DNA of 64,000 bases from Thermococcus sp. 2319x1 (lineage in GTDB: Archaea > Methanobacteriota_B > Thermococci > Thermococcales > Thermococcaceae). Below are positions 1-64,000 of this stretch, one piece after another; within the stretch, counting starts at the first letter, position 1; each line of letters begins with the position of its first letter. The notes below the pieces were generated by a model. That model was not told the DNA's origin and searched no databases. It saw only the letters and a list, made by a program, of their open reading frames with translations. The stretch spans positions 800,321-864,320 of the forward strand of contig NZ_CP012200.1 in the NCBI RefSeq assembly GCF_001484685.1, read 5' to 3'. Made by a program: the position numbers and the translations under genes.

Positions 1-19
1 CATCCAGAGGTGAGAGGAT

Positions 20-619
20 ATGGAAAAGAAAACCGGAACAACTACCGTTGGAATTAAATTGAAAGATGGAGTAGTATTGGCAGCGGACACTCAAGCTTCT
101 CTCGACCACATGGTGGAGACCCTCAACATAAAGAAAATTCTACCCATAACCGATAAGATAGCAATAACAACCGCGGGAAGCGTTGGAGATTTGCAGGCTT
201 TGGCGAGGATGCTCGAAGCTGAGGCGAGATACTACCAATTCACCTGGGGAAAACCAATGACGGCAAAGGCAATGGCAAATCTCCTCAGCAACATACTCAA
301 CGAGAGCAGATGGTTCCCCTACATGGTGCAGATAATAATAGGTGGCTACGTTGAAGAGCCAACACTTGCAAGCCTCGATCCTTTGGGAGGGCTTATCTTT
401 GATAACTACACTGCAACAGGCTCTGGGAGTCCCTTTGCAATAGCGATCCTTGAAGACGGGTACAAGGAGGATATGACAATCGAAGAGGCAAGGGAATTGG
501 CCATAAGGGCAGTCAGGACAGCAGGTAAGAGGGATGTTTACACGGGAGAGAGGAAGATTCAGGTGGTTACAATAACCAAAGATGGTATGAAGGAGGAATT
601 CGTCGAGTTTAAGGAGTGA
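20..619 (+). CDS. psmB: Proteasome beta subunit
   Basis: Catalytic beta subunit of the archaeal 20S proteasome (199 aa), an N-terminal nucleophile threonine protease that forms the inner rings of the cytoplasmic degradation chamber. A very short propeptide ending in Gly6 precedes the TTTVG sequence, so Thr7 should become the mature catalytic Thr1. Counting from there, Asp17 (in AADTQAS) and Lys33 (in NIKK) fall at the conserved catalytic positions. A strong GAGGTGAGAGG ribosome binding site lies directly upstream. The stop is followed after 22 bases by the next gene on the same strand, so the two may be cotranscribed. The family assignment is secure; Thermococcales can carry two beta subunits, and which paralog this is cannot be decided here. 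Confidence 0.96.
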
Positions 620-641
620 TTTTTGCATTTCTGGTGGTTAA

Positions 642-1733
642 ATGAGGAACAAATCTCTCCTTGCCCTTTTTCTCGTAGGTATTTTCTTTATTGCATTCTT
701 GTATCACACCTACTCCTCTCCAAGCGAAGATGCCCAGCAAGTGCTTCAAATAGCCTCCAACATATCGAAAGAAGTAGAAGAAACAAGGGGGCTTGGTTTT
801 AAGGAGAGTCCCAAGATAGTTGTCCTTACTAAGGAAGAAGCCCTTAAAAGATGGGGTCCGGGCAGAGAGGATTACCAAGAAATCAGAAAATGGGAGCTAA
901 TATACAAAATGACCCTTCTTGTTCCGCTTGACTATAACCTTACAAAAACAAGAGAAAAGGAAACTGCCTCATGGATAGCAGTTACCTCCGGGAATAAAGT
1001 CTACATAATCTCGGAAAACTTTTTTAAAACAGGGGATACCTCCAAGAGAGTTCTGGCTCATGAATTTACCCACGTAATACAAAAGCAGCACTTCGACCCA
1101 AAGTATCCAGAGACACTTGACGGTAGCCTTGCCATTAAAGCCCTAATTGAAGGCGATGCAGACCTAACTGCTGACCTTTATTGCAGGAAGCACGGTATCA
1201 GAATAGAGAAAATAACTTCGCTGTACCTCAAAGATCCCCCAATGAACTTTGGGTACTTTCCCTATGTTTTTGGTGACAAATTCGTCGAATACCTTTACCA
1301 AAAAGGAGGTTGGGAGCTTGTCAATGAAGCCCACACCAATCCACCACAAACAACCCAGCAGATAATGCATCCAGAGATTTATTTAGCCAAAGTTCTTCCC
1401 CAAGAGGTGGAGATAAGCTTGGACAGAGGTTACAGGATAATTCACGAAGATCGACTCGGGGAGTTCTATTTCTATCTCCTTCTTGTGACGAATGGCGTAG
1501 ACCAAGAAGAGGCCTTAAAAATCTCTATGGCATGGCGGGGAGATAAAGTAATCCTAGCGGAAAACTCCACGCACTATATACTAATGTGGAAGAGCCTTTG
1601 GAAAGACGATAGAGCTCTTCAGGAAATCCAAAACCTTCTCACTAAAAAGGCCAACAAATCAACCAAATTGGAGGCCCAAGTAACGGTTAGTGGAAACGAG
1701 CTCATGCTTAAAACGGCACTCCCAAAACAATAG
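642..1733 (+). CDS. Membrane-anchored HExxH putative metalloprotease
   Basis: A 363-residue protein that I recognise only by motif. Residues 5-21 are a hydrophobic segment after a basic start, either a signal peptide or an N-terminal anchor, so the bulk is predicted outside the cell. HEFTH at 140-144 is a zincin-type zinc site, and EGDAD at 170-174 could supply the third ligand, as in gluzincin-like peptidases. The remainder is mostly alpha-helical in character with no second membrane span. It begins 22 bases after psmB on the same strand. The proteolytic role is inferred from the motif only; no substrate is suggested by the sequence. Confidence 0.75.
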   Translation: MRNKSLLALFLVGIFFIAFLYHTYSSPSEDAQQVLQIASNISKEVEETRGLGFKESPKIVVLTKEEALKRWGPGREDYQEIRKWELIYKMTLLVPLDYNLTKTREKETASWIAVTSGNKVYIISENFFKTGDTSKRVLAHEFTHVIQKQHFDPKYPETLDGSLAIKALIEGDADLTADLYCRKHGIRIEKITSLYLKDPPMNFGYFPYVFGDKFVEYLYQKGGWELVNEAHTNPPQTTQQIMHPEIYLAKVLPQEVEISLDRGYRIIHEDRLGEFYFYLLLVTNGVDQEEALKISMAWRGDKVILAENSTHYILMWKSLWKDDRALQEIQNLLTKKANKSTKLEAQVTVSGNELMLKTALPKQ

Positions 1734-1902
1734 GTGTTCTCTTATGTCCAGTTTTGTAGTACTATTATCGAAACTTCTTTTTAACTAACGAGGGCAGAAT
1801 GAAGATTTTTGGACGAAATATTTCATTAGGCAACAAAAATAGTTATAAATGCCAAAATTCAAACACCATTTGCCCAAATCAAAATATTTTGAGGTGATAG
1901 AA

Positions 1903-3246
1903 ATGGCCGAAAAGAAAAGAAAGAGGGTCGTAATTCTTGGTGCGGCAGGGAGGGATTTCCACAACTTCAACATCTTCTTCAGGGACAATCCCGAATATGA
2001 AGTGGTAGCTTTTACAGCCACCCAGATTCCGGACATCGAGGGTAGAATTTATCCCCCAGAGCTCGCTGGTGAGCTTTATCCAAAGGGAATCCCAATATGG
2101 AGCGAGGACAATCTTGAGAAGATAATCAAAGAACACGACATTGACATCGTTGTTTTCGCATACTCAGATGTTTCCCATGAACACGTTATGCACCTTGCCT
2201 CAAGGGCACATGCAGCCGGCGCTGACTTCTGGCTCCTTGGACCAAAGAGCACAATGATAAAGAGCACCAAGCCAGTTGTAGCGGTTACAGCCGTTAGAAC
2301 GGGTTGTGGAAAGAGCCAAACATCAAGGAAAGTTGCCCAGCTCCTTCAGGAGATGGGCTACAAAGTAGTGGCAATAAGACACCCGATGCCCTACGGTGAC
2401 TTGAGAAAGCAGGTTGTGCAGAGGTTTGCAACCTTTGAGGATCTCGATAAGTACGAGTGCACCATCGAAGAAAGAGAAGAGTACGAGCCCTACATAGAGA
2501 GGGGCATGGTGGTTTATGCGGGCGTTGACTACGAGAAGATTCTGAGGGAGGCCGAGAAGGAAGCCGACATCATCCTCTGGGACGGAGGAAACAACGACTT
2601 CCCGTTCTATGTTCCGGACCTCTGGATAGTAGTTACCGACCCGCACAGGCCCGGGCATGAGCTCAAGTACCACCCCGGTGAGACCAACTTCCGCGCAGCT
2701 GACGTCATAATCATCAACAAGATAGACACTGCCAACAGGGAGGACGTTCAAAAAGTGAGGGAGAACATAGAAAAGGTTAATCCAAACGCCATTGTAATCG
2801 AAGCCGCTTCCCCGATATTCGTTGACAAACCAGAGCTCATTAAGGGCAAGAGAGTTCTCGTGGTTGAGGACGGCCCAACACTAACGCACGGTGGAATGAG
2901 ATACGGAGCAGGTTATGTGGCGGCCAAGAAGTTCGGCGCCAAGGAGATCATCGACCCAAGACCCTACGCCGTTGGCTCAATAGTTGAAACATATAAGAAG
3001 TACCCACACCTTGACGTCATATTGCCGGCAATGGGCTACGGCAAGAAGCAGATCAAGGAGCTTGAGGAGACCATCAACAGGGCAGATGCAGATGTGGTTA
3101 TAATGGGCACCCCAGTTGACCTTAGAAGGTTCATGAACCTCAACAAGCCAGCTGTAAGAGTCAAGTACGAGCTTGAAGAGATAGGATATCCAAAACTCAA
3201 GGATGTCCTCAGGGAATTCGTAGAAAAGCACGTTAAGAAGGATTGA
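1903..3246 (+). CDS. Cyclic 2,3-diphosphoglycerate synthase-like P-loop enzyme
   Basis: A 447-residue soluble protein resembling archaeal cyclic 2,3-diphosphoglycerate synthetase, which uses ATP to close 2,3-bisphosphoglycerate into the cyclic thermoprotectant. The N-terminus has a Rossmann-like start (VVILGAAGR). A P-loop (RTGCGKS, around residues 132-138) lies in the middle, followed by NKID near 285, as in SIMIBI-class P-loop NTPases. I chose the ATG at 1903 because GAGGTGAT lies seven bases before it; an upstream in-frame ATG at 1849 has no such site and sits on a TATA-like ATAAAT stretch. Whether Thermococcus makes the cyclic compound is not shown, so the homolog could have another phosphate-closing reaction. 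Confidence 0.8.
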   Translation: MAEKKRKRVVILGAAGRDFHNFNIFFRDNPEYEVVAFTATQIPDIEGRIYPPELAGELYPKGIPIWSEDNLEKIIKEHDIDIVVFAYSDVSHEHVMHLASRAHAAGADFWLLGPKSTMIKSTKPVVAVTAVRTGCGKSQTSRKVAQLLQEMGYKVVAIRHPMPYGDLRKQVVQRFATFEDLDKYECTIEEREEYEPYIERGMVVYAGVDYEKILREAEKEADIILWDGGNNDFPFYVPDLWIVVTDPHRPGHELKYHPGETNFRAADVIIINKIDTANREDVQKVRENIEKVNPNAIVIEAASPIFVDKPELIKGKRVLVVEDGPTLTHGGMRYGAGYVAAKKFGAKEIIDPRPYAVGSIVETYKKYPHLDVILPAMGYGKKQIKELEETINRADADVVIMGTPVDLRRFMNLNKPAVRVKYELEEIGYPKLKDVLREFVEKHVKKD

Positions 3247-3377
3247 ATCCTTCCCTTTCTTTTATTCTGACTTTTAAATCGAGTTTGGTGTCACATTCTT
3301 CTGCTCTATGGATAATTTTGGCACCGGTGTTCGGTCTAATTGGGGCGGCTGCATACTATATTGTGGGGGAAGGGAGG

Positions 3378-5309
3378 TTAGGTCCCTTCAACTTTGATTT
3401 TTTCTCCCCTGTAAAAATCTATAAGGTGTCTCTTCATTGATGTTAAGGTTACGGGCTTTAGCGTTTCCCTCATCCAATCTGGGAGGTCCCTTTGAACAGA
3501 CTTCCAGAGCAAGCGGTAGTCCAAGACTATTATCGCTCCCTTTTCTTCTTCACTTCTGTGCACTCTTCCAGCGGCCTGAACGAGCTTTCTATGAGCCGGC
3601 AAAATGTATCCATAGTACCTACCCTTTCCGGGGAATTTGTTTTCGAAGTACCTTATCTGGGCTTGAACCCTCGGTGTTGGCCTCGCATAGGGGATGCCCA
3701 CTAAAACAACGCCGTTCATCTCATCTCCGCTGTAATCCTGCCCTTCACTGTTCCTTCCCCCCATCACACCAAGCAAAACAGCACCATCCTTTTTTGCTTC
3801 CTCCTTAAATGCCATTACCAAAAGGTCGTTCTCTTTTGAGGAGGCCCCTTTCTTCTCAATGAACACCTTTTTTCCGGTCTCTTCTCTTATTCGTACATCA
3901 ACATTGACAGATAAAAGACCTTCGAGGACTTCATAAGAGGCCGTGAAAACGCCAACGTTTTTTGGGATTAGCCTTACTGCTTCGACAACATATCCGGCAA
4001 GCTTCTTGTAAAGTTCAAGGCTTCTTTCGTCCCCCCTTGTGGAGACATCCCTCGCAACTAAAACAAGGGCATTTTCCCTCTTAACCATCCGGGGGAATTT
4101 TTTAAGCCTGCCCTCTACTCCCATTATGTCCGCAAAAGCCTCTAAAGGAGTCAGCGTTCCGGACATGAAGATTGCCGATTGCACATTCTTGATAAAACTC
4201 AGAGCTTTTGAAGGATCCAACGCCACAAGCTCAAGAGAGAAGCCTTTATCTCTGCTCATCAAAAAGAGGTAGTCCTCCTTCCCGATAAGGGCAAACCAAA
4301 GGAGCAAAAACTCCCCCACCCTTCCAACATAGCTCCTCGGAGGAAGATTTCTCTCAATCTTGTCTTCTCTTATCGCATCCCCAGCCTTTACCATCTGATC
4401 GAGAATTCTAATAAGCTGCCTCTCGTTAATCCCCAGAACGTCAAAAACGTGGTAAAAGATACTCTCGGGCAGTATGGGAACTTCCTCAATCTTCATGTCC
4501 TTTAATTTTTCCTGATAGAGATTCTCCAGACCCTTTAAAAAGATGCTCAAAAAATTGGCAATCTCGTGTTCCTTGTATTCATCGGCCTCCTTTATTGCCC
4601 TGTTGATGCTATGGATGCTTATTTTATCGCTTAGGGCATTTATTGCCTGATCCGGTAGATTATGTGCTTCATCAAAGATCACTATCAAATCAGAGTAGTC
4701 AAAATCAAAATAGCTCATAAAGTTCTCTCTGATAGCTGGATTTATCATGTACAGATAGCTCGCCACTATCACGTCAGAATTAAGTGCAACCTTCCGGGTA
4801 AGCTCGTAAGGACAGAAGTCAAACATTTTAGAATAGGTGAGCACTGTTATGGGCTCCGCAGGCGTTTGGATGAAGTACTGGACAAGCTCTTCAAATTCCT
4901 CCTTCTTTTTCTTTAAGTTTTCAAAAAACTCGCATTTGCCAAGCTTTTTGAGATTCTTGCAGACTATCATCGCGTTGTATGCATCAGGGGCAAAGTCTTG
5001 AATATACTGGTGAAGGCAAAGTTCTTTTCTGCTCCTGAACTCAACCCCGCTTACATGGATTTTCTTGCTTATGGCTTTGAGCTCTTCTATAACTCTGTCC
5101 ATCTGCTTATGCGTTCTTGCGAGGTAGATTATCTTGTATCCCATCTCCTTGGCATAGGGCAAAGTTCCGGCCAACACACTTACGGTTTTTCCAAAGCCAG
5201 TTGGAGCCTCAATGATGATGTTTTCACCATTTCTCACTGCATTATCCACTAGCTTGATGAACTCTTCTTGGTTTGGCCTTAAAGAGTTGTAAGGGAAGTA
5301 TTCGCTCAT
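3378..5309 (-). CDS. XPD/Rad3-family Fe-S DNA helicase
   Basis: Superfamily 2 helicase of the XPD/Rad3 type (643 aa), a 5'-3' DNA helicase linked to repair. Walker A is APTGFGKT (35-42) and the DEAH box is at 213-216. Four cysteines at 98, 117, 126 and 166 are placed as expected for the 4Fe-4S cluster domain inserted in helicase domain 1. The C-terminal part has a GRNSEGQDYSG region and QAAGRVHR, matching motifs V and VI. Transcription runs opposite to its upstream neighbour, and its 3' end faces the preceding gene. The Shine-Dalgarno sequence is weak (GATGAG), but MSEYFPY matches the usual N-terminus shape. Confidence 0.93.
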   Translation of the reverse strand: MSEYFPYNSLRPNQEEFIKLVDNAVRNGENIIIEAPTGFGKTVSVLAGTLPYAKEMGYKIIYLARTHKQMDRVIEELKAISKKIHVSGVEFRSRKELCLHQYIQDFAPDAYNAMIVCKNLKKLGKCEFFENLKKKKEEFEELVQYFIQTPAEPITVLTYSKMFDFCPYELTRKVALNSDVIVASYLYMINPAIRENFMSYFDFDYSDLIVIFDEAHNLPDQAINALSDKISIHSINRAIKEADEYKEHEIANFLSIFLKGLENLYQEKLKDMKIEEVPILPESIFYHVFDVLGINERQLIRILDQMVKAGDAIREDKIERNLPPRSYVGRVGEFLLLWFALIGKEDYLFLMSRDKGFSLELVALDPSKALSFIKNVQSAIFMSGTLTPLEAFADIMGVEGRLKKFPRMVKRENALVLVARDVSTRGDERSLELYKKLAGYVVEAVRLIPKNVGVFTASYEVLEGLLSVNVDVRIREETGKKVFIEKKGASSKENDLLVMAFKEEAKKDGAVLLGVMGGRNSEGQDYSGDEMNGVVLVGIPYARPTPRVQAQIRYFENKFPGKGRYYGYILPAHRKLVQAAGRVHRSEEEKGAIIVLDYRLLWKSVQRDLPDWMRETLKPVTLTSMKRHLIDFYRGEKIKVEGT

Positions 5310-5376
5310 CTCAACTCATCAAAAAGGTTATTAATGAAGGTTTTTAACTTTTCCCAAAGTGAAGAGAGGGAGTAAA

Positions 5377-5643
5377 ATGGAGGAATACCAAAAAAAGCTG
5401 ATAGAGGCTGGAATTGAGGGAGCTATAATCACGGTTTTAGCGTACTTTTTCTACTACCAGAACTATCTTCTCTATAAGTGGCATCGCGGTCTTCCGTTGC
5501 CGTCAAAAATTCCCTTCGTAATAGCTGGAATTCTCACGGGAGCGGCTTATCTCATTTACAAACTCTACAGAATCTATCCTTTGATGCAAAAGGAGAAAAT
5601 AGCAAATGTGATAAGAGAAGAAGAAAACTTAGAAACCATTTAA
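5377..5643 (+). CDS. Small membrane protein, unknown function
   Basis: An 88-residue protein with two hydrophobic segments (about residues 11-29 and 43-60) joined by a basic, aromatic loop, and a charged C-terminal tail. The ATG at 5377 follows GAGAGGGAG, so I prefer it over the in-frame GTG at 5359, which lacks a binding site. It starts about 67 bases from the divergently transcribed XPD helicase, and its stop abuts the stop of the M42 peptidase gene tail to tail. I do not recognise a family, and no catalytic motif is visible. Confidence 0.72.
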   Translation: MEEYQKKLIEAGIEGAIITVLAYFFYYQNYLLYKWHRGLPLPSKIPFVIAGILTGAAYLIYKLYRIYPLMQKEKIANVIREEENLETI

Positions 5644-6717
<1,074 letters not shown>

Positions 6718-6774
6718 TTAATGTAGGACGGGTAATATTTAAGGTTTTAGGTCAATAATCCACTGGGGAGCGCC

Positions 6775-7467
6775 GTGTTGCTAAAACTTCCGATAATCGA
6801 GTGCACGTTTATAAGAAGACTGAACAGATTTGTGGGAATAGTGGGGGTTAACGGGGAACTCAAAAAGGCGTTGATAACGAATACCGGAAGATTGGAAGAG
6901 TTCATGGTTAAAGAAAAGAAAGCATTTTGCATTCCCAAACAGGGAGGAAAAACAGAGTTTGTTCTTGTTGGATTCCTTGAAAAAGATGGGAAGGGTGCAA
7001 TTATAGACACAAGAACTCAGGCAAGAGCCTTTGAAAGGGCTGTTGAGCTGGGACTGATCAGGTGGCTTAAAGGATGTAGAATCAAAAGGAGGGAGGTTAG
7101 AATCGGCAACTCTCGACTTGACTACCTCTTGGAATGCGACGGTAAAGAGATTTGGGTGGAAATGAAAAGTGCCGTTTTGAGAGAGGGAGACTACGCAATG
7201 TATCCTGACTGTCCGAGTTTAAGGGGGCAGAGGCATATAAAAGAGCTGATACGCTTGAGGGAAAACGGCAAAAGGGCAATGATAATCTTCATAGGCGCTC
7301 TGCCGGGAGTTAAGAGGTTCAAGCCCTACACCAAAGGCGACCCAAAAATTGCCGAGCTGTTAAAAGAGGCAAAGAAAAAGGGAGTGGAGATTAGGGGAAT
7401 ATCGATAAGCCTCCTTCCCAACGGGGAAGTAATTCTAGAAAACGAGGATCTCATAATTGAGGTATAG
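6775..7467 (+). CDS. sfsA: SfsA homolog (DNA-binding/nuclease-like)
   Basis: A 230-residue member of the SfsA family, described in Escherichia coli as a sugar fermentation stimulation protein. It has an N-terminal OB-like region with NTGRLEEF and a restriction endonuclease-like core, in which E-x-K (WVEMKSA) and the following YPDCPSLRGQRH block are the family hallmarks. Start is GTG at 6775 following GGGGAG. It is first in a same-strand run with the Toprim protein and xerA, which may hint at a nucleic-acid role, but the function is unknown across archaea. Confidence 0.88.
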   Translation: MLLKLPIIECTFIRRLNRFVGIVGVNGELKKALITNTGRLEEFMVKEKKAFCIPKQGGKTEFVLVGFLEKDGKGAIIDTRTQARAFERAVELGLIRWLKGCRIKRREVRIGNSRLDYLLECDGKEIWVEMKSAVLREGDYAMYPDCPSLRGQRHIKELIRLRENGKRAMIIFIGALPGVKRFKPYTKGDPKIAELLKEAKKKGVEIRGISISLLPNGEVILENEDLIIEV

Positions 7468-7503
7468 CCCAAAGGCTTTTATAACGCTTACCCTATAAAA
7501 GCT

Positions 7504-7518
7504 CGGGGTAACACCCCG
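7504..7518 (+). other. Perfect GC hairpin in the leader of the Toprim gene
   Basis: CGGGGT (7504-7509) and ACCCCG (7513-7518) form a perfect 6-bp stem with an AAC loop, ending two bases before the GGAGGTG ribosome binding site of the downstream gene. A TATA-like element (CTTTTATAA, about 7476) would place the transcript start near the hairpin. It could be a leader structure near the translation start or an operator dyad; the sequence alone does not decide. Confidence 0.4.
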
Positions 7519-7532
7519 CGGAGGTGCTGGGA

Positions 7533-8378
7533 ATGACTATTGTTGATGTTAGGATTTTGGTGGAAGGAGCAAGTGATGTAGAAGTTGTAAGTAAGGCCCT
7601 TCAAGGGTTGGCTCTCGGTAGTGAATACAACATAACTATTTCCGCAATAATCCCAACGACGAATCTGGAGATAGCCAAAAGTGCCGCAGCGGGGGCGGAT
7701 TTATTGATAATAGCCACCGATGCGGACAGAGTTGGACGAGAATTGGCAGAGAGAATGTTTAGAGAGCTTGGCGAGCTCGTTGGGCATGTGGAGAGAATGA
7801 AAATACCCCTGGGGCATGATTTGGAACATATAGATGTCGAGCTTGTGAGAAAGGAAATCAAGAACACGCTCGTAAGGGCAGGCCTAAAGAGTCTCCAGAT
7901 TTTGCCGGAATACATGGCATTGAGAAACCAGCTGCTCGACCTAAAAGGAAAATATGAAATGCTCATGCAGGAAAACGAGAAGCTCAAAAGTGACTACCAA
8001 GAACTCGAGGGCAATTATAGAAAATTACTGGAGGAATACAGCAAGCTGGTTGAGGAGAACAACAAACTGAAAGAGTCCTTGAAGAAAAGAGCCAATGTTT
8101 TTAAGATAAGCGAGATATGGAAAGAGCTCTTTGGAGAGACAGAGCCTCCAGAGGAGAAATACATAGCAGAGGCAGTTGAGAAACTCAACCTCGGCGGAAA
8201 AATCATCGTTGGCCAAGGGTACATATATTCAGATGATGAAGACCTGGTAATCGAGCTGCTTAGAATAGTCCACTTAAGCCTCATCATAGCAAAGAGCAGA
8301 GAAGAAGAGAGAGCAGAAAAAGAGGAGAAAAAGGCAGAAAAATTAGAGGAGCGTATAGCTGAATTTGAGAGCTTTTAG
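7533..8378 (+). CDS. Toprim-domain protein with coiled coil
   Basis: A 281-residue protein whose first ~110 residues look like a Toprim fold: a conserved Glu in VEGASD near the N-terminus and DADRVGRE in the D-x-D position. A long heptad-rich stretch (about 130-190, rich in Glu, Lys and Leu) predicts a coiled coil, and a charged helical tail ends the protein. Toprim domains bind Mg for phosphoryl transfer on nucleic acids (primases, topoisomerases, OLD-type nucleases). Start ATG at 7533 follows GGAGGTG. The adjacent XerA recombinase makes a DNA-processing role plausible, but this is inference. Confidence 0.75.
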   Translation: MTIVDVRILVEGASDVEVVSKALQGLALGSEYNITISAIIPTTNLEIAKSAAAGADLLIIATDADRVGRELAERMFRELGELVGHVERMKIPLGHDLEHIDVELVRKEIKNTLVRAGLKSLQILPEYMALRNQLLDLKGKYEMLMQENEKLKSDYQELEGNYRKLLEEYSKLVEENNKLKESLKKRANVFKISEIWKELFGETEPPEEKYIAEAVEKLNLGGKIIVGQGYIYSDDEDLVIELLRIVHLSLIIAKSREEERAEKEEKKAEKLEERIAEFESF

Positions 8379-8407
8379 CCCTTTAAAACTCATTTTTTGT
8401 GGTTTGT

Positions 8408-9244
8408 ATGGACGTTATAGAGGAATTCAAAACGTATCTTGAACTCGAGGGGAAAAGTCCCCAGACTGTCAGAATGTACACCTACTATGTAGACCGATTC
8501 TTAAAAGAGACAAAAACCCCCAACTATCGCTCTGCACTTAGATTCCTGGCAAAGCTTAAACAAAGCGGATACTCAAACAAAAGCCTCAACCTTGTGGTTC
8601 AAGCGCTAAAGGCGTACTTTAGGTTTGAGGGATTGGAAGAAGAAGCGGAGCGGTTGAAATCCCCAAAAGTACCCCGGAGCTTGCCGAAGAGCCTAACAAG
8701 AGAAGACGTGAAGAAGCTCATAAAGGCCGTTCCACCCACAAGAAAGAGGGACAGGTTGATAATCCTGCTCCTTTATGGAACTGGATTAAGGGTAAGCGAA
8801 GTTTGTAACCTTAAAATAGAGGACGTGGATTTCAAACGGGGGATTTTAATCGTAAGAGGTGGCAAGGGGGCTAAAGATAGGATTGTACCTATCCCGGACT
8901 TCCTTTTAAAGGAAATCGAGGATTACCTAAAAACAAGGGAAGACGGGAGTGAATACCTCTTTGTTGAAATTAGGAGGGAAAAGAAGGATAAAATCTCTCC
9001 AAAGACAGTTTGGTACCTCCTCAAAAAGTATGGAAGCAAAGCGGGAGTGAAGGTGACTCCACACATGCTCCGCCACAGTTTTGCAACTCATATGCTGGAA
9101 AAAGGAGTGGACATAAGGGTTATCCAAGAAATCCTTGGCCATTCAAATCTCTCAACAACGCAGATATACACGAAAGTCACGGTAGAACACCTAAAGAAAG
9201 CGCAGGAAAAAGCAAAGCTCGTTGATGAAATAATGAAAGAGTAG
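8408..9244 (+). CDS. xerA: Tyrosine recombinase XerA
   Basis: A 278-residue site-specific recombinase of the archaeal XerA group, which resolves chromosome dimers at dif-like sites without a partner subunit. Residues 1-85 form the SAM-like core-binding domain. The catalytic set is visible: Arg128 in TGLRVSE, Lys153 in GGKGAKDR, His219-x-x-Arg222 in PHMLRHS, His245 in LGHSNL and nucleophile Tyr254 in TTQIYT. The ATG at 8408 is the likely start (GTG at 8399 is an alternative; neither has a strong ribosome site). It follows the Toprim gene by 29 bases on the same strand. No dif site was recognised in the window. Confidence 0.93.
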
Positions 9245-9247
9245 TCT

Positions 9248-10627
9248 CTACCCCTTTCTTCTCAAAAGGCTTAAATAGCTTGCAAAAGCTCCAGCGGATA
9301 TCGTGTCCCCTAACCCTACCGTGGATACGGGATTTTTGACAAGCCTTGTGGGGATAATAACTATCTTGTATTCCCTTGTCCTCATTTTGGCCTTTGCTTC
9401 TTCAAACCTCAGCTTTACGTATTCCCCTTTTTCGTTGAATGGAATGTTCAAGCCGGCCTTAACATCTTCCGGCCTTTTGATGTCTCCAAGAAATGCCCTT
9501 GTAGCTGCGAGGGTTGTTCCCATATCTAAGGACTTCATTAGCTCTTTCTCGGTGAGCGGATTGTCGTCGTGGGTGATGTACATCAGATAGTAAATCGTGT
9601 GCACCTGAAGAATTTCAAGATTTAATTCATCGAGGAGGATTTTGGCCCCTAAAACAGCATCCTCGATTCTATTGTACGTGAAAATTCTGTCGCTTAATTC
9701 TCTATATCCGAGAACACTCAATATATGCGCTATCTCCGCTTCGTCCATTCCCACACTGTCAACGAGGGGGAAGATGTTGTAGATTACCTTCTTCCTGAGC
9801 TCTCTATCTTGAATAGAGGCAAATTCCACGTGAATCTTTATGTCCTTTTTCTTCTTTAGCAGCTTTATGTCTTCTTTAGCCTTCCTTAGATAGTAATTGG
9901 CATCTTTCCCATCACTGTAATATCTTCTTAGCCCCTGATAGCCAGAGAGAATAGCCCCATCAACCATCTCTCCTATTTCCGGTAGATAAGGCTTAAGTTC
10001 CGGGGAAGTTTCAATTCTAGCAAAATCCTCGAATCTGCAGGCAACTATAAACCTTCCAGAATAGGGAACTTCAATAGTTTCATTCCCAAGTTTGAATTTT
10101 GTGCCCGCCCTAAACTCGAAAATTCTGTTGATTTTTACTGGATCATCCTCCCTGTAAGCTTCCAAGGGCTTCTTTAGGACAAGCCTTCCATTCTCAACAA
10201 CAGGATAAAGGAGGTTGTCCCTATTTACGAACATTTCAGCCTGTTTTCTTCCAAGAAGAGGGGAATATGCGATAACTTTATTAAAGTCCAGGTTGGCAAG
10301 AAGGTTCGCTATTACCCCCACCTGCCCCCCAATTCTCTCGAAATCATATTTAAATCGAGAATTGAACCACCTATCAGCTTCATAGCTTACCAAAGGTACG
10401 GCTTGGGGTTTTCCAGTCTTGAGGGCATGGATTAATCTCGCAACAAAGTCTAAAGGCTCGTTTATCTCTCTCGGATATTCATCTATTCTTTTCTTAATGT
10501 TCTCTGCCCCGAATTCCTTTATGAGGCTCTCTATGTGCTTTTCGTTCAAATATACTATTGCGTCAACGTTCACGTTGTAGGCCAGGTAGATGCCCATCTT
10601 CTGGAAGTCCTTGAGGAACTCCATCAT
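9248..10627 (-). CDS. pfkC: ADP-dependent phosphofructokinase
   Basis: A 459-residue kinase of the ribokinase-like ADP-dependent sugar kinase family. It phosphorylates fructose 6-phosphate with ADP in the modified Embden-Meyerhof pathway of Thermococcales. The N-terminal YNVNVDAIV, the REINEPLDFVARL block, GGQVGV, the HVEFAS and MDEAE motifs and the C-terminal NPVSTVGLGDTIS (with the catalytic Asp) follow the Pyrococcus furiosus enzyme closely as I remember it, which favours PFK over ADP-glucokinase. A GGTGAT site precedes the two tandem ATG codons at 10627 and 10624; either could be used. Confidence 0.92.
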   Translation of the reverse strand: MMEFLKDFQKMGIYLAYNVNVDAIVYLNEKHIESLIKEFGAENIKKRIDEYPREINEPLDFVARLIHALKTGKPQAVPLVSYEADRWFNSRFKYDFERIGGQVGVIANLLANLDFNKVIAYSPLLGRKQAEMFVNRDNLLYPVVENGRLVLKKPLEAYREDDPVKINRIFEFRAGTKFKLGNETIEVPYSGRFIVACRFEDFARIETSPELKPYLPEIGEMVDGAILSGYQGLRRYYSDGKDANYYLRKAKEDIKLLKKKKDIKIHVEFASIQDRELRKKVIYNIFPLVDSVGMDEAEIAHILSVLGYRELSDRIFTYNRIEDAVLGAKILLDELNLEILQVHTIYYLMYITHDDNPLTEKELMKSLDMGTTLAATRAFLGDIKRPEDVKAGLNIPFNEKGEYVKLRFEEAKAKMRTREYKIVIIPTRLVKNPVSTVGLGDTISAGAFASYLSLLRRKG

Positions 10628-10714
10628 GTTATCACCCTCAGTGAATACTTGGAGAAAAGTTTACAAAAGTGCTTAAAAATATTTTTGTGAAGATAAAGAA
10701 AATCGCCAAAAGAG

Positions 10715-11428
10715 TTAAAACTCCCTAAAAAGCTTTCCGAGCCGGGGGATTTTCTCCCCTATGTCAATTTCCCTCAAAGCAAGCCATAGAGAGGCTTGAT
10801 TGCTTGTAACGACAGGAACTCCTAAGTCATCTTCGAGGGCCTCGATTATCTCAAAGGTCCTCAAATTAGTACAGCTTATGAATACTGCATCAGCCTCATC
10901 GGTAAAGAGTGCTTTAGCCATTCTGTAAGCCTCATAGGGCTCGAGCCTTCCTATTCTGGTGTTGTCAACTATCCCGAGCCCCCTAATGTCTATGACCTCA
11001 AACTCATTGGCCTCCAAAAACTCTCTCTCCCTCTGGTTTATCTCATCGGTATAGGGGGTTATGACAAGTATCCTTTGGGAGTCAAGAATCTTAAGGGCTT
11101 CAACAACCGCTGTACTCGTCGTTATAACCGGTAGCTTCACCTCGCTCTCGATTTTTTCCGCAAGCTCTCTGTCAAAGTCTCCTCCGCCTATAAAAGAACC
11201 GCTTGTACACCCATAAAGAATTAAGTCAACGTCGGCATCCCTCAATAGCTTCGCACTCTCCACTGCAAGCCCGCTCATCGTTACAAGCTCCTCTTCAGTA
11301 ACGTTCTTCAGGGGCATCCTTGCTGTGTGAAGTGATACTCCCTCAGGTAAAGCTGAATGCAGTTCCATCTCCATTGTTGTGTTTGAAGACGGTACTATCA
11401 AGCCAATTCTACCTCTCCATCCGTACAT
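10715..11428 (-). CDS. Maleate isomerase/arylmalonate decarboxylase-like protein
   Basis: A 237-residue enzyme of the Asp/Glu racemase superfamily, closest in motif to the maleate cis-trans isomerase and arylmalonate decarboxylase group. VPSSNTTME near the N-terminus, the first cysteine in YGCTSGSF and the second in SCTNLRT are the characteristic paired catalytic cysteines of the two half domains. The ATG at 11428 follows GGTGG, so the GTG at 11437 is unlikely. The physiological substrate in Thermococcus is unknown to me. It is divergent from MEMO1 with about 96 bases between them. Confidence 0.8.
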   Translation of the reverse strand: MYGWRGRIGLIVPSSNTTMEMELHSALPEGVSLHTARMPLKNVTEEELVTMSGLAVESAKLLRDADVDLILYGCTSGSFIGGGDFDRELAEKIESEVKLPVITTSTAVVEALKILDSQRILVITPYTDEINQREREFLEANEFEVIDIRGLGIVDNTRIGRLEPYEAYRMAKALFTDEADAVFISCTNLRTFEIIEALEDDLGVPVVTSNQASLWLALREIDIGEKIPRLGKLFREF

Positions 11429-11524
11429 TATTTCCACCTAAAAGGAGCTTTAGCCCCCACCTATATTAAAGTTTTCCAAGAAACCCTAATAAACCTCCGG
11501 TGCAAATAGAGTGTGGTGATGAAA

Positions 11525-12403
11525 ATGATAAGATATCCCGCAGTTGCCGGGAGCTTTTATCCTTCCGGAGGAGAGCTAAAACTCATGCTTGATGAGTTTT
11601 TCAGCGACCTTGGAGAGCTTGGAGAAGAAAGGAAGATTACCGCAGGGATTGCACCTCACGCTGGATACATCTTCTCCGGTTATACTGCATCAAGAACGTA
11701 CAAAGCAATCTATGAAGACGGTCTCCCGGAGACGTTTGTGATCATAGGGCCAAACCACACTGGATTAGGTTCTCCCGTAGCAATTTACCCTGAAGGCATC
11801 TGGAGAACTCCAATGGGAGATGTTGAAGTTGATGCCGAGCTGGCAAAGACTATCGCAAAGCATTCCAGTTTGGCTGATTTAGACGAGTTTGCTCACAAAT
11901 ACGAACATTCTCTCGAAGTGCAGGTTCCTTTCATTCAGTACATCTCCGAAAAAGCAAAGAAAGAAGTGAAGATAGTCCCCATAGCGCTTGGACTGCAAGA
12001 TGAGGAGGTTGCCGAAGATCTGGGAAGGGCGATATTTGAAGCAAGCCAAGAGCTCGGGAGGGATGTAGTAGTTATAGCAAGTACGGACATGATGCATTAC
12101 GGCTATGCTTACGGCTACGTGCCCTTCAGAGCAAGAGGAGATGATTTGCTGGGAAGAATTAGGGAGTGGGACTTCAGAGTAATTCAAAAGATTCTCGAAT
12201 TTGATTATAAAGGAATGTTCGACGAGATAAGGAAAATGGACCATACAATGTGCGGCCCGGGGGGAGTTGCAACGGCAATAGTCTTCTCAAGGCTCAGCGG
12301 AGCGGTTGAAGCAGAGGTTTTGCACTACACCACAAGCTTTGAGGTGAGCAGGAGTACAGACGCAATAGTTGGCTATGTGTCAGTTGTAATGAGGGGAACA
12401 TGA
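11525..12403 (+). CDS. MEMO1 family protein
   Basis: A 292-residue member of the MEMO1 family (AmmeMemoRadiSam system protein B), related in fold to class III extradiol dioxygenases. The typical opening [12 protein letters not shown], the APHAGY and GPNHTG histidines, [16 protein letters not shown] and the CGPGG block are all present; the histidines are metal-site candidates. The ATG at 11525 gives the canonical N-terminus and has GGTGAT four bases upstream; codons at 11513, 11516 and 11519 overlap that site. The partner AMMECR1 and radical SAM genes are not in the window. The biochemical role in archaea remains unsettled. Confidence 0.9.
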
Positions 12404-12449
12404 TTCATGGTTTGGGGTATTGAATTTGCTTCTTTCTTTTAATGTCTAT

Positions 12450-12750
12450 TTTTGTTCAGGGAAAAACATGGCGCCAGAAACCATTATTCACCATTTACTT
12501 CCTTAAAACCCTTCACCTCAACAAAATTCCAGCAGAGAAGAAAATCGGGGCAATAAACCCATATCTGCAAGGCTTAAGTTACAGACAAACCGCCAGAATC
12601 CTTGGAATTAGTCACACAAGAGCCGAAGCAGTTCAAAAAATAGCGGAAGCAATCTACCGGCCAAAAATCCTCGCAGTTGAGGAAACAATAATAAAAATCA
12701 AAGGGAGGAAGAAATGGCTTAAGGAGGTGATGCCGCAGCCTGACAGTATC
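12450..12750 (+). mobile_element. MITE-like relic of an IS6-like transposase element
   Basis: A 300-base relic whose reading frame (from about 12442, running past the element) encodes the N-terminal third of a transposase: YLQGLSYRQTARILGISHTR is a helix-turn-helix, followed by AEAIYRPKILAV. The right end CCTGACAGTATC (12739-12750) is identical to the terminal repeat of the related relic at 35096-35444. The left end is degenerate (TGTTCAGG near 12454). The catalytic DDE region is missing, so the element cannot move itself. It ends about 20 bases upstream of the TATA-like element of the glycerol cluster. The IS6/ISPfu-like family name is from memory of Pyrococcus elements and is moderately certain. 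Confidence 0.68.
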
Positions 12751-12810
12751 AGCTCGCCTGAAGAAAAGTTTTTAACTTCAGCAAAGATACTTCTGGTTTG
12801 GCGGTAAGAC

Positions 12811-13566
12811 ATGCCTCACTGGGAAACCGAGAAAATATTGGTTATCGGACATAGGGGAGGAAGAGGCAAGTACCCGGAGAACAGCCTACTTGCCTTTGTT
12901 GAAGCAATAAAAGCCGGGGCTGATGGTGTGGAATTGGACGTTTGGCTAACTAAAGACGGCAGAGTTATAGTTATGCATGACGAAAGCATAGATAGGACAA
13001 CAAATCTAAGGGGGAAGCAGAAGGAAATGACGTTGGATGAACTCAAGAAGGCTGACCTTGGAATGGGGCAGAAAATACCGACACTTGAGGAAGTTTTTGA
13101 AACTTTGCCAAAAGATGCACTGATTAACGTTGAGATAAAGGATATAGAAGCAGTGGAAAAAGTGCTTGAGATAGTGGATACGTTCAATGCCGTGGAGAGA
13201 ACCATGATTTCCTCTTTCAACATAGATGCACTGAGGAAAACAAGGGAGGTAAACAAAGATATAACCTTAGGACTCCTCGTGGAAGAAGAAAGTGTAGCTC
13301 CTCTAATTCCAAAACTTAAAGATGAGCTTTCCCTTTACTCGGTCAATGTTCCCATAGACGGCATACGGGTAATTGGCTTTGAGAGGTTTAGGCAAGCTTT
13401 AGCATGGGTTAAAAGCCTAGGCCTTAGGATAGCTCTGTGGCCTGCAAATGAAGAGCTCTATTATCAAAACAACAACCTTGAGAGGCTTAGAGGACTTTTC
13501 GATACCGTAATCACAGACGATCCCGGGAAAATGGTGAAACACCTCAAAGCACTGGGATTAAGGTAG
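12811..13566 (+). CDS. Glycerophosphodiester phosphodiesterase
   Basis: A 251-residue GDPD-family enzyme that hydrolyses glycerophosphodiesters to glycerol 3-phosphate and an alcohol. The TIM-barrel signature is complete: His14-Arg15 in IGHRGG, PENSL, Glu41 and Asp43 in VELDVW, and His56 in [10 protein letters not shown]. No signal peptide is present, so it acts in the cytoplasm. It lies 48 bases upstream of glycerol kinase on the same strand, which fits a route from lipid head groups to G3P. A TATA-like TTTTTAACTT about 40 bases upstream is probably its promoter; the ribosome site is weak (GGCGGT). Confidence 0.93.
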
Positions 13567-13573
13567 CGCCAAA

Positions 13574-13583
13574 CTTAAATATA
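13574..13583 (+). promoter_or_regulatory. TATA-like promoter of glpK
   Basis: CTTAAATATA lies about 32-41 bases before the glpK ATG in the 48-base gap after the phosphodiesterase gene, and GGTGG precedes the start codon. This suggests that glpK can be transcribed from its own promoter. Confidence 0.5.
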
Positions 13584-13614
13584 TCAAAATTCTATCTCTT
13601 TTTTTGGTGGGAAA

Positions 13615-15099
13615 ATGGAGAAGTTTGTTCTTGCGTTGGATGAAGGCACCACTTCGGCAAGGGCTATTGTTTTCGATAGAGAAAGCAACATTCTTGGCGT
13701 TGGCCAGTACGAGTTTCCCCAGCACTATCCAAGGCCCGGATGGGTCGAACACAATCCAGAGGAGATATGGGAAGCCCAGCTCAGGGCGATAAAGACGGCA
13801 ATTAATAGCGCTAAAATCGAACCGAATCGGATAGCTGCCATTGGCGTTACCAACCAGCGCGAGACGACGCTCGTTTGGGATAAAGCTGGAAAGCCCCTCT
13901 ACAACGCGATAGTCTGGCAGTGCAGGAGAACGGCCGAGATGGTGGAAGAAATAAAGCGCGAGTACGGGGCGATGATAAAGGAGAAGACCGGTTTGGTTCC
14001 AGATGCCTACTTCTCGGCGAGCAAGCTCAAGTGGCTCCTCGACAACGTTCCCGGCTTGAGGGAGAGGGCCGAGAAAGGGGAGGTGATGTTTGGAACAGTG
14101 GATACATTCCTCATCTACCGCCTAACCGGGGAGCACGTTACGGACTACTCCAACGCCTCAAGGACGATGCTTTTCAACATCAAAAAGCTCGACTGGGACG
14201 AGGAACTCCTTGAGCTCTTTAACATCCCGGAAAGCGTCCTCCCCGAGGTCAGGGAGTCAAGCGAAATCTACGGCCACACAAAGAAGGAGCTCCTCGGCGC
14301 TGAGATTCCCGTGAGCGGAGATGCCGGTGACCAGCAGGCCGCTTTGTTCGGCCAGGCCGCCTTCGATGCTGGGATGGTGAAGGCCACCTACGGTACGGGA
14401 AGCTTCATCCTCGTGAACACGGACAAGATGGTGCTCTACTCCAACAACCTGCTCACGACCATCGGGTGGGGTCTCAATGGGAGGATTTCTTACGCCCTCG
14501 AAGGGAGTGTTTTCATAACCGGGGCAGCGGTGCAGTGGCTCAGGGACGGAATAAAAATCATAAATCACGCTTCCGAGACAGAGGAGCTCGCCAGGAAGCT
14601 CGAAAGCAATGAAGGAGTTTACTTCGTCCCTGCATTCGTTGGCTTAGGGGCGCCCTACTGGGATCAGTTTGCAAGAGGCCTAATAATCGGCATAACCCGC
14701 GGTACCGGAAGAGAACACTTGGTGAGGGCTACTCTTGAAGCTATTGCTTATCTTACGAGAGACGTTATCGAGGAGATGGAGAAGCTCGTCCAGATAAAGG
14801 AGCTCCGTGTCGATGGTGGGGCCACTGAAAACGACTTCCTCATGCAGTTCCAGGCGGATATTCTCAACAGGAAGGTCATAAGACCCGTTGTGAAAGAAAC
14901 CACCGCCCTTGGTGCTGCTTACCTTGCGGGACTGGCCGTGGATTACTGGGAGAATACCAAGGAGATAGCCGAGCTCTGGAAGGCTGAGAGGGTTTTCGAG
15001 CCTCTGATGGATGAGAAAACAAGGGAGAGGCTCTACAACGGATGGAAGGAAGCTGTGAAGAGGGCCCTTGGCTGGGCAAGGATTGTTGAAACTCAGTAA
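13615..15099 (+). CDS. glpK: Glycerol kinase
   Basis: A 494-residue FGGY-family kinase that phosphorylates glycerol to sn-glycerol 3-phosphate with ATP. The N-terminal phosphate loop [14 protein letters not shown], the GVTNQRETT and WQCRRT blocks, DYSNASRT, and [13 protein letters not shown] with its catalytic Asp are all in place, as is the C-terminal [12 protein letters not shown] adenosine motif. Length matches the family. The gene is clearly richer in GC than its neighbours (39 of 60 bases on the line starting 14281, against 23 of 60 on the line starting 13201), which may mark recombination with a higher-GC Thermococcus. It feeds the dehydrogenase encoded next. Confidence 0.97.
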
Positions 15100-15207
15100 G
15101 CTATTCATCACAGATGTCCACTAATTCAATGTCTAACCATGTTCTCTCTTTTTATGCCCAAAACTGTTCTTTCCTTTCCGTTGAGATGTACTAAAGCCCA
15201 GAGAAAG

Positions 15208-15216
15208 CTTTAAAAT
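15208..15216 (+). promoter_or_regulatory. TATA-like promoter of the G3P dehydrogenase operon
   Basis: CTTTAAAAT sits about 40 bases before the ATG at 15256, within the 156-base gap after glpK. GGGGGATGG precedes the start codon. The three following genes overlap one another and should be one transcript from here. Confidence 0.5.
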
Positions 15217-15255
15217 GATGAAAGTCCTATACTAAGCTAAATTGGGGGATGGACC

Positions 15256-16746
15256 ATGAAGACAAGAGCTGTCATAATAGGCGCTGGAATAAGCGGTGCG
15301 AGCATAGCACGTGTTTTAAGCAGATATGAAAATCTTGAAGTTCATCTGATTGAAAAGAACGCCGACGTTGGCTGGGGCGTGAGCAAAGCCAACACCGCCC
15401 TCATCCACGGCGGCTACGATGATGACCCTGAGAAGTACCCAACAAGGGCAAAGCTTTGCATAAAGGGAAACCGCCTCTGGCATGAGTGGGTAAAAGAACT
15501 CGAGATTCCTCACATCTGGAACGGGGCTTTGATAGTCGCGTTGGAAGATGAAGACTTCAAGGAACTTGAGAAGCTCTTAGAGAGGGGGAGAAAAAACGGA
15601 GTTCCAGAGATGAGGATTGTCGGTAGGGAGGAGCTCTTCCACCTTGAACCCAACCTTAATCCAGAAGCTCTTGGTGGGCTTTGGGTTCCTATAGTTGGTC
15701 AGATAGGCCCGATTCCAGCGGTTATTGCAATAGTGGAGAATGCCGTTGCAAATGGAGTAAAACTTCACCTTGAAACAGAGGTCAGAGGGATAAAAGTTGA
15801 AGGAGGGGAAGTGAAAGGCGTTGAAACTAACAACGGCTTCATTGAAGCGGATATAATCATAAACGCCGCAGGACTGTATGCGGATGAAATCTCCAGAATG
15901 GTAGGAGTGAATGACTTTGAGATTCACCCGAGAAAAGGCGAATACTGGATTTTTGATGACGATATACCCGGTCCAAGAAGGGTTCTCTTCCCTACACCAA
16001 CTCCAAAGAGCAAGGGTGTAGTTGTTACCACGGAGATAAGCGGTCATCTGATGATTGGGCCAAATGCTCAAGATTTGCCAAGGGAGGAGAAAGAGAATAC
16101 AGCCACCACCAGAGAAGGGCTCGAAGAGGTGTGGAAAAAAGCAAGGGAGCTCTGGCCGAACTTGCCTCCAAGAAGCAAGGTAATAAGGACGTTTGCCGGA
16201 TTGAGGCCCGAACCCACAGGAGGAGACTTCATTATAAGGGCAGAAAAGGAGGTTTGGGGATTTATCAACGTTGCCGGCATCCGCTCTCCAGGCTTAACAA
16301 GTGCTCCTGCCATAGCATATGAGGTTAGGGATATAATAAAGCGAGATCTCGGGATAAAGTTAGTTGAAAAGAAAAAATGGAACCCTTACCGCAAAGACAT
16401 AACGCACTTCTTCATGCTTTCCAGGGAAAAAGCAAACGAGCTCGTGAAGCAAAATCCATCTTATGGAAAGATTGTATGCAGGTGCAACCACGTAAGCGAG
16501 GGTGACATTCTGGAGGCTATTGAGAGAATGAAACTTATAGGCGTCAAGACTCCAAGCATCGACTCAATCAAAGTAAGAACAAAAGCCACAAGCGGGACAT
16601 GTCAGGGAAGCTTCTGCAGGGTAAGGATAGCAAGGATACTGGCGAGAGAATATGGGGTAGACCTCTGGGATGTGACCCTCAAAGGAAAGGGAAGCGAGAT
16701 TGGTATTGGGGATGTAAAGGTTCTCCTCAGGGGTGAAGTGGAGTGA
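15256..16746 (+). CDS. FAD-dependent glycerol-3-phosphate dehydrogenase with [2Fe-2S] tail
   Basis: A 496-residue flavoprotein resembling anaerobic G3P dehydrogenase subunit A. It would oxidise G3P to dihydroxyacetone phosphate for glycolysis. An FAD-binding GAGISG motif (9-14) opens a DAO-fold domain with NTALIHGGYD and INAAGLYADEIS. The C-terminal ~100 residues carry CRCNH and GTCQGSFC, the four cysteines of a BFD-like [2Fe-2S] domain that passes electrons onward. The stop overlaps the GTG start of the next FAD gene, so the two are translationally coupled and probably form one complex. Annotation as an NAD(P)/FAD dehydrogenase of unknown substrate is the fallback, but the neighbouring glpK supports G3P. 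Confidence 0.9.
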   Translation: MKTRAVIIGAGISGASIARVLSRYENLEVHLIEKNADVGWGVSKANTALIHGGYDDDPEKYPTRAKLCIKGNRLWHEWVKELEIPHIWNGALIVALEDEDFKELEKLLERGRKNGVPEMRIVGREELFHLEPNLNPEALGGLWVPIVGQIGPIPAVIAIVENAVANGVKLHLETEVRGIKVEGGEVKGVETNNGFIEADIIINAAGLYADEISRMVGVNDFEIHPRKGEYWIFDDDIPGPRRVLFPTPTPKSKGVVVTTEISGHLMIGPNAQDLPREEKENTATTREGLEEVWKKARELWPNLPPRSKVIRTFAGLRPEPTGGDFIIRAEKEVWGFINVAGIRSPGLTSAPAIAYEVRDIIKRDLGIKLVEKKKWNPYRKDITHFFMLSREKANELVKQNPSYGKIVCRCNHVSEGDILEAIERMKLIGVKTPSIDSIKVRTKATSGTCQGSFCRVRIARILAREYGVDLWDVTLKGKGSEIGIGDVKVLLRGEVE

Positions 16747-17987
16747 TCTATGACACCATAGTAATCGGTGGGGGTCCGGCGGGTTTAGCCGCTGCAGTTA
16801 AGGCAAAGAAGCTTGGCCTAAAAGTTCTTCTGTTAGATGAAAATGAGTTCTTAGGGGGCATTTTGCCCCAATGCATACATCCCGGGTTTGGACTGCACTA
16901 TTTCAAAGAGGAACTTACCGGGCCGGAATTTGCATATAGGTTTGTCAAACAGGTCAAGGAATTGAACATAGAGCACTATACCAATGCATACGTTCTTGAG
17001 ATCGAGAACTACTCCGACTTGGAGAAGAGGGTTGTCTTTTCTTCTCCGAAAGGGGTGATGGAGGTATGGGGGAAGACGATAATTTACGCTGCTGGGGCAA
17101 GAGAGAGGCACGCTTCCGAGATAGGCATTGTGGGAGACAGGGTTGCCGGAATTTACACGGCCGGAGAGGCTCAAACCTTGATGGACATTTACGGTGTAAT
17201 GCCCGGAAAAGAAGTGGTTATAGTTGGCTCCGGTGACGTTGGCCTAATAATGGCACGCCGCTTTGCCTTAGAAGGGGCAAAAGTAAAAGCGGTCATTGAG
17301 CTCATGCCCTACCCTGGCGGTCTTGCAAGGAACGTTATGATTCTCAGAGACTTTGAAATTCCCCTCTACTTAAGTCACAAGGTTGTTGAGGTAAGGGGAA
17401 AGAAGAGGGTGGAGAAAGTTAAGGTGGTTAAGGTCGATGAGAACCTGAAAGAAATCCCCGGAAGTGAATTCTGGATCGAATGCGATACGCTGCTTATTTC
17501 AGCAGGGCTAATACCAAACGTAAAGCTTCTCAAAAAGATAGGGGCTCAAATAGACCCCCTAAACGGAGGGCCTGTGGTTAATGAACTCCTTGAAACAACG
17601 ATCCCGGGAATATTTGTGGCAGGGAATGCTCTGCTCATAAACGATCTCGTGGATTACGTGGCGGAACAGGGGGAGCTAGCAGCTTTAGGCGCTAAGGAGT
17701 TCATCGAAAACCAAGGCATCCCCTCAAGAAAGTGGATAGAGCTGAAAAGAGGTAAAAATGTCAGAATTCTGGCCCCACATTACGTAAGCGGAGAGAGGGA
17801 CGTCTATATTTATGCAAGGGTTTCCAGACCGATGGAAAACGTTAGGATAACTTTTCCAGAAATCGGAAAGGAGCTAAGACTTCCGGTGGTTAAGCCCTCT
17901 GAGATGCTCAGAATAAGACTCAAAGCCGAGGAAATACGGAAAGCGGAGAAGGAGATAACCATGGAGGTGGGGGAGGGTGAGGTATAG
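16743..17987 (+). CDS. FAD/NAD(P)-dependent oxidoreductase, G3P dehydrogenase partner
   Basis: A 414-residue pyridine nucleotide-disulfide reductase-like protein. It has an N-terminal FAD site (GGGPAGLAAA), a central NAD(P) site (VGSGDVGLIMAR near 160) and a closing FAD-contact motif (IPGIFVAGNALL). The redox CxxC pair of thioredoxin reductases is absent. It starts with GTG inside the stop region of the dehydrogenase gene and itself overlaps the DUF1667 gene by 11 bases. In this arrangement it probably takes electrons from the FAD/Fe-S subunit and passes them to NAD(P) or another acceptor. The exact acceptor cannot be read from sequence. Confidence 0.85.
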   Translation: MIYDTIVIGGGPAGLAAAVKAKKLGLKVLLLDENEFLGGILPQCIHPGFGLHYFKEELTGPEFAYRFVKQVKELNIEHYTNAYVLEIENYSDLEKRVVFSSPKGVMEVWGKTIIYAAGARERHASEIGIVGDRVAGIYTAGEAQTLMDIYGVMPGKEVVIVGSGDVGLIMARRFALEGAKVKAVIELMPYPGGLARNVMILRDFEIPLYLSHKVVEVRGKKRVEKVKVVKVDENLKEIPGSEFWIECDTLLISAGLIPNVKLLKKIGAQIDPLNGGPVVNELLETTIPGIFVAGNALLINDLVDYVAEQGELAALGAKEFIENQGIPSRKWIELKRGKNVRILAPHYVSGERDVYIYARVSRPMENVRITFPEIGKELRLPVVKPSEMLRIRLKAEEIRKAEKEITMEVGEGEV

Positions 17988-18339
17988 GCTCACCTGCATA
18001 GTATGTCCCATGGGATGCACGATGGAAGTGGAGATCGAAAATGGCAAGGTTAAAGAGGTAAGCGGCTACAAATGTCCCAGGGGAAAGGAGTGGGCAATTG
18101 AAGAGGTCATAAGCCCAAAAAGGGTTGTAATGAGTGTAATAAAGGTTAAAGATGGCAAGCTGCCCACGGTGAGTGTTAAGACTGACAGGCCTGTTCCCAA
18201 AGAAAAAATACCCGAGCTCATGAAACTGCTTGCAAAGATTGAAGTTAAAGCACCGGTAGAGGTTGGTCAAGTAATCTTGGAGAAACCGCTAAATTTAGAC
18301 GTGAAGGTAGTTGCAACCAGAGAAGTTGATTCGGCTTGA
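17977..18339 (+). CDS. DUF1667 Fe-S-like small protein
   Basis: A 120-residue protein of the DUF1667 family, third in the overlapping G3P oxidoreductase operon. It opens with CIVCPMGC (Cys7, Cys10, Cys14) and a further KCPRGKEW cysteine near 32. This spacing resembles the 4Fe-4S motif at the start of molybdopterin oxidoreductases, so a cluster is likely. The rest is a charged alpha/beta region without other motifs. Start is GTG at 17977 within the previous frame. It is probably an electron-transfer subunit of the complex; I infer this from the gene order and the cysteines. Confidence 0.85.
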   Translation: MRYRLTCIVCPMGCTMEVEIENGKVKEVSGYKCPRGKEWAIEEVISPKRVVMSVIKVKDGKLPTVSVKTDRPVPKEKIPELMKLLAKIEVKAPVEVGQVILEKPLNLDVKVVATREVDSA

Positions 18340-18581
18340 TCCCTTCATTTTTAATTCGTTTGGACCTTTTCAGCTTTTCAAAGTAATCTTGAATTGTCAT
18401 GTTTGCTTCGCCACTCCGCACTATCTTATTGTCCCTCTCTGTTGCAAAGGAGAAGTATATAACATCTCCGAAAAGGGTTCGATTTGAGTAAAAACTTCAT
18501 TGTTGCTCTGAATTGTAATTAGCTCTCAGAACGCCTCTGTCTTTTTCTGCACAGATTTCCCCAATAAAGAAAAAAGAAAAG
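18340..18581. other. Intergenic stretch with possible gene debris
   Basis: This 242-base gap between the glycerol operon and the decayed OPT gene has no intact gene. On the minus strand, about 18350-18480, one frame reads a protein-like stretch (FSFATERDNKIVRSGEANMT, then IQDYFEKLK) without a start or a plausible end. It looks like a remnant of a gene cut off by the operon end, but I do not recognise the family. Confidence 0.3.
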
Positions 18582-19438
18582 TCAGCTCTTGGATTTTAAG
18601 AGTTTTGAAGTCTCCCTCAGCTGGGCGTATCCAGACTCTAAGTAGGTATCCCCTTCCCTAATGTATCCATCTGCATAGGCACTCCAGGCTCTGTTTAGAT
18701 GTCTTTCGGCCTTGATGAAAAGGCCTCCAAGCCTGTATGCTGTTATTAAGAGCGAAGCAAATGCAAAAATTGCTCCACCGATTAGATAGTATACTGGAAG
18801 CTCCTCACTATTTCCATTTTTGTCTCTCACCCTGCTCGCCTGTGCAAGGCTTTTCATTGCAACAGCAATTACCGGAAGTGAGAGTATAAGTCCCGCTATT
18901 GAACCGCCAAGAAGCATTCCTATACCAAGGGGTCTTGTCATAGTTCCATAAACGTAACCGCTTATAGCACTGCCTTGAACGTCAGCTGGAATCCATCCAA
19001 GGGCTTTAACCACTGGGGTTATGATGTAGTAGGAGAGCATACCACCAGCAAGAACTATCAGACCGTTCCTTCCAGTGATTAAACCCATACCGAATACCAT
19101 AAGTGAGAGGGCTATAGTTAGGTTAATCCATTCTGGAAGGTGGAGCACTGAGCCAAGGTCAACGACCCCAGGTATTATGTGCGCCAAATATAGGGATACT
19201 GTTGAATGAGATAAACTAGGCACTGAGGATTATGCCAAAGAACAGCAATCTTGCCTTCTCTATACCGCTACCGGAAGTTTTGAGTATTGTAGCCACTGCA
19301 GTATCTGTTGGAAATCTAAGTCTGTCTATCTCGATCATTTGCTTCCTGAGTGGAATTATGAATGTTATACCCAAAATTGCTCCAGCGGCTGTTGCCAGGA
19401 AGAAGTAGAAAATCCAAAAATCATTGGGAGGAGCTTCC
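18582..19438 (-). pseudogene. Decayed OPT-family transporter
   Basis: Remains of an oligopeptide transporter (OPT) family membrane protein. The upstream part (19438 down to about 19219) reads FYFFLATAAGAILG and IIPLRKQM followed by RLRFPTDTAVATIL, close to the OPT hallmark in which FPTGTA follows a PLRxQ segment. It then hits TAG, and the frame shifts by one to the 213-residue open frame ending at 18582, which carries several further membrane spans (ITGRNGLIVLAGGMLSYYI, GMLLGGSIAGLILSLPV). The N-terminal membrane half is missing, because the fragment begins exactly at the stop of the neighbouring small gene. The C-terminal ~60 residues are charged and unlike the family. It is non-functional as read. 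Confidence 0.78.
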
Positions 19439-19645
19439 TCAGAGAGAACTAAACTTTTGAAGGAATATCCTTAGGTCTGTTTTAAAGGGCTCTTGGGAGT
19501 TCCTTATCTCTTCTTCCAAAGATTCTACAAAAGAGACTTCATCTCGGGCTTTTGAACTTATCTCCTCAACTTTTTTCTTTAGCTCCTCATAGTACTCAAT
19601 ATACGGCCTTACCTCAAAGAGGGCTCTCTCTATTTTTTCCTTCAT
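19439..19645 (-). CDS. Small charged coiled-coil protein, unknown
   Basis: A 68-residue, highly charged, all-helical protein (YYEELKKKVEEISS, FVESLEEEIRNSQE) that should form a coiled coil. I place the start at the ATG at 19645, which has GGAGGTG six bases upstream; the longer open frame to 19705 runs into the PrsW gene. It begins four bases after the PrsW stop, so the two are probably cotranscribed. Its stop lies on the breakpoint of the truncated OPT gene. No family recognised. Confidence 0.65.
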   Translation of the reverse strand: MKEKIERALFEVRPYIEYYEELKKKVEEISSKARDEVSFVESLEEEIRNSQEPFKTDLRIFLQKFSSL

Positions 19646-19649
19646 GCCT

Positions 19650-20348
19650 TCACCTCCTAACGAACCAGTACCACCACGCCCTTTCGAGGTCTTCCCTTTG
19701 TCCAAGCATTATAAAATACCTAATGAGGGCTATGTTAATAAAAATCAGCAATATCGTGAGGATGTAATACGAGGGGATTGCAAGGCTTAAGAACGCGAAA
19801 TAATCCCACAGAAAGTGGAGCAGTATTGCAAGGGCAAAATAGCTTGAAAGGCTTTGGATTTTCCCCTCCGCTTTTAGGCCATATCCAACGCCAACGATTG
19901 CACTCCAAGTGGCATGGGCGAAAGGTGTTAAGAAAGCCCTCACAATGGTAGTCCCAACCCCAAAGCCAATCCCGTACAAGAAATTCTCGGTAGCTGCAAA
20001 TCCCAATCCCGCTGCAACACCGTAAACCACGCCATCCATTATCCCATCCATCTGGCCTGCCTTAAATGGAAGCCTAATGGCCAGAGCTTTTGCCGGTTCT
20101 TCCACAACGCCAGCCACAAGCGCCATATAAAATGCGGTTGCTGGTAATAGAGCATATCCAAACTCTCCTTCTACTAAAAAGGCCTCGAAGAGCACTGCGA
20201 TGCCAACGGAGAGAGTACCCCCCAAGATGAATGTTGCTATAACATAGCGTTTTGGCTCGGGTTCATACTTATCCTTGTGATAGAAATACCAGAGCAGTGC
20301 CAAAGCTGGTGCATAGGCGAAGAATATTATGGCACTCAATACATCCAT
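19650..20348 (-). CDS. PrsW-family intramembrane metalloprotease
   Basis: A 232-residue polytopic membrane protein of the PrsW/CPBP-related group. The three conserved elements are visible: EEPAKALAIR (EExxK), the DGIMDGVVYGVAAGLGFAATEN block and HATWSAIVGVG. These supply the putative metal ligands within the membrane. In Bacillus subtilis PrsW cleaves an anti-sigma factor; archaea lack that pathway, so the substrate here is unknown. The start has GGTGATGAT upstream. The small coiled-coil gene follows immediately and could be a partner. Confidence 0.85.
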   Translation of the reverse strand: MDVLSAIIFFAYAPALALLWYFYHKDKYEPEPKRYVIATFILGGTLSVGIAVLFEAFLVEGEFGYALLPATAFYMALVAGVVEEPAKALAIRLPFKAGQMDGIMDGVVYGVAAGLGFAATENFLYGIGFGVGTTIVRAFLTPFAHATWSAIVGVGYGLKAEGKIQSLSSYFALAILLHFLWDYFAFLSLAIPSYYILTILLIFINIALIRYFIMLGQREDLERAWWYWFVRR

Positions 20349-20395
20349 ATCATCACCAGAAGAAATTTAGTTCTTTTTGATTTTAATCCTTGCGG

Positions 20396-21073
20396 TCAAA
20401 TTCTCTGGAGTGCTTTGATTAGGTCTCCAAGCTTCCCAAAGTCCAAGAGTTCTTTGTCCAGGGGCACAAGAACCTTAAAGTTGAAAAGATCGACATCTCT
20501 AAGAAATGGAGAAACGATTTCCCTGAGAATATCGTTTCCATATGCCCATGGGGAAAAAGCCGGGAGCACTATTAGAGGATCACCCACTAAAAATATCGGA
20601 ACTTTTATTAATGCTCCGACTTCATCCCTGAGCCTTATTGCAGGGTGCTCATGTCCTATTATAAACTTCTCCCCCTCGACAAGCTTGTGACCGTGAACTA
20701 TTTTCCACTTCCCGATTTCAAGCTCATCAACGACCTCCACACCAAGTTCCCTGACCCAGCTTATCCCTACGTCATGGTTACCCCTTACAACAACTATTTC
20801 CTCTACAAGAGGAGTTACCTTCCCAAAAAACGCCTTGAGCTCAAGCTTTTCTCGCTTGAGGGGAATGAACGAATGCTTGAGGTCGCCGTTTATTATCAGC
20901 CTTTTTGGCCGTTCTTCTCTGAGGAGTGCAAGGACAGAATTGACCATCTGTCTGAAGGCTTTTGGAAGGTAGATGCCTTCTTTTGCCATGCTTTCTTCAT
21001 ACCCAATGTGCAGATCAGCTATTATGATGGAGTTTTTAATTTTAATTGCCTTCTGGGGGAGGAGCTCATACAT
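20396..21073 (-). CDS. Metallophosphoesterase
   Basis: A 225-residue calcineurin-like phosphoesterase with the full metal-site series: IADLHIGY (D-x-H), NGDLKH (GD), RGNHD (GNHD), VHGHK and IGHEHP (GH and GxH). Two metals would be bound for phosphomonoester or phosphodiester hydrolysis in the cytoplasm. The substrate cannot be told. A TATA-like TTTAAAAATTC and GAGGAG precede the ATG, although the ribosome site is 11 bases from it. It is divergently transcribed from the gene at 21172. Confidence 0.9.
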   Translation of the reverse strand: MYELLPQKAIKIKNSIIIADLHIGYEESMAKEGIYLPKAFRQMVNSVLALLREERPKRLIINGDLKHSFIPLKREKLELKAFFGKVTPLVEEIVVVRGNHDVGISWVRELGVEVVDELEIGKWKIVHGHKLVEGEKFIIGHEHPAIRLRDEVGALIKVPIFLVGDPLIVLPAFSPWAYGNDILREIVSPFLRDVDLFNFKVLVPLDKELLDFGKLGDLIKALQRI

Positions 21074-21171
21074 GTTCGGGATTACTCCTCAGAATTTTTA
21101 AACATATTGAATTTTGTTAGGCTAACCGAAAAATATTTAAATTTGGGCTGAGAGCTAAAGCCGGTGGTAAT

Positions 21172-21450
21172 ATGGCTTATATAGGATTTGCAAAGACAGA
21201 TTTAGCCCCTTATGAGACCTATAGCATAATACTAAAGGAACTCGAAGAAAGGGGCTTTAAGATAAAGTTTTCCAAACATCATTGGGCAGGAGACATGCCC
21301 TTTGGTCTTGTTATAGTCGAGAGTGACAGAGGAAATATAGCGATAAGATGGGCGCTTGGAAAAACCTTTGAGCTCAGAATTGAAGAAGTAAGCGATAAAG
21401 ATCTTAGCGAATTCATTGATGATACCTTAGAATACATAAGCGGGGATTAG
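21172..21450 (+). CDS. Conserved small hypothetical protein
   Basis: A 92-residue acidic alpha/beta protein with no membrane segment or catalytic motif that I can name. A GGTGGT ribosome site lies six bases before the ATG, and its codon use matches neighbouring genes, so it is very likely translated. Its last four bases overlap the stop of the convergent HAD hydrolase gene. Function unknown. Confidence 0.75.
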   Translation: MAYIGFAKTDLAPYETYSIILKELEERGFKIKFSKHHWAGDMPFGLVIVESDRGNIAIRWALGKTFELRIEEVSDKDLSEFIDDTLEYISGD

Positions 21451-22115
21451 CTTCTCTCGCTTTTTATTCTCTCTATCACATCAAAAATGCTCCAGAGGTC
21501 CTGGATAACGTGAAGGTGCGGAATTTGGTCCAAGATTTCCTTGGTAACGTATTTTGCCGTTGGAGGAAAATAGTACCAAACGTACTCCGTGTTTTCATCT
21601 CCCCTTCCAATAAAGCGCCATGGTTTATCATCAACCCATACAAAAATTTCGTTTCCATACTTCTCCCTAACAAGCTGAAATGCCTCGCAGAGCGTCATCT
21701 CCCTTCCAAAAATTATCACATCATCAAAAAGTTCATAAAAGCTCCCAGCTTTCAGTCTGTATTCCTTCATGCCATCTAAAAAATCCTCCGCAGAGAAGGA
21801 GATCACAATATGGCCATCTCCCTTAAGCTTTTTCAGAAGTTCTTTTGAATCGTCAATTGGTTTTGAAAGTTTTGCTCTTTCTTCAAACCATGTGCGGGCA
21901 AATTTAGTCCTAAAAAGTCTTGGTTGCTTTATTTTACCCGTATGCTTTCCAAATTTAGGTCTTTCAAAGTAAAGCTCTATCTCGGTGAGAATTTTAGCGA
22001 ATAATCCTTTAAATGGAAGCCAAGGAAAATGTTTTTTTAATGCTCTTCTAAATGCCTCCTCTATGACTGAGTAGCTGTCCACGAGCGTTCCATCAAAGTC
22101 AAAAGCTATTATCAT
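21447..22115 (-). CDS. HAD-superfamily hydrolase
   Basis: A 222-residue HAD-family protein, probably a phosphatase. Motif I is DFDGTLVDS (residues 5-13) with both nucleophile and acid Asp. Motif II is the Ser in VISFSAED, a Lys follows in the MKEYRLK region, and motif IV is WVDDKPWR. A helical cap lies between residues 15 and 90. It is convergent with the 92-residue gene and divergent from gcvPA. Substrate unknown. Confidence 0.85.
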
Positions 22116-22241
22116 TTCCGCTCCTCCTTTTATTCTACCACTACCTCAATGAATGCTATCCCCTTTAAGTTTTGCCCTCCACAAAGCATATATTTTAGTG
22201 AAGCAAAATGTTCAGATGATAATTTCAAAAAGGTGGTGAAC

Positions 22242-23597
22242 ATGGGGAGACACTACATTCCAAACTCGGCACACAAAGAGGAAATGCTTAGAGAGATTGG
22301 CTTTAAGAGCATTGAAGATCTCTTCTCCGATGTTCCGAAAGGCTTTGTCAAGAAATTTAACCTTCCAGAAGGCAAGAGCGAATATGAAGTTTTCCTTGAG
22401 ATGAACGAGATTCTCAGCAAAAACAAGACTGTCCTTGAGATGCCAACGTTTCTTGGTGCTGGGGCTTACTTCCACTATGTACCAGCTCATGTAAAGTACC
22501 TCATAGAGAGGAGCGAATTCATAACCTCCTACACTCCATATCAAGCGGAGATAAGCCAGGGGATGCTGCAAGCGCTCTTTGAGTACCAGAGTTTGATCGG
22601 AGAACTTGTGGGCTTAGAGATTGTAAATGCCTCGATGTATGACTGGGGAACTGCACTCGGTGAAGCGGCAAGAATGGCAGCGAGGGTTAAGAAAAAGAAC
22701 AAATTCGTGGTTCCAAAGCATCTTCATCCGGAAAGAGATAAGGTTCTCAAGACCTTTGTGGAAGGAGCGGACATGGAGATAGAATACGTAAAATGGAATG
22801 AAAAGGGGCAGATTGATCTTGAGGATCTGAAGGAAAAGGTAAAAGATGCCGCCGGAGTTTACGTTGAGCTTCCCAACTTCTTTGGAATAATAGAAGAACA
22901 GGTAAAAGAAATCGGAGAGATTGCTCATGAAAACGACGCCCTATTTGTTGTAGGAGTAGACCCAACGATTTTGGGGGTAATAGAGGCACCAGGTAACTTA
23001 GGAGCTGACATTGTGGTTGGCGAAGCGTCTTTCCTCGGAAGTGCACTAAACTTCGGAGGCCCAAGAGCGGGAATATTCGCCACTAAAAATGAAAGGGCCC
23101 TCGTAAGACAGATGCCAGGAAGAATTATTGGAATGACAAAGGATGCTGAGGGCAGGAGAGCTTTCGTCATGACACTTCAAACAAGGGAACAGCACATAAG
23201 GAGGGCAAAGGCAACATCAAACATTTGTTCAAATGAGGCCCTTGTAGCAGTTGCAGCCGCAATTCACATAGCTTCCCTTGGGCCAAAGGGACTGCAGAAG
23301 CTTGGAGAAATAATCCTGAAGAACACGGCGTATTTCAAGAAGAGATTAAGCGAAGTCGCTGAAATACCGTTTGATGCAATCAACTTCAAGGATGTCCCAG
23401 CTAAATTCGAGATTCCCTACTCGGTAATCCATGAGAGACTCCTCGAAAAAGGAATACACGGTGGTTTCTACCTAAAACCACACTTCCCGGAGCTCGGCGA
23501 GAGTGCTCTATTGGCAGTAACTGAAACAACCAGGAAAGAATGGATAGATGCACTCATAGAGAATGTTAGAGAGATAATAAACGAGGCGGAGCTGTGA
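22242..23597 (+). CDS. gcvPA: Glycine dehydrogenase (decarboxylating) subunit 1
   Basis: A 451-residue alpha half of the split P-protein of the glycine cleavage system. Together with gcvPB it decarboxylates glycine with PLP and loads the aminomethyl group on the H protein. The opening [21 protein letters not shown] and the SNICSNEAL blocks are typical of the subunit. I use the ATG at 22242 because GGTGG lies just before it; the open frame extends to 22149, but that extension has no ribosome site. The gcvPB start follows 10 bases after the stop. The T, H and L proteins are not in the window. Confidence 0.95.
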
Positions 23598-23607
23598 GGT
23601 GGTAAAG

Positions 23608-25107
23608 ATGTTCAGGCAGGCTAAATGGGATGAGCCTCTAATTTTTGAGCTCTCAAAGCCCGGAAGAATCGGCTTTACTCTTCCAGAACCTATTGAAGAC
23701 GTTAATGTTCAAATTCCAGAAGGCTTAAGGAGGAAAAGCCTTGAGCTTCCGGAACTCAGTGAACCGGAGATAGTCAAACACTATACAAGACTAAGCGAGA
23801 TGAACTATGGCGTGGATTCCGGCATATACCCACTGGGCTCCTGTACTATGAAATATAACCCAAAGATAAACGAGGAATTTGCCAACCATCCCAAAGTGGC
23901 CTTCATACATCCCTACCAAGATGAAAGAACTGTTCAAGGTGCCTTGCAGATAATGTGGGAGCTCGAGCAGTGGCTTAAAGAGATTACCGGAATGGATCGC
24001 TTCACCCTTCAGCCGGCTGCAGGTGCCAATGGTGAGTTCACGGGAGTCATGGTAATCCGTGCCTATCATCTCGACCGCGGAGAGACCCAAAGGACTGAAA
24101 TGCTTGTTCCCGATTCAGCCCACGGCACAAATCCAGCCTCAGCAGCGATGGCTGGCTTTAAGGTCATTGAGATACCCTCGAACGAACAGGGCATGGTGGA
24201 CTTAGAGGCTTTGGAAAATGCTGTAAGCGAGAGGACAGCTGGGATAATGCTCACAAATCCCAATACTTTGGGAATTTTCGAGGAGGACATTTTGGAGATA
24301 GCAAAGATAGTCCACAAAGCAGGCGGGTTGCTCTACTATGATGGCGCAAACTTGAATGGAATTCTTGGCAAGATAAGACCCGGAGACATGGGTTTTGACG
24401 TTGTCCACGTAAACCTTCACAAAACGTTTTCAACGCCTCACGGAGGTGGCGGCCCCGGAGCAGGGCCTGTCGGTGTAAAAGAGCACCTCGTAGACTATTT
24501 GCCAGTGCCATTAGTGGAATTCGACGGAGAAAAATACTACCTAAACTACGATCTGCCAAAGAGCATAGGAAAGGTTAAGGAATTCTATGGAAACTTCGCA
24601 GTGCTTGTGAGGGCGCTCACGTACCTTAAGATGATGGGAAGAGAGGGACTTAGGGAAGTTGCTGAGGTTGCCGTGTTGAATGCCAACTACCTCACACAAA
24701 AACTAAAGGGTACAAGAGGATATAAGCTGCCCCACAAAGAACTTAGGAAGCACGAGGTGGTATTTTCAGCGGAACCCATGAGGGAGGAGACAGGTGTAAA
24801 GGCCTTAGACGTCGCCAAGAGATTGCTCGACTTTGGACTGCATGCACCGACGATTTACTTCCCGCTCATAGTGCATGAAGCATTGATGATCGAGCCAACA
24901 GAAACTGTCAGCAAGGAGGAATTAGATGCTTACGTTGAAGCGCTCAAGAAGATCAGCGAGGAGGCATACACAAACCCAGAAATCGTCAAGAGTGCTCCCC
25001 ACAACACGGCAGTTAGGAGAGTTGACGATGTGCTCGCAGCTAAAAAGCCGATTGTAACATGGAGAATGTACAAAGAGCTCAAGGAAAAAGGGGAAGTTGA
25101 TTACTGA
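23608..25107 (+). CDS. gcvPB: Glycine dehydrogenase (decarboxylating) subunit 2
   Basis: A 499-residue PLP-binding beta half of the split glycine decarboxylase. The PLP lysine lies in [19 protein letters not shown], the standard P-protein motif, and [13 protein letters not shown] and QPAAGANGE are the family blocks near the N-terminus. The ATG at 23608 follows GAGGTGGT, so the GTG at 23599 is not needed. It forms an operon with gcvPA ten bases upstream. With the rest of the system it yields CO2, ammonia and methylene-folate-type one-carbon units. Confidence 0.96.
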
Positions 25108-25176
25108 GTTTTCTTTTTTCTTCTCCTTTTCCAAAAACGATATAAACCCTCTTTAGCTCTCTTCTTTGGGGGTTGT

Positions 25177-26544
25177 ATGGAAGTTGAAAAGCTAATCAAA
25201 AAAGCCGAGGAGCTCAGTCAAAAGTACGGGATACCTTACTACGAGGTGAGAATAGCCAGAATAAGTGCAACCCATATTGAAATGCAGAATTCTCACTTTG
25301 AGGACATCTCTTCAAACGTAGAAATTGGGATCGGTGTTAGAGCTTTTGACGGTTCCTGGGGTTTCTCATCGGCAAATGACATTAGAAGGGCAGAAAAAGC
25401 CATTGAAACTGCAATGAAAATTGCAAAAGCCACAAAGAGGAACTCAAAGATTTACGTCGGAGACCCGGTCAGGGATGATGCGGAAATAAGTGTTAAGAAG
25501 CCATTTTCCGATGTGGATTTGGAGGAGAAAATAACCCTTCTAAAGGAGCTGGATTCTCTGTTGGTGGAAAAAGAACTACCCAACAGAAGGATAGCCTACG
25601 GAGATGGGGTGAAAGAGCAGTTCTACTTCAACTCCGTGGGAAGTGAAATCAGAACAGTGGTTCCAAAAATACGCTTGAGCTTCTCCGTTACTGCAAAAAA
25701 AGGCAATGACATGCAGACCTACTGGAAGGTCTTTGGAGGCACTGTTGGGTGGGAGATGATTGAAGAAATAAACCTTGAGTACTGGACGTCTTTTGTCAAA
25801 AATAAAGCCAAAGAACTTTTAAACGCATCCCTACCTCCCTCCGGAGAGTTTGACGTAATAGTTGACCCCGAGCTGGCCGGAGTTTTCATTCACGAGGCCC
25901 TTGGGCATGCCGCTGAAGGAGATGCCGTTAAAAACGGCGAAAGCATACTGGAAGGAAAACTCGGGAAAGAGATAGCCGTTGAAGAGCTCACCGTTGTAGA
26001 CGATCCCACTTTGCCAGGAAAATTTGGCTCATACATCTACGATGATGAAGGGATAAGGGCGAGGAGAGTTGAGATAATAAAAGATGGAGTTCTTAGAGAA
26101 TATCTCCTCGATAGAGAAACCGCAGCATTCTTTGGGCTTGAGCCTAACGGTCATGGAAGGGCACAGAGCTACAGCTATCAGCCCCTCGTGAGGATGAGCA
26201 ACACCTATATAGAGCCCAGAGACTGGAGCTTTGAGGAGATGGTTGAAGAGGTCAAAAACGGGCTCTACCTCATAGGAGACAAGGGCGGGCAGGTGGACAT
26301 AGCGAACGGAACCTTCATGTTCGGGGCAAAGGAGGGGTATATAATCGAGAACGGAGAGATAAAGACCCCCATAAGAGATGTAGCGCTTTCGGGCAAGATT
26401 CTGGACGTCCTCAAAAACATAAGAGCCATAGGGAGAGACCTCAAAATCGAGTTCCCCGGCTACTGCGGAAAAGGACAGTGGGTATCTGTTGACGACGGAG
26501 GGCCCCACGTTTTGACGAGGGCACTAGTGGGAGGCCTCCTCTGA
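25177..26544 (+). CDS. tldD: TldD metalloprotease subunit
   Basis: A 455-residue subunit of the TldD/TldE (PmbA) protease, a zinc-dependent heterodimer known in bacteria to process modified peptides and degrade unfolded chains. The metal motif HExxxH is intact (HEALGH, residues 239-244), and the C-terminal PGYCGKGQWV cysteine region is also typical of TldD. GGGGGTTG lies close before the ATG. The partner TldE lacks this motif and is encoded at 28617, separated only by an IS607-type element. In related genomes the pair is expected side by side, so the element most likely split the operon. Confidence 0.92.
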   Translation: MEVEKLIKKAEELSQKYGIPYYEVRIARISATHIEMQNSHFEDISSNVEIGIGVRAFDGSWGFSSANDIRRAEKAIETAMKIAKATKRNSKIYVGDPVRDDAEISVKKPFSDVDLEEKITLLKELDSLLVEKELPNRRIAYGDGVKEQFYFNSVGSEIRTVVPKIRLSFSVTAKKGNDMQTYWKVFGGTVGWEMIEEINLEYWTSFVKNKAKELLNASLPPSGEFDVIVDPELAGVFIHEALGHAAEGDAVKNGESILEGKLGKEIAVEELTVVDDPTLPGKFGSYIYDDEGIRARRVEIIKDGVLREYLLDRETAAFFGLEPNGHGRAQSYSYQPLVRMSNTYIEPRDWSFEEMVEEVKNGLYLIGDKGGQVDIANGTFMFGAKEGYIIENGEIKTPIRDVALSGKILDVLKNIRAIGRDLKIEFPGYCGKGQWVSVDDGGPHVLTRALVGGLL

Positions 26545-26643
26545 GCCCCAGATTTTATCTTAACTTTTTCCAAACGCCTTGCTTAACTGTTCTCTCTGAA
26601 CGAAAGCTTTGCTTTAAATATTTTCGTGAATAATTGTGAGTGT

Positions 26644-27273
26644 ATGGTAGTGAAAGAGAAACTCTACACGGTAAAGCAAGCAAGCGAAATTCTCGGCGTT
26701 CACCCAAAAACAATTCAAAAATGGGATAAGGAAAGGAAAATCAAAACCATTAGGACACCCGGCGGAAGACGAAGAATACCAGAAAGCGAAATCAAGAGAC
26801 TTCTCGGTATAAGCGAAGAGAAAGGCATAATCATTGGCTATGCAAGAGTCTCAAGCCATACCCAAAAAGATGACTTGGAAAGGCAGGTTGAAGCTATCAA
26901 GCAATACGCAAAAGAACGAGGCTGGCAAGTCCAAATACTCAAAGACATCGGTTCAGGATTGAACGAGAACAGGAAAAACTATCGCAAACTCCTCAAACTC
27001 GTCGTAAAGGGAGAAGTCTCAAAAGTCATAGTCACTTATCCCGACAGGCTCACCCGCTTTGGCTTCAAAACTATCGAATTCTTCTTCAAGGAAAACGGTG
27101 CAGAGATAATAATCATCAACGAGAAAGAAAAATCCCCACGAAAAGAACTCATTGAAGACTTGATAACAATAATCAGCCACTTCGCTGGCAAGCTCTACGG
27201 AGCTCGTTCCCACAAATACAAAAAGCTCAAAGAAGGCGTGAAAAAATTAATCGAGGAGGTCGAGAATGACTAA
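26644..27273 (+). CDS. tnpA: IS607-family serine recombinase TnpA
   Basis: A 209-residue IS607-type transposase. Residues 5-55 are a MerR-like helix-turn-helix ([20 protein letters not shown], then TPGGRRRI). The resolvase core follows: GYARVSS carries the nucleophile serine (70 or 71), DDLERQ and the DRLTRFGF loop are the other conserved parts. I prefer the ATG at 26644 over the GTG at 26626. It overlaps tnpB by eight bases. The protein appears intact, so the element could still be mobile. Confidence 0.93.
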
Positions 27274-28519
27274 AGTCGTTCTCACATACAAAATGCCTCA
27301 CAACTGGAATGTTGATTCGTTCCTCAAAGAATATCAAAAACTGCTCCAGAGAGCAATTGATGAAATATGGGAAAGCACGACTTGGAAGGAGAAGAGAGTT
27401 AAGCACAGGTATTCCATCGGTGACAGGAAGCATCACTACTACGAGACAACTCGTTTAATCCCTTATTTTCCACAATCAAACGAGTTCAAGCGAAAACTGA
27501 GGAACGAACTCCTCCGAGAGTGGCCTTTTGCTAAGCACTACGTTGATTCTGCAATAAAGACCGCTTATTCAATCCTCAAGAGCTGGAGGCAGAACTACCT
27601 CAAAGGAAAGCGAAGAAGAGCGAAGCCAGTCGTTAAGAGAAAGTTCGTGAGGGTGAAAACGACTCTGATGAAAGTCGAAGACTCGACAATCAGAATAACA
27701 ATTAAACCGAGGGAAGAATACCTTGAACTGGACTTCTCAAAGGAGTGGTTCTACGAGAGAATCAAGGAATGGAAGGTTGGTGAACTGATAATCAGAGAGA
27801 AAGATGTCCTCCTCACTTTCTCAAAGGAAGTCGAGTTCTCTGGAAGAATCAAAATCGGTATTGACAGCAACCTCACAAGCCTTGACATCTTTCACCCTGA
27901 AAGAGGTTGGATTAGGGTAGACTTGAGCAAGCTACACAGGATTGCCGAGACTTATGACAGAATTATTGACGGACTGAAGAGCGTTCAGCGGAAAGCCCCG
28001 AAGAGGATTGGAGTGTTGCTCAAGAAATACTGGACGAGAAGAAGGAACAGGATTGATGATTACCTGAACAAGCTCGCAGTCCAGCTTTCGAGGGAGTTTC
28101 CCGACGCTGTTTTCGTCTTCGAGGACTTGGACAAATTCAAAATGCTCCAGAACGGTTCGAGAAAGTTTAACAGGAAGCTTTCCCGTGCCATTTGGAAGAA
28201 AATCGTTGGAAAGCTTTCTTATCGTGTTCTAATCGAGTTTGTCAATCCCGCTTACACTTCGTCCACCTGCCCGGTGTGTGGGAAGAGGTTGGAGTCCCGA
28301 AACGGGCTGGTGGAGTGTCCCAACTGTGGTTTCGAGGCTAATAGGCAGTTTGTTGGTGCTTTTAATGTTTGGGTGCGGGGACTCGGGGTCGCCCTGAGCG
28401 GGGCTGAGCGTGATGGTTTGCTCCTCGATGAACCCAGAGGGGAGCTGAACGTGATGAGGCCCAAGTCCGTCGTGAGGGTTGATTTAAACGGGAGGAGGTT
28501 TACTCATATTCCTCCCTAA
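27266..28519 (+). CDS. tnpB: TnpB (RNA-guided nuclease family), RuvC-III acid replaced
   Basis: A 417-residue TnpB, the transposon-encoded relative of Cas12 that uses an RNA from the element's right end as guide. RuvC-I is present with Asp200 in IGIDSN, and RuvC-II with Glu286 in FVFEDLDKF. The zinc ribbon has Cys335, 338, 351 and 354. After the ribbon, active TnpBs carry Asp in a D/N-R-D block; here the sequence is [12 protein letters not shown], so position 361 is Gln. By alignment from memory this is the third catalytic acid, which would make the nuclease weak or dead. The reading frame is otherwise full length, with no frameshift. Confidence 0.92.
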
Positions 28520-28575
28520 AAACTCACGACAGACAGACCCCTATTGTGAAATGGGAGAGGGATGCACCACAAAAC
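28380..28575 (+). ncRNA. Possible right-end guide RNA of the TnpB element
   Basis: TnpB systems make their guide RNA from the 3' end of tnpB through the transposon right end. By that rule the scaffold should overlap the last ~140 bases of tnpB and run to the hairpin-like CCC...GGG at about 28540-28556. The boundaries are inferred from family knowledge; the sequence does not show a processing site. Confidence 0.3.
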
Positions 28576-28616
28576 CTTTAATAATCTTTTTCGGCTTATG
28601 AAAGCCGGGTGGAAAA

Positions 28617-29918
28617 ATGATAGATGAGCTGATTAAAATCCTAAACCGCGAGAACGTTGAGTGGGAAGTTTACTGGGAGATTGGTAGGGGAAGTTCGTTT
28701 AAAATTGAGAATTGTGAGCTTGAGAGAGCCCAGAGGAGATACCATTCTGGCATTGGCCTTAGGGTAGGGTATAAAGGGAAGCAGGGCTTTTCCTATATTA
28801 CCGGGCTAACCCACTCAAAAGAAGACCTTGAAAAGTTTGTTAAAAAGGCCATAAAACTTGCAAAGGTCGGAGAGGTAAAGTTTTACGGATTCCCCGAAAA
28901 AAAGTCCGCCAAAAAGGTTAGCGGGATTTATGATAAGCGGATAGCGGAGCTGGAGTTTGAAGAAGCTTTGGAGCTGGGGATGGAGATTTCCAAAAAAGAG
29001 AGCGAGCTGAGAGATAAATACGGCAGAAGCTATACTTTTTCGGGGAGATTGGCCTTTGGTGTGGCAAAAGACGGCATAGTGAATTCAAACGGGATCGAGA
29101 TGGAAGAAGAAGGCACAGCGATGAGCTTTAGCGTTTACATAGTTAGAAAAGACGGGAAAGTTGGAACAGGGAGTTACCACAAAGCCTCAAGAACTATGAT
29201 GGACTTCGAAAGAGAGCTTGAGGAAGGGCTAGAAAAGGCTATGCAGGAGGTTGAGCTAAGCTACAACGCAAAACCGCTTGAGTCCTTTGAGGGAGAACTC
29301 GTCTTAGAGCCGCACTCAGTTGCGTCAATCCTTGAACTGTTCATTTCAAACCTGAGGGGGGATAACGTATATCACAAAAGGGGCAGATTCAACAAACTGG
29401 GTGAAAGCGTTGCAAGTGAGGCGTTTACCCTCGTTGATGATGCCACGCTGAAAGGCAGAATAGCAAGCTATTCCTTTGACGGCGAAGGAAACCCCAGCCA
29501 AAAGACTGTTTTAGTCAAAAATGGAATATTGACAAACTTTCTCTTAGATGAAACCTATGCAAGGCTTCTTGAAATGGAGAGCACGGGAAATGCCGTGAGA
29601 GACTTTAGGAATCCTCCCCACATAGGGACGAGCAACATAATCGTGGAGGGAAAAGAAGAGAACCTCGAGGATTTTGAAGGAGTTATAATAAAAAAGGTCT
29701 TTGGCGAGCACACTGCAAACCCAATAAGCGGGGATTTCTCATTAACAGTGGAACTTGGATATGTTGTTAAAAATGGTGAAATAATCCCGTTTAAGGACAA
29801 CATGTTTACTGGAAATATATTCGAGTTCATGAGCTCTATACTTGCCGTAGGGAAGAAAAAGGAGGAGCTTGGAGCGTTTATATCTCCCAGAGTACTCGGT
29901 ATGGGGAGGATTGTTTAG
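28617..29918 (+). CDS. tldE: TldE/PmbA subunit
   Basis: A 433-residue TldD/PmbA family protein, the partner subunit of the TldD/TldE protease. It shares the fold-defining blocks (ASYSFDGEGNPSQKTVLVKNG, NPISGDFSL, FTGNIFEFM) but lacks HExxxH; the matching region reads LEPHSVASIL. This is the pattern expected for the non-metal subunit. A CTTTAATAATC TATA-like element and GGGTGG precede the ATG, so the gene probably keeps its own promoter despite the IS607-type element between it and tldD. Confidence 0.9.
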   Translation: MIDELIKILNRENVEWEVYWEIGRGSSFKIENCELERAQRRYHSGIGLRVGYKGKQGFSYITGLTHSKEDLEKFVKKAIKLAKVGEVKFYGFPEKKSAKKVSGIYDKRIAELEFEEALELGMEISKKESELRDKYGRSYTFSGRLAFGVAKDGIVNSNGIEMEEEGTAMSFSVYIVRKDGKVGTGSYHKASRTMMDFERELEEGLEKAMQEVELSYNAKPLESFEGELVLEPHSVASILELFISNLRGDNVYHKRGRFNKLGESVASEAFTLVDDATLKGRIASYSFDGEGNPSQKTVLVKNGILTNFLLDETYARLLEMESTGNAVRDFRNPPHIGTSNIIVEGKEENLEDFEGVIIKKVFGEHTANPISGDFSLTVELGYVVKNGEIIPFKDNMFTGNIFEFMSSILAVGKKKEELGAFISPRVLGMGRIV

Positions 29919-30137
29919 CCAGTTTCCAATAGCATAACCGGTATAAAGGCTCTCAAAAACCTCCCCCTAATCTCCTTAATTTTTAGCTTCAGTTTTTGGG
30001 TGCGTTCCCCCTCCAAGCAATGCAACTTCATTGTTAAGGAAACAAAGCGTGCACTCTGAAATGACAACATCAAAAGCGTTTATCTGCTAAGATAAAAGTA
30101 GTTCTACCTTCCATCCGCCACAAAAGTTTATACGCTT

Positions 30138-30200
30138 AGCGGCTCAGGGGTTGACCATCATCACAGTTCAGATACCCTAGAGTTCGTCATCGCCTGCTCT
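30138..30200 (-). ncRNA. C/D box sRNA (2'-O-methylation guide)
   Basis: On the minus strand this reads as a complete archaeal C/D box sRNA. Box C is GCGATGA (30187-30193), a 15-base guide follows (30172-30186), D' is CTGA (30168-30171), a 3-base spacer, C' is GTGATGA (30158-30164), a 10-base guide (30148-30157), and box D is CTGA (30144-30147). The ends pair as a terminal stem (AGC/GGC with GCC/GCT). A TATA-like TTTTTATAAGGC (30214-30225) is placed for a start near 30196. The methylation targets could not be assigned with confidence by eye. Confidence 0.82.
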
Positions 30201-30269
30201 AAATACAGAGGAAGCCTTATAAAAATTATTCGATGAGTCGAGAATTAAAATAAAAGATAAAAGGAAATA

Positions 30270-32563
<2,294 letters not shown>

Positions 32564-32737
32564 GATGAACACCTCCGTACATTGGTTCAGATTTGATCAT
32601 CTACTTTTGTTCAAAACTTAGGGTATTTATAAAATTATTGTAAACCAAAGGTTAAGAAGCATGCCAACAGGAGAAAGCCTAAAAAGATAAACACCCGCAA
32701 AAAAGATTAATGGGGGATAAAAAGAAGTGAAGGCGAT

Positions 32738-33499
32738 TTATCTTTTTCTAGCAAAGGTTATGTAACCTGTATGTGCCAGCATTGTCGTTCTTGGTCTTGT
32801 GCATTCTTCCTTAACCTCCTGCTCCCTCACCAAACACTCAACAGTCTTTGGATTCGTAAAGTGGGCTTTATGCTTCCTCAACTCCCTATATAGTCTATCA
32901 ACCTGATTTATACAGGGAGTGTATGCAACAAAAAACCCTCCCGGCTTTAGAGCTTTTATCGCATGTTCCACAACATTTTCTGGCTGTGGAAGGTCTAGGA
33001 TGATATGATCAACATTATCCTCATCAATTCCATCATAGATGTTCTTTAGCTTTATCTCGACCCTATCAGCGAAACCTGCCCACTCAATGTTCCTCCATGC
33101 GAGCTTTGCGAAATCTTCCCTCACTTCGTACCCAATTATTTTTCCCTGAGGACCAATAATGTTGGCCAAGAAAAGTGTTAGTGCCCCACTTCCCACTCCT
33201 GCCTCAACTATAACATCTCCCGGAGAAATTCCGGCAAATGCCACTATCTGGGCGGCATCTTTGAGATGAATTATCTGGGGGCCTCTTTTCATCCTGTCGA
33301 TGTAGTCTATTATTTTCGGCTTAAGAACCCTAAATTTGTATCCCTTGTGAGATTCGACAAAATCCCCAAATTCTCTCCCTAAAAGATCGTTTAAATCTAT
33401 CTTGCCAAGATCTGTATGGAATTCCCCCTCTTTTACCGTTATAAGATATCTCTTTCCCCTGGGGTCAAGTAACACAACTTTATCTCCCTGTTTTATCAT
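32738..33499 (-). CDS. trmI: tRNA (adenine-N1)-methyltransferase TrmI
   Basis: A 253-residue SAM-dependent methyltransferase that makes 1-methyladenosine in the T loop of tRNA; the Pyrococcus abyssi enzyme modifies positions 57 and 58. An N-terminal beta domain (GDKVVLLDPRGKRYLITV) precedes the Rossmann methyltransferase with motif I EAGVGSGALTLFLA and catalytic-region LDLPQPE. The ATG at 33499 gives the known N-terminus and has GGTGG just upstream; the longer frame to 33511 begins with a TTG. It is in line with the DUF257 gene whose stop lies at 33513, so the two are cotranscribed. Confidence 0.95.
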   Translation of the reverse strand: MIKQGDKVVLLDPRGKRYLITVKEGEFHTDLGKIDLNDLLGREFGDFVESHKGYKFRVLKPKIIDYIDRMKRGPQIIHLKDAAQIVAFAGISPGDVIVEAGVGSGALTLFLANIIGPQGKIIGYEVREDFAKLAWRNIEWAGFADRVEIKLKNIYDGIDEDNVDHIILDLPQPENVVEHAIKALKPGGFFVAYTPCINQVDRLYRELRKHKAHFTNPKTVECLVREQEVKEECTRPRTTMLAHTGYITFARKR

Positions 33500-33512
33500 T
33501 TTAACCACCAAA

Positions 33513-34130
33513 CTACTCCTCTATTTCGAGTTTGTAGAGAGTTCCCTCTTTTCGAATCTTTATTGACTTGCTTGCGAGCTCCCTTAAAACAGCAATTTGT
33601 TGGCTATCCAAAATATCATTATTTATAAAATAAATGGAGGTCCAGTCTTCAAAGGGAAGCGTGCTCCTTGTAAACAGAATTGCCCTAAGAGCCTTGTCCC
33701 CACCGAAGTAAATGTACTGAGATATGCCAAGGGTTATTGAGTACTCAACTTTTGTTGAAGAAGAAAAAAGCTTCATCAGAGCGTTGTAATAATTCCTCAT
33801 GAACTCGGAGATCTCATACGTAACCGGCATCTCTTCAACTACAGAGGCGTAGCTTGTTCTACCGGGACCAATCCTTATTGCCCTTATCTTTTTTGTGGAC
33901 TCCATTAACACCTTATATTTTTCGGGAGAGCTTTTTCTTAGATAATCCCTAAACAGCAGATTACCCACACCAAAAAAGTCGTCTATTAAGATCTCACGAC
34001 TGGAAAGTGAGGGTATAAGCTCCCCCCATATCAAAGTTTCAAGAGGGTACAGCGAGGGATATTCTATGAGAATGAAATCGCCAGGTGCAGCTTGTTTTTT
34101 TAAAAACTCAGTAAGTGAATTCACTTCCAT
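33513..34130 (-). CDS. DUF257 family protein
   Basis: A 205-residue soluble protein of the DUF257 family, which as I recall is confined to Thermococcales. The sequence has an N-terminal region (PGDFILIEYPSLYPLE) reminiscent of RecA-like ATPase folds but without a P-loop. Several paralogs exist per genome in this order. It is cotranscribed with trmI and divergent from SRP19. No function is known. Confidence 0.8.
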   Translation of the reverse strand: MEVNSLTEFLKKQAAPGDFILIEYPSLYPLETLIWGELIPSLSSREILIDDFFGVGNLLFRDYLRKSSPEKYKVLMESTKKIRAIRIGPGRTSYASVVEEMPVTYEISEFMRNYYNALMKLFSSSTKVEYSITLGISQYIYFGGDKALRAILFTRSTLPFEDWTSIYFINNDILDSQQIAVLRELASKSIKIRKEGTLYKLEIEE

Positions 34131-34185
34131 GCTCTCACCAAAGAATTTTTAATGCCAAAGCTTTTAAACTTTTTAGGTGTTCAAA

Positions 34186-34494
34186 ATGAGCAAGTTCGTA
34201 ATATGGACAAACGAGATAGATGCCAGGATTCCAAGGAAGTACGGCAGAGAGGTTCCAAAAAACCTTGCAGTAGAAAAGCCAGACATAGATGAAATAATAG
34301 AGGCGGCTAAAAGTATAGGAATAACCATTGTAGGTATCGATAGGGAAGCCCTTAACCCAAGGCTTGCAGGAGTAGATGATGAACTGCGAGTTAAAGGCAG
34401 GATTGTAGTAGAAAGCAGGCATGGAAAATCAAAAACTCTAAAGCTGATAGCCCAAAAGATTAGAGAATTTAGGAAAGCACATAGGAAAAAGTAA
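34186..34494 (+). CDS. srp19: Signal recognition particle protein SRP19
   Basis: A 102-residue RNA-binding subunit of the archaeal signal recognition particle. It binds helices 6 and 8 of 7S RNA and prepares the site for SRP54. VIWTNEIDARIPRKYGR at the start and the basic tail KIREFRKAHRKK are typical. The ATG at 34186 follows AGGTG, so the GTG at 34177 is not used. The 7S RNA gene is not in the window. It converges with the small RAM-domain gene with three bases between stops. Confidence 0.95.
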   Translation: MSKFVIWTNEIDARIPRKYGREVPKNLAVEKPDIDEIIEAAKSIGITIVGIDREALNPRLAGVDDELRVKGRIVVESRHGKSKTLKLIAQKIREFRKAHRKK

Positions 34495-34496
34495 CT

Positions 34497-34736
34497 TTAC
34501 TCCTCTGTTTCTACAACTATTGCAGTTGTTGTGTCAATTACCCCGTCTATGTTGTGTATGTCGTGCAGGATTTTTCTTGTAAGCTCTCCCAAATCTGCAG
34601 CCTCAAGTTCAACTATTGCATCGTAGGGGCCGGTAACAGCATCGGCCTTCAAAACCCCTGAAATCGCTTTTATTTCTTCTATTACCTTTTCAACCTTCCC
34701 GATTTCAATTGTTAACAAAATGTATGCCCTAACCAT
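34497..34736 (-). CDS. Stand-alone Lrp/AsnC ligand-binding (RAM) domain
   Basis: A 79-residue protein consisting only of the alpha/beta ligand-binding domain of Lrp-type regulators: AYILLTIEIGK, a GPYDAIVELEA turn and TTTAIVVE at the end. It has no helix-turn-helix, so it would not bind DNA alone. Such stand-alone RAM proteins are known in archaea to oligomerise and may sense amino acids or modulate full-length Lrp proteins. A GGTGATG site precedes the ATG. Confidence 0.9.
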   Translation of the reverse strand: MVRAYILLTIEIGKVEKVIEEIKAISGVLKADAVTGPYDAIVELEAADLGELTRKILHDIHNIDGVIDTTTAIVVETEE

Positions 34737-34918
34737 TTACATCACCAGATTTTGTTGTCAGTCTTTTTAGAGATGTTCTATAATTTAAGGTTTTCGCATT
34801 TATTTTCAGGATATCCGACAAAAGTTATTTCGTTATTGCTACAAAAACATTGCTCAATAGAAGGGAATAACCGGGCCATATTATGTTATTTGTTGCACAA
34901 CCAAGCTCTTAGAAAGAG
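34737..34918. other. Intergenic, no gene seen
   Basis: AT-rich sequence between the RAM-domain gene and the transposon relics. An open frame on the plus strand here lacks a ribosome site and convincing codon use. I see no RNA motif. Confidence 0.4.
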
Positions 34919-35095
34919 TGTCAGGATAGGCCGGGCATCACCTTAGAGGGTTGTAGAGTGCAGAGAAGCTTTCCAACCAGCTTTGGGTTGGGGTAAAAGC
35001 TTGTGTGGGGATTTCTTCCAGAACCTCCCGGTTCCTCTCTTCAGCAAAGAAGGATCCCGCGCGGGAACAAGTAAGCGCCCACATCAACCACAACC
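34919..35095 (-). mobile_element. C-terminal fragment of an IS6-like transposase with element end
   Basis: Read on the minus strand, this encodes a transposase C-terminus (about 35090 down to 34938): FFAEERNREVLEEI, then SWLESFSALYNPLR and a stop. The sequence then runs into CCTATCCTGACA, the same terminal repeat found in the adjoining relic. The N-terminal and central parts are absent here, because the MITE-like copy at 35096 abuts it. It is a truncated element end. Confidence 0.65.
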
Positions 35096-35444
35096 GATAC
35101 TGTCAGGATAGGCCGGGCATTACCTCGTGAAGCCATTTCTTCCTCCCGTTGATTTTTATTATTGTTTTCTCAACTGCGATGAAGTTTCTCCGTTTTCTCA
35201 CTGCGAGGATTTTTGGCCGGTAGATTGCTTCCGCTATTTTTTGAACTGTTTCGGCTCTTGTGTGGCTTATTTCGAGTATTCTGGAGACTTGTCGGTAGCT
35301 GAGGCCTTGCAATAATTTTACTGCTTTGATTTTCTTTTCTGGTTTTGTTTTGGCAAGAGGGTTTTAAGGAAGTAAATAATGACTTCGGCCTTCATGTCCC
35401 CTTCTTTTTAAACCCGACACTCCAATGCTTATCCTGACAGTATC
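35096..35444 (-). mobile_element. MITE-like internally deleted transposon with 18-bp inverted repeats
   Basis: A 349-base element bounded by near-perfect inverted repeats, GATACTGTCAGGATAGGC at 35096-35113 and the complement of GCTTATCCTGACAGTATC at 35427-35444 (one mismatch). Inside, minus strand, is only the N-terminal part of a transposase (LQGLSYRQVSRILEISHTR, EAIYRPKILAV) fused directly to the right terminal sequence, so the catalytic centre is deleted. It contains an extra 27-base or so insertion (RKRRNFIAV) relative to the copy at 12450-12750. No clear target duplication is seen. It could have been mobilised in trans by a full-length relative. Confidence 0.78.
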
Positions 35445-35571
35445 TTGTGAGTTTTAATACGCTTTTATTTTTTTGGATTTTTACTTTCCTGCTGAATCTT
35501 CAAGAACCCCCAATGGTCAAAAGAAATCGAGTAAAAGGCTGAACAAAAATGAGCGTTTAAAAGCAAAAAAG

Positions 35572-36693
35572 CTAAACTTTTCTCCTGCTTACTCTGAGAA
35601 ACTCAGCTAAGTCAACTCTCTGCTCAAGCCACTCTCTTGCAAAGCCGGTGATCACGAGGGGGACTTTCCTAAGTTCCTCAACGTTTCTTGCCCCCACAAG
35701 GAACATGGCATTTTTCAGCTCGTCTATGTAGCGCTGGAGGATCTTGATTACCCCTTCAACATCTCCCTTTACAGCTGGTTTGAGCAAGGGCAAAGCGACT
35801 CCCGCTAAACTCGCACCGAGGGCCAAAGCCTTTGCTACCATTATACCATCCCTTATCCCACCCGTGGCGATTATTGGTAGCTTTGTTGCATAGCGAACTT
35901 CAGCCACGCTTAAAGCCGTTGGAATTCCCCAGTCCCAGAACTTTAGGGCTAAATTTTTACTCCTTTCGTCCTTTGCCCTATAATACTCAACGCCGCTCCA
36001 GCTCGTACCTCCAAGCCCACCAACATCTATTGCATCTACGCCAATGCTCTCGAGCCTTATCGCCACTTCCATCGAAACTCCCGCGCCGGTTTCCTTGGCT
36101 ATTATCGGGTAGGGAAACTCCGCCTTAAGTTCAGCCAAGGCTTTCAAAACGCCTCTGTACTGGGTATCTCCTTCAGGTTGGACGCTCTCTTGCAAAGGAT
36201 TCATATGAATAGCCAGAGCATCAGCTTGAATTGTTTCAACGGCTTTTAGGGCTTCTTCAACTCCATAACGGCTTGGCATTGTCTCGGCAAACTGGGGAGC
36301 ACCCAAGTTGCCAACCAAAAAGACATCTGGAGCGACGTCCCTAACGTAGTAGCTCTCCCAAGTTTCGGGCTTTCTTATCATCGCCCTCTGGCTCCCAACC
36401 CCCATTGGGATGTTCAGCTCTTGAGCGGCCTTGGCAAGGGTTTTGTTTATTCTCCCGGCAAGCTGTGAGCCTTTAGTTCCTCCTGTCATTCCAGCAATCA
36501 TTATTGGGTAGTCAAACTTTTTCCCAAGGAATTCAACGCTCAGGTCAATTTCATCCTTGTCTATTTCGGGCAGAGAACGGTGAACGAAGTGGATGTTCTC
36601 AAATTGAGTAGTTACGTGAGCTTCAACCTGTTTCTTTAAGCAGTGCTCTATGTGCTCAAATTTTCTAATGACAGTAAGCTCCTCCTTATCCAT
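35572..36693 (-). CDS. fni: Type 2 isopentenyl-diphosphate delta-isomerase
   Basis: A 373-residue FMN- and NADPH-dependent isomerase that interconverts IPP and DMAPP for archaeal ether lipid synthesis. The TIM-barrel motifs are complete: AGMTGGT near residue 70, [39 protein letters not shown] and the FMN-phosphate loop ATGGIRDG. The ATG has a GGTG-type site close upstream. A collapsed mevalonate kinase lies 4 kb away, but a working kinase must exist elsewhere for this enzyme to have substrate. Confidence 0.96.
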
Positions 36694-36967
36694 AACACCA
36701 CCAAGATAAAAAAGAAAAAGGAGGTTAAGAGGTTTTTGGACACTAAAGATTAACTTGCATTTTCTCTGAAGAGTTTTGTAGAAAGTGGATCAATACCAAC
36801 ACCAAGGCAACTAAACTCACTAAAAAGAGATGCCCCTAGGTATACAACAAGCTCCGGCCGTTCGTATTTAGTTACTTCTTCCCCCCGAGTAGGAAAGCCA
36901 CAAGTCCGGAATTATCGTTCCTATTTGTCTCTACCCTTTTAGAGAGTATCCCAACAAGTTATGGAAG
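36694..36967. other. Intergenic with possible C-terminal gene debris
   Basis: This 274-base gap marks the edge of the accessory island. On the minus strand near 36880-36915 a short frame ends SGLVAFLLGGKK and a stop, which resembles the membrane-anchor tail of a secreted protein cut off from its body. No ribosome site or promoter was recognised. Otherwise nothing supportable. Confidence 0.3.
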
Positions 36968-37825
36968 TTATTCCGTAAGTTGCGCTGGAGTTGGAATTGG
37001 CACGATCTCGTAAGTATATACAAGTGGAATGGCGTAAAATCCGTCTTTTGTTCTGTACGATATCTTGAATCTAATTACTGCCGGCTTTCTCGGATATCTA
37101 AAGTCCCCTTCTTTAAAGTGAACTATTATAACCTTGCTCTCATTAGGTTTAAGCGTTAGCCCTTCCGCTGGAAATCCAATTTCTTTTGTGTCATTTTCGA
37201 TTTCGCTAAGATTAGTTGCGTTAACGTATGCTATCCCATCAATTTGAAGACTAGAGAGGTTGTATTGAATCCCTAATACAGTTAATGGCTGCGTTCCTAT
37301 ATTTTTCACTGCAAATATGCATTCAGGAGAGACATTTTTGTCAAAGAACCCTATTTCCAAGTCGATCATATCCGTTATCTTCAGAGGATGTCTCTGTTTG
37401 GGAGAAATTTCAAAAATCCATTTCATATTAAGCTCTTTGTGATAATTTTTCTTTTTATTCTCTATTATCAAAGTCACGTTGCTCTCGTAAGTTCCAGTTT
37501 TGTTTAGCGTGAGATATATCCCGAATGTCAACTCTTTTATTGCTGGGTCGTGATATTTTATGGTTTCTTTTATTCCTGCTTTTTTAAGTGTTGCAAAATC
37601 GTCCAAACCAACGATGTTCAAATTAGAGTCTTTAATAAGGGCATATTCTTTGGAGTCTGTCCCAATCCAGTAAATCCTGACCAGCACTGTGTCGTTAACC
37701 TCACCATAAATGTAAGCATCGGGGGCTAGGAATATGCTCTTTTTTGGAATATGATAATGAATGTAGCTGGCTCCAATAAAGATAAGAGAGAGAAACAGAA
37801 AGATACTTATTTTCTTTGTTTCCAT
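36968..37825 (-). CDS. Membrane-anchored extracellular protein, unknown
   Basis: A 285-residue protein with one N-terminal hydrophobic segment (residues 6-22, an uncleaved anchor or signal peptide) and a beta-rich exterior. Two Ig-like or sandwich-type regions are suggested by alternating hydrophobic strands and the phrases LEIGFFDKNVSPECIFAVKN and LKPNESKVIIVHFKEG, as in domains that follow a 'NIGTQPL' type pattern. It has several potential N-glycosylation sequons. It is last in an island operon, ten bases after the preceding gene. GC is low. No family recognised; a structural or adhesion role is conceivable. Confidence 0.6.
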   Translation of the reverse strand: METKKISIFLFLSLIFIGASYIHYHIPKKSIFLAPDAYIYGEVNDTVLVRIYWIGTDSKEYALIKDSNLNIVGLDDFATLKKAGIKETIKYHDPAIKELTFGIYLTLNKTGTYESNVTLIIENKKKNYHKELNMKWIFEISPKQRHPLKITDMIDLEIGFFDKNVSPECIFAVKNIGTQPLTVLGIQYNLSSLQIDGIAYVNATNLSEIENDTKEIGFPAEGLTLKPNESKVIIVHFKEGDFRYPRKPAVIRFKISYRTKDGFYAIPLVYTYEIVPIPTPAQLTE

Positions 37826-37835
37826 ATTTTCACCC

Positions 37836-38348
37836 TCAGTTCAGAGGTTGAGCTCGTTTTTGATAAAGTAGAAACTTTTTAACCCATGCTGTTTCTCTTT
37901 CTTCAGTTGGATAATTTTGTCCGTCAATATGTATATATTTTCTCTGGGTGACTTCATATTCTTCATACTTGGGTCTTATTTGGAGGGCTACAATCTGCTT
38001 ATCATGTTCAAACTTCCCACTAATGGTTACTTGAACAGCTCCCGTAGCTGTTACGTCAAAACCAAGAGCCGCAGAGAGCACACTATATGTTACCATCACC
38101 GTACCGCTAATTTTATGTGCCCATGATACCCAAGTGCTAAAGGAATATTCTTGACCAGCATATCCGAAAACTTCATCCAGAGTTATCCAGGATCCATAAG
38201 TTGACCCGAGATCGTCTACATCTTCTACTTTCCAGAACTCCCAGTATCCCGCGTTTGGGGAAACAGCTCCTTTGCTACTTGTTGGTTGAGCAACTACCAC
38301 TTTACCTACTATTAACAACCCAATAAGTAGTGCAAGCAGTTTTTTCAT
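37836..38348 (-). CDS. Secreted protein with shared signal-peptide cassette (copy A)
   Basis: A 170-residue secreted protein. Its first 12 residues and the ribosome site before them (GGAGGTGTAAGC) are almost identical in DNA to those of the genes at 40646 and 42893, although the mature proteins do not match. The signal peptide MKKLLALLIGLLIV should be cleaved after VVVAQ. The mature part has a hydrophobic middle (TVMVTYSVLSAALGFDV, about 85-101) that could insert into a membrane, followed by a charged tail. It begins 30 bases after the preceding gene's stop. Function unknown; a toxin-like or surface protein is possible but only inferred. Confidence 0.62.
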   Translation of the reverse strand: MKKLLALLIGLLIVGKVVVAQPTSSKGAVSPNAGYWEFWKVEDVDDLGSTYGSWITLDEVFGYAGQEYSFSTWVSWAHKISGTVMVTYSVLSAALGFDVTATGAVQVTISGKFEHDKQIVALQIRPKYEEYEVTQRKYIHIDGQNYPTEERETAWVKKFLLYQKRAQPLN

Positions 38349-38361
38349 GCTTACACCTCCT
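38314..38361 (-). repeat. Partial leader cassette, copy A
   Basis: Around 45 bases (ribosome site plus first 12 codons) nearly identical to copies B and C, without the promoter part. It sits inside an operon, where a promoter is not needed. Confidence 0.75.
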
Positions 38362-38377
38362 TGCTATCCACAATACC

Positions 38378-39139
38378 TCACCCCTGTTCATATAACTCAG
38401 AGTAAAACTTTGATACCTTTGAAGCTATTGAGGAATCAACGGAAGATATACGGTAAAGATACTCAAAAGCAGTTTGATCACCTCCCAAGAAAATATCTAC
38501 AAGCACTATACCAGTTTCTTTGTCAACGTATAAAATCCTCTCTACGTTATCACTGAAATATTCGTGAACTTTGAGGATTTCTCTATCCCTATAATGAAGT
38601 ACTTTTTCCAACGTGGCGTTGAAGTTGTATCCGTGATAAATCCTCTTCTGCCTAATGATGTCTGCCCATGAAATGAAATACCTTATCCCAGTTCTCTCCA
38701 TCTCTCCCTCCGCTTTAAAACCTTTAAGTTTAGTTATATCCCCTGGCTCCCTTACAGGTAACTGGAGAGTATACATATAGTACCTCAGATTGCCATATTT
38801 ATCATAAAACATAATCTGCAAATCATTGTGAACGTTTTTCTTTCCACGTCTGCTGATATAATAGAGCCAGAACACCGTATACCCAGTATCGTTCTTTATT
38901 ACAACATAATATTCCTGCTCCGTATAAAAGGGAACTTCACGGATAATCCCCCTCACGTATCCAGTTCCATTGTAATAAAATAGTGTGTCATTTGTAAGAG
39001 GATTTGTGAGATTTTTAAAAACTTCAACTGGAATCAAACTTAAGTATTTCTTATCAGAACTATTCGAGGTCTCATAAGTATATATGAAAATTCCTCCAGC
39101 AAGTAATAGGACGATAAGAAGAATGATAGCTTTTTTCAT
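38378..39139 (-). CDS. Membrane-anchored extracellular protein, unknown
   Basis: A 253-residue protein with an N-terminal signal anchor (AIILLIVLLLAGGIFIYTY) and an extracellular beta-rich domain. The end (RILYVDKETGIVLVDIFLGG) resembles LolA-like or lipoprotein-type beta folds seen in many Thermococcus surface proteins; this likeness is loose. Several N-x-S/T sequons are present. The ATG at 39139 follows GGAGGTG and overlaps the stop of the gene upstream (ATGA), so the two are translationally coupled. The fold hints resemble those of that neighbour, so they may be distant paralogs. Confidence 0.62.
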   Translation of the reverse strand: MKKAIILLIVLLLAGGIFIYTYETSNSSDKKYLSLIPVEVFKNLTNPLTNDTLFYYNGTGYVRGIIREVPFYTEQEYYVVIKNDTGYTVFWLYYISRRGKKNVHNDLQIMFYDKYGNLRYYMYTLQLPVREPGDITKLKGFKAEGEMERTGIRYFISWADIIRQKRIYHGYNFNATLEKVLHYRDREILKVHEYFSDNVERILYVDKETGIVLVDIFLGGDQTAFEYLYRISSVDSSIASKVSKFYSELYEQG

Positions 39140-39819
39140 CCAATCACCTCCAACCATTGTTCCCAGCTCCATCCTTTACAGTCATTTAAGGTACATTCTC
39201 CTTTTAACCAGAACAACATTCTTTTCTCTGAATCAATTGCTAGCAGTAGAATAGCATCATTTGTTTTAGCCCGTACCAATAGACACTTTCTTCCATATAT
39301 TTCCTCAATATCAACAACTGTTAAGATAAAATACTTTGAAGTATACGAGTAATCCTTCTTTAAGGGAAGCTCCGAGAACAAAGGGACATAGGGGTACCTA
39401 ATTCTAAGGAGCTCGGCCTCCGCCTGTTCCCCTTCCATGTACTCCGATCCGTCTGGCTGGAGTAGCTTTATATGCGAATTCATAATTTCAGCTTCGTCTC
39501 CTTCACCTTTAAAATATGAATAGCTCTGTTCCCGCCACTCAGTTTGGACGTATTCTTTGATAACAATTGTAGTCCCATTCCTGTAAATCCTAAACAGGCA
39601 AGTTGAATTGTCTATCAATTTGCTACCTGAGTATTCGACCATTCTATAAATAAGGATTATATTATCCTTGTCCTTAATAGAGTGAAGATTTATAGCTTCA
39701 AATTTTACAGATTCAGCAGGAAATTCCTCTCCCCTTTGATTCCAAAAAGGAACATGCAAGATGAAGAATAATATATCCAAGGTCAAAAAGAAAAATACAA
39801 AAACAAATTTAAGTCTCAT
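39136..39819 (-). CDS. Membrane-anchored extracellular protein, unknown
   Basis: A 227-residue protein with a strong N-terminal hydrophobic segment (FVFVFFFLTLDILFFILHV) and an extracellular part. It contains a repeating strand pattern (YFILTVVDIEEIYGRKCLLV, ILLLAIDSEKRMLFWLKG) comparable to the C-terminal part of the next gene. Cysteines near the C-terminus (GECTLNDCKGW) may form a disulfide. The ATG at 39819 has GGTGGAG upstream. It starts 12 bases after the secreted gene at 39831-40646 and overlaps the following gene. Function unknown. Confidence 0.62.
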   Translation of the reverse strand: MRLKFVFVFFFLTLDILFFILHVPFWNQRGEEFPAESVKFEAINLHSIKDKDNIILIYRMVEYSGSKLIDNSTCLFRIYRNGTTIVIKEYVQTEWREQSYSYFKGEGDEAEIMNSHIKLLQPDGSEYMEGEQAEAELLRIRYPYVPLFSELPLKKDYSYTSKYFILTVVDIEEIYGRKCLLVRAKTNDAILLLAIDSEKRMLFWLKGECTLNDCKGWSWEQWLEVIG

Positions 39820-39830
39820 TTTCTCCACCA

Positions 39831-40646
39831 TCAGCAGGTATCATGCCATAAAAATGTCAACTCAGGCCAAAAGCCATGACTAAAACCGTACCAATTAGCC
39901 TCTGGATTTGGCTCTGGTCCTTCACTGTATCCCATTTTTGTGTTTTTATTCCACCAAGATTCATATCTGTATCCATATCCTATTCCTCTCGTATAATCAT
40001 ATCCATATGATCCATACGCAGCATACTTTGCCGTTTTGTGGTATCCTTTACTTGTGACTTCCTCAACAAAATCATTTAAAGTGTTAAATGCTCTCTTTTT
40101 CCATCCTAGTTTAGGATCTGCATTAGTACATCCCCATAAACATGCTATCTCACCTTCTTCTTTACACAACTGTGGAGTTGGATCTGTCCATGAGCAGGGA
40201 ATTGCTCCAAGTTTTGAGTGCGTTGGTATACCTGTAGCATGGATTACTCTACGAGGGAGCTGATAATCACAGGAATACGTGCCACTTGAAGACATTGGAC
40301 TAACCTGGCTTGTTATGAATTTGCTTAGGAGACAAATTCTCTTTCTTTCTATCTCTGCTGTTATTAATTTGTTGAGAATTATTTCCTTCTTCCTTTCTTT
40401 CGGTAGACTACAGAAAATCTTTACTTTTTTGATTTCTTCTTTTGTCAGACCATCCTTAAGCATTTCCTCATCAGACATTTTACACAGTCTTTCTTCAAAG
40501 TCTTTGACTATTAGAGTTGCTTGGCTGTCGAGAATAACTAATATTTGCTTGTCTAATCTTTCTTTAGGGCTTTCAGCAGAGATAAAGTTATTCGCCGTAG
40601 CTACCAGCAAGAACAATCCAATAAGTAGTGCAAGCAGTTTTTTCAT
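39831..40646 (-). CDS. Secreted cysteine- and tyrosine-rich protein (leader copy B)
   Basis: First gene of the five-gene island operon: 271 residues with the shared signal peptide MKKLLALLIGLF, probably cleaved after FISA. An acidic/basic helical region (about 25-110) is followed by a Cys-rich stretch and a segment dense in Gly and Tyr (YAAYGSYGYDYTRGIGYGYR). About nine cysteines suggest disulfide bonding outside the cell. The start ATG at 40646 follows GGAGGTG; the open frame extends further but that part is the leader and promoter. No family recognised. Confidence 0.65.
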   Translation of the reverse strand: MKKLLALLIGLFLLVATANNFISAESPKERLDKQILVILDSQATLIVKDFEERLCKMSDEEMLKDGLTKEEIKKVKIFCSLPKERKKEIILNKLITAEIERKRICLLSKFITSQVSPMSSSGTYSCDYQLPRRVIHATGIPTHSKLGAIPCSWTDPTPQLCKEEGEIACLWGCTNADPKLGWKKRAFNTLNDFVEEVTSKGYHKTAKYAAYGSYGYDYTRGIGYGYRYESWWNKNTKMGYSEGPEPNPEANWYGFSHGFWPELTFLWHDTC

Positions 40647-40712
40647 GCTTACACCTCCTACCAAATATTGCAATAATATTTTTGACTTCAAGACTTATAA
40701 ATATTTTCTTTT
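40612..40712 (-). repeat. Promoter-RBS-signal peptide cassette, copy B
   Basis: About 100 bases covering TATA (CTTATAAAT at 40694-40702 on the plus strand), leader, ribosome site and first 12 codons. It matches copy C (42859-42959) at all but roughly seven positions by eye. Copy A (38314-38361) shares only the ribosome site and signal-peptide part. The cassette stands in front of three unrelated mature proteins. Confidence 0.8.
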
Positions 40713-40806
40713 ACTAATTGTAGTTGATTTTATCTTTTAGTCGTATCCCCAGAACCTATTAGCCAAAAGAAACCAGAGTAAAAAGAATGAACAAAAACAA
40801 ACATTA

Positions 40807-41219
40807 TTATATAACATCCTCGATTCTTAGTCCTTCTCTGCTTATTTTTGTTATCATTGGTACTCCGCCCGCTATCTTTATGGCCGTTGCAACCTCGGTC
40901 TGCTTTCCTGGAGCTAACGCATACATACATCCCCCCCCTCCGGCACCTGTTATCTTTGCCCCAAGAGCTCCAGCTTCTCTTGAAGCATACACCAAATCAC
41001 TCAAGCTTTTTGTTGAGACACCAAGGCTTCAGAAAACGAGACCGTCAAGCCTGGAGTCCTGATGTCTTTCGCTTCTATTCTAATTCTCCCGTTTTCGTTA
41101 AACTCCGCTTTTACATATGTCCTCAAGTCAATAGCCGCGGCTATTGCAGGTTTTCCGTAAACTACGCTGTGCTCTCCAAAGAGGATAATTTTAGCAGGTG
41201 CGGAAGCAAGAACTCTCAT
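40807..41219 (-). pseudogene. Mevalonate kinase with internal deletion
   Basis: Both ends of an archaeal mevalonate kinase joined with about 190 middle residues lost. The 5' part ([20 protein letters not shown], then [14 protein letters not shown]) includes the N-terminal GHMP motif. The 3' part begins [19 protein letters not shown] and contains [20 protein letters not shown] motif III. The junction near 41030 is out of frame, so two short open frames result (41219-41001 and 41004-40807). The start still has GGGAGGG. The catalytic core is absent, so the product is dead; a functional copy is required elsewhere in the genome. Confidence 0.87.
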
Positions 41220-41569
41220 TTTTAGCCCTCCCTCTTGATAACTCGGATTCTAACTTCGGTAACCAGACGATCTCTAGATCAACTCCAAAGTAAGCATGAA
41301 TAAGTCTATCTCTCATTCCAGCAATTTCTTTCCAAGGTATTTGAGGGTATTTCTGCTGAATCTCTTTGGGGACATTCTTGGCGACTTCCCCTATCATTCC
41401 CATTTTAAATTGGAAGGCTTTTCTCTTTGAGCTGTTATGGTGGATACATAAATCAACGTCGCTGTCGGTTTCGAGCTTCTTCATTTGCATGAAAGCCATG
41501 CAGAATTATGAATTTAACTTTTTCCTCTTTGTTAAGAGCAAGTCTTCTTACTTCATCTTCAAGTTTCAT
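41191..41569 (-). pseudogene. Collapsed MNT/HepT toxin-antitoxin pair
   Basis: An MNT nucleotidyltransferase start (ATG at 41569, [20 protein letters not shown]) loses frame near 41495 and continues in another frame as SDVDLCIHH, the catalytic Asp block of MNT. It then passes, after KAFQFKMG, straight into the C-terminal half of a HepT RNase ([20 protein letters not shown], with R-x4-H-x-Y intact). The rest of MNT and the first half of HepT are missing. The HepT frame runs on into the mevalonate kinase start. It is a second middle-deleted remnant next to the first. Confidence 0.78.
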
Positions 41570-41637
41570 GATTTAAAGTATGTTTCGGGAATAATTAAAC
41601 TTAACTCTATGATAGAAGCCGCGAAACAAAATAGATA

Positions 41638-42069
41638 TTATGCTGATCTATTTACAAGCTTCATTGCCCAGTAATGCGGAACCTCAGGACGATTAACGTC
41701 AGCAAGTACCTTTGCGTATATTAATGTCCAGATAAGCCCCAGAAGTAACAGAAGAGGAATATTCTCGCCAAAGTATTTTTCCACAGTTGCAGCGGTGGGG
41801 GCAATTCCAGCAATGAAATATCTCACAAACAGCAATCTTAATACAATTCCTCTTCCCTCCTTCCAGCCATGCTTTTTAATAAGAGCATCCTTCTCTCTGT
41901 TATATAAGTACAAGAGGTATGGACTCATAATAAACCAATACAGCAGAGCGAATCTAAGTCCAAATTGAGGATTGACAGTGCCAAAAACCAAACTAAGTAC
42001 TTCTGCTGGAACTATTCCACTTAAAAAATTGTGAAGAAAGCGAGCTGGATAAAGAATTTCCCTATTCAT
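41638..42069 (-). CDS. Four-helix membrane protein, possible partner of the secreted gene
   Basis: A 143-residue integral membrane protein with about four hydrophobic segments (around residues 10-30, 35-55, 75-95 and 103-121) and a basic loop. The ATG at 42069 overlaps the stop of the upstream secreted-protein gene (ATGA) and has GGAGG before it. The coupling of a secreted protein with a small polytopic protein resembles bacteriocin-immunity arrangements, but there is no sequence similarity I can point to. Function unknown. Confidence 0.6.
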   Translation of the reverse strand: MNREILYPARFLHNFLSGIVPAEVLSLVFGTVNPQFGLRFALLYWFIMSPYLLYLYNREKDALIKKHGWKEGRGIVLRLLFVRYFIAGIAPTAATVEKYFGENIPLLLLLGLIWTLIYAKVLADVNRPEVPHYWAMKLVNRSA

Positions 42070-42893
42070 CTTTTGTCCTCCAAGATGCTTGTTGGACAAA
42101 TCTCTCCAACGCATGGGGGATTTGCTGGGGGATAGCTTCTCTCTGGATAAGCATCATATGAAATTTCAACTTGTGCCTTGATATACTTTTCCCATCCTCC
42201 ACTAACATAACTGCCAATGAGTTCACTTACTCCCCATGAAACAGTTCCAGATATTATTTTAGAGCCTGTTGTTCCAAACAATGCCTCAGCGGCTTCTGGT
42301 GAGAACCAAAGAGACATTGCAATACTCACAGTGAGTCCTACAGCATCTGAACCATCCCATGTATGATAATAGAGTTCTAAAGTCGTCAATTCCATCTCCT
42401 GATATTCCCTCTTTGGACGAACTCCAACATAAATAATTCCTCCTGGGACGTCATCATCAACTGGGATTTTAATTTTAGCGAAAGTAAACCAGTAACCCCC
42501 AATGTACTTTGGATTTAGATCCATGCTAATAATAGGGGTTCCTACTGAAGACTTATACTCTTCCCAAACACTTACATATACATAAGGAACATCATTTTCA
42601 AAAAGTCGCTTCCATTCCCCATTAATTTTGATTTCCCATGGAATTTCTATTACAATGTAGTCCTTACTTCCATCAAAAATCTCGGTTAGTCCCTCCCAAT
42701 ACCACCAATATGCCAAGTAGACAGTACCCCTGTAAACATAAGATGAATCTGGGTCAAATTCAAGATGAAGTTGGTCTTTATCTCCAAAATATTGTGGTTG
42801 TGGTGGCTTCTCGATTGTGGGTTCTGCACTTGCCACTTCCATTGTCATTCCAATCGTCAACAACCCAATAAGTAGTGCAAGCAGTTTTTTCAT
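42066..42893 (-). CDS. Secreted protein with hydrophobic middle (leader copy C)
   Basis: A 275-residue secreted protein. The shared signal peptide MKKLLALLIGLL is followed by a probable cleavage after VASA. A beta-rich region (about 30-165) is followed by a long apolar stretch (GLTVSIAMSLWF, then TTGSKIISGTVSWGVSELIG, about 180-225) too polar for a classic span but able to form amphipathic helices. Two cysteines close the protein (PCVGEICP). It is translationally coupled to a four-helix membrane protein. Function unknown; membrane-active secreted protein is a guess from the apolar region. Confidence 0.62.
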   Translation of the reverse strand: MKKLLALLIGLLTIGMTMEVASAEPTIEKPPQPQYFGDKDQLHLEFDPDSSYVYRGTVYLAYWWYWEGLTEIFDGSKDYIVIEIPWEIKINGEWKRLFENDVPYVYVSVWEEYKSSVGTPIISMDLNPKYIGGYWFTFAKIKIPVDDDVPGGIIYVGVRPKREYQEMELTTLELYYHTWDGSDAVGLTVSIAMSLWFSPEAAEALFGTTGSKIISGTVSWGVSELIGSYVSGGWEKYIKAQVEISYDAYPERSYPPANPPCVGEICPTSILEDKR

Positions 42894-42959
42894 GTTTGTA
42901 CCTCCTACTAAATATTGCAATAATATTTTCGACTTCAAGACTTATAAATATTTTCTTTT
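42859..42959 (-). repeat. Promoter-RBS-signal peptide cassette, copy C
   Basis: Second full copy of the leader cassette, with TATA at 42941-42950, driving the gene at 42066-42893. It differs from copy B at about seven of 100 bases, three of them just before the ATG. Confidence 0.8.
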
Positions 42960-42995
42960 GCGAGTTGTAATATGTTACGCTTTTTTCGTGAGTTC

Positions 42996-43106
42996 TTACT
43001 TTCTAAACCCTAGTTCCCACCACCTGTGAGGTAATCCCTCCAGATTCACAGCCAGAATCGCCCCCAAAATCCTAACAGCCAATGTTGCATAACCTACTTG
43101 ACGCAT
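42996..43106 (-). CDS. Possible 36-residue ORF
   Basis: A short open frame just upstream of the copy C promoter: MRQVGYATLAVRILGAILAV then LEGLPHRWWELGFRK. The composition is protein-like, with one hydrophobic half and an aromatic, basic tail, but no ribosome site precedes the ATG. It may be a remnant of a longer gene or a small protein. Confidence 0.3.
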   Translation of the reverse strand: MRQVGYATLAVRILGAILAVNLEGLPHRWWELGFRK

Positions 43107-43226
43107 GATCAATTGATGTTTACCTTTAAAAGTAGTAAAATTTTGACTCTGTGATTATTAATAACGGGATTTCCCATGGTTAGCTTTAAATAATTTAGGG
43201 CTTATTTACATTTAGGTGATAGCGTT

Positions 43227-45131
43227 ATGAGTAAGATCGAATGGAATGAAAACACCTTCTCTAAGTTTGCCTATTTGAGCGACCCTAGGATATCGAAGGA
43301 TGGGGAGAAAATCGCATACGTCCTAACAAGGGCAAATCTGAAGGACAACAGGTATGAGAACACGATAGTTGTTGAAGACGTCGAAGAAGGCGGAAGAAAA
43401 TTCATTGAAAATGCATCGATGCCCAGATTTTCTCCAAGCGGAAAGAAAATAACCTTCGTAAGGGCAAATGAAGAAAAGAAAACTGCAGAGGTGTGGCTTT
43501 ATGATTTGAGTTCAATGAGCGGGAAGAAAGTCCTTGAGGCAAAGAACATCCTCGACGTAAGCTGGAATGAAGATGACAGGAGAATACTAATAACTGGCTT
43601 CAAAAGGAGAGACGACGAGGATTTCGTCTTTGAAGACGACGTTCCCGTATGGTTCGATGCTAAGGGCTTTTTTGATGGTGAGAAGACAACTTTCTGGATA
43701 GTCGATACTGAGAGCGAGGAAGTTCTTGAGGAGTTTGATGCAGAGAGGTTCTCCTTCGCAATATGGCATGGGGATGCGGTTATTTACAACGTTCCCCACA
43801 GAATGGAGGGGAAGCTTCAGTTCTTCAAGTTCTACGACGTGTATCTCTACAGGGATGGAGAAAGCGAAAAACTCTTTGAAGGAGTTTCCTATGCTGCTGT
43901 GCACTCCAATGGAGAGCTGGTTTTACTCTATGGAAAGCCAAAGAAGGAGAAGAGAAGCGAGCATAACTTCTTCTACCTCTGGGACGGCAAAGATGTCAAA
44001 CCCCTAACGGAACAATTCATCTACAACAACGGGGGAGGAAAGCTCGATGAGAAAGGAAACCTCTACTTCACCATGGCAAGGGAAGGCAGAGTGAGTCTCT
44101 ACAAGCTGGAAGGGAGGACTTTAACTCCAATAGTAGAGGACAACTCCTGGGTAATGGGTTTCGACGTGAGCGGAGATGGAAAAGTAGTTCTCCTTAAAGA
44201 GACCGACACGAGGCTTGGGGAACTCTACCTTTGGGATGGAGAGCTGAAGCAGATAACAGACTACAACAAGCTGATATTTGCGAAGCTTAAGACAAGACCA
44301 ATAAGGCACTTCCGCTTCAAGAGCATCGATTTAGAGCTTGACGGCTGGTACATCAAGCCCGATATCAAAGAAGGTGAAAAGGCCCCGGTGATAGTGTTTG
44401 TCCACGGCGGGCCCAAAGGAATGTACGGCTATTATTTCAAGTACGAGATGCAGCTAATGGCCGACAAAGGCTATTACGTGGTTTTCGTTAACCCAAGGGG
44501 GAGCAACGGCTATGATGAAGACTTTGCCCTAAGGGTTCTTGAGAGAACAGGTCTGGAGGATTTCCAAGATATCCTCAATGGAGTTGAGGAATTCTTTAAA
44601 CTCGAGCCTCAGGCAGATAGGGAGAGAGTCGGGATAACGGGTATAAGCTATGGCGGCTTCATGACAAACTGGGCACTAACGCAGAGCGATCTCTTTAAAG
44701 CCGGGATAAGCGAGAACGGCATAAGCTACTGGCTAACAAGCTATGCTTTCTCCGATATAGGCTTGTGGTTCGACAAGGAGGTTATAGGGGATAACCCACT
44801 CGAAAATGAGAACTACAAAAAATTGAGCCCGCTTTTCTATGCAAAGAACGTCAAAGCCCCGCTCTTGCTGATTCACTCCCTTGAAGACTACCGCTGCCCG
44901 CTCGACCAGAGCGTGATGTTCTACCACGTGCTCAAGGACTTGGGTAAAGAAGTCTACATTGCCATCTTCAAACGAGGCGCCCACGGGCACAGCCTAAGGG
45001 GAAGCCCAAGACACAGGGCAAAGCGCTACAAGCTCTTCATGGAGTTCTTCGAAAGGAAGCTTAAGAAGTATGAGGAAGGCTTTGACGTGGAGAAGATATT
45101 AAAGGGGTGTGACAATAAAAAGGAAGAATGA
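43227..45131 (+). CDS. S9 family acylaminoacyl-peptidase/prolyl oligopeptidase
   Basis: A 634-residue cytoplasmic serine peptidase of family S9, acylaminoacyl peptidase type. A beta-propeller occupies the first ~370 residues. The alpha/beta hydrolase domain carries VHGGP (oxyanion region), Ser474 in GISYGG, the Asp in HSLEDYRCP and the His in RGAHGHS. It removes blocked or small peptides and would complement the M42 enzyme. A CTTTAAATA TATA-like element about 43180 and GGTGAT precede the ATG. Confidence 0.93.
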   Translation: MSKIEWNENTFSKFAYLSDPRISKDGEKIAYVLTRANLKDNRYENTIVVEDVEEGGRKFIENASMPRFSPSGKKITFVRANEEKKTAEVWLYDLSSMSGKKVLEAKNILDVSWNEDDRRILITGFKRRDDEDFVFEDDVPVWFDAKGFFDGEKTTFWIVDTESEEVLEEFDAERFSFAIWHGDAVIYNVPHRMEGKLQFFKFYDVYLYRDGESEKLFEGVSYAAVHSNGELVLLYGKPKKEKRSEHNFFYLWDGKDVKPLTEQFIYNNGGGKLDEKGNLYFTMAREGRVSLYKLEGRTLTPIVEDNSWVMGFDVSGDGKVVLLKETDTRLGELYLWDGELKQITDYNKLIFAKLKTRPIRHFRFKSIDLELDGWYIKPDIKEGEKAPVIVFVHGGPKGMYGYYFKYEMQLMADKGYYVVFVNPRGSNGYDEDFALRVLERTGLEDFQDILNGVEEFFKLEPQADRERVGITGISYGGFMTNWALTQSDLFKAGISENGISYWLTSYAFSDIGLWFDKEVIGDNPLENENYKKLSPLFYAKNVKAPLLLIHSLEDYRCPLDQSVMFYHVLKDLGKEVYIAIFKRGAHGHSLRGSPRHRAKRYKLFMEFFERKLKKYEEGFDVEKILKGCDNKKEE

Positions 45132-45271
45132 GTTCTCTTTCCTTATTTTTTGATTTTCATAAGTAGCAATAAAATTCGGCTTCTGGTCTACTAATATCCC
45201 AAAAACTTAATTTTTCTGCAAACCAACGTAAAAACACGAAAAACCTTAAATCCCTATAATAAATGCTCTCC

Positions 45272-45336
45272 CTTGAACGATGAGGACACTTTGACCATCT
45301 GAGTGGTGATGACTACGGGAGTGACCGAGCTCAAAG
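45272..45336 (+). ncRNA. Candidate C/D box sRNA with unusual D box
   Basis: Box C ACGATGA (45277-45283), 15-base guide, D' CTGA (45299-45302), 3-base spacer, C' GTGATGA (45306-45312), 12-base guide, then CCGA (45325-45328) where CTGA is expected. The flanks CTTGA and TCAAAG can pair as a terminal stem. A TATA-like CCTTAAATC (45244-45252) fits a start near 45274. The spacing copies the sRNA at 30138-30200 closely. The non-canonical D box lowers confidence. Its 3' end overlaps the stop of the convergent mptE gene. Confidence 0.6.
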
Positions 45337-46023
45337 CTCTATTATCCTTGCCTTTCCATTCTTTTTGAGCCAGTCCAGAAGCATTTGAGCAATTTCAAAC
45401 TTTTTCTTCTTACTTTCCCATATTGGGCCGTGTTCCTCCAAGTAAGGCTTGCTCCACTTCCCGACGATTTCCCCAAAATCAAAGCCAATGAGAAAAATTT
45501 CCTTTGCTCCAAGCTCCTCCGCAAGAAAAACAGCTCTGTCTCCATCGGTAAAACCGCCAAAGTTGTAAACAATGTCCAGAGGCTTTGTTTGACATGTTCC
45601 CAAAACGTTCCTGAGCTTTGGGACATAAGCTTTAAGTTTGTCCATGTTGTCGCCATGGGCATGAACAACGGCATAAGCCCCAAGCTCGTTTGCCCTCTTT
45701 ATGTCTTCAAATCTTCCATCCAAATCCGTGACAACAATATCCGGAGTGATGCCATACTCCAAAAATGCTGAGGTTGCCCCATCGGCGGCTATTAAGGTTC
45801 CCTCAAATTTTTCTCCCCTGAATGCCTTCTCCAAGCTCGGCCCGGCTCCAAAAACATAAGCTCTCTCGCTAATTCTTTTTTTGAGGTCTTCAACCAGAAT
45901 GTAGTTTTTGTTCTCCAACAAAAGTTCCCTCAATAAAAAGGCAGCTTCTCTGTCTCTCCCTCTATCGTAGCCCATTTTGTTGATGATTTGGATGTAAAAT
46001 GGTTCCCAATCCACCCATTTCAT
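45331..46023 (-). CDS. mptE: 6-hydroxymethylpterin diphosphokinase MptE
   Basis: A 230-residue member of the MptE (DUF115) family. It transfers diphosphate from ATP to 6-hydroxymethyl-7,8-dihydropterin on the archaeal route to folate- or methanopterin-type cofactors. FGAGPSLEK, AADGATSA, VTDLDG and VHAHGDNM are the conserved blocks; the last acids and histidines probably bind Mg and substrate. The gene is alone on the minus strand. The gene order gives no other pterin genes. Confidence 0.92.
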   Translation of the reverse strand: MKWVDWEPFYIQIINKMGYDRGRDREAAFLLRELLLENKNYILVEDLKKRISERAYVFGAGPSLEKAFRGEKFEGTLIAADGATSAFLEYGITPDIVVTDLDGRFEDIKRANELGAYAVVHAHGDNMDKLKAYVPKLRNVLGTCQTKPLDIVYNFGGFTDGDRAVFLAEELGAKEIFLIGFDFGEIVGKWSKPYLEEHGPIWESKKKKFEIAQMLLDWLKKNGKARIIEL

Positions 46024-46202
46024 GTGCTTATCTATGGCACTCTACTTTATAGAGATTTTGTTGCAAGGGAAAATCAAAGGGTGCAAAAAGAATTGTTTTA
46101 GAGTAATTTTTCACTCATCTCTATTTGAACATCCGACAACTTTTACAAAAAAGTAAAAATTTCCCCAATTTAGCGATTTTGCCGCCTAAATGACTACAAA
46201 AA

Positions 46203-46211
46203 TTTTAAATA
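46203..46211 (+). promoter_or_regulatory. TATA-like promoter of the peptide ABC operon
   Basis: TTTTAAATA about 36-44 bases before the ATG of the binding protein gene, with a GGTGA ribosome site in between. The 220-base AT-rich gap upstream holds no gene. The five following genes are closely spaced and most likely transcribed from here. Confidence 0.55.
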
Positions 46212-46246
46212 CACAAGCCCTCTTAGATACACCTTGGTGAACCTCT

Positions 46247-47824
46247 ATGAAGAGGAAAGTACTGTCTTTAGCATTGTTGTTCATTTTTGTTTTTAGTGTA
46301 GTGGCCAGCGGGTGTATAGGGGGAGAAAAAACAACCACCCAAACAGGTGGAGCAGGATACGCAGAGCAAATAGTAATAGGGGTAACGGATAAGGTCACGG
46401 ATCTCGATCCAGCAAACGCATACGACTTTTATACATGGGAGGTTCTCAACAACATAATGGAGGGGCTTGTCAAGTACAAGCCCGGAACTCTCGAGATAGA
46501 ACCAGCCCTTGCAGAAAGCTGGGAAGTTAATGAAGATTCCACCGTTTGGACGTTCCACCTTAGGAAAGACCTGAAATTTGCAGATGGAACACCTTTAAAA
46601 GCTCAAGACGTTGTAAGAAGCATAGAGAGAGTAATGACAATCCAAGGAGATCCTTCGTGGCTTGTCACTGACTTTGTGGAAAGAGTCGAGGCAAAAGACG
46701 ATTATACAGTCGTGTTCTACCTGAAACAGCCGACGTCTTACTTCTTGGCACTTTTAACAACGCCACCGTACTTCCCAGTTCATCCAAGCTATTCTCCAAA
46801 TGAAATCCAAAGTGACCAAACTGCAGGTGGAGCCGGGCCATACAAGATAGCCAAGTGGGTTAGAGATGAGGAACTTGTCCTCGAGGCCAATCCAAACTAT
46901 TATGGAGAGCCTCCCAAGACCAAGAGGATAATAATCAAGTTCTATAGAGATGCTTCAACGATGAGACTGGCACTGCAAAACGGTGAGATAGACATTGCAT
47001 GGAGAACCCTGAGGCCAACGGACATTGAGAGCTTGAAGAGTGAGGGCAAATATTCCGTTATTGAAGTACCCGGAGGATTCATAAGATACGTATGTCTTAA
47101 CACAAAGGCCGAGCCAACAAACAACTTGAAAGTAAGGCAGGCCCTTGCAGCGGCAATTGATAGACAGGAGATTTCAAACAAGGTCTTCAAAGGTACAGTC
47201 GAGCCACTGTATAGTCTGGTTCCAAATGGAATGTGGTCCCACATAGACGCATTTAAGGAGAAATACGGTGACGGCAACATTGATCTCGCTAAGAAGTCGC
47301 TCAAGGAGGCGGGTTATGATGAGAACAATCCGCTAATGATACAGCTCTGGTACACCCCAACTCACTACGGTGACACTGAGGCAGATCTTGCCCAAGTGCT
47401 CAAAGAGCAGTGGGAGAGAACGGGGGTAATAAAAGTGGATATCAAGAGTGCCGAATGGGGAACATACGTCGACTATGCAAGAAAGGGACAGATGCAAGTG
47501 TATCTCCTTGGATGGTATCCGGACTATTTGGATCCCGATGATTACACAACCCCCTTCTTAAAGAGCACCGCAAACAGCTGGGCTGGAACAGGATACGCAA
47601 ATCCAACCGTTGATGAGTTATTGACAAAAGCCCAATCGCTCACAGACCAAAACGAAAGGACAAAGCTCTATGAGCAAGTACAAAAGATACTTGCCGAAGA
47701 AGCTCCCTACATACCTCTGATACAAGGGAAGCTCTTTGTTGTGGCAAGTTCAGATGTCAAGGGCGTGACAATAGGCCCGGACATGATATTCAAGTACTCC
47801 ACCATTTATAAGGAGAAGAGCTGA
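46247..47824 (+). CDS. Peptide ABC transporter solute-binding lipoprotein
   Basis: A 525-residue extracellular solute-binding protein of family 5 (oligopeptide/dipeptide type). The signal peptide ends in VVASGC, a lipobox-like site with Cys23, followed by a Thr/Gly-rich linker (TTTQTGG) as in archaeal lipoproteins. Family blocks VTDLDPANAYD, GLVKYKPGT, VWTFHLRKDLKFADGTP and AAIDRQEI are present. It is the first gene of the import operon and would deliver peptides, or possibly oligosaccharides, to the two permeases. Peptide use fits the peptidases in the window. Confidence 0.93.
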   Translation: MKRKVLSLALLFIFVFSVVASGCIGGEKTTTQTGGAGYAEQIVIGVTDKVTDLDPANAYDFYTWEVLNNIMEGLVKYKPGTLEIEPALAESWEVNEDSTVWTFHLRKDLKFADGTPLKAQDVVRSIERVMTIQGDPSWLVTDFVERVEAKDDYTVVFYLKQPTSYFLALLTTPPYFPVHPSYSPNEIQSDQTAGGAGPYKIAKWVRDEELVLEANPNYYGEPPKTKRIIIKFYRDASTMRLALQNGEIDIAWRTLRPTDIESLKSEGKYSVIEVPGGFIRYVCLNTKAEPTNNLKVRQALAAAIDRQEISNKVFKGTVEPLYSLVPNGMWSHIDAFKEKYGDGNIDLAKKSLKEAGYDENNPLMIQLWYTPTHYGDTEADLAQVLKEQWERTGVIKVDIKSAEWGTYVDYARKGQMQVYLLGWYPDYLDPDDYTTPFLKSTANSWAGTGYANPTVDELLTKAQSLTDQNERTKLYEQVQKILAEEAPYIPLIQGKLFVVASSDVKGVTIGPDMIFKYSTIYKEKS

Positions 47825-47887
47825 TTTTTCCCTTATTCTTCCTTCTTTTTGAATTTTTGAACTGCAATACATCAAGGTGGTGGTCAA

Positions 47888-48907
47888 ATGGCTCGTGGAA
47901 TCGGCCAATACATAGTGATAAGGGGTCTCATGATAATCCCAACAATTTTGATCCTTTATACAATTGTTTTTATCTTCCTCAGAATTTTACCCGGAAACCC
48001 TGTTTTAGCCGTTGTTGGAACCAAAAACATTTCTCCAGAACAGCTTCAGCATTTGATGAAAATGGCGGGGCTTGATAAGCCCCTGTATGTTCAATACTTT
48101 GATTATCTCTGGAAGATGCTTCATGGGGATTTTGGAGTGACTTTAGCATTCCCCATGGGAAAGCCCGTTGTTGAATATTTAAAATTAAGATTCCCCGCCA
48201 CGTTAGAATTAACTATTTTTGGATTCACTGTAAGCGTTCTCCTTGGCCTTTTGACCGGGACAATAGCGGCAACAAAAAAGGGCACAAAAATTGATACTGG
48301 AATGAGGCTCTACAGCATAATAGCATACACACTCTTCATCCCATGGTTTGGGATGATGCTTCAGTACGTTTTTGGCATACACTTTCATGTACTCCCAACT
48401 TCCGGAAGAATAGACCCCGGGATAGAGTTGCAAAGAATAACCGGCCTTTATGTGCTGGACAGCATACTAACCGGAAACTGGGAAGCATTCGCCAGCGCAA
48501 TAAGGCACATCATACTTCCAGCGACGACATTAGGCATAGTGCTTAGTGGAGCATATACGAGGCTTGTTAGAAACAACATGGTCGATGTCCTCAGCCAAGA
48601 TTTTATTCGCTCCTACTACGCCAGAGGAGTTAGGGACTGGAAAGTTACATGGTACGCTCTTAAAAATGCATTTATTCCCGTTGTAACCTTAATGGGACTT
48701 CAGTTTGCAATTTTGCTTGGGGGTGCAGTTTTAACTGAAACTACCTTCAACTGGCCGGGTATGGGAACCTTCATAGTAGATAGAATCGATTACAGAGACT
48801 ACAATGCCATTCAAGGTGCGGTGGTGTTCTTTGCCTTCTTTGTGGGGCTCATCAGCTTGATAGTGGACATTGTGTACGCACTCTTAGATCCGAGGGTTAA
48901 ATACTGA
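47888..48907 (+). CDS. Peptide ABC transporter permease (DppB-like)
   Basis: A 339-residue permease with about six membrane helices, first permease of the operon. An N-terminal helix (GLMIIPTILILYTIVFIFL) is followed by a periplasm-like loop. The EAA motif region reads DFIRSYYARGVRDWKVTWYALKNAFIPV, which contacts the ATPases. It follows GGTGGTGG and starts 63 bases after the binding protein stop. The C-terminal DPRVKY is typical of DppB proteins. Confidence 0.93.
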   Translation: MARGIGQYIVIRGLMIIPTILILYTIVFIFLRILPGNPVLAVVGTKNISPEQLQHLMKMAGLDKPLYVQYFDYLWKMLHGDFGVTLAFPMGKPVVEYLKLRFPATLELTIFGFTVSVLLGLLTGTIAATKKGTKIDTGMRLYSIIAYTLFIPWFGMMLQYVFGIHFHVLPTSGRIDPGIELQRITGLYVLDSILTGNWEAFASAIRHIILPATTLGIVLSGAYTRLVRNNMVDVLSQDFIRSYYARGVRDWKVTWYALKNAFIPVVTLMGLQFAILLGGAVLTETTFNWPGMGTFIVDRIDYRDYNAIQGAVVFFAFFVGLISLIVDIVYALLDPRVKY

Positions 48908-48917
48908 GGTGATTTAA

Positions 48918-49766
48918 ATGGAAGTAATAACCAAAATTGCAGGATTCATCTTTGATAAAAAACCCGGAAGAGGGCTTCTACTGTTTGGACTTGCAATAGT
49001 GCTGGTAGTTATTCTAATGGCGATTTTTGCACCTTTCATAGCTCCGTACGATCCCACAAAAACAACGGAAGATAGCTTTGCGCCGCCAAGTAAGGAGCAT
49101 CCAATGGGAACGAACAGATTGGGACAAGACGTCTTCTCAAGAATAGTCTGGGGATCGAGAGTAGTTCTTTATGTCGTGTTTATAGCCACCATGCTCTCTA
49201 TGAGCATAGGTGTTCCTCTGGGCCTCCTCTCTGGATACCACGGAGGAAAAATAGACAGGGTACTGAGCGTAATCATGGACAGCATCTACGCATTTCCGGC
49301 ACTCATACTTGCAATAGTCATTGCCGTAGTCCTGGGCCCAAGTCCGGTAAACACCGCCATTGCAATATCATTTGTATACGTGCCAACTTACTTCAGAATG
49401 GTTAGGGGACAAACGCTGAGCTTAAAAGGACAATTATTTGTCGAGGCTGCTAAGGCATTGGGAGCAAAAAACAGGGAAATAATGTTTAAGTACATCCTCC
49501 CCAACCTAGCACCAACCGTATTAGTCGTTTTCACTTTAAGCGTTGCAGATGCCATTCTGACAGAGGCGGGATTGAGTTTCTTAGGACTATCTGTAACACC
49601 TCCAACTCCAGACTGGGGATACGACCTGAGAGTAGGGCAACCATTTCTCTTAGATGGCTACTGGTGGCTTGTATTTTTCCCGGGAGTGATGATAATGCTG
49701 CTCGCAATGGCATTTGCACTAATTGGAGAAGCCTTGAGCGAAAGAATTTCCCTCGGGACGAGGTGA
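48918..49766 (+). CDS. Peptide ABC transporter permease (DppC-like)
   Basis: A 282-residue second permease. The N-terminal helix is followed by the extracytoplasmic HPMGTNRLGQDVFSRIVWGSR block typical of DppC/OppC. The EAA loop is VEAAKALGAKNREIMFKYILPN, and AGLSFLGLSVTPPTPDWG marks the C-terminal part. A GAGGTGA site lies before the ATG, ten bases after dppB. Confidence 0.93.
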   Translation: MEVITKIAGFIFDKKPGRGLLLFGLAIVLVVILMAIFAPFIAPYDPTKTTEDSFAPPSKEHPMGTNRLGQDVFSRIVWGSRVVLYVVFIATMLSMSIGVPLGLLSGYHGGKIDRVLSVIMDSIYAFPALILAIVIAVVLGPSPVNTAIAISFVYVPTYFRMVRGQTLSLKGQLFVEAAKALGAKNREIMFKYILPNLAPTVLVVFTLSVADAILTEAGLSFLGLSVTPPTPDWGYDLRVGQPFLLDGYWWLVFFPGVMIMLLAMAFALIGEALSERISLGTR

Positions 49767-49771
49767 TCGAA

Positions 49772-50731
49772 ATGTTGCTTGAGGTAAAGAACCTAAGCAT
49801 TTATTATTACACCCTTGCCGGCACTGTGAGAGCGGTTGAAAACGTGTCTTTCACAATAGACAAAAAAGAATGGGTGAGCTTTGTTGGAGAAAGTGGAAGT
49901 GGAAAGTCTACAGTAGCTTACGCTCTCTTGAACCTCGTCCCATCTCCAGGTAAAATCGTCAATGGAGAGATTATCTTTGAGGGAAAAAACATACTTGGAC
50001 TGACAAAAGATGAGCTGAGGGAGATAAGAGGAAGAGAGATCAGCATGGTATTTCAAGACCCTATGACAAGCCTAGACCCCCTGAGGAAGATTGGTGACCA
50101 AATAGTGGAGGTTATGGTGGAACACGGTATGAAAAAAGACGAAGCATATAATAGAGCCAAAGAATTGCTTGGGAAGGTAAACCTCCCAGAAGACAGAATG
50201 AGCTATTATCCTCACCAGCTTAGCGGAGGCCAGAGACAGAGGATTGCCATAGCCATTGCCATGGCCTTCAATCCCAAACTCCTTATAGCGGATGAACCCA
50301 CAACTGCTTTAGATGTTATAGTGCAGGATGCAATTATGGATCTCATTGAGGGCCTTAAGAAAGAGGGAACAAGCATATTTTTTGTGACGCATGATATATC
50401 CCTTGCGGCAGAGAGAAGTGATAAAATAGCCGTAATGTATGCAGGAAAGCTGGTGGAGTTTGGGAAAGTGGAGCAAATTCTTGAAAATCCCCTTCATCCC
50501 TATACCCAATCACTGCTCGCCAGCGTCCCTGATCTGTGGAGTGAAAAAGAGATAAAAGCAATACCCGGCTATCCTCCCGACCTCAGAAATCCTCCAAGTG
50601 GATGTAGATTTCACCCAAGATGTCCCGTGTTTAAAGAGAAATCCGATTTAAAGGGAGTCTGTGATTCCATAGAACCTGAAACTATTGAAATTGAAAAAGG
50701 CCACTTTGTGGACTGCCACTTCTATAGGTGA
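49772..50731 (+). CDS. Peptide ABC transporter ATPase (DppD-like)
   Basis: A 319-residue ABC ATPase. Walker A GESGSGKST, signature LSGGQRQRIAIA, Walker B LLIADEPTTALD and the switch His in VTHDIS are complete. The C-terminal oligopeptide-transport extension has four cysteines (GCRFHPRCPVF, GVCDS, VDCHF), which in OppD/OppF relatives hold an Fe-S cluster. The ATG at 49772 follows GAGGTGA; the longer open frame to 49664 overlaps the permease and is not real. Confidence 0.94.
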   Translation: MLLEVKNLSIYYYTLAGTVRAVENVSFTIDKKEWVSFVGESGSGKSTVAYALLNLVPSPGKIVNGEIIFEGKNILGLTKDELREIRGREISMVFQDPMTSLDPLRKIGDQIVEVMVEHGMKKDEAYNRAKELLGKVNLPEDRMSYYPHQLSGGQRQRIAIAIAMAFNPKLLIADEPTTALDVIVQDAIMDLIEGLKKEGTSIFFVTHDISLAAERSDKIAVMYAGKLVEFGKVEQILENPLHPYTQSLLASVPDLWSEKEIKAIPGYPPDLRNPPSGCRFHPRCPVFKEKSDLKGVCDSIEPETIEIEKGHFVDCHFYR

Positions 50732-50736
50732 TAAAA

Positions 50737-51723
50737 ATGGAAAGCATACTCAAAGTTGAAAACCTCAAGAAATATTTTCCGGTCAAGAGAACCATCTTGG
50801 AAACCATCAGAAAAGAGCCTCAAAAATACGTCAAAGCTGTGGATGGAATAAGTTTTGAGGTGAGGAAAGGTGAAACCCTCGCGTTAATTGGGGAAAGTGG
50901 ATGCGGGAAAACTACCACGGGCAGAGTTGTTCTGAGGCTTATTGAGCCTACCGACGGAAAGATAATCTTTGATGGAGTAGACATCACTCACCTCGGCTAC
51001 GAGGCCTTAAGACCCTACAGGAGAAGAATGCAAATGGTTTTCCAAGACCCATACGCAAGCCTGAGTCCAAGAATGAAGATTGGAGATGCAATTGCTCATC
51101 CACTTTTGATTCACAAAGTAGCGACAAAAGAAGAGGCAAGAGAAATGGCCCTAAAAATGCTTCGCAGAGTGGGCTTAACTCCCGAAGAGGAGTTTTACGA
51201 AAGATATCCTCACCATTTGAGTGGTGGGCAAAGGCAGAGGGTTGTCATAGCCAGAGCAATGATACTGAAACCGGAGTTCGTAGTTGCGGATGAAGCGGTC
51301 TCCATGATTGATGTTTCGATGAGAGCATCCATTTTAGAGCTTCTTGAGAGCTTTAAGAAGGAATATCACCTAAGCATGCTTTTCATAACACATGACATAG
51401 CCGTTGCGAAGCTCATAGCCGATAGAGTAGCCGTTATGTATCTTGGAAAAATCGTGGAGATAGGACCAACAGAGGAAGTTCTCAAAAATCCAGCCCATCC
51501 ATACACAGTGGCGCTAATTCAAGCTGTTCCTTCAATCGTTAAACGGGAAAAGAAAAGGAGGATAGGGATAACAGGTGAAGTCCCCAACGCGGTTAATCCT
51601 CCGAGCGGGTGCAGATTCCATCCAAGATGTCCATTCATGACCGAAGAATGCAGAACAAAAGAACCGGAACTTGTAGAAATAGGCAAAGAACACTTCGTTG
51701 CCTGCTATCATCCCCTTGTCTGA
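50737..51723 (+). CDS. Peptide ABC transporter ATPase (DppF-like)
   Basis: A 328-residue second ATPase of the heterodimeric engine. Walker A GESGCGKTT, signature LSGGQRQRVVIA, Walker B FVVADEAVSMID (in which Glu follows Asp as normal) and THDIAV are present. The C-terminal extension again has GCRFHPRCPF, EECR and VACYHP cysteines. The ATG at 50737 follows GGTGAT, which overlaps the dppD stop. Last gene of the operon. Confidence 0.94.
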   Translation: MESILKVENLKKYFPVKRTILETIRKEPQKYVKAVDGISFEVRKGETLALIGESGCGKTTTGRVVLRLIEPTDGKIIFDGVDITHLGYEALRPYRRRMQMVFQDPYASLSPRMKIGDAIAHPLLIHKVATKEEAREMALKMLRRVGLTPEEEFYERYPHHLSGGQRQRVVIARAMILKPEFVVADEAVSMIDVSMRASILELLESFKKEYHLSMLFITHDIAVAKLIADRVAVMYLGKIVEIGPTEEVLKNPAHPYTVALIQAVPSIVKREKKRRIGITGEVPNAVNPPSGCRFHPRCPFMTEECRTKEPELVEIGKEHFVACYHPLV

Positions 51724-51724
51724 G

Positions 51725-52186
51725 CTATTTATTTTCCTTTAAGTTTCTCAACTTTCTATCCATTTTTACCATCTCTTTCCACTGCCTCCCGGGCCAGTAG
51801 ATTTGACCGCACTGAGTGCAGATGTAAAATTCATCGTAATCCTCATAAACGCCTTCTGGCACTTTCCCCTTGATTTCTTCTTTTTTGGCCCTTCTTATTA
51901 GCCCGTTACACTTCGGGCATCGTGCATTTTCTGGAAACAGCTCTTTAAACTCAAAGCCCAGCTCCATAAGCTGCTTCACCTGCTTTTCGAACTTATTGGA
52001 CTTTATCAGAATTGCATTCTCACACCTCTTCGCAAGGTCTTCGTCCCTCGTCAGAATTACTCTGCCTTCCTCTTTAGCAACCTTCAGAATTTCCTCGTCA
52101 TCTTCTATCCCGTAGAGCGTGTCGTAACCGTATAACCTAAGCCACCTCGCTAATCTTCCGAGCATCATGTCTGCAATGAACTTCAT
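51725..52186 (-). CDS. Mut7-C RNase domain protein
   Basis: A 153-residue protein of the Mut7-C (DUF82) family, a PIN-fold nuclease domain plus a zinc ribbon. The PIN acids are Asp6 (KFIADMML) and the Asp pair in LTRDEDLA. The ribbon cysteines are CPKC and CTQC. It is expected to cut RNA, although archaeal members have no defined target. It converges with dppF and its start is close to the decayed region. Confidence 0.88.
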   Translation of the reverse strand: MKFIADMMLGRLARWLRLYGYDTLYGIEDDEEILKVAKEEGRVILTRDEDLAKRCENAILIKSNKFEKQVKQLMELGFEFKELFPENARCPKCNGLIRRAKKEEIKGKVPEGVYEDYDEFYICTQCGQIYWPGRQWKEMVKMDRKLRNLKENK

Positions 52187-52621
52187 TCACACTCCCCTGA
52201 AATGTTAGAAAAGAACATTAAGGATTTTTCGATTGGAACCCTCTTTAGAAATCACTTCCTAAGACAGCACTTTTTGAATTTCTCCTCAACTCCCCAGTGG
52301 GGGATATCAGCTTTGAGGACGTGTAAAGTCTTCAATCCAGGATTTTTCTATCTCGACCACTATCCACCAACCTCCTCCTATCCTCGAGATTTCACCCCTC
52401 CTCCATGCACGCGTGTTTCTCGTGCAGAGAGTCTCTTACCTCTTTTTCCGCTTTTATAAGATTATTCCTGTAGAAAAGGGGTAAAAGCGAGATATGCGCA
52501 TGAATTTGAACGTCTTCTCCCTCTTGCACTCGGGGTTCGTGGGCACAGCCTTCCAGAAACCGGTGCCCGTTATCTCCCTGAGAGCCTCCGTTTTATCACC
52601 CGCCCCTCACTACCTCCAGGC
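52187..52621. other. Degenerate stretch without an intact gene
   Basis: Higher-GC sequence continuing the decay seen on the right. On the minus strand one frame around 52490-52590 reads EITGTGFWKAVPTNPECKRE, protein-like but interrupted on both sides. I cannot assign it. Nothing else is supportable. Confidence 0.35.
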
Positions 52622-53150
52622 CTATTTCCCCAAACGCTTGAGGTCGTAGAGAAACACATCCGCAAGTGGCTCAACTTTCTTTAAAACGTCCAAAGGTGCG
52701 TATCCCGAAGTATCAAGCGCGGTGTTGATGTGGTGTTCCCTTACTGCCTTCAGGGCCTCCACCAGGAAATTTGGCTGGAAAAGCAGCCCTTCCAGAGAAT
52801 GTGACAACACCACCCGAATCGTCGTAGAGCTTGACATCCCTCTCAACTTTCCTCATGAGTTCATCGAGGCTTATTGTTCTTCTGACAAGCTTCAAAGCGC
52901 TTGTTGGGCAGAATTCTGAATAAACACCACATCCATCACATTTTTCCCGGTCTATGTGCTGAATCTCGTTCTTGTCCAATGTGATGACTCCAAGGGGACA
53001 GACGTTAACGCAAGTGTGGCAGTGGATGCATTTTTATTCAAGATACATCAGCTGAGGTTTCGACAATATTCCCTCGGGATTATAGCACCACCAGCATTTC
53101 AATGGACGCGAACAGTCGTCGGGAGGAAATAAGCCCTTTTTGATGCTTTC
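52622..53150 (-). pseudogene. Glycyl radical enzyme-activating enzyme, decayed
   Basis: Remnant of a radical SAM activase of the pyruvate formate-lyase activating type. Reading down the minus strand: DDCSRPLKCWWCYNPEG keeps part of the SAM-cluster cysteine motif, then an in-frame TAA near 53035. A ferredoxin-like insert follows (KCIHCHTCVNVCPLG and KCDGCGVYSEFCP), then LMRKVERDVKLYDDSGGVVT. A frameshift near 52800 leads to FQPNFLVEALKAVREH and DTSGYAPLDVL. At least one stop and one frameshift, and the C-terminus is lost. Order and orientation suggest it followed the glycyl radical enzyme. Confidence 0.82.
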
Positions 53151-53600
53151 CTAACTGGAGAAGGCGGAGAGCTCTCGATGAGCTTGACTACTACTGGGTG
53201 TTGTACCTCGCTCTGCCGCAGTTGTAGTCTTTGGCGTTTTTACGCAGTCCTCTATCCAGAGGGACATAAACGGCACTGGCAGATACTTTGCGTAGAGAGC
53301 CTCAATTATGTTGTTGCCCTTCATCTTTATGTCGAGGAAGTGCTTGACCTGCCTCATGAATGCATTCCAGAGCTCTTCAAAGCTCTTGAATTTCCCCGGA
53401 TTACCGGTCTCAAGGCCAATCTTCTTGCCCGTTCTTGGATTAACGCCGTTGTTAGGGGTTATCTCAAGGATTTTTGGTAAAGTCGTTATAAGTGAAGCTC
53501 TCCTCCGCAGTCACCCCAACCTTGGGACGGCCGGCTGGTTGTTGAACTTGAGCCAGAAACACTAAAGGATCTTGCCAGAGCTGTGGGGACTCTTCGGAAA
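53151..53600 (-). pseudogene. Glycyl radical enzyme (PFL-like), decayed fragment
   Basis: Central fragment of a pyruvate formate-lyase-family enzyme. Pieces in order on the minus strand: FWLKFNNQPAV, PKVGVTAEESFTYNDFTK, NGVNPRTGKKIGLETGNP, FEELWNAFMRQVKHFLDIK and NNIIEALYAKYLPVPFMSLW. Several frameshifts separate them, and the last runs out of frame at VKTPKTTT. The N-terminal third and the C-terminal glycyl radical loop are absent. With its activase it once would have acted on pyruvate or a related substrate; the loss shows that the pathway is not used from this locus. Confidence 0.83.
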
Positions 53601-53755
53601 AGCCGCCCTTCTCTGCGATTGGCAATATTATCTTCACTAAGGATAATCCTTGTTGGCATAAAAATTTAAGGTATTGGAGGTTGAGATAAGTGGGGCGCTC
53701 TCACACGGCTCCATAAAGTTTTTCTGCAGAACACTTGAGAATTTATGGTGATTAA
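53601..53755. promoter_or_regulatory. Upstream region of the nitroreductase gene
   Basis: A 155-base gap. AAAAATTTAAGG near 53660 is TATA-like but about 90 bases from the ATG, and GGTGAT lies just before the start codon. No other motif seen. Confidence 0.3.
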
Positions 53756-54319
53756 ATGTGTGTCCCTGAGCTGGCTAAAAGGAGAAAGACTGTTAGAAAG
53801 TTCATGCCCGACAAACCGCCGAAAGAGGACATTCTAAAGGCCATAGAAGCAGCAAAAGAAGCTCCCTCCGGAATGAATGCCCAGCCGTGGCACTTTGTTA
53901 TCATTGAGAGCATCGAAATGAAGAAAAGGATTCGAGAAGTCTGTGAGGAAGGAGAGAGAAAGTTTTACGAGAAGATGAAAGGAAAACTTGGGGAGTGGCT
54001 GCAGGAGAGAGGTTTTACATGGGAAAAACCCTTTTTGAGCGAGGCTCCCTATCTTGTTCTCGTGTTTGCCGATGTTAGGGCGCCTTTTGCAGTTCAGTCC
54101 ACATGGCTGGCAATAGGTTACCTCCTGCTCGCCCTTGAGGAAGAAGGGCTCGGCACGGTGACTTACACTCCTCCCAATCCCAAAGAGATTGAAGAACTTG
54201 TAAATGCTCCTAAACACTACAAGCTCCAGACAATACTTCCCATAGGCTACCCCAACGATGAAAAGCCCAAATATGAGAGGAAGAAGCTGGGAGATGTAGT
54301 TAGCTTCAACAGCTTCTGA
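53756..54319 (+). CDS. Nitroreductase-family protein
   Basis: A 187-residue FMN-dependent nitroreductase-fold protein. KRRKTVRKFMPDKP at the N-terminus and SGMNAQPWHFVII are the FMN-contact blocks, and the C-terminal LPIGYPNDEKP is typical. The natural substrate is unknown; related proteins reduce quinones, flavins or nitro compounds, or dehalogenate. It is intact, between the decayed glycyl radical locus and the lysine operon. Confidence 0.88.
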   Translation: MCVPELAKRRKTVRKFMPDKPPKEDILKAIEAAKEAPSGMNAQPWHFVIIESIEMKKRIREVCEEGERKFYEKMKGKLGEWLQERGFTWEKPFLSEAPYLVLVFADVRAPFAVQSTWLAIGYLLLALEEEGLGTVTYTPPNPKEIEELVNAPKHYKLQTILPIGYPNDEKPKYERKKLGDVVSFNSF

Positions 54320-54488
54320 GCACTTTCCTTTTCTCCTTGATATTTGCAAAGTTAACAATTTGCACAACGCCAACATTTTTGAACTTTGCCGAAATTTAAT
54401 CGACTAAAAAGTGATTTTTGAGAAAAATTTTTCAATTTTTTAGATTTTTAGAAAATTTATTCGATAAAACTTCAAAATTACCGAAAAA

Positions 54489-54496
54489 TTTATATG
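54489..54496 (+). promoter_or_regulatory. Promoter of the lysine operon
   Basis: TTTATATG, 50-57 bases before the ATG at 54546, in a very AT-rich 226-base gap. A leader of about 25 bases and GGTGG follow. Runs of A and T and two TTCGATAAAA-like motifs lie upstream, but I cannot identify an operator. Confidence 0.5.
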
Positions 54497-54545
54497 CTCT
54501 TTCCAATCATATCTGAGTGGGTGGTGCATATTAAGTGGTGGAATA

Positions 54546-55631
54546 ATGGTGCTGGACTCAACGCTCAGGGAAGGGGAGCAGACACCGGGAGTAAACTTCA
54601 GCCCTGAGGACAGGCTTAGAATAGGAATTGCCCTCGACGAGATCAGGGTCGATTTTATAGAGGCCGGCCATCCAGCAGTAAGCGAAGAGATCCTTGAGGG
54701 GATACGCCTTCTCGCTTCTCAGGGCCTCAACGCGAACATTCTGGCGCACTCAAGGGCCCTGAGAAGCGACATTGACCTAGTTCTAAAGGCCGAGGCAGAG
54801 TGGATAGGCATCTTTATGTGCCTCTCCCGGAGGTGTCTGGAAAGGAGGTTCAGGACGGATCTCAGTGAGGCCCTCGCTAGGATCGAGGATGCCATTCTAT
54901 ATGCCAAAGACCATGGGCTGAAGGTCCGGTTCACACCGGAGGACACCACTAGGACGGAGTGGGAAAACTTAACTGCAGCCCTGAATCTCGCCAGGGAACT
55001 CAAAGTCGACAGGGTGAGCATAGCAGACACCACAGGGGTCGCTCACCCACTCGAGTTTTACGACCTCGTCAAGCGCGTCGTCGAGTTCGGCATTCCGGTG
55101 AATGTCCACTGCCACAACGACCTGGGATTGGCCCTGGCAAACGCAATAATGGGAATAGAGGCAGGAGCTACGCTGGTGGATGCAACCATTAACGGAATAG
55201 GCGAGAGAGCTGGGATAGTTGATCTGTCCCAGCTCTTGGCGGTGCTGTACTACCACTATGGGATCAAGAAGTACAGGTTGGAGAAGCTCTACTCACTGAG
55301 CAGGCTCGTGAGCGAGATAACAGAATTGCAGGTTCAGCAAAACTATCCCATAGTAGGTCAGAACGCCTTCACCCACAAGGCAGGTCTGCACGTTTCGGCA
55401 GTCGTCAGGGATCCATCTTTCTACGAGTTCTTACCTCCTGAGACCTTCGGGAGGGAGAGAACTATCTACGTCGACCGCTTCGCTGGCAAGGATACTATAC
55501 GATTCCACCTCTGCAGATTCGGAATCCACGACGAGGGGATAATTGAAGAGCTCCTCAGGAGGGTAAAGGCCTCAAGAAGACCTTTCACACCCGAGATGCT
55601 GGCCGAAGAGGCGAGGAGGATGATGACATGA
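54546..55631 (+). CDS. Homocitrate synthase
   Basis: A 361-residue alpha-isopropylmalate/homocitrate synthase family enzyme, first gene of the lysine operon. It condenses 2-oxoglutarate with acetyl-CoA to homocitrate, the entry to the alpha-aminoadipate route. [14 protein letters not shown] carries the metal-binding Asp and active-site Arg-Glu, and [13 protein letters not shown] the metal histidines. It lacks the C-terminal leucine-feedback domain of LeuA. Lysine-operon context decides homocitrate over isopropylmalate. Its last four bases overlap the next gene. GC is high (36 of 60 on the line starting 55021). Confidence 0.92.
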
Positions 55632-56770
55632 CGCTCGTTGAGGAACTTCTCGGAGCCAAAACAGGCGAAGTTGTTGTGAGGGAAGTCAACCTCGTTTACG
55701 CGCACGACGGTACGATGCCCCTTATAATAGAGGCATTCAGGAGAAACTTCACGAGAGTCCTTCCGGAGACCTACGTTTTCTTTGACCACGTCTTTCCGGC
55801 CCCAACGGTTAAGGTGGCAAACCTCCAGAGGGAAATCTTGGAGTTCGCGAGGGAGCAAGGAATTCCAGTGGTCCAAGGGCAGGGAATATCACACCAGGTG
55901 GCCGTTGAGATGGGCTTGGCCAATAATGCGAAGATAGTGGTCGGTGCAGACAGCCACACGCCCACTTTGGGAGCCCTTGGAGTTTTTGCCGTTGGGATGG
56001 GGGCCACCGACACTGCGGTGGTTATGGGGCTTGGAAAAACCTGGTTCCGCGTTCCCGAGAGCGTTTCAGTGGTCTTCGAGGGAAAACCTGGAAAAAACGT
56101 CATGGCGGCAGATGCCATGATTTACATCATTACCTCATTGAGGGACTTCGAGATGAACTATAAAGCTATAGAGTTCTTCAACGTCCCCTTCAGTTTCGAC
56201 GAGAGGTTGACACTCACCAACTTCAGCGTCGAGGCCAACGCGAAGACCGGAATCATAGGCGGGGAGTACACAGGTGACGGCTACGTCTTGGAGCTTGAGA
56301 TTGACCTCTCATCCATTCCACCGATGGTTGCAAAACCGCACCATCCATCGAACGGCGTCCCCGTTGAGGAGGTCGATGGGACAAAAATAGACCAGGTCTT
56401 CATCGGCTCGTGCACCAACGGCCGCTTCGAGCAGATAGAGAAGGCGGCGGAGATACTCGCTGGGGAGGAAGTAGCGGTCAGGACGATAATCGGGCCCGCA
56501 TCGGTCAACGTCTACCGCAGAATGATTGAGACCGGCATTGCCAAGGTCTTGATCGATGCCGGAGCGGTCATACTCCCGCCCGGCTGCGGCCCGTGCCTCG
56601 GGAGGCATATGGGCGTTGCTGGTGATGGCGACGTTATCCTGAGCACAACGAACAGGAACTTCCGTGGAAGGATGGGCTCGCCCAACTCCGAGATTTACCT
56701 GGGGAGCCCGGTAACCGCTGCCCTCAGCGCCCTCTACGGAGAGATAACGAACCCGGAGGGAGGGGCATGA
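55628..56770 (+). CDS. Homoaconitase large subunit
   Basis: A 380-residue aconitase-family large subunit that isomerises homocitrate to homoisocitrate with a 4Fe-4S cluster. [34 protein letters not shown] and PPGCGPCLG supply the cluster cysteines (one in GSCTNG, two in CGPC). It overlaps both neighbours by four bases (ATGA), showing tight translational coupling. The same subunit probably also handles cis-homoaconitate. Isopropylmalate isomerase is the alternative, but the operon decides. Confidence 0.92.
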
Positions 56771-57258
56771 TAACGAGGGGAAGAGTGTGGCTCTTTGGTG
56801 ACAACGTTTCAACCGACACGATAACCCCGGGGAGGTACAACCTCACGAAGGATCCCGAGGAGCTGGCCAGGATAGCCTTCATAGAGGCCCGTCCCGAGTT
56901 TTCGAAGGAGGTAAAGCCCGGGGACGTTGTGGCCGGCGGGAGGAACTTCGGGATAGGCTCTTCCAGGGAATCCGCTGCCCTATCGCTCAAAGCGGCGGGA
57001 GTTGCTGGGGTTATAGCCCAGTCATTCGGAAGGATATTCTACCGCAACGCTGTGAACCTCGGCCTCCCCCTGCTCGTCGGCGACACGAGCGGGCTGAGGG
57101 ACGGGGAGATAGTCGAGGTGAACTGGCGGACCGGTGAGGTGAGAACTGAGAGCGGAACCTTTTACTTCAAACCGCTCGACGGCTTCCTCCTCAGGATCGT
57201 CGAGGAGGGGGGAATACTTAGCTTCATCGAGAGGAGGGGTGACCTGTGTATAGAGTAG
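56767..57258 (+). CDS. Homoaconitase small subunit
   Basis: A 163-residue swivel-domain subunit. The [15 protein letters not shown] opening is the family mark, and [14 protein letters not shown] with the [11 protein letters not shown] block forms the substrate loop (the YRNAVN part, rather than the leucine-type, is in line with homoaconitase). It pairs with the large subunit upstream and overlaps the next gene by 13 bases. Confidence 0.92.
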
Positions 57259-58304
57259 CCGTGATTCCCGGAGATGGAATAGGACCGGAGGTCATCGATG
57301 GTGCTGTGAGGGTTCTAAAAGCCGTAACCGACAGGATAAGGTTCGAGTACTACGAGGGAGGATTGGATGTTTTCCGGGAGTGCGGGAGCCCGATCAGAGA
57401 GGACGACCTTGATGAGATAAGGAGGAGCGACGCGGTCCTCTTTGGAGCAACCACAACCCCCTTTGATCTCCCCGGTTACAGGAGTTTAATACTCACCCTC
57501 AGGAAGGAGCTCGGCCTCTACGCCAACCTGAGAATAATACCTGAGCTCAAAGGCGGGAGAGAGATCGTCATAGTCAGGGAGAACAGCGAGGGCCTCTACT
57601 CTGGAATAGGCTCGGTTGTGAACGAAAGAGCAGTTGACGTCAGGCTCATAACGAGGGAAGGGGCTGAAAGGATAGCCCGCTTTGCCGTGGAGCAGGCCAA
57701 GGTCAGAGGGAGCTTCATAACCTTCGTCCACAAGGCGAACGTCCTCATCGGTGACAAGTTCTTCAGAAGGATAGTCTTGGAAGTGGCGGAAGAGGAGGGC
57801 GTTGAGGTTAAGGATGCCATAATCGACTCCTTCACGATAAAACTGGTTAGAAAACCCTGGGAGCACGGAGTAATCCTCAGTGAAAACCTCTTCGGGGACA
57901 TACTGAGTGACCTTGCCACTGTACATGCTGGAAGCATAGGGATCGTCCCCAGCGGGAACTACGGGGAGGAGATAGCTCTCTTCGAGCCGGTTCACGGTTC
58001 CGCACCGGACATAGCAGGCAGGGGAATAGCCAACCCGATAGGAGCCATACTGAGCGGTGCAATGCTCCTCGATTACCTTGGATTAGATGGTTCGCTTATC
58101 AGGACGGCGGTCAGCAACTACGTTAGGGATGGCGAGCTGACCCCAGACATGGGGGGAAGGTCAAGGACGGACGACGTCGTCAGGGGAATAATCGGCGAGA
58201 TAGAGAACCTCCTCTCCATGGACGAGGTCTGGCGGGATGAGATTCGGGTGAGCAGACTTGAAAGCGACATAAGCCGAATGGCGGGGTTAAGGTTGCATCC
58301 GTAA
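57246..58304 (+). CDS. Homoisocitrate dehydrogenase (isocitrate/isopropylmalate type)
   Basis: A 352-residue beta-decarboxylating dehydrogenase. It oxidises homoisocitrate to 2-oxoadipate; archaeal relatives can also take isocitrate or isopropylmalate. [10 protein letters not shown] starts the protein, [12 protein letters not shown] holds the phosphate-contact region, and the metal Asp residues lie in [13 protein letters not shown]. The [12 protein letters not shown] and [11 protein letters not shown] blocks bind NAD. Start is GTG at 57246 inside the homoaconitase small subunit frame. Confidence 0.92.
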
Positions 58305-58382
58305 CTAAAGCTCTAAAGCTGATTTCATTTGTTACGAAGCCTTTAAGTTCCAGATCTGTGGCAAAAGGTGGGGGTGAAGGGA

Positions 58383-58544
58383 ATGGTGGAATGTCCGGTA
58401 TGCGGAAGTGAAATAGAGGTCGGAGAGGTTGAACTGCATCAGATAGTCGAATGCCCTGTATGCGGAGCGGAGCTTGAGGTTGTGAGCCTTGAGCCCTTAA
58501 CCTTGGAGGAGCTCCCCGAGGTCGAGGAAGACTGGGGGGAGTAA
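58383..58544 (+). CDS. lysW: LysW amino-group carrier protein
   Basis: A 53-residue carrier protein, small enough to be missed by length cut-offs. Two CPVCG motifs (Cys4/Cys7 and Cys24/Cys27) form the zinc site. The C-terminus ends EEDWGE, the conserved tail whose last Glu side chain is joined to the amino group of alpha-aminoadipate or glutamate by LysX. The ATG at 58383 follows AAGGGA. It lies between homoisocitrate dehydrogenase and LysX, the expected position, and all following enzymes work on LysW-bound intermediates. Confidence 0.94.
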   Translation: MVECPVCGSEIEVGEVELHQIVECPVCGAELEVVSLEPLTLEELPEVEEDWGE

Positions 58545-58570
58545 TCTTTTCAATTTTTTTGGTGGTGGTG

Positions 58571-59392
58571 ATGAGGATAGGGATCACATACACAGTTCTC
58601 AGAAGGGAGGAGATGGCCATAAAGGAGAGGGCCGGTGAGTTTGGGGAAGTTGTTATGCTCCACGAGGATGAACTGCTCTTCCCCAGAAAATACAACCTCG
58701 ATGTGGTCATAATAAGGAACGTGAGCCACTTCAAGGCCCTCTACACAGCCAGACTCTTCGAGAGCGAGGGGATTCCGGCAGTTAACTCCTCCAAGCTCAT
58801 CCTTGAGGCAGGTGATAAGCTGTTCGCCACTCTGAGGCTGGCCAAGAAGGTGTCAGTTCCCGATTGGATGGCCGCTTTAAGCGAGGGAGGAGCTTTGAAG
58901 GTCCCGGACTCCCTCGGATATCCTCTCGTTTCAAAACCGGTTTTTGGAAGCTGGGGGAGGCTCCTTGCAAAGGTGAACGACAGAGATTCGCTCGAGGCAG
59001 TTCTGGAACACAGGAAATGGATGAAGAACCCGCTCTACGGGATACACTACTTCCAGGAATTCGTGGAGAAGCCCGGAAGAGACATCAGGAGCTACGTTAT
59101 AGGAGGGGAGTTCGTCGGGGCAATATACCGCCATTCCAACCACTGGATAACGAACACCGCGAGGGGTGGCAAGGCGGAACCCTGCAATGACCCCGAAGTA
59201 GAGGAGCTATCCGTTAGGGCCTGGGAGGCCTTCGGAGAGGGAGCTCTGGCAATAGACATCTTCGAGAGCGAAAAAGGTCTCCTGGTTAACGAGGTAAATC
59301 CAAACATGGAGTTCAAGAACGCCGCCAGGGTTACCGGCGTTGACATAGCCAGAAAGCTGGTTGAATACGCGGTGGAGGTGGCTAAGGCATGA
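58571..59392 (+). CDS. lysX: LysX: LysW-alpha-aminoadipate ligase
   Basis: A 273-residue ATP-grasp ligase that joins alpha-aminoadipate (and in related Thermococcus also glutamate) to the C-terminal Glu of LysW. The ATP-grasp lysine lies in LVSKPVFGSWGRLLAKV, DIRSYVIGGE is the nucleotide block, and VNEVNPNMEFKN binds Mg. The NTARGGKAEP stretch resembles the LysX type rather than the Sulfolobus ArgX type, which may allow a double role. The ATG at 58571 follows GGTGGTGGTG. Its end overlaps the next gene by four bases. Confidence 0.94.
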   Translation: MRIGITYTVLRREEMAIKERAGEFGEVVMLHEDELLFPRKYNLDVVIIRNVSHFKALYTARLFESEGIPAVNSSKLILEAGDKLFATLRLAKKVSVPDWMAALSEGGALKVPDSLGYPLVSKPVFGSWGRLLAKVNDRDSLEAVLEHRKWMKNPLYGIHYFQEFVEKPGRDIRSYVIGGEFVGAIYRHSNHWITNTARGGKAEPCNDPEVEELSVRAWEAFGEGALAIDIFESEKGLLVNEVNPNMEFKNAARVTGVDIARKLVEYAVEVAKA

Positions 59393-60381
59393 TAAAGGCC
59401 GCAGTCATCGGTGCCAGCGGTTACATCGGTGGGGAACTCGTCAGGCTTTTGGCCATGCACCCCGAGGTGGAAATAAAGGCGATAACATCGAGGCGCTTCG
59501 CAGGTCAAAAGGTGCACAAGGTTCACCCCAGCCTAAGGGGGCTTAACCTACGCTTCACGAACACCAATGAGTTCGATGCCGACGTTATATTCCTTGCCGT
59601 TCCCCACGGAACCTCGATGGAGATAATAGACGACTACCTGGGGAGCGCGAAGATCATAGACATGAGCGCCGACTTCAGGCTGAGAGAAGATCTATACCGG
59701 GAGTACTATGGCGAGCACAAGAAGCCAGAGCTCATAGACGAGTTCGTCTACGGCCTTCCGGAGCTCCACAGGAAGGAGATAAGGAAGGCCGAGCTAGTTG
59801 CAAATCCGGGCTGCAACGCGACCGCCACAATCCTCGCGCTCTACCCATTCAGGGAGCTCACAAAGGAGGCAATAGTCGATCTCAAGGTGAGCTCGTCTGC
59901 GGGGGGGAGAAGGGAGAACTTGGCGAGCATACATCCAGAGAGGAGCCACGTCGTTAGGGTCTACAAGCCCCACCATCACAGGCATGAGGGTGAGGTGATC
60001 CAGGAGACCGGGGTTAAGGTGGCCTTCACCGTCCACTCCGTTGACATCGTCAGGGGGATTCTTGCCACCATCTACTTCCGCTTTGAGGGCAGCGAGAGGG
60101 AGCTTCTGAAGAGGCTTTTGCTCTACAAGGATGAGCCCTTCGTGAGGCTCGTTACGGACAGGGACGGCCTCCAGCGCTTCCCGGATCCAAAGTACGTGAT
60201 AGGGAGCAACTTCGCCGACATCGGCTTTGCCTACGACGAGGGGAACTCGAGGGCTATCGTCCTCTCTGCCATAGACAACCTCATCAAAGGCGGTTCCGGG
60301 CAGGCTGTTCAGAACATGAACCTCATGTTTGGACTTGACGAGAGGACCGGTCTGAACTACTACCCGGTCTACCCCGTGTGA
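59389..60381 (+). CDS. lysY: LysY: LysW-aminoadipate semialdehyde forming reductase
   Basis: A 330-residue ArgC-family reductase that turns the LysW-bound acyl phosphate into the semialdehyde with NADPH. The opening VIGASGYIGGELVRLLA binds NADP, and the catalytic Cys is in ANPGCNATATILAL. The histidine appears in YKPHHHRHEGE. It would also work in the LysW-glutamate branch to ornithine. It overlaps lysX by four bases. Confidence 0.93.
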   Translation: MIKAAVIGASGYIGGELVRLLAMHPEVEIKAITSRRFAGQKVHKVHPSLRGLNLRFTNTNEFDADVIFLAVPHGTSMEIIDDYLGSAKIIDMSADFRLREDLYREYYGEHKKPELIDEFVYGLPELHRKEIRKAELVANPGCNATATILALYPFRELTKEAIVDLKVSSSAGGRRENLASIHPERSHVVRVYKPHHHRHEGEVIQETGVKVAFTVHSVDIVRGILATIYFRFEGSERELLKRLLLYKDEPFVRLVTDRDGLQRFPDPKYVIGSNFADIGFAYDEGNSRAIVLSAIDNLIKGGSGQAVQNMNLMFGLDERTGLNYYPVYPV

Positions 60382-60390
60382 GGTGGTACC

Positions 60391-61146
60391 ATGAGGGTCG
60401 TTAAGATAGGTGGGGCAGCACTGGTGAGGTTTGAGGAGGTCTGGGCAAGCGACGGCCTCTCCAGCTCGCTGAAGAGCCCTGACACGGTGGTTGTGCACGG
60501 GGGCTCAAGGCACGTCGACGAACTCTCCAAGAAGCTCGGGGTAAAGGTTGAGAGGTTAACCAGTCCCTCCGGAGTGACCTTCAGGAGGACGACGTGGGAA
60601 GTCCTCGACGTTTACCTGGCCGCCATGATGCGGGCGAACAGGGAGCTGGTGGAGTTCCTCCGGGCCAGGGGGATAAACGCGGTAGGCTTTATGGGAATTG
60701 AGCACGAGCTGGTGGTGGGTAGGAGAAAAAAGCTTGTCAAAGTCCTCATAAACGGGAAAATCGTTGCAATAAGGGACGACTACTCGGGAACCGTGGAGAG
60801 GATAAACGTTGAAGCTCTAATGGAGCTCAGGAAGCTCGGACTGCCCGTTATAGCCTCGGTGGCATACGATCCCGTTGAAAACGTCCCCCTCAACGTCGAC
60901 GGGGACAAGGTGGCCTACCACATGGCCATCGCCACCAACGCCAGGGAGCTGGTCTTTGTCTCGGACTCGGCATTTATGGCAGATGGGAGCGTCGTAGAAC
61001 GCTTGAACCTGAACGAGCTCCCAGAGCTTCTCGGATACGCTGGAGGAGGAATGAGGAAGAAGCTCATGATGGCGGCAAAGGCCGTTGAGAGCGGCGTTGA
61101 AAGGGTGGTCATCCAAGGACTCAACGGCAGGACGGTGATAACTTGA
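60391..61146 (+). CDS. lysZ: LysZ: LysW-aminoadipate kinase
   Basis: A 251-residue amino acid kinase family enzyme, ArgB-like, that phosphorylates the gamma- or delta-carboxyl group of the LysW-bound residue. KIGGAALV near the N-terminus and [13 protein letters not shown] form the nucleotide and substrate loops; [18 protein letters not shown]-like DPVENVPLN and [14 protein letters not shown] are the later blocks. GAGGTGG lies just upstream. It overlaps lysJ by four bases. Confidence 0.93.
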
Positions 61147-62240
61147 GGGAGATGCCCCTCTACATGAAACGGCTCAGGCTCGTCAGAGGTGAAGGTGTCT
61201 ACGTCTGGGATGAAAGGGGAAGGCGCTACCTGGATCTTATAGCGGGAATAGGCGTGAACGTCCTTGGGCATGCCCACCCGGAATGGGTGCTTGAGATGAG
61301 GCACCAGCTGGAGAAGATAGTCGTTGCTGGTCCAATGTTCGAGCACGACGAGAGGGACGAGATGCTTGAGGAGCTCTCACACTGGGTCGACTACGAGTAC
61401 GTTTACATGGGCAACTCGGGAACTGAAGCCGTTGAAGCTGCCATAAAGTTCGCCCGCCTTGCAACAGGGCGTTCGGAGATAATAGCCATGACTAACGCCT
61501 TCCACGGAAGAACTCTGGGTTCCCTCAGCGCCACCTGGAAGAAGAAGTACCGCGAGGGCTTTGGGCCACTCGTGCCAGGATTCAATCATATTCCCTTCAA
61601 CAACGTCGAAGCTGCAAAAGAGGCCATAACGAGGGAAACGGCAGCGGTTATCTTCGAGCCGATCCAGGGCGAGGGGGGAATAGTACCTGCGGATGAGGAG
61701 TTCGTCAAAGCTCTCAGGGACCTCACCGAGGATGTGGGAGCCCTGTTGATAGCGGATGAAGTCCAGAGCGGACTCAGAACGGGAAAGTTCCTTGCAATAG
61801 AGCACTATGGGGTGAGGCCCGACATAGTTGTGATGGGGAAGGGCATAGGCAACGGCTTCCCCGTGAGCCTCACCATGACTGACCTGGAGATACCAAGGGG
61901 AAAGCACGGATCCACCTTTGGCGGAAACCCTCTGGCCTGCAGGGCCGTGGTAACAACGCTGAGAATACTCAGGAGGGACAGACTCGTCGAAAAGGCCGGT
62001 GAAAAGTTCGTGGAGTTCTCGGGTGAGAGGGTAGTCAAGACCAGAGGAAGGGGGCTAATGATCGGGATAGTCCTCAGAAGACCAGCAGGAAACTACGTTA
62101 AGGCCCTCCAGGAGAGGGGAATCCTCGTAAACACGGCAGGAAACAGAGTGATAAGACTCCTCCCGCCGCTGATAATAGAGAGAAGCACACTGAAGGAAGC
62201 AGGGAAAGAGATAGAGGGTGTTCTGAATGATATCCTCTGA
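61143..62240 (+). CDS. lysJ: LysJ: LysW-aminoadipate semialdehyde aminotransferase
   Basis: A 365-residue class III PLP aminotransferase (ArgD-like). It makes LysW-lysine, and LysW-ornithine in the parallel branch. [16 protein letters not shown] binds the PLP phosphate, LIADEVQSG has the PLP-ring Asp, and the Schiff-base lysine is in [13 protein letters not shown] give the TTG at 61143 as start since GGTGAT is placed for it; the ATG at 61152 is possible. Overlaps at both ends show coupling within the operon. Confidence 0.93.
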
Positions 62241-63261
62241 CGAGAAGATTGAGTTCCTAAAGAAGCTCGTCGAGATATACTCTCCCACCGGAAGGGAGGG
62301 CGAGGCGGTTAAGTTCATCGTTGAATCATTCGAGAGCTTTGGGGTTGAGGCCTACGTTGACGAAGTTGGCAACGCGATAGCGATAAGGAAAGGAAAGGGT
62401 CCGAGGATACTCCTGGCTGGGCATGTTGACACAGTCCCGGGAATAATCCCGGTAAGGATAGACGACGGCGTCCTCTGGGGTAGGGGGAGCGTTGACGCAA
62501 AGGGGCCTCTGGCTACTTTCTTCTTCGCCACGCTGGAGAGCAGAGCCAACGTGATATTCGCGGGGCTAGTAGATGAGGAGGGCTTCTCGAAGGGCGCTAA
62601 GAACCTCGACGTCCCCAGACCTGATTACATTATTATCGGTGAGCCGAGCGGTGTCGATGGCGTTACCATAGCCTACAAAGGGAGCTTAACTGCAAAATTC
62701 GTTGAGAGCGTCGAGAAAGTTCACGGAAGCCTCGGAGTTAACGCAGCAGAGAAGCTAATAAACAGGTGGCTCGAGATAAAGTCCTCCTTCGGGGAGGGTT
62801 TCAACGCCCTGAGCGGCAGAATAGCGGAGTTCCACGCCTATGAGAGGGACTTCGACTTCTACGGCGAGATGGTGATAAACCTCCGCACTCCGCCCGGTTA
62901 CGAGCCGCCCGATGATTGGGAGATACTCGACTTCGTTCCGGCCTATCAGGTCGACAGGAGGGGTGCACTCGTCAAAGCCTTTGTCAGGGGCATAAGGAGG
63001 AACGGGATGAGGCCGAGACTGAAGAAGAAGACTGGAACGGCCGACATGAACATCCTCGGCCCGAAGTTTGGCGTTGATGCCGTCGCCTACGGCCCGGGGG
63101 ACTCCAGACTGGATCACACGCCCCACGAGCGCATAAGCCTTGATGAGTACCTCTTGGCAGTGAAGGTACTGGTTGACGTCATCGAAGAGCTCAAAGGCAC
63201 CAAGAGCAGGGTAGTTGAAGAAAGCGGAGATATGGAAATCGGAAAGGGCATCTCATGGTAG
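62227..63261 (+). CDS. lysK: LysK: LysW-lysine/ornithine carboxypeptidase
   Basis: A 344-residue M20-family hydrolase (ArgE/DapE-like) that releases lysine or ornithine from LysW, the last step. Metal ligands are visible in [22 protein letters not shown] and [13 protein letters not shown], and the catalytic Asp is in HVDTV. The ATG overlaps the lysJ frame by 14 bases. The C-terminal ~15 residues after ELKGTKSR look like an unusual extension, just before the decayed proC. Confidence 0.93.
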
Positions 63262-63356
63262 AGTTCTCGTGGAGAGCATTGGACTTCTTCGTTGCCGCAT
63301 CTATGGTCTTCATTATCGCCGTTATTTTCCCTCTTCGAGCTCGATTGCAGTGCTGA
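63255..63356 (+). CDS. Possible 33-residue membrane ORF overlapping the lysK stop
   Basis: An ATG inside the last codons of lysK opens a frame FSWRALDFFVAASMVFIIAV with one membrane span, ending after 33 residues as it enters the proC remnant. GGAAAGGG lies eight bases upstream. It could be the start of a truncated membrane gene whose body was replaced, or chance. Confidence 0.3.
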   Translation: MVEFSWRALDFFVAASMVFIIAVIFPLRARLQC

Positions 63357-63904
63357 GGAGCGTCTGAAGGGCAGCTATTTTTGCCACCTCTCTCGGAAGA
63401 CCGACCCTTATGCCGCCGTATATCATCGACTTAACGAAGACCGAAACTTAGGCAGGTCTCGAGCCTCTGAGCCCGTTTATTGCGTCCATGTGCTCCCCAT
63501 CGACGAGAAGACACTCGCCAAAGGCCCTGAGAAGGGATTTGGCCTTCTCTCTCATCGGGCTCAAGATCGGTCGTGGTGTGGCCTATGAAAGCCTCACCAA
63601 CGAGGATGGCTATGTTGGGCATCGCCCTGACGACCTTTGCCCCGGGGCGAGCTCCTTTAGGGTCTTTGTTGGGAACTCCAGCGGCTAAAGAAACCAGTAT
63701 CCTGCCTCTAAGTGCATCTCTTATTCCTCCCAGTACGTTTGCCACCTTGTTGGGCTTCACCGCCAGAAAAACGATTTCGGCCCACATGGCGTTAACCCCG
63801 TATTCCTCAAGCCATTTTGCCTTCTCAATGTTCCTCCTCGTGGCCTTTCTCTGCCAGAGCCCTCGCAACGGCCCCCTATAATTCCTGCCCTATGCTGTCC
63901 TCAT
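63322..63904 (-). pseudogene. proC: Pyrroline-5-carboxylate reductase (proC), decayed
   Basis: On the minus strand the pieces of P5C reductase appear in order across frames. The N-terminal Rossmann start is broken (AGIIGG in one frame, GAVARALAEKGHE in another). Then a long open piece reads IEKAKWLEEYGVNAMWA, IVFLAVKPNKVANVLGGI, GRILVSLAAGVP and GAKVVRAMPNIAILVGEAFI. After a frameshift near 63545 come LLRAFGECLLVD and MDAINGLRGSRPA, then a stop, then FVKSMIYGGIRVGLPREVAK to the end. At least three frame changes and two stops. A proline-synthesis enzyme is lost at this locus. Confidence 0.85.
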
Positions 63905-64000
63905 TTAACCACCGCATGCCAATTTTTGAACCGCATGATAACATTTTTGGACATCTGTTTGTCAAATTGGCAAAAATACATCAATTTTCCACTTATTTTT
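63905..64000. other. AT-rich window end, no gene seen
   Basis: About 95 AT-rich bases to the end of the window. No start codon with a ribosome site or RNA motif is visible. Confidence 0.4.

Follow-up and report, generated by a model that had tools for sequence, protein, structure and literature searches.

A family-wide C/D box sRNA gene in Thermococcus sp. 2319x1 with a predicted methylation target near the peptidyl-transferase centre of 23S rRNA

The window (the whole stretch of 64,000 nucleotides that was analysed, G000:C1:800321-864320 of a single-contig genome of 1,961,221 bases) contains a C/D box sRNA gene at 30138-30225 on the minus strand. The gene has the boxes and stem of its class and is conserved across the family, its D′ guide can pair with 23S rRNA in a manner that changes in relatives preserve, and its box C covaries with box D in the k-turn. 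Very probably, the gene has its own promoter, its D′ guide directs 2′-O-methylation of 23S C2532 and its D guide is a passenger. In the proposed mechanism, an sRNA of about 54 nt would be transcribed leftward from its own TATA promoter. The C/D and C′/D′ motifs would form k-turns to which L7Ae, and then Nop5 and fibrillarin, would bind. Nucleotides 2-11 of the D′ guide would pair with 23S UACCCUGGGG and direct methylation of C2532, which corresponds to E. coli position 2441 and belongs to the 23S strand leading into the peptidyl-transferase centre, while the D guide would be carried along with no conserved target. The guide mechanism is the ordinary one and the sRNA itself is an addition to a known class. 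What it adds for this genome is a family-wide guide RNA that the Rfam gathering thresholds miss, together with the prediction of one 2′-O-methyl near the catalytic centre whose guide is carried throughout the family.

The gene is intergenic. On one side is tldE, a PmbA/TldD-family gene (28617-29918, plus strand), and on the other a Fer4_20/Pyr_redox_2 gene (30270-31697, minus strand), called nfnL in an earlier sequence-only reading of the window, which had correctly placed the sRNA in this gap. Read on the minus strand, the order of elements is TTTATAA, 22 nt, GGC-G-ATGACGA-ACTCTAGGGTAT-CTGA-ACT-GTGATGA-TGGTCAACCC-CTGA-GCC. The TATA box TTTATAA is at 30217-30223, its TTATAA being invariant in ten of ten genus sequences. 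Its centre is 26 nt ahead of the first G of the terminal stem; the median distance from TATA box to start site in T. kodakarensis is given as 23 bp in PMC4247193. A second TATA-like element, GTATAAAC, was seen at 30126-30133 on the minus strand, 7 nt beyond the 3′ half of the stem. The window's copy faces the tldE end; as GTATAARC the element is kept in genus loci L003-L008 and is absent from L009-L011. Adjoining tldE, at 26626-28519 on the plus strand, are a serine resolvase with a MerR-like HTH and a TnpB/Cas12f-like protein, a pair which we take to be an IS607-type arrangement.

The terminal stem is formed by GGC (30192-30194) and GCC (30141-30143), both on the minus strand as are all elements of the gene; the GGC, and GAGCCGCTAA on the 3′ side, are invariant in the ten sequences of the genus alignment (A2). 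Box C, ATGACGA, is at 30184-30190 and is followed by the 12-nt D′ guide ACTCTAGGGTAT (30172-30183). Box D′ (30168-30171) is CTGA here and in each of the 81 window-type copies that a search with up to three mismatches retrieved. The D′-C′ spacer ACT (30165-30167) is 3 nt long, and ranges from 3 to 24 nt among the 76 parsed relatives. At box C′ (GTGATGA, 30158-30164), all but one of the 78 distinct window-type sequences have RTGATGA after box D′, the exception being GTGACGA in L142. The 10-nt D guide TGGTCAACCC (30148-30157) is variable among relatives, and box D (CTGA, 30144-30147) reads CTGA in 37, CCGA in 31 and CGGA in 8 of the 78; none of the three was found in L142 and L103. The box C/box D k-turn pattern of archaeal C/D sRNAs (RUGAUGA, CUGA and a terminal stem) is thus represented by ATGACGA and CTGA with the GGC/GCC stem, and the internal C′/D′ pattern by CTGA and GTGATGA with the 3-nt spacer. 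Boxes D′, C′ and D, the 3-base spacer, the 10-base D guide, the terminal stem and the TATA box had all been named in the sequence-only reading and are all present on the minus strand.

The placement of box C was revised. The sequence-only reading had taken the heptamer GCGATGA as box C, which led to a D′ guide of 15 bases. The G that follows GGC is where the two readings of box C overlap, and the A of ATGACGA is 30190. ATGANGA is found in 78 of 78 distinct window-type sequences. The heptamer GCGATGA, by comparison, reads GCAATGA (five) or GCTATGA (one) in six of the 78, variants that are without the G needed for the sheared pair. Box C is placed likewise in the four Rfam alignments shown. From these three observations box C is taken as ATGACGA; the earlier box had been set three bases too early, and the D′ guide is therefore 12 nt long (30172-30183) rather than 15. 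The 78 distinct sequences come from a recount that made no demand on box C and still required AGGGTATCTGA. The search expression of a previous parse had demanded the C box, the guide and box D′, and its box counts are therefore conditional; both parses gave the same 78 sequences. Of the 82 rows of the first parse four are g3 sequences; the four NCCCAGGG variants of g3 escaped its expression, and an unrelated match due to chance (L098/L138) was excluded. Box C′ and box D were parsed in 76 of the 78, L103 and L142 being left unparsed. In g4 loci L088, L094-L098, L114 and L131 the D′-C′ spacer is 16-22 nt, which is long for an archaeal C/D sRNA, and contains a G+C-rich sequence resembling an inverted repeat.

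In a C/D k-turn, nucleotide 5 of box C stands opposite nucleotide 2 of box D, and the consensus pair is U.U. Nucleotide 5 is C in the window, where the consensus is U, and none of the 78 distinct window-type sequences has the consensus base there, yet the position covaries with nucleotide 2 of box D. Among the 76 parsed sequences the combinations are C.C (29), A-U (27), C.U (7) and C-G (5), with G.U (3), A.G (3), A.C (1) and G-C (1) being rarer. A purine as against C in box C is associated with U as against C or G in box D (Fisher 1.9e-9, an overstated value, as related sequences are not independent and phylogeny is uncorrected). Eleven of the 76 combinations, the window's C.U included, are neither Watson-Crick, G.U nor C.C. 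The shift of box D away from CTGA may, from this pattern, be a co-change with box C rather than decay.

Conservation was examined in 94 genomes of the family, which fall into six genera (g1-g6), the window's genus g1 being represented by 13. A DNA search with E <= 1 as the limit matched 12 of these 13, and for ten the E-value was no higher than 1.5e-12. The ten-sequence genus alignment A2 shows TTATAA, GGC, ATGA-GA, CTCTAGGGTATCTGA, TGATGA and CTGAGCCGCTAA to be invariant. All 94 genomes were then searched with a sequence-only model derived from A2 and with the pattern TGANGANCTCTAGGGTATCTGA, at most three mismatches being allowed. Guide nucleotides 1-11 with box D′ are exact in 79 of the 85 genomes outside g3, and carry one substitution (U to C at guide nucleotide 10) in two, G063 and G068. 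The four genomes lacking a pattern match (G009, G010, G012 and G074) are 61-82% complete. The window-type sRNA is therefore present in 81 of 85 genomes outside g3, the conservation in relatives expected of an archaeal C/D box sRNA; other three-mismatch matches outside g3 are regarded as chance. A looser pattern, run without mismatches, was absent from all 21 genomes that belong to the class but not to the family. When g3 is included, the guide is present in all 74 family genomes that are at least 90% complete, though in two differently built sRNAs. With the sRNA model, a further match immediately upstream of the window-type sRNA was obtained in four of the 14 loci searched (L084, L085, L087 and L090, all of g4); the g4 gene may thus often follow another sRNA gene in tandem.

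Within the guide, nucleotides 1-9 and 11 are unvarying in the 81 window-type copies, and all four bases occur at nucleotide 12. Fixed nucleotides 1-11, apart from nucleotide 10, and a free nucleotide 12 are what a duplex of nucleotides 2-11 predicts. The D guide drifts among relatives, from TGGTCAAAGC to AAAAAGAGAG. The comparison thus indicates that the D′ guide alone is under strong constraint and the D guide is not. We regard conservation as decisive for a real C/D box sRNA gene at this locus. The sequence-only reading had named lack of box conservation in related genomes, along with lack of a transcript, as the finding that would count against it, and the boxes are clearly conserved.

The target set, 8,757 nt in all, was drawn from the genome of the window and consisted of its 16S, 23S, two 5S, SRP and 46 tRNA sequences, with tRNA-Trp and RNase P RNA outside the set. 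Counted from box D′, guide nucleotides 2-11 pair with 23S UACCCUGGGG through eight Watson-Crick and two G.U pairs, and this site, at 23S 2528, is the sole fully paired one for these nucleotides in the set. Ten pairs is the duplex length at which methylation in vitro is reported to be highest (Yang et al. 2016, cited in PMC7089733). By the N+5 rule (PMC4644070) the Cm is predicted at native C2532. In the alignment with E. coli this position corresponds to 2441 and native 2542 to A2451, so the predicted methyl is ten nucleotides from the latter. The D′ guide in this way combines a 10-12 nt guide next to box D′, complementarity to rRNA and a nucleotide at N+5. Guide nucleotide 1 (30172) is a U opposite a C of 23S and is mismatched, yet it is U in all 81 D′ copies and in the nine D copies of g3.

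The strength of this match depends on the score used. In an ungapped run-score scan, with 5S omitted, 23S GCTACCCTGGGGATA came first, and 18 of 100 shuffled guides did as well. A fully paired site, with G.U counted fully, was also found for 330 of 1000 permuted guides, or for 194 of 1000 when the g3 variants were considered jointly. By stacking energy, a score chosen after these two weak tests and not planned beforehand, the 23S site reached -18.9 kcal/mol against -15.4 for the runner-up and was equalled by 10 of 400 permuted guides; jointly with the two g3 guide types the values were -20.6 and -17.1, with one of 400 permutations as good. A separate permutation run of the energy gave 1 of 150 for the single guide and 0 of 150 jointly with the g3 variants. 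The g3 changes U8 to C and U10 to C turn G.U into G-C at the 23S site, so that pairing is kept; nucleotide 11 mispairs with 23S in three of the four NCCCAGGG-type g3 guides. On the 23S side, AGCTACCCTGGGGATAACAGAG was found unchanged in 65 of 94 family genomes, by a pattern that ended in GGC for GAG (two bases off) with two mismatches allowed, so that a changed target could not match. G076 has a different sequence at its only match to the pattern. No match was obtained in 28 of the 94, among them 13 of the 74 good genomes, all drafts of at least 20 contigs, and every family genome that is in one or two contigs gave a match. The non-matches are likely due to rRNA contigs absent from the assemblies.

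The sequence-only reading had noted, with doubt, a complementarity of the guide to 16S AGATACCC, which is a sequence of the 790 loop. A genuine C/D sRNA whose D′ guide acts there would have eight contiguous pairs at 16S 745-752, guide nucleotide 1 and two box D′ bases included, and would account for the invariant nucleotide 1. However, only six of these pairs are outside box D′, nucleotides 7, 10 and 11 are mismatched, the fixed nucleotides 7-11 are left unexplained, and the site is not among the leading ones by energy. As the main target of the D′ guide it was rejected, and we consider it improbable; the doubt was justified, 23S C2532 being the well-supported better candidate by predicted pairing. 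It is slightly less probable again that the guide serves the two rRNAs in turn, 23S UACCCUGGGG with nucleotides 2-11 and 16S AGAUACCC of the 790 loop with nucleotides 1-6 and box D′. Were this so, one sRNP would contact the rRNA of both subunits and combine the roles of chaperone and methylation guide, and the invariant U at nucleotide 1 would be explained despite its mismatch with 23S. Somewhat likelier than either, though still unlikely, is a non-ribosomal target outside the scanned set (an mRNA, the tRNA-Trp precursor or another RNA), as the guide is conserved beyond the needs of a ten-pair duplex with two G.U pairs. The D arm of tRNA-Cys also pairs with 11 of 12 bases (guide nucleotides 1-11 and one of box D′), but its mismatch falls at guide nucleotide 4, next to the one that determines which base is methylated, and the arm was rejected as a D′ target. 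A whole-genome search with the 14-nt complement, G.U allowed, gave eight places, of which one is the gene itself and none is at a mapped tRNA, rRNA or SRP RNA.

The same sequence could be an element of the nfnL 3′ UTR, such as an L7Ae-bound k-turn structure, with no separate RNA. It is on the strand of nfnL, box C begins 80 nt past the nfnL stop, and nfnL is directly upstream in seven of the ten genus loci tested (L002-L006, L010 and L011), the window's included; the upstream gene of L009 was outside the stretch covered. A TATA box at the right distance argues against this. In L007 and L008 the upstream gene is TrmI, and the TATA box and the sRNA, with its boxes and guide, are retained; boxes and guide are likewise present in the five g4 loci tested, although nfnL is there at a distance of about 1.3 kb. 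A change of upstream gene with TATA and sRNA staying in place speaks for an independent promoter and against a 3′ UTR element, a reading that we hold to be highly improbable. A chance likeness to C/D box RNA could be argued from the lack of any Rfam family at its gathering score, but conservation in the 81 genomes refutes it and leaves it a negligible probability. An sRNA gene with its own TATA promoter, presumably transcribed leftward, is thus supported, and the corresponding proposal of the sequence-only reading stands, with boxes, stem and TATA all conserved in relatives.

For the D guide no comparable target was obtained. The best site of the window's D guide in the target scan was equalled by 184 of 200 shuffles, and a joint scan of five genus D-guide variants, aligned at C′, was equalled by 62 of 200. 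A candidate at the 5′ end of 16S, CGGTTGATCC, was rejected, since relatives preserve it poorly and shuffled guides do equally well. A dual-guide sRNA has targets for both guides, and here the D guide is without one; it is best called an orphan guide on these comparisons, a kind described in PMC7994747. The sequence-only reading had expected two guided methylations and had proposed a search of both guides against the rRNA and tRNA of the organism. For the D′ guide such a search put 23S C2532 best by energy, and for the D guide it gave no target, so that only the constrained D′ guide is left with a predicted methylation.

In all nine g3 genomes the C2532 guide is the D guide of another sRNA, as CCCTAGGGTAT in five genomes and NCCCAGGGTAT in four, each before CTGA. 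Genus g3 is probably Pyrococcus, partly because of its matches to Rfam's Pyrococcus family. Like the window sRNA, this sRNA carries the guide to 23S C2532; unlike it, the guide is in the D position, box C is of consensus form, and the D′ guide, GTTCGCTAGA (e.g. L105, L107 and L109), is unrelated; its pairing with 23S 2477-2487 contains one mismatch in g3. The nucleotide at N+5 of that D′ guide is native A2481, 51 nt from C2532; most rRNA-targeting sRNAs of Pyrobaculum are described as having dual guides aimed less than 100 nt apart (Lui et al. 2018, as cited in PMC7994747). The g3 sRNA reaches the snoPyro_CD gathering score in four of six loci tested (L105, L106, L107 and L109), whereas the window sRNA does not. 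A D′ guide of the g3 type, with one base different, occurs in an sRNA of five of seven g5 genomes and of the one g6 genome, all of which carry the window-type sRNA too. In the six loci read (L182-L187) the D′ guide of this sRNA is GTTCGCTAGGT and its D guide, (C/G)TGCACGTCAGG, is unrelated to that of g3. The shared D′ guide with an unrelated D guide suggests that the g3 sRNA swapped its D guide for the C2532 guide. The simplest history, as we infer it from these sequences, is that the guide for the site moved to another sRNA in g3 and the window-type gene was lost there. A conserved site with a relocated guide, D′ of one sRNA and D of another, would be a clean case for studies of guide-set evolution.

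In an Rfam scan no family reached its gathering score at the window sRNA. The match to sR1 (RF01152) covered 30142-30194 with 33.4 bits (E 1.1e-4 for the whole window; gathering 45) and was carried by the boxes and the stem, the guides being different; snoPyro_CD (RF00095) scored 28.2 bits over the full model (gathering 45). With the Pyrococcus sR families, RF00095 and RF01152, the window sRNA shares the C, D′, C′ and D boxes, a GGC/GCC stem, a D′ guide of 12 nt and a length of about 54 nt. It differs from the four Rfam families with an alignment shown in its guides and in nucleotide 5 of box C, which is not U. PMC4644070 and PMC7994747 report hundreds of archaeal C/D sRNAs and treat methylation hotspots around the peptidyl-transferase centre, gene rearrangement and orphan guides, and 54 C/D RNAs have been seen in T. 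kodakarensis (PMC4247193). The number 2441 is absent from the main text of PMC4644070, and neither C2441 nor Cm2441 was found in the literature searched for that methyl. The sRNA and the 2441 methyl of 23S go unnamed in the titles and abstract openings covered; supplementary tables, especially those for T. kodakarensis and Pyrococcus, may list them.

A second C/D box sRNA candidate was noticed elsewhere in the window, at 45276-45330 on the plus strand, with the order ATGAGGA-CACTTTGACCAT-CTGA-GTG-GTGATGA-CTACGGGAGTGA-CCGA. Its box C is 20 nt past a TATAA, and the candidate reaches as far as the stop of a convergent ORF (45331-46023, minus strand). Rfam sR39 matches it with 25.4 bits (gathering 50).
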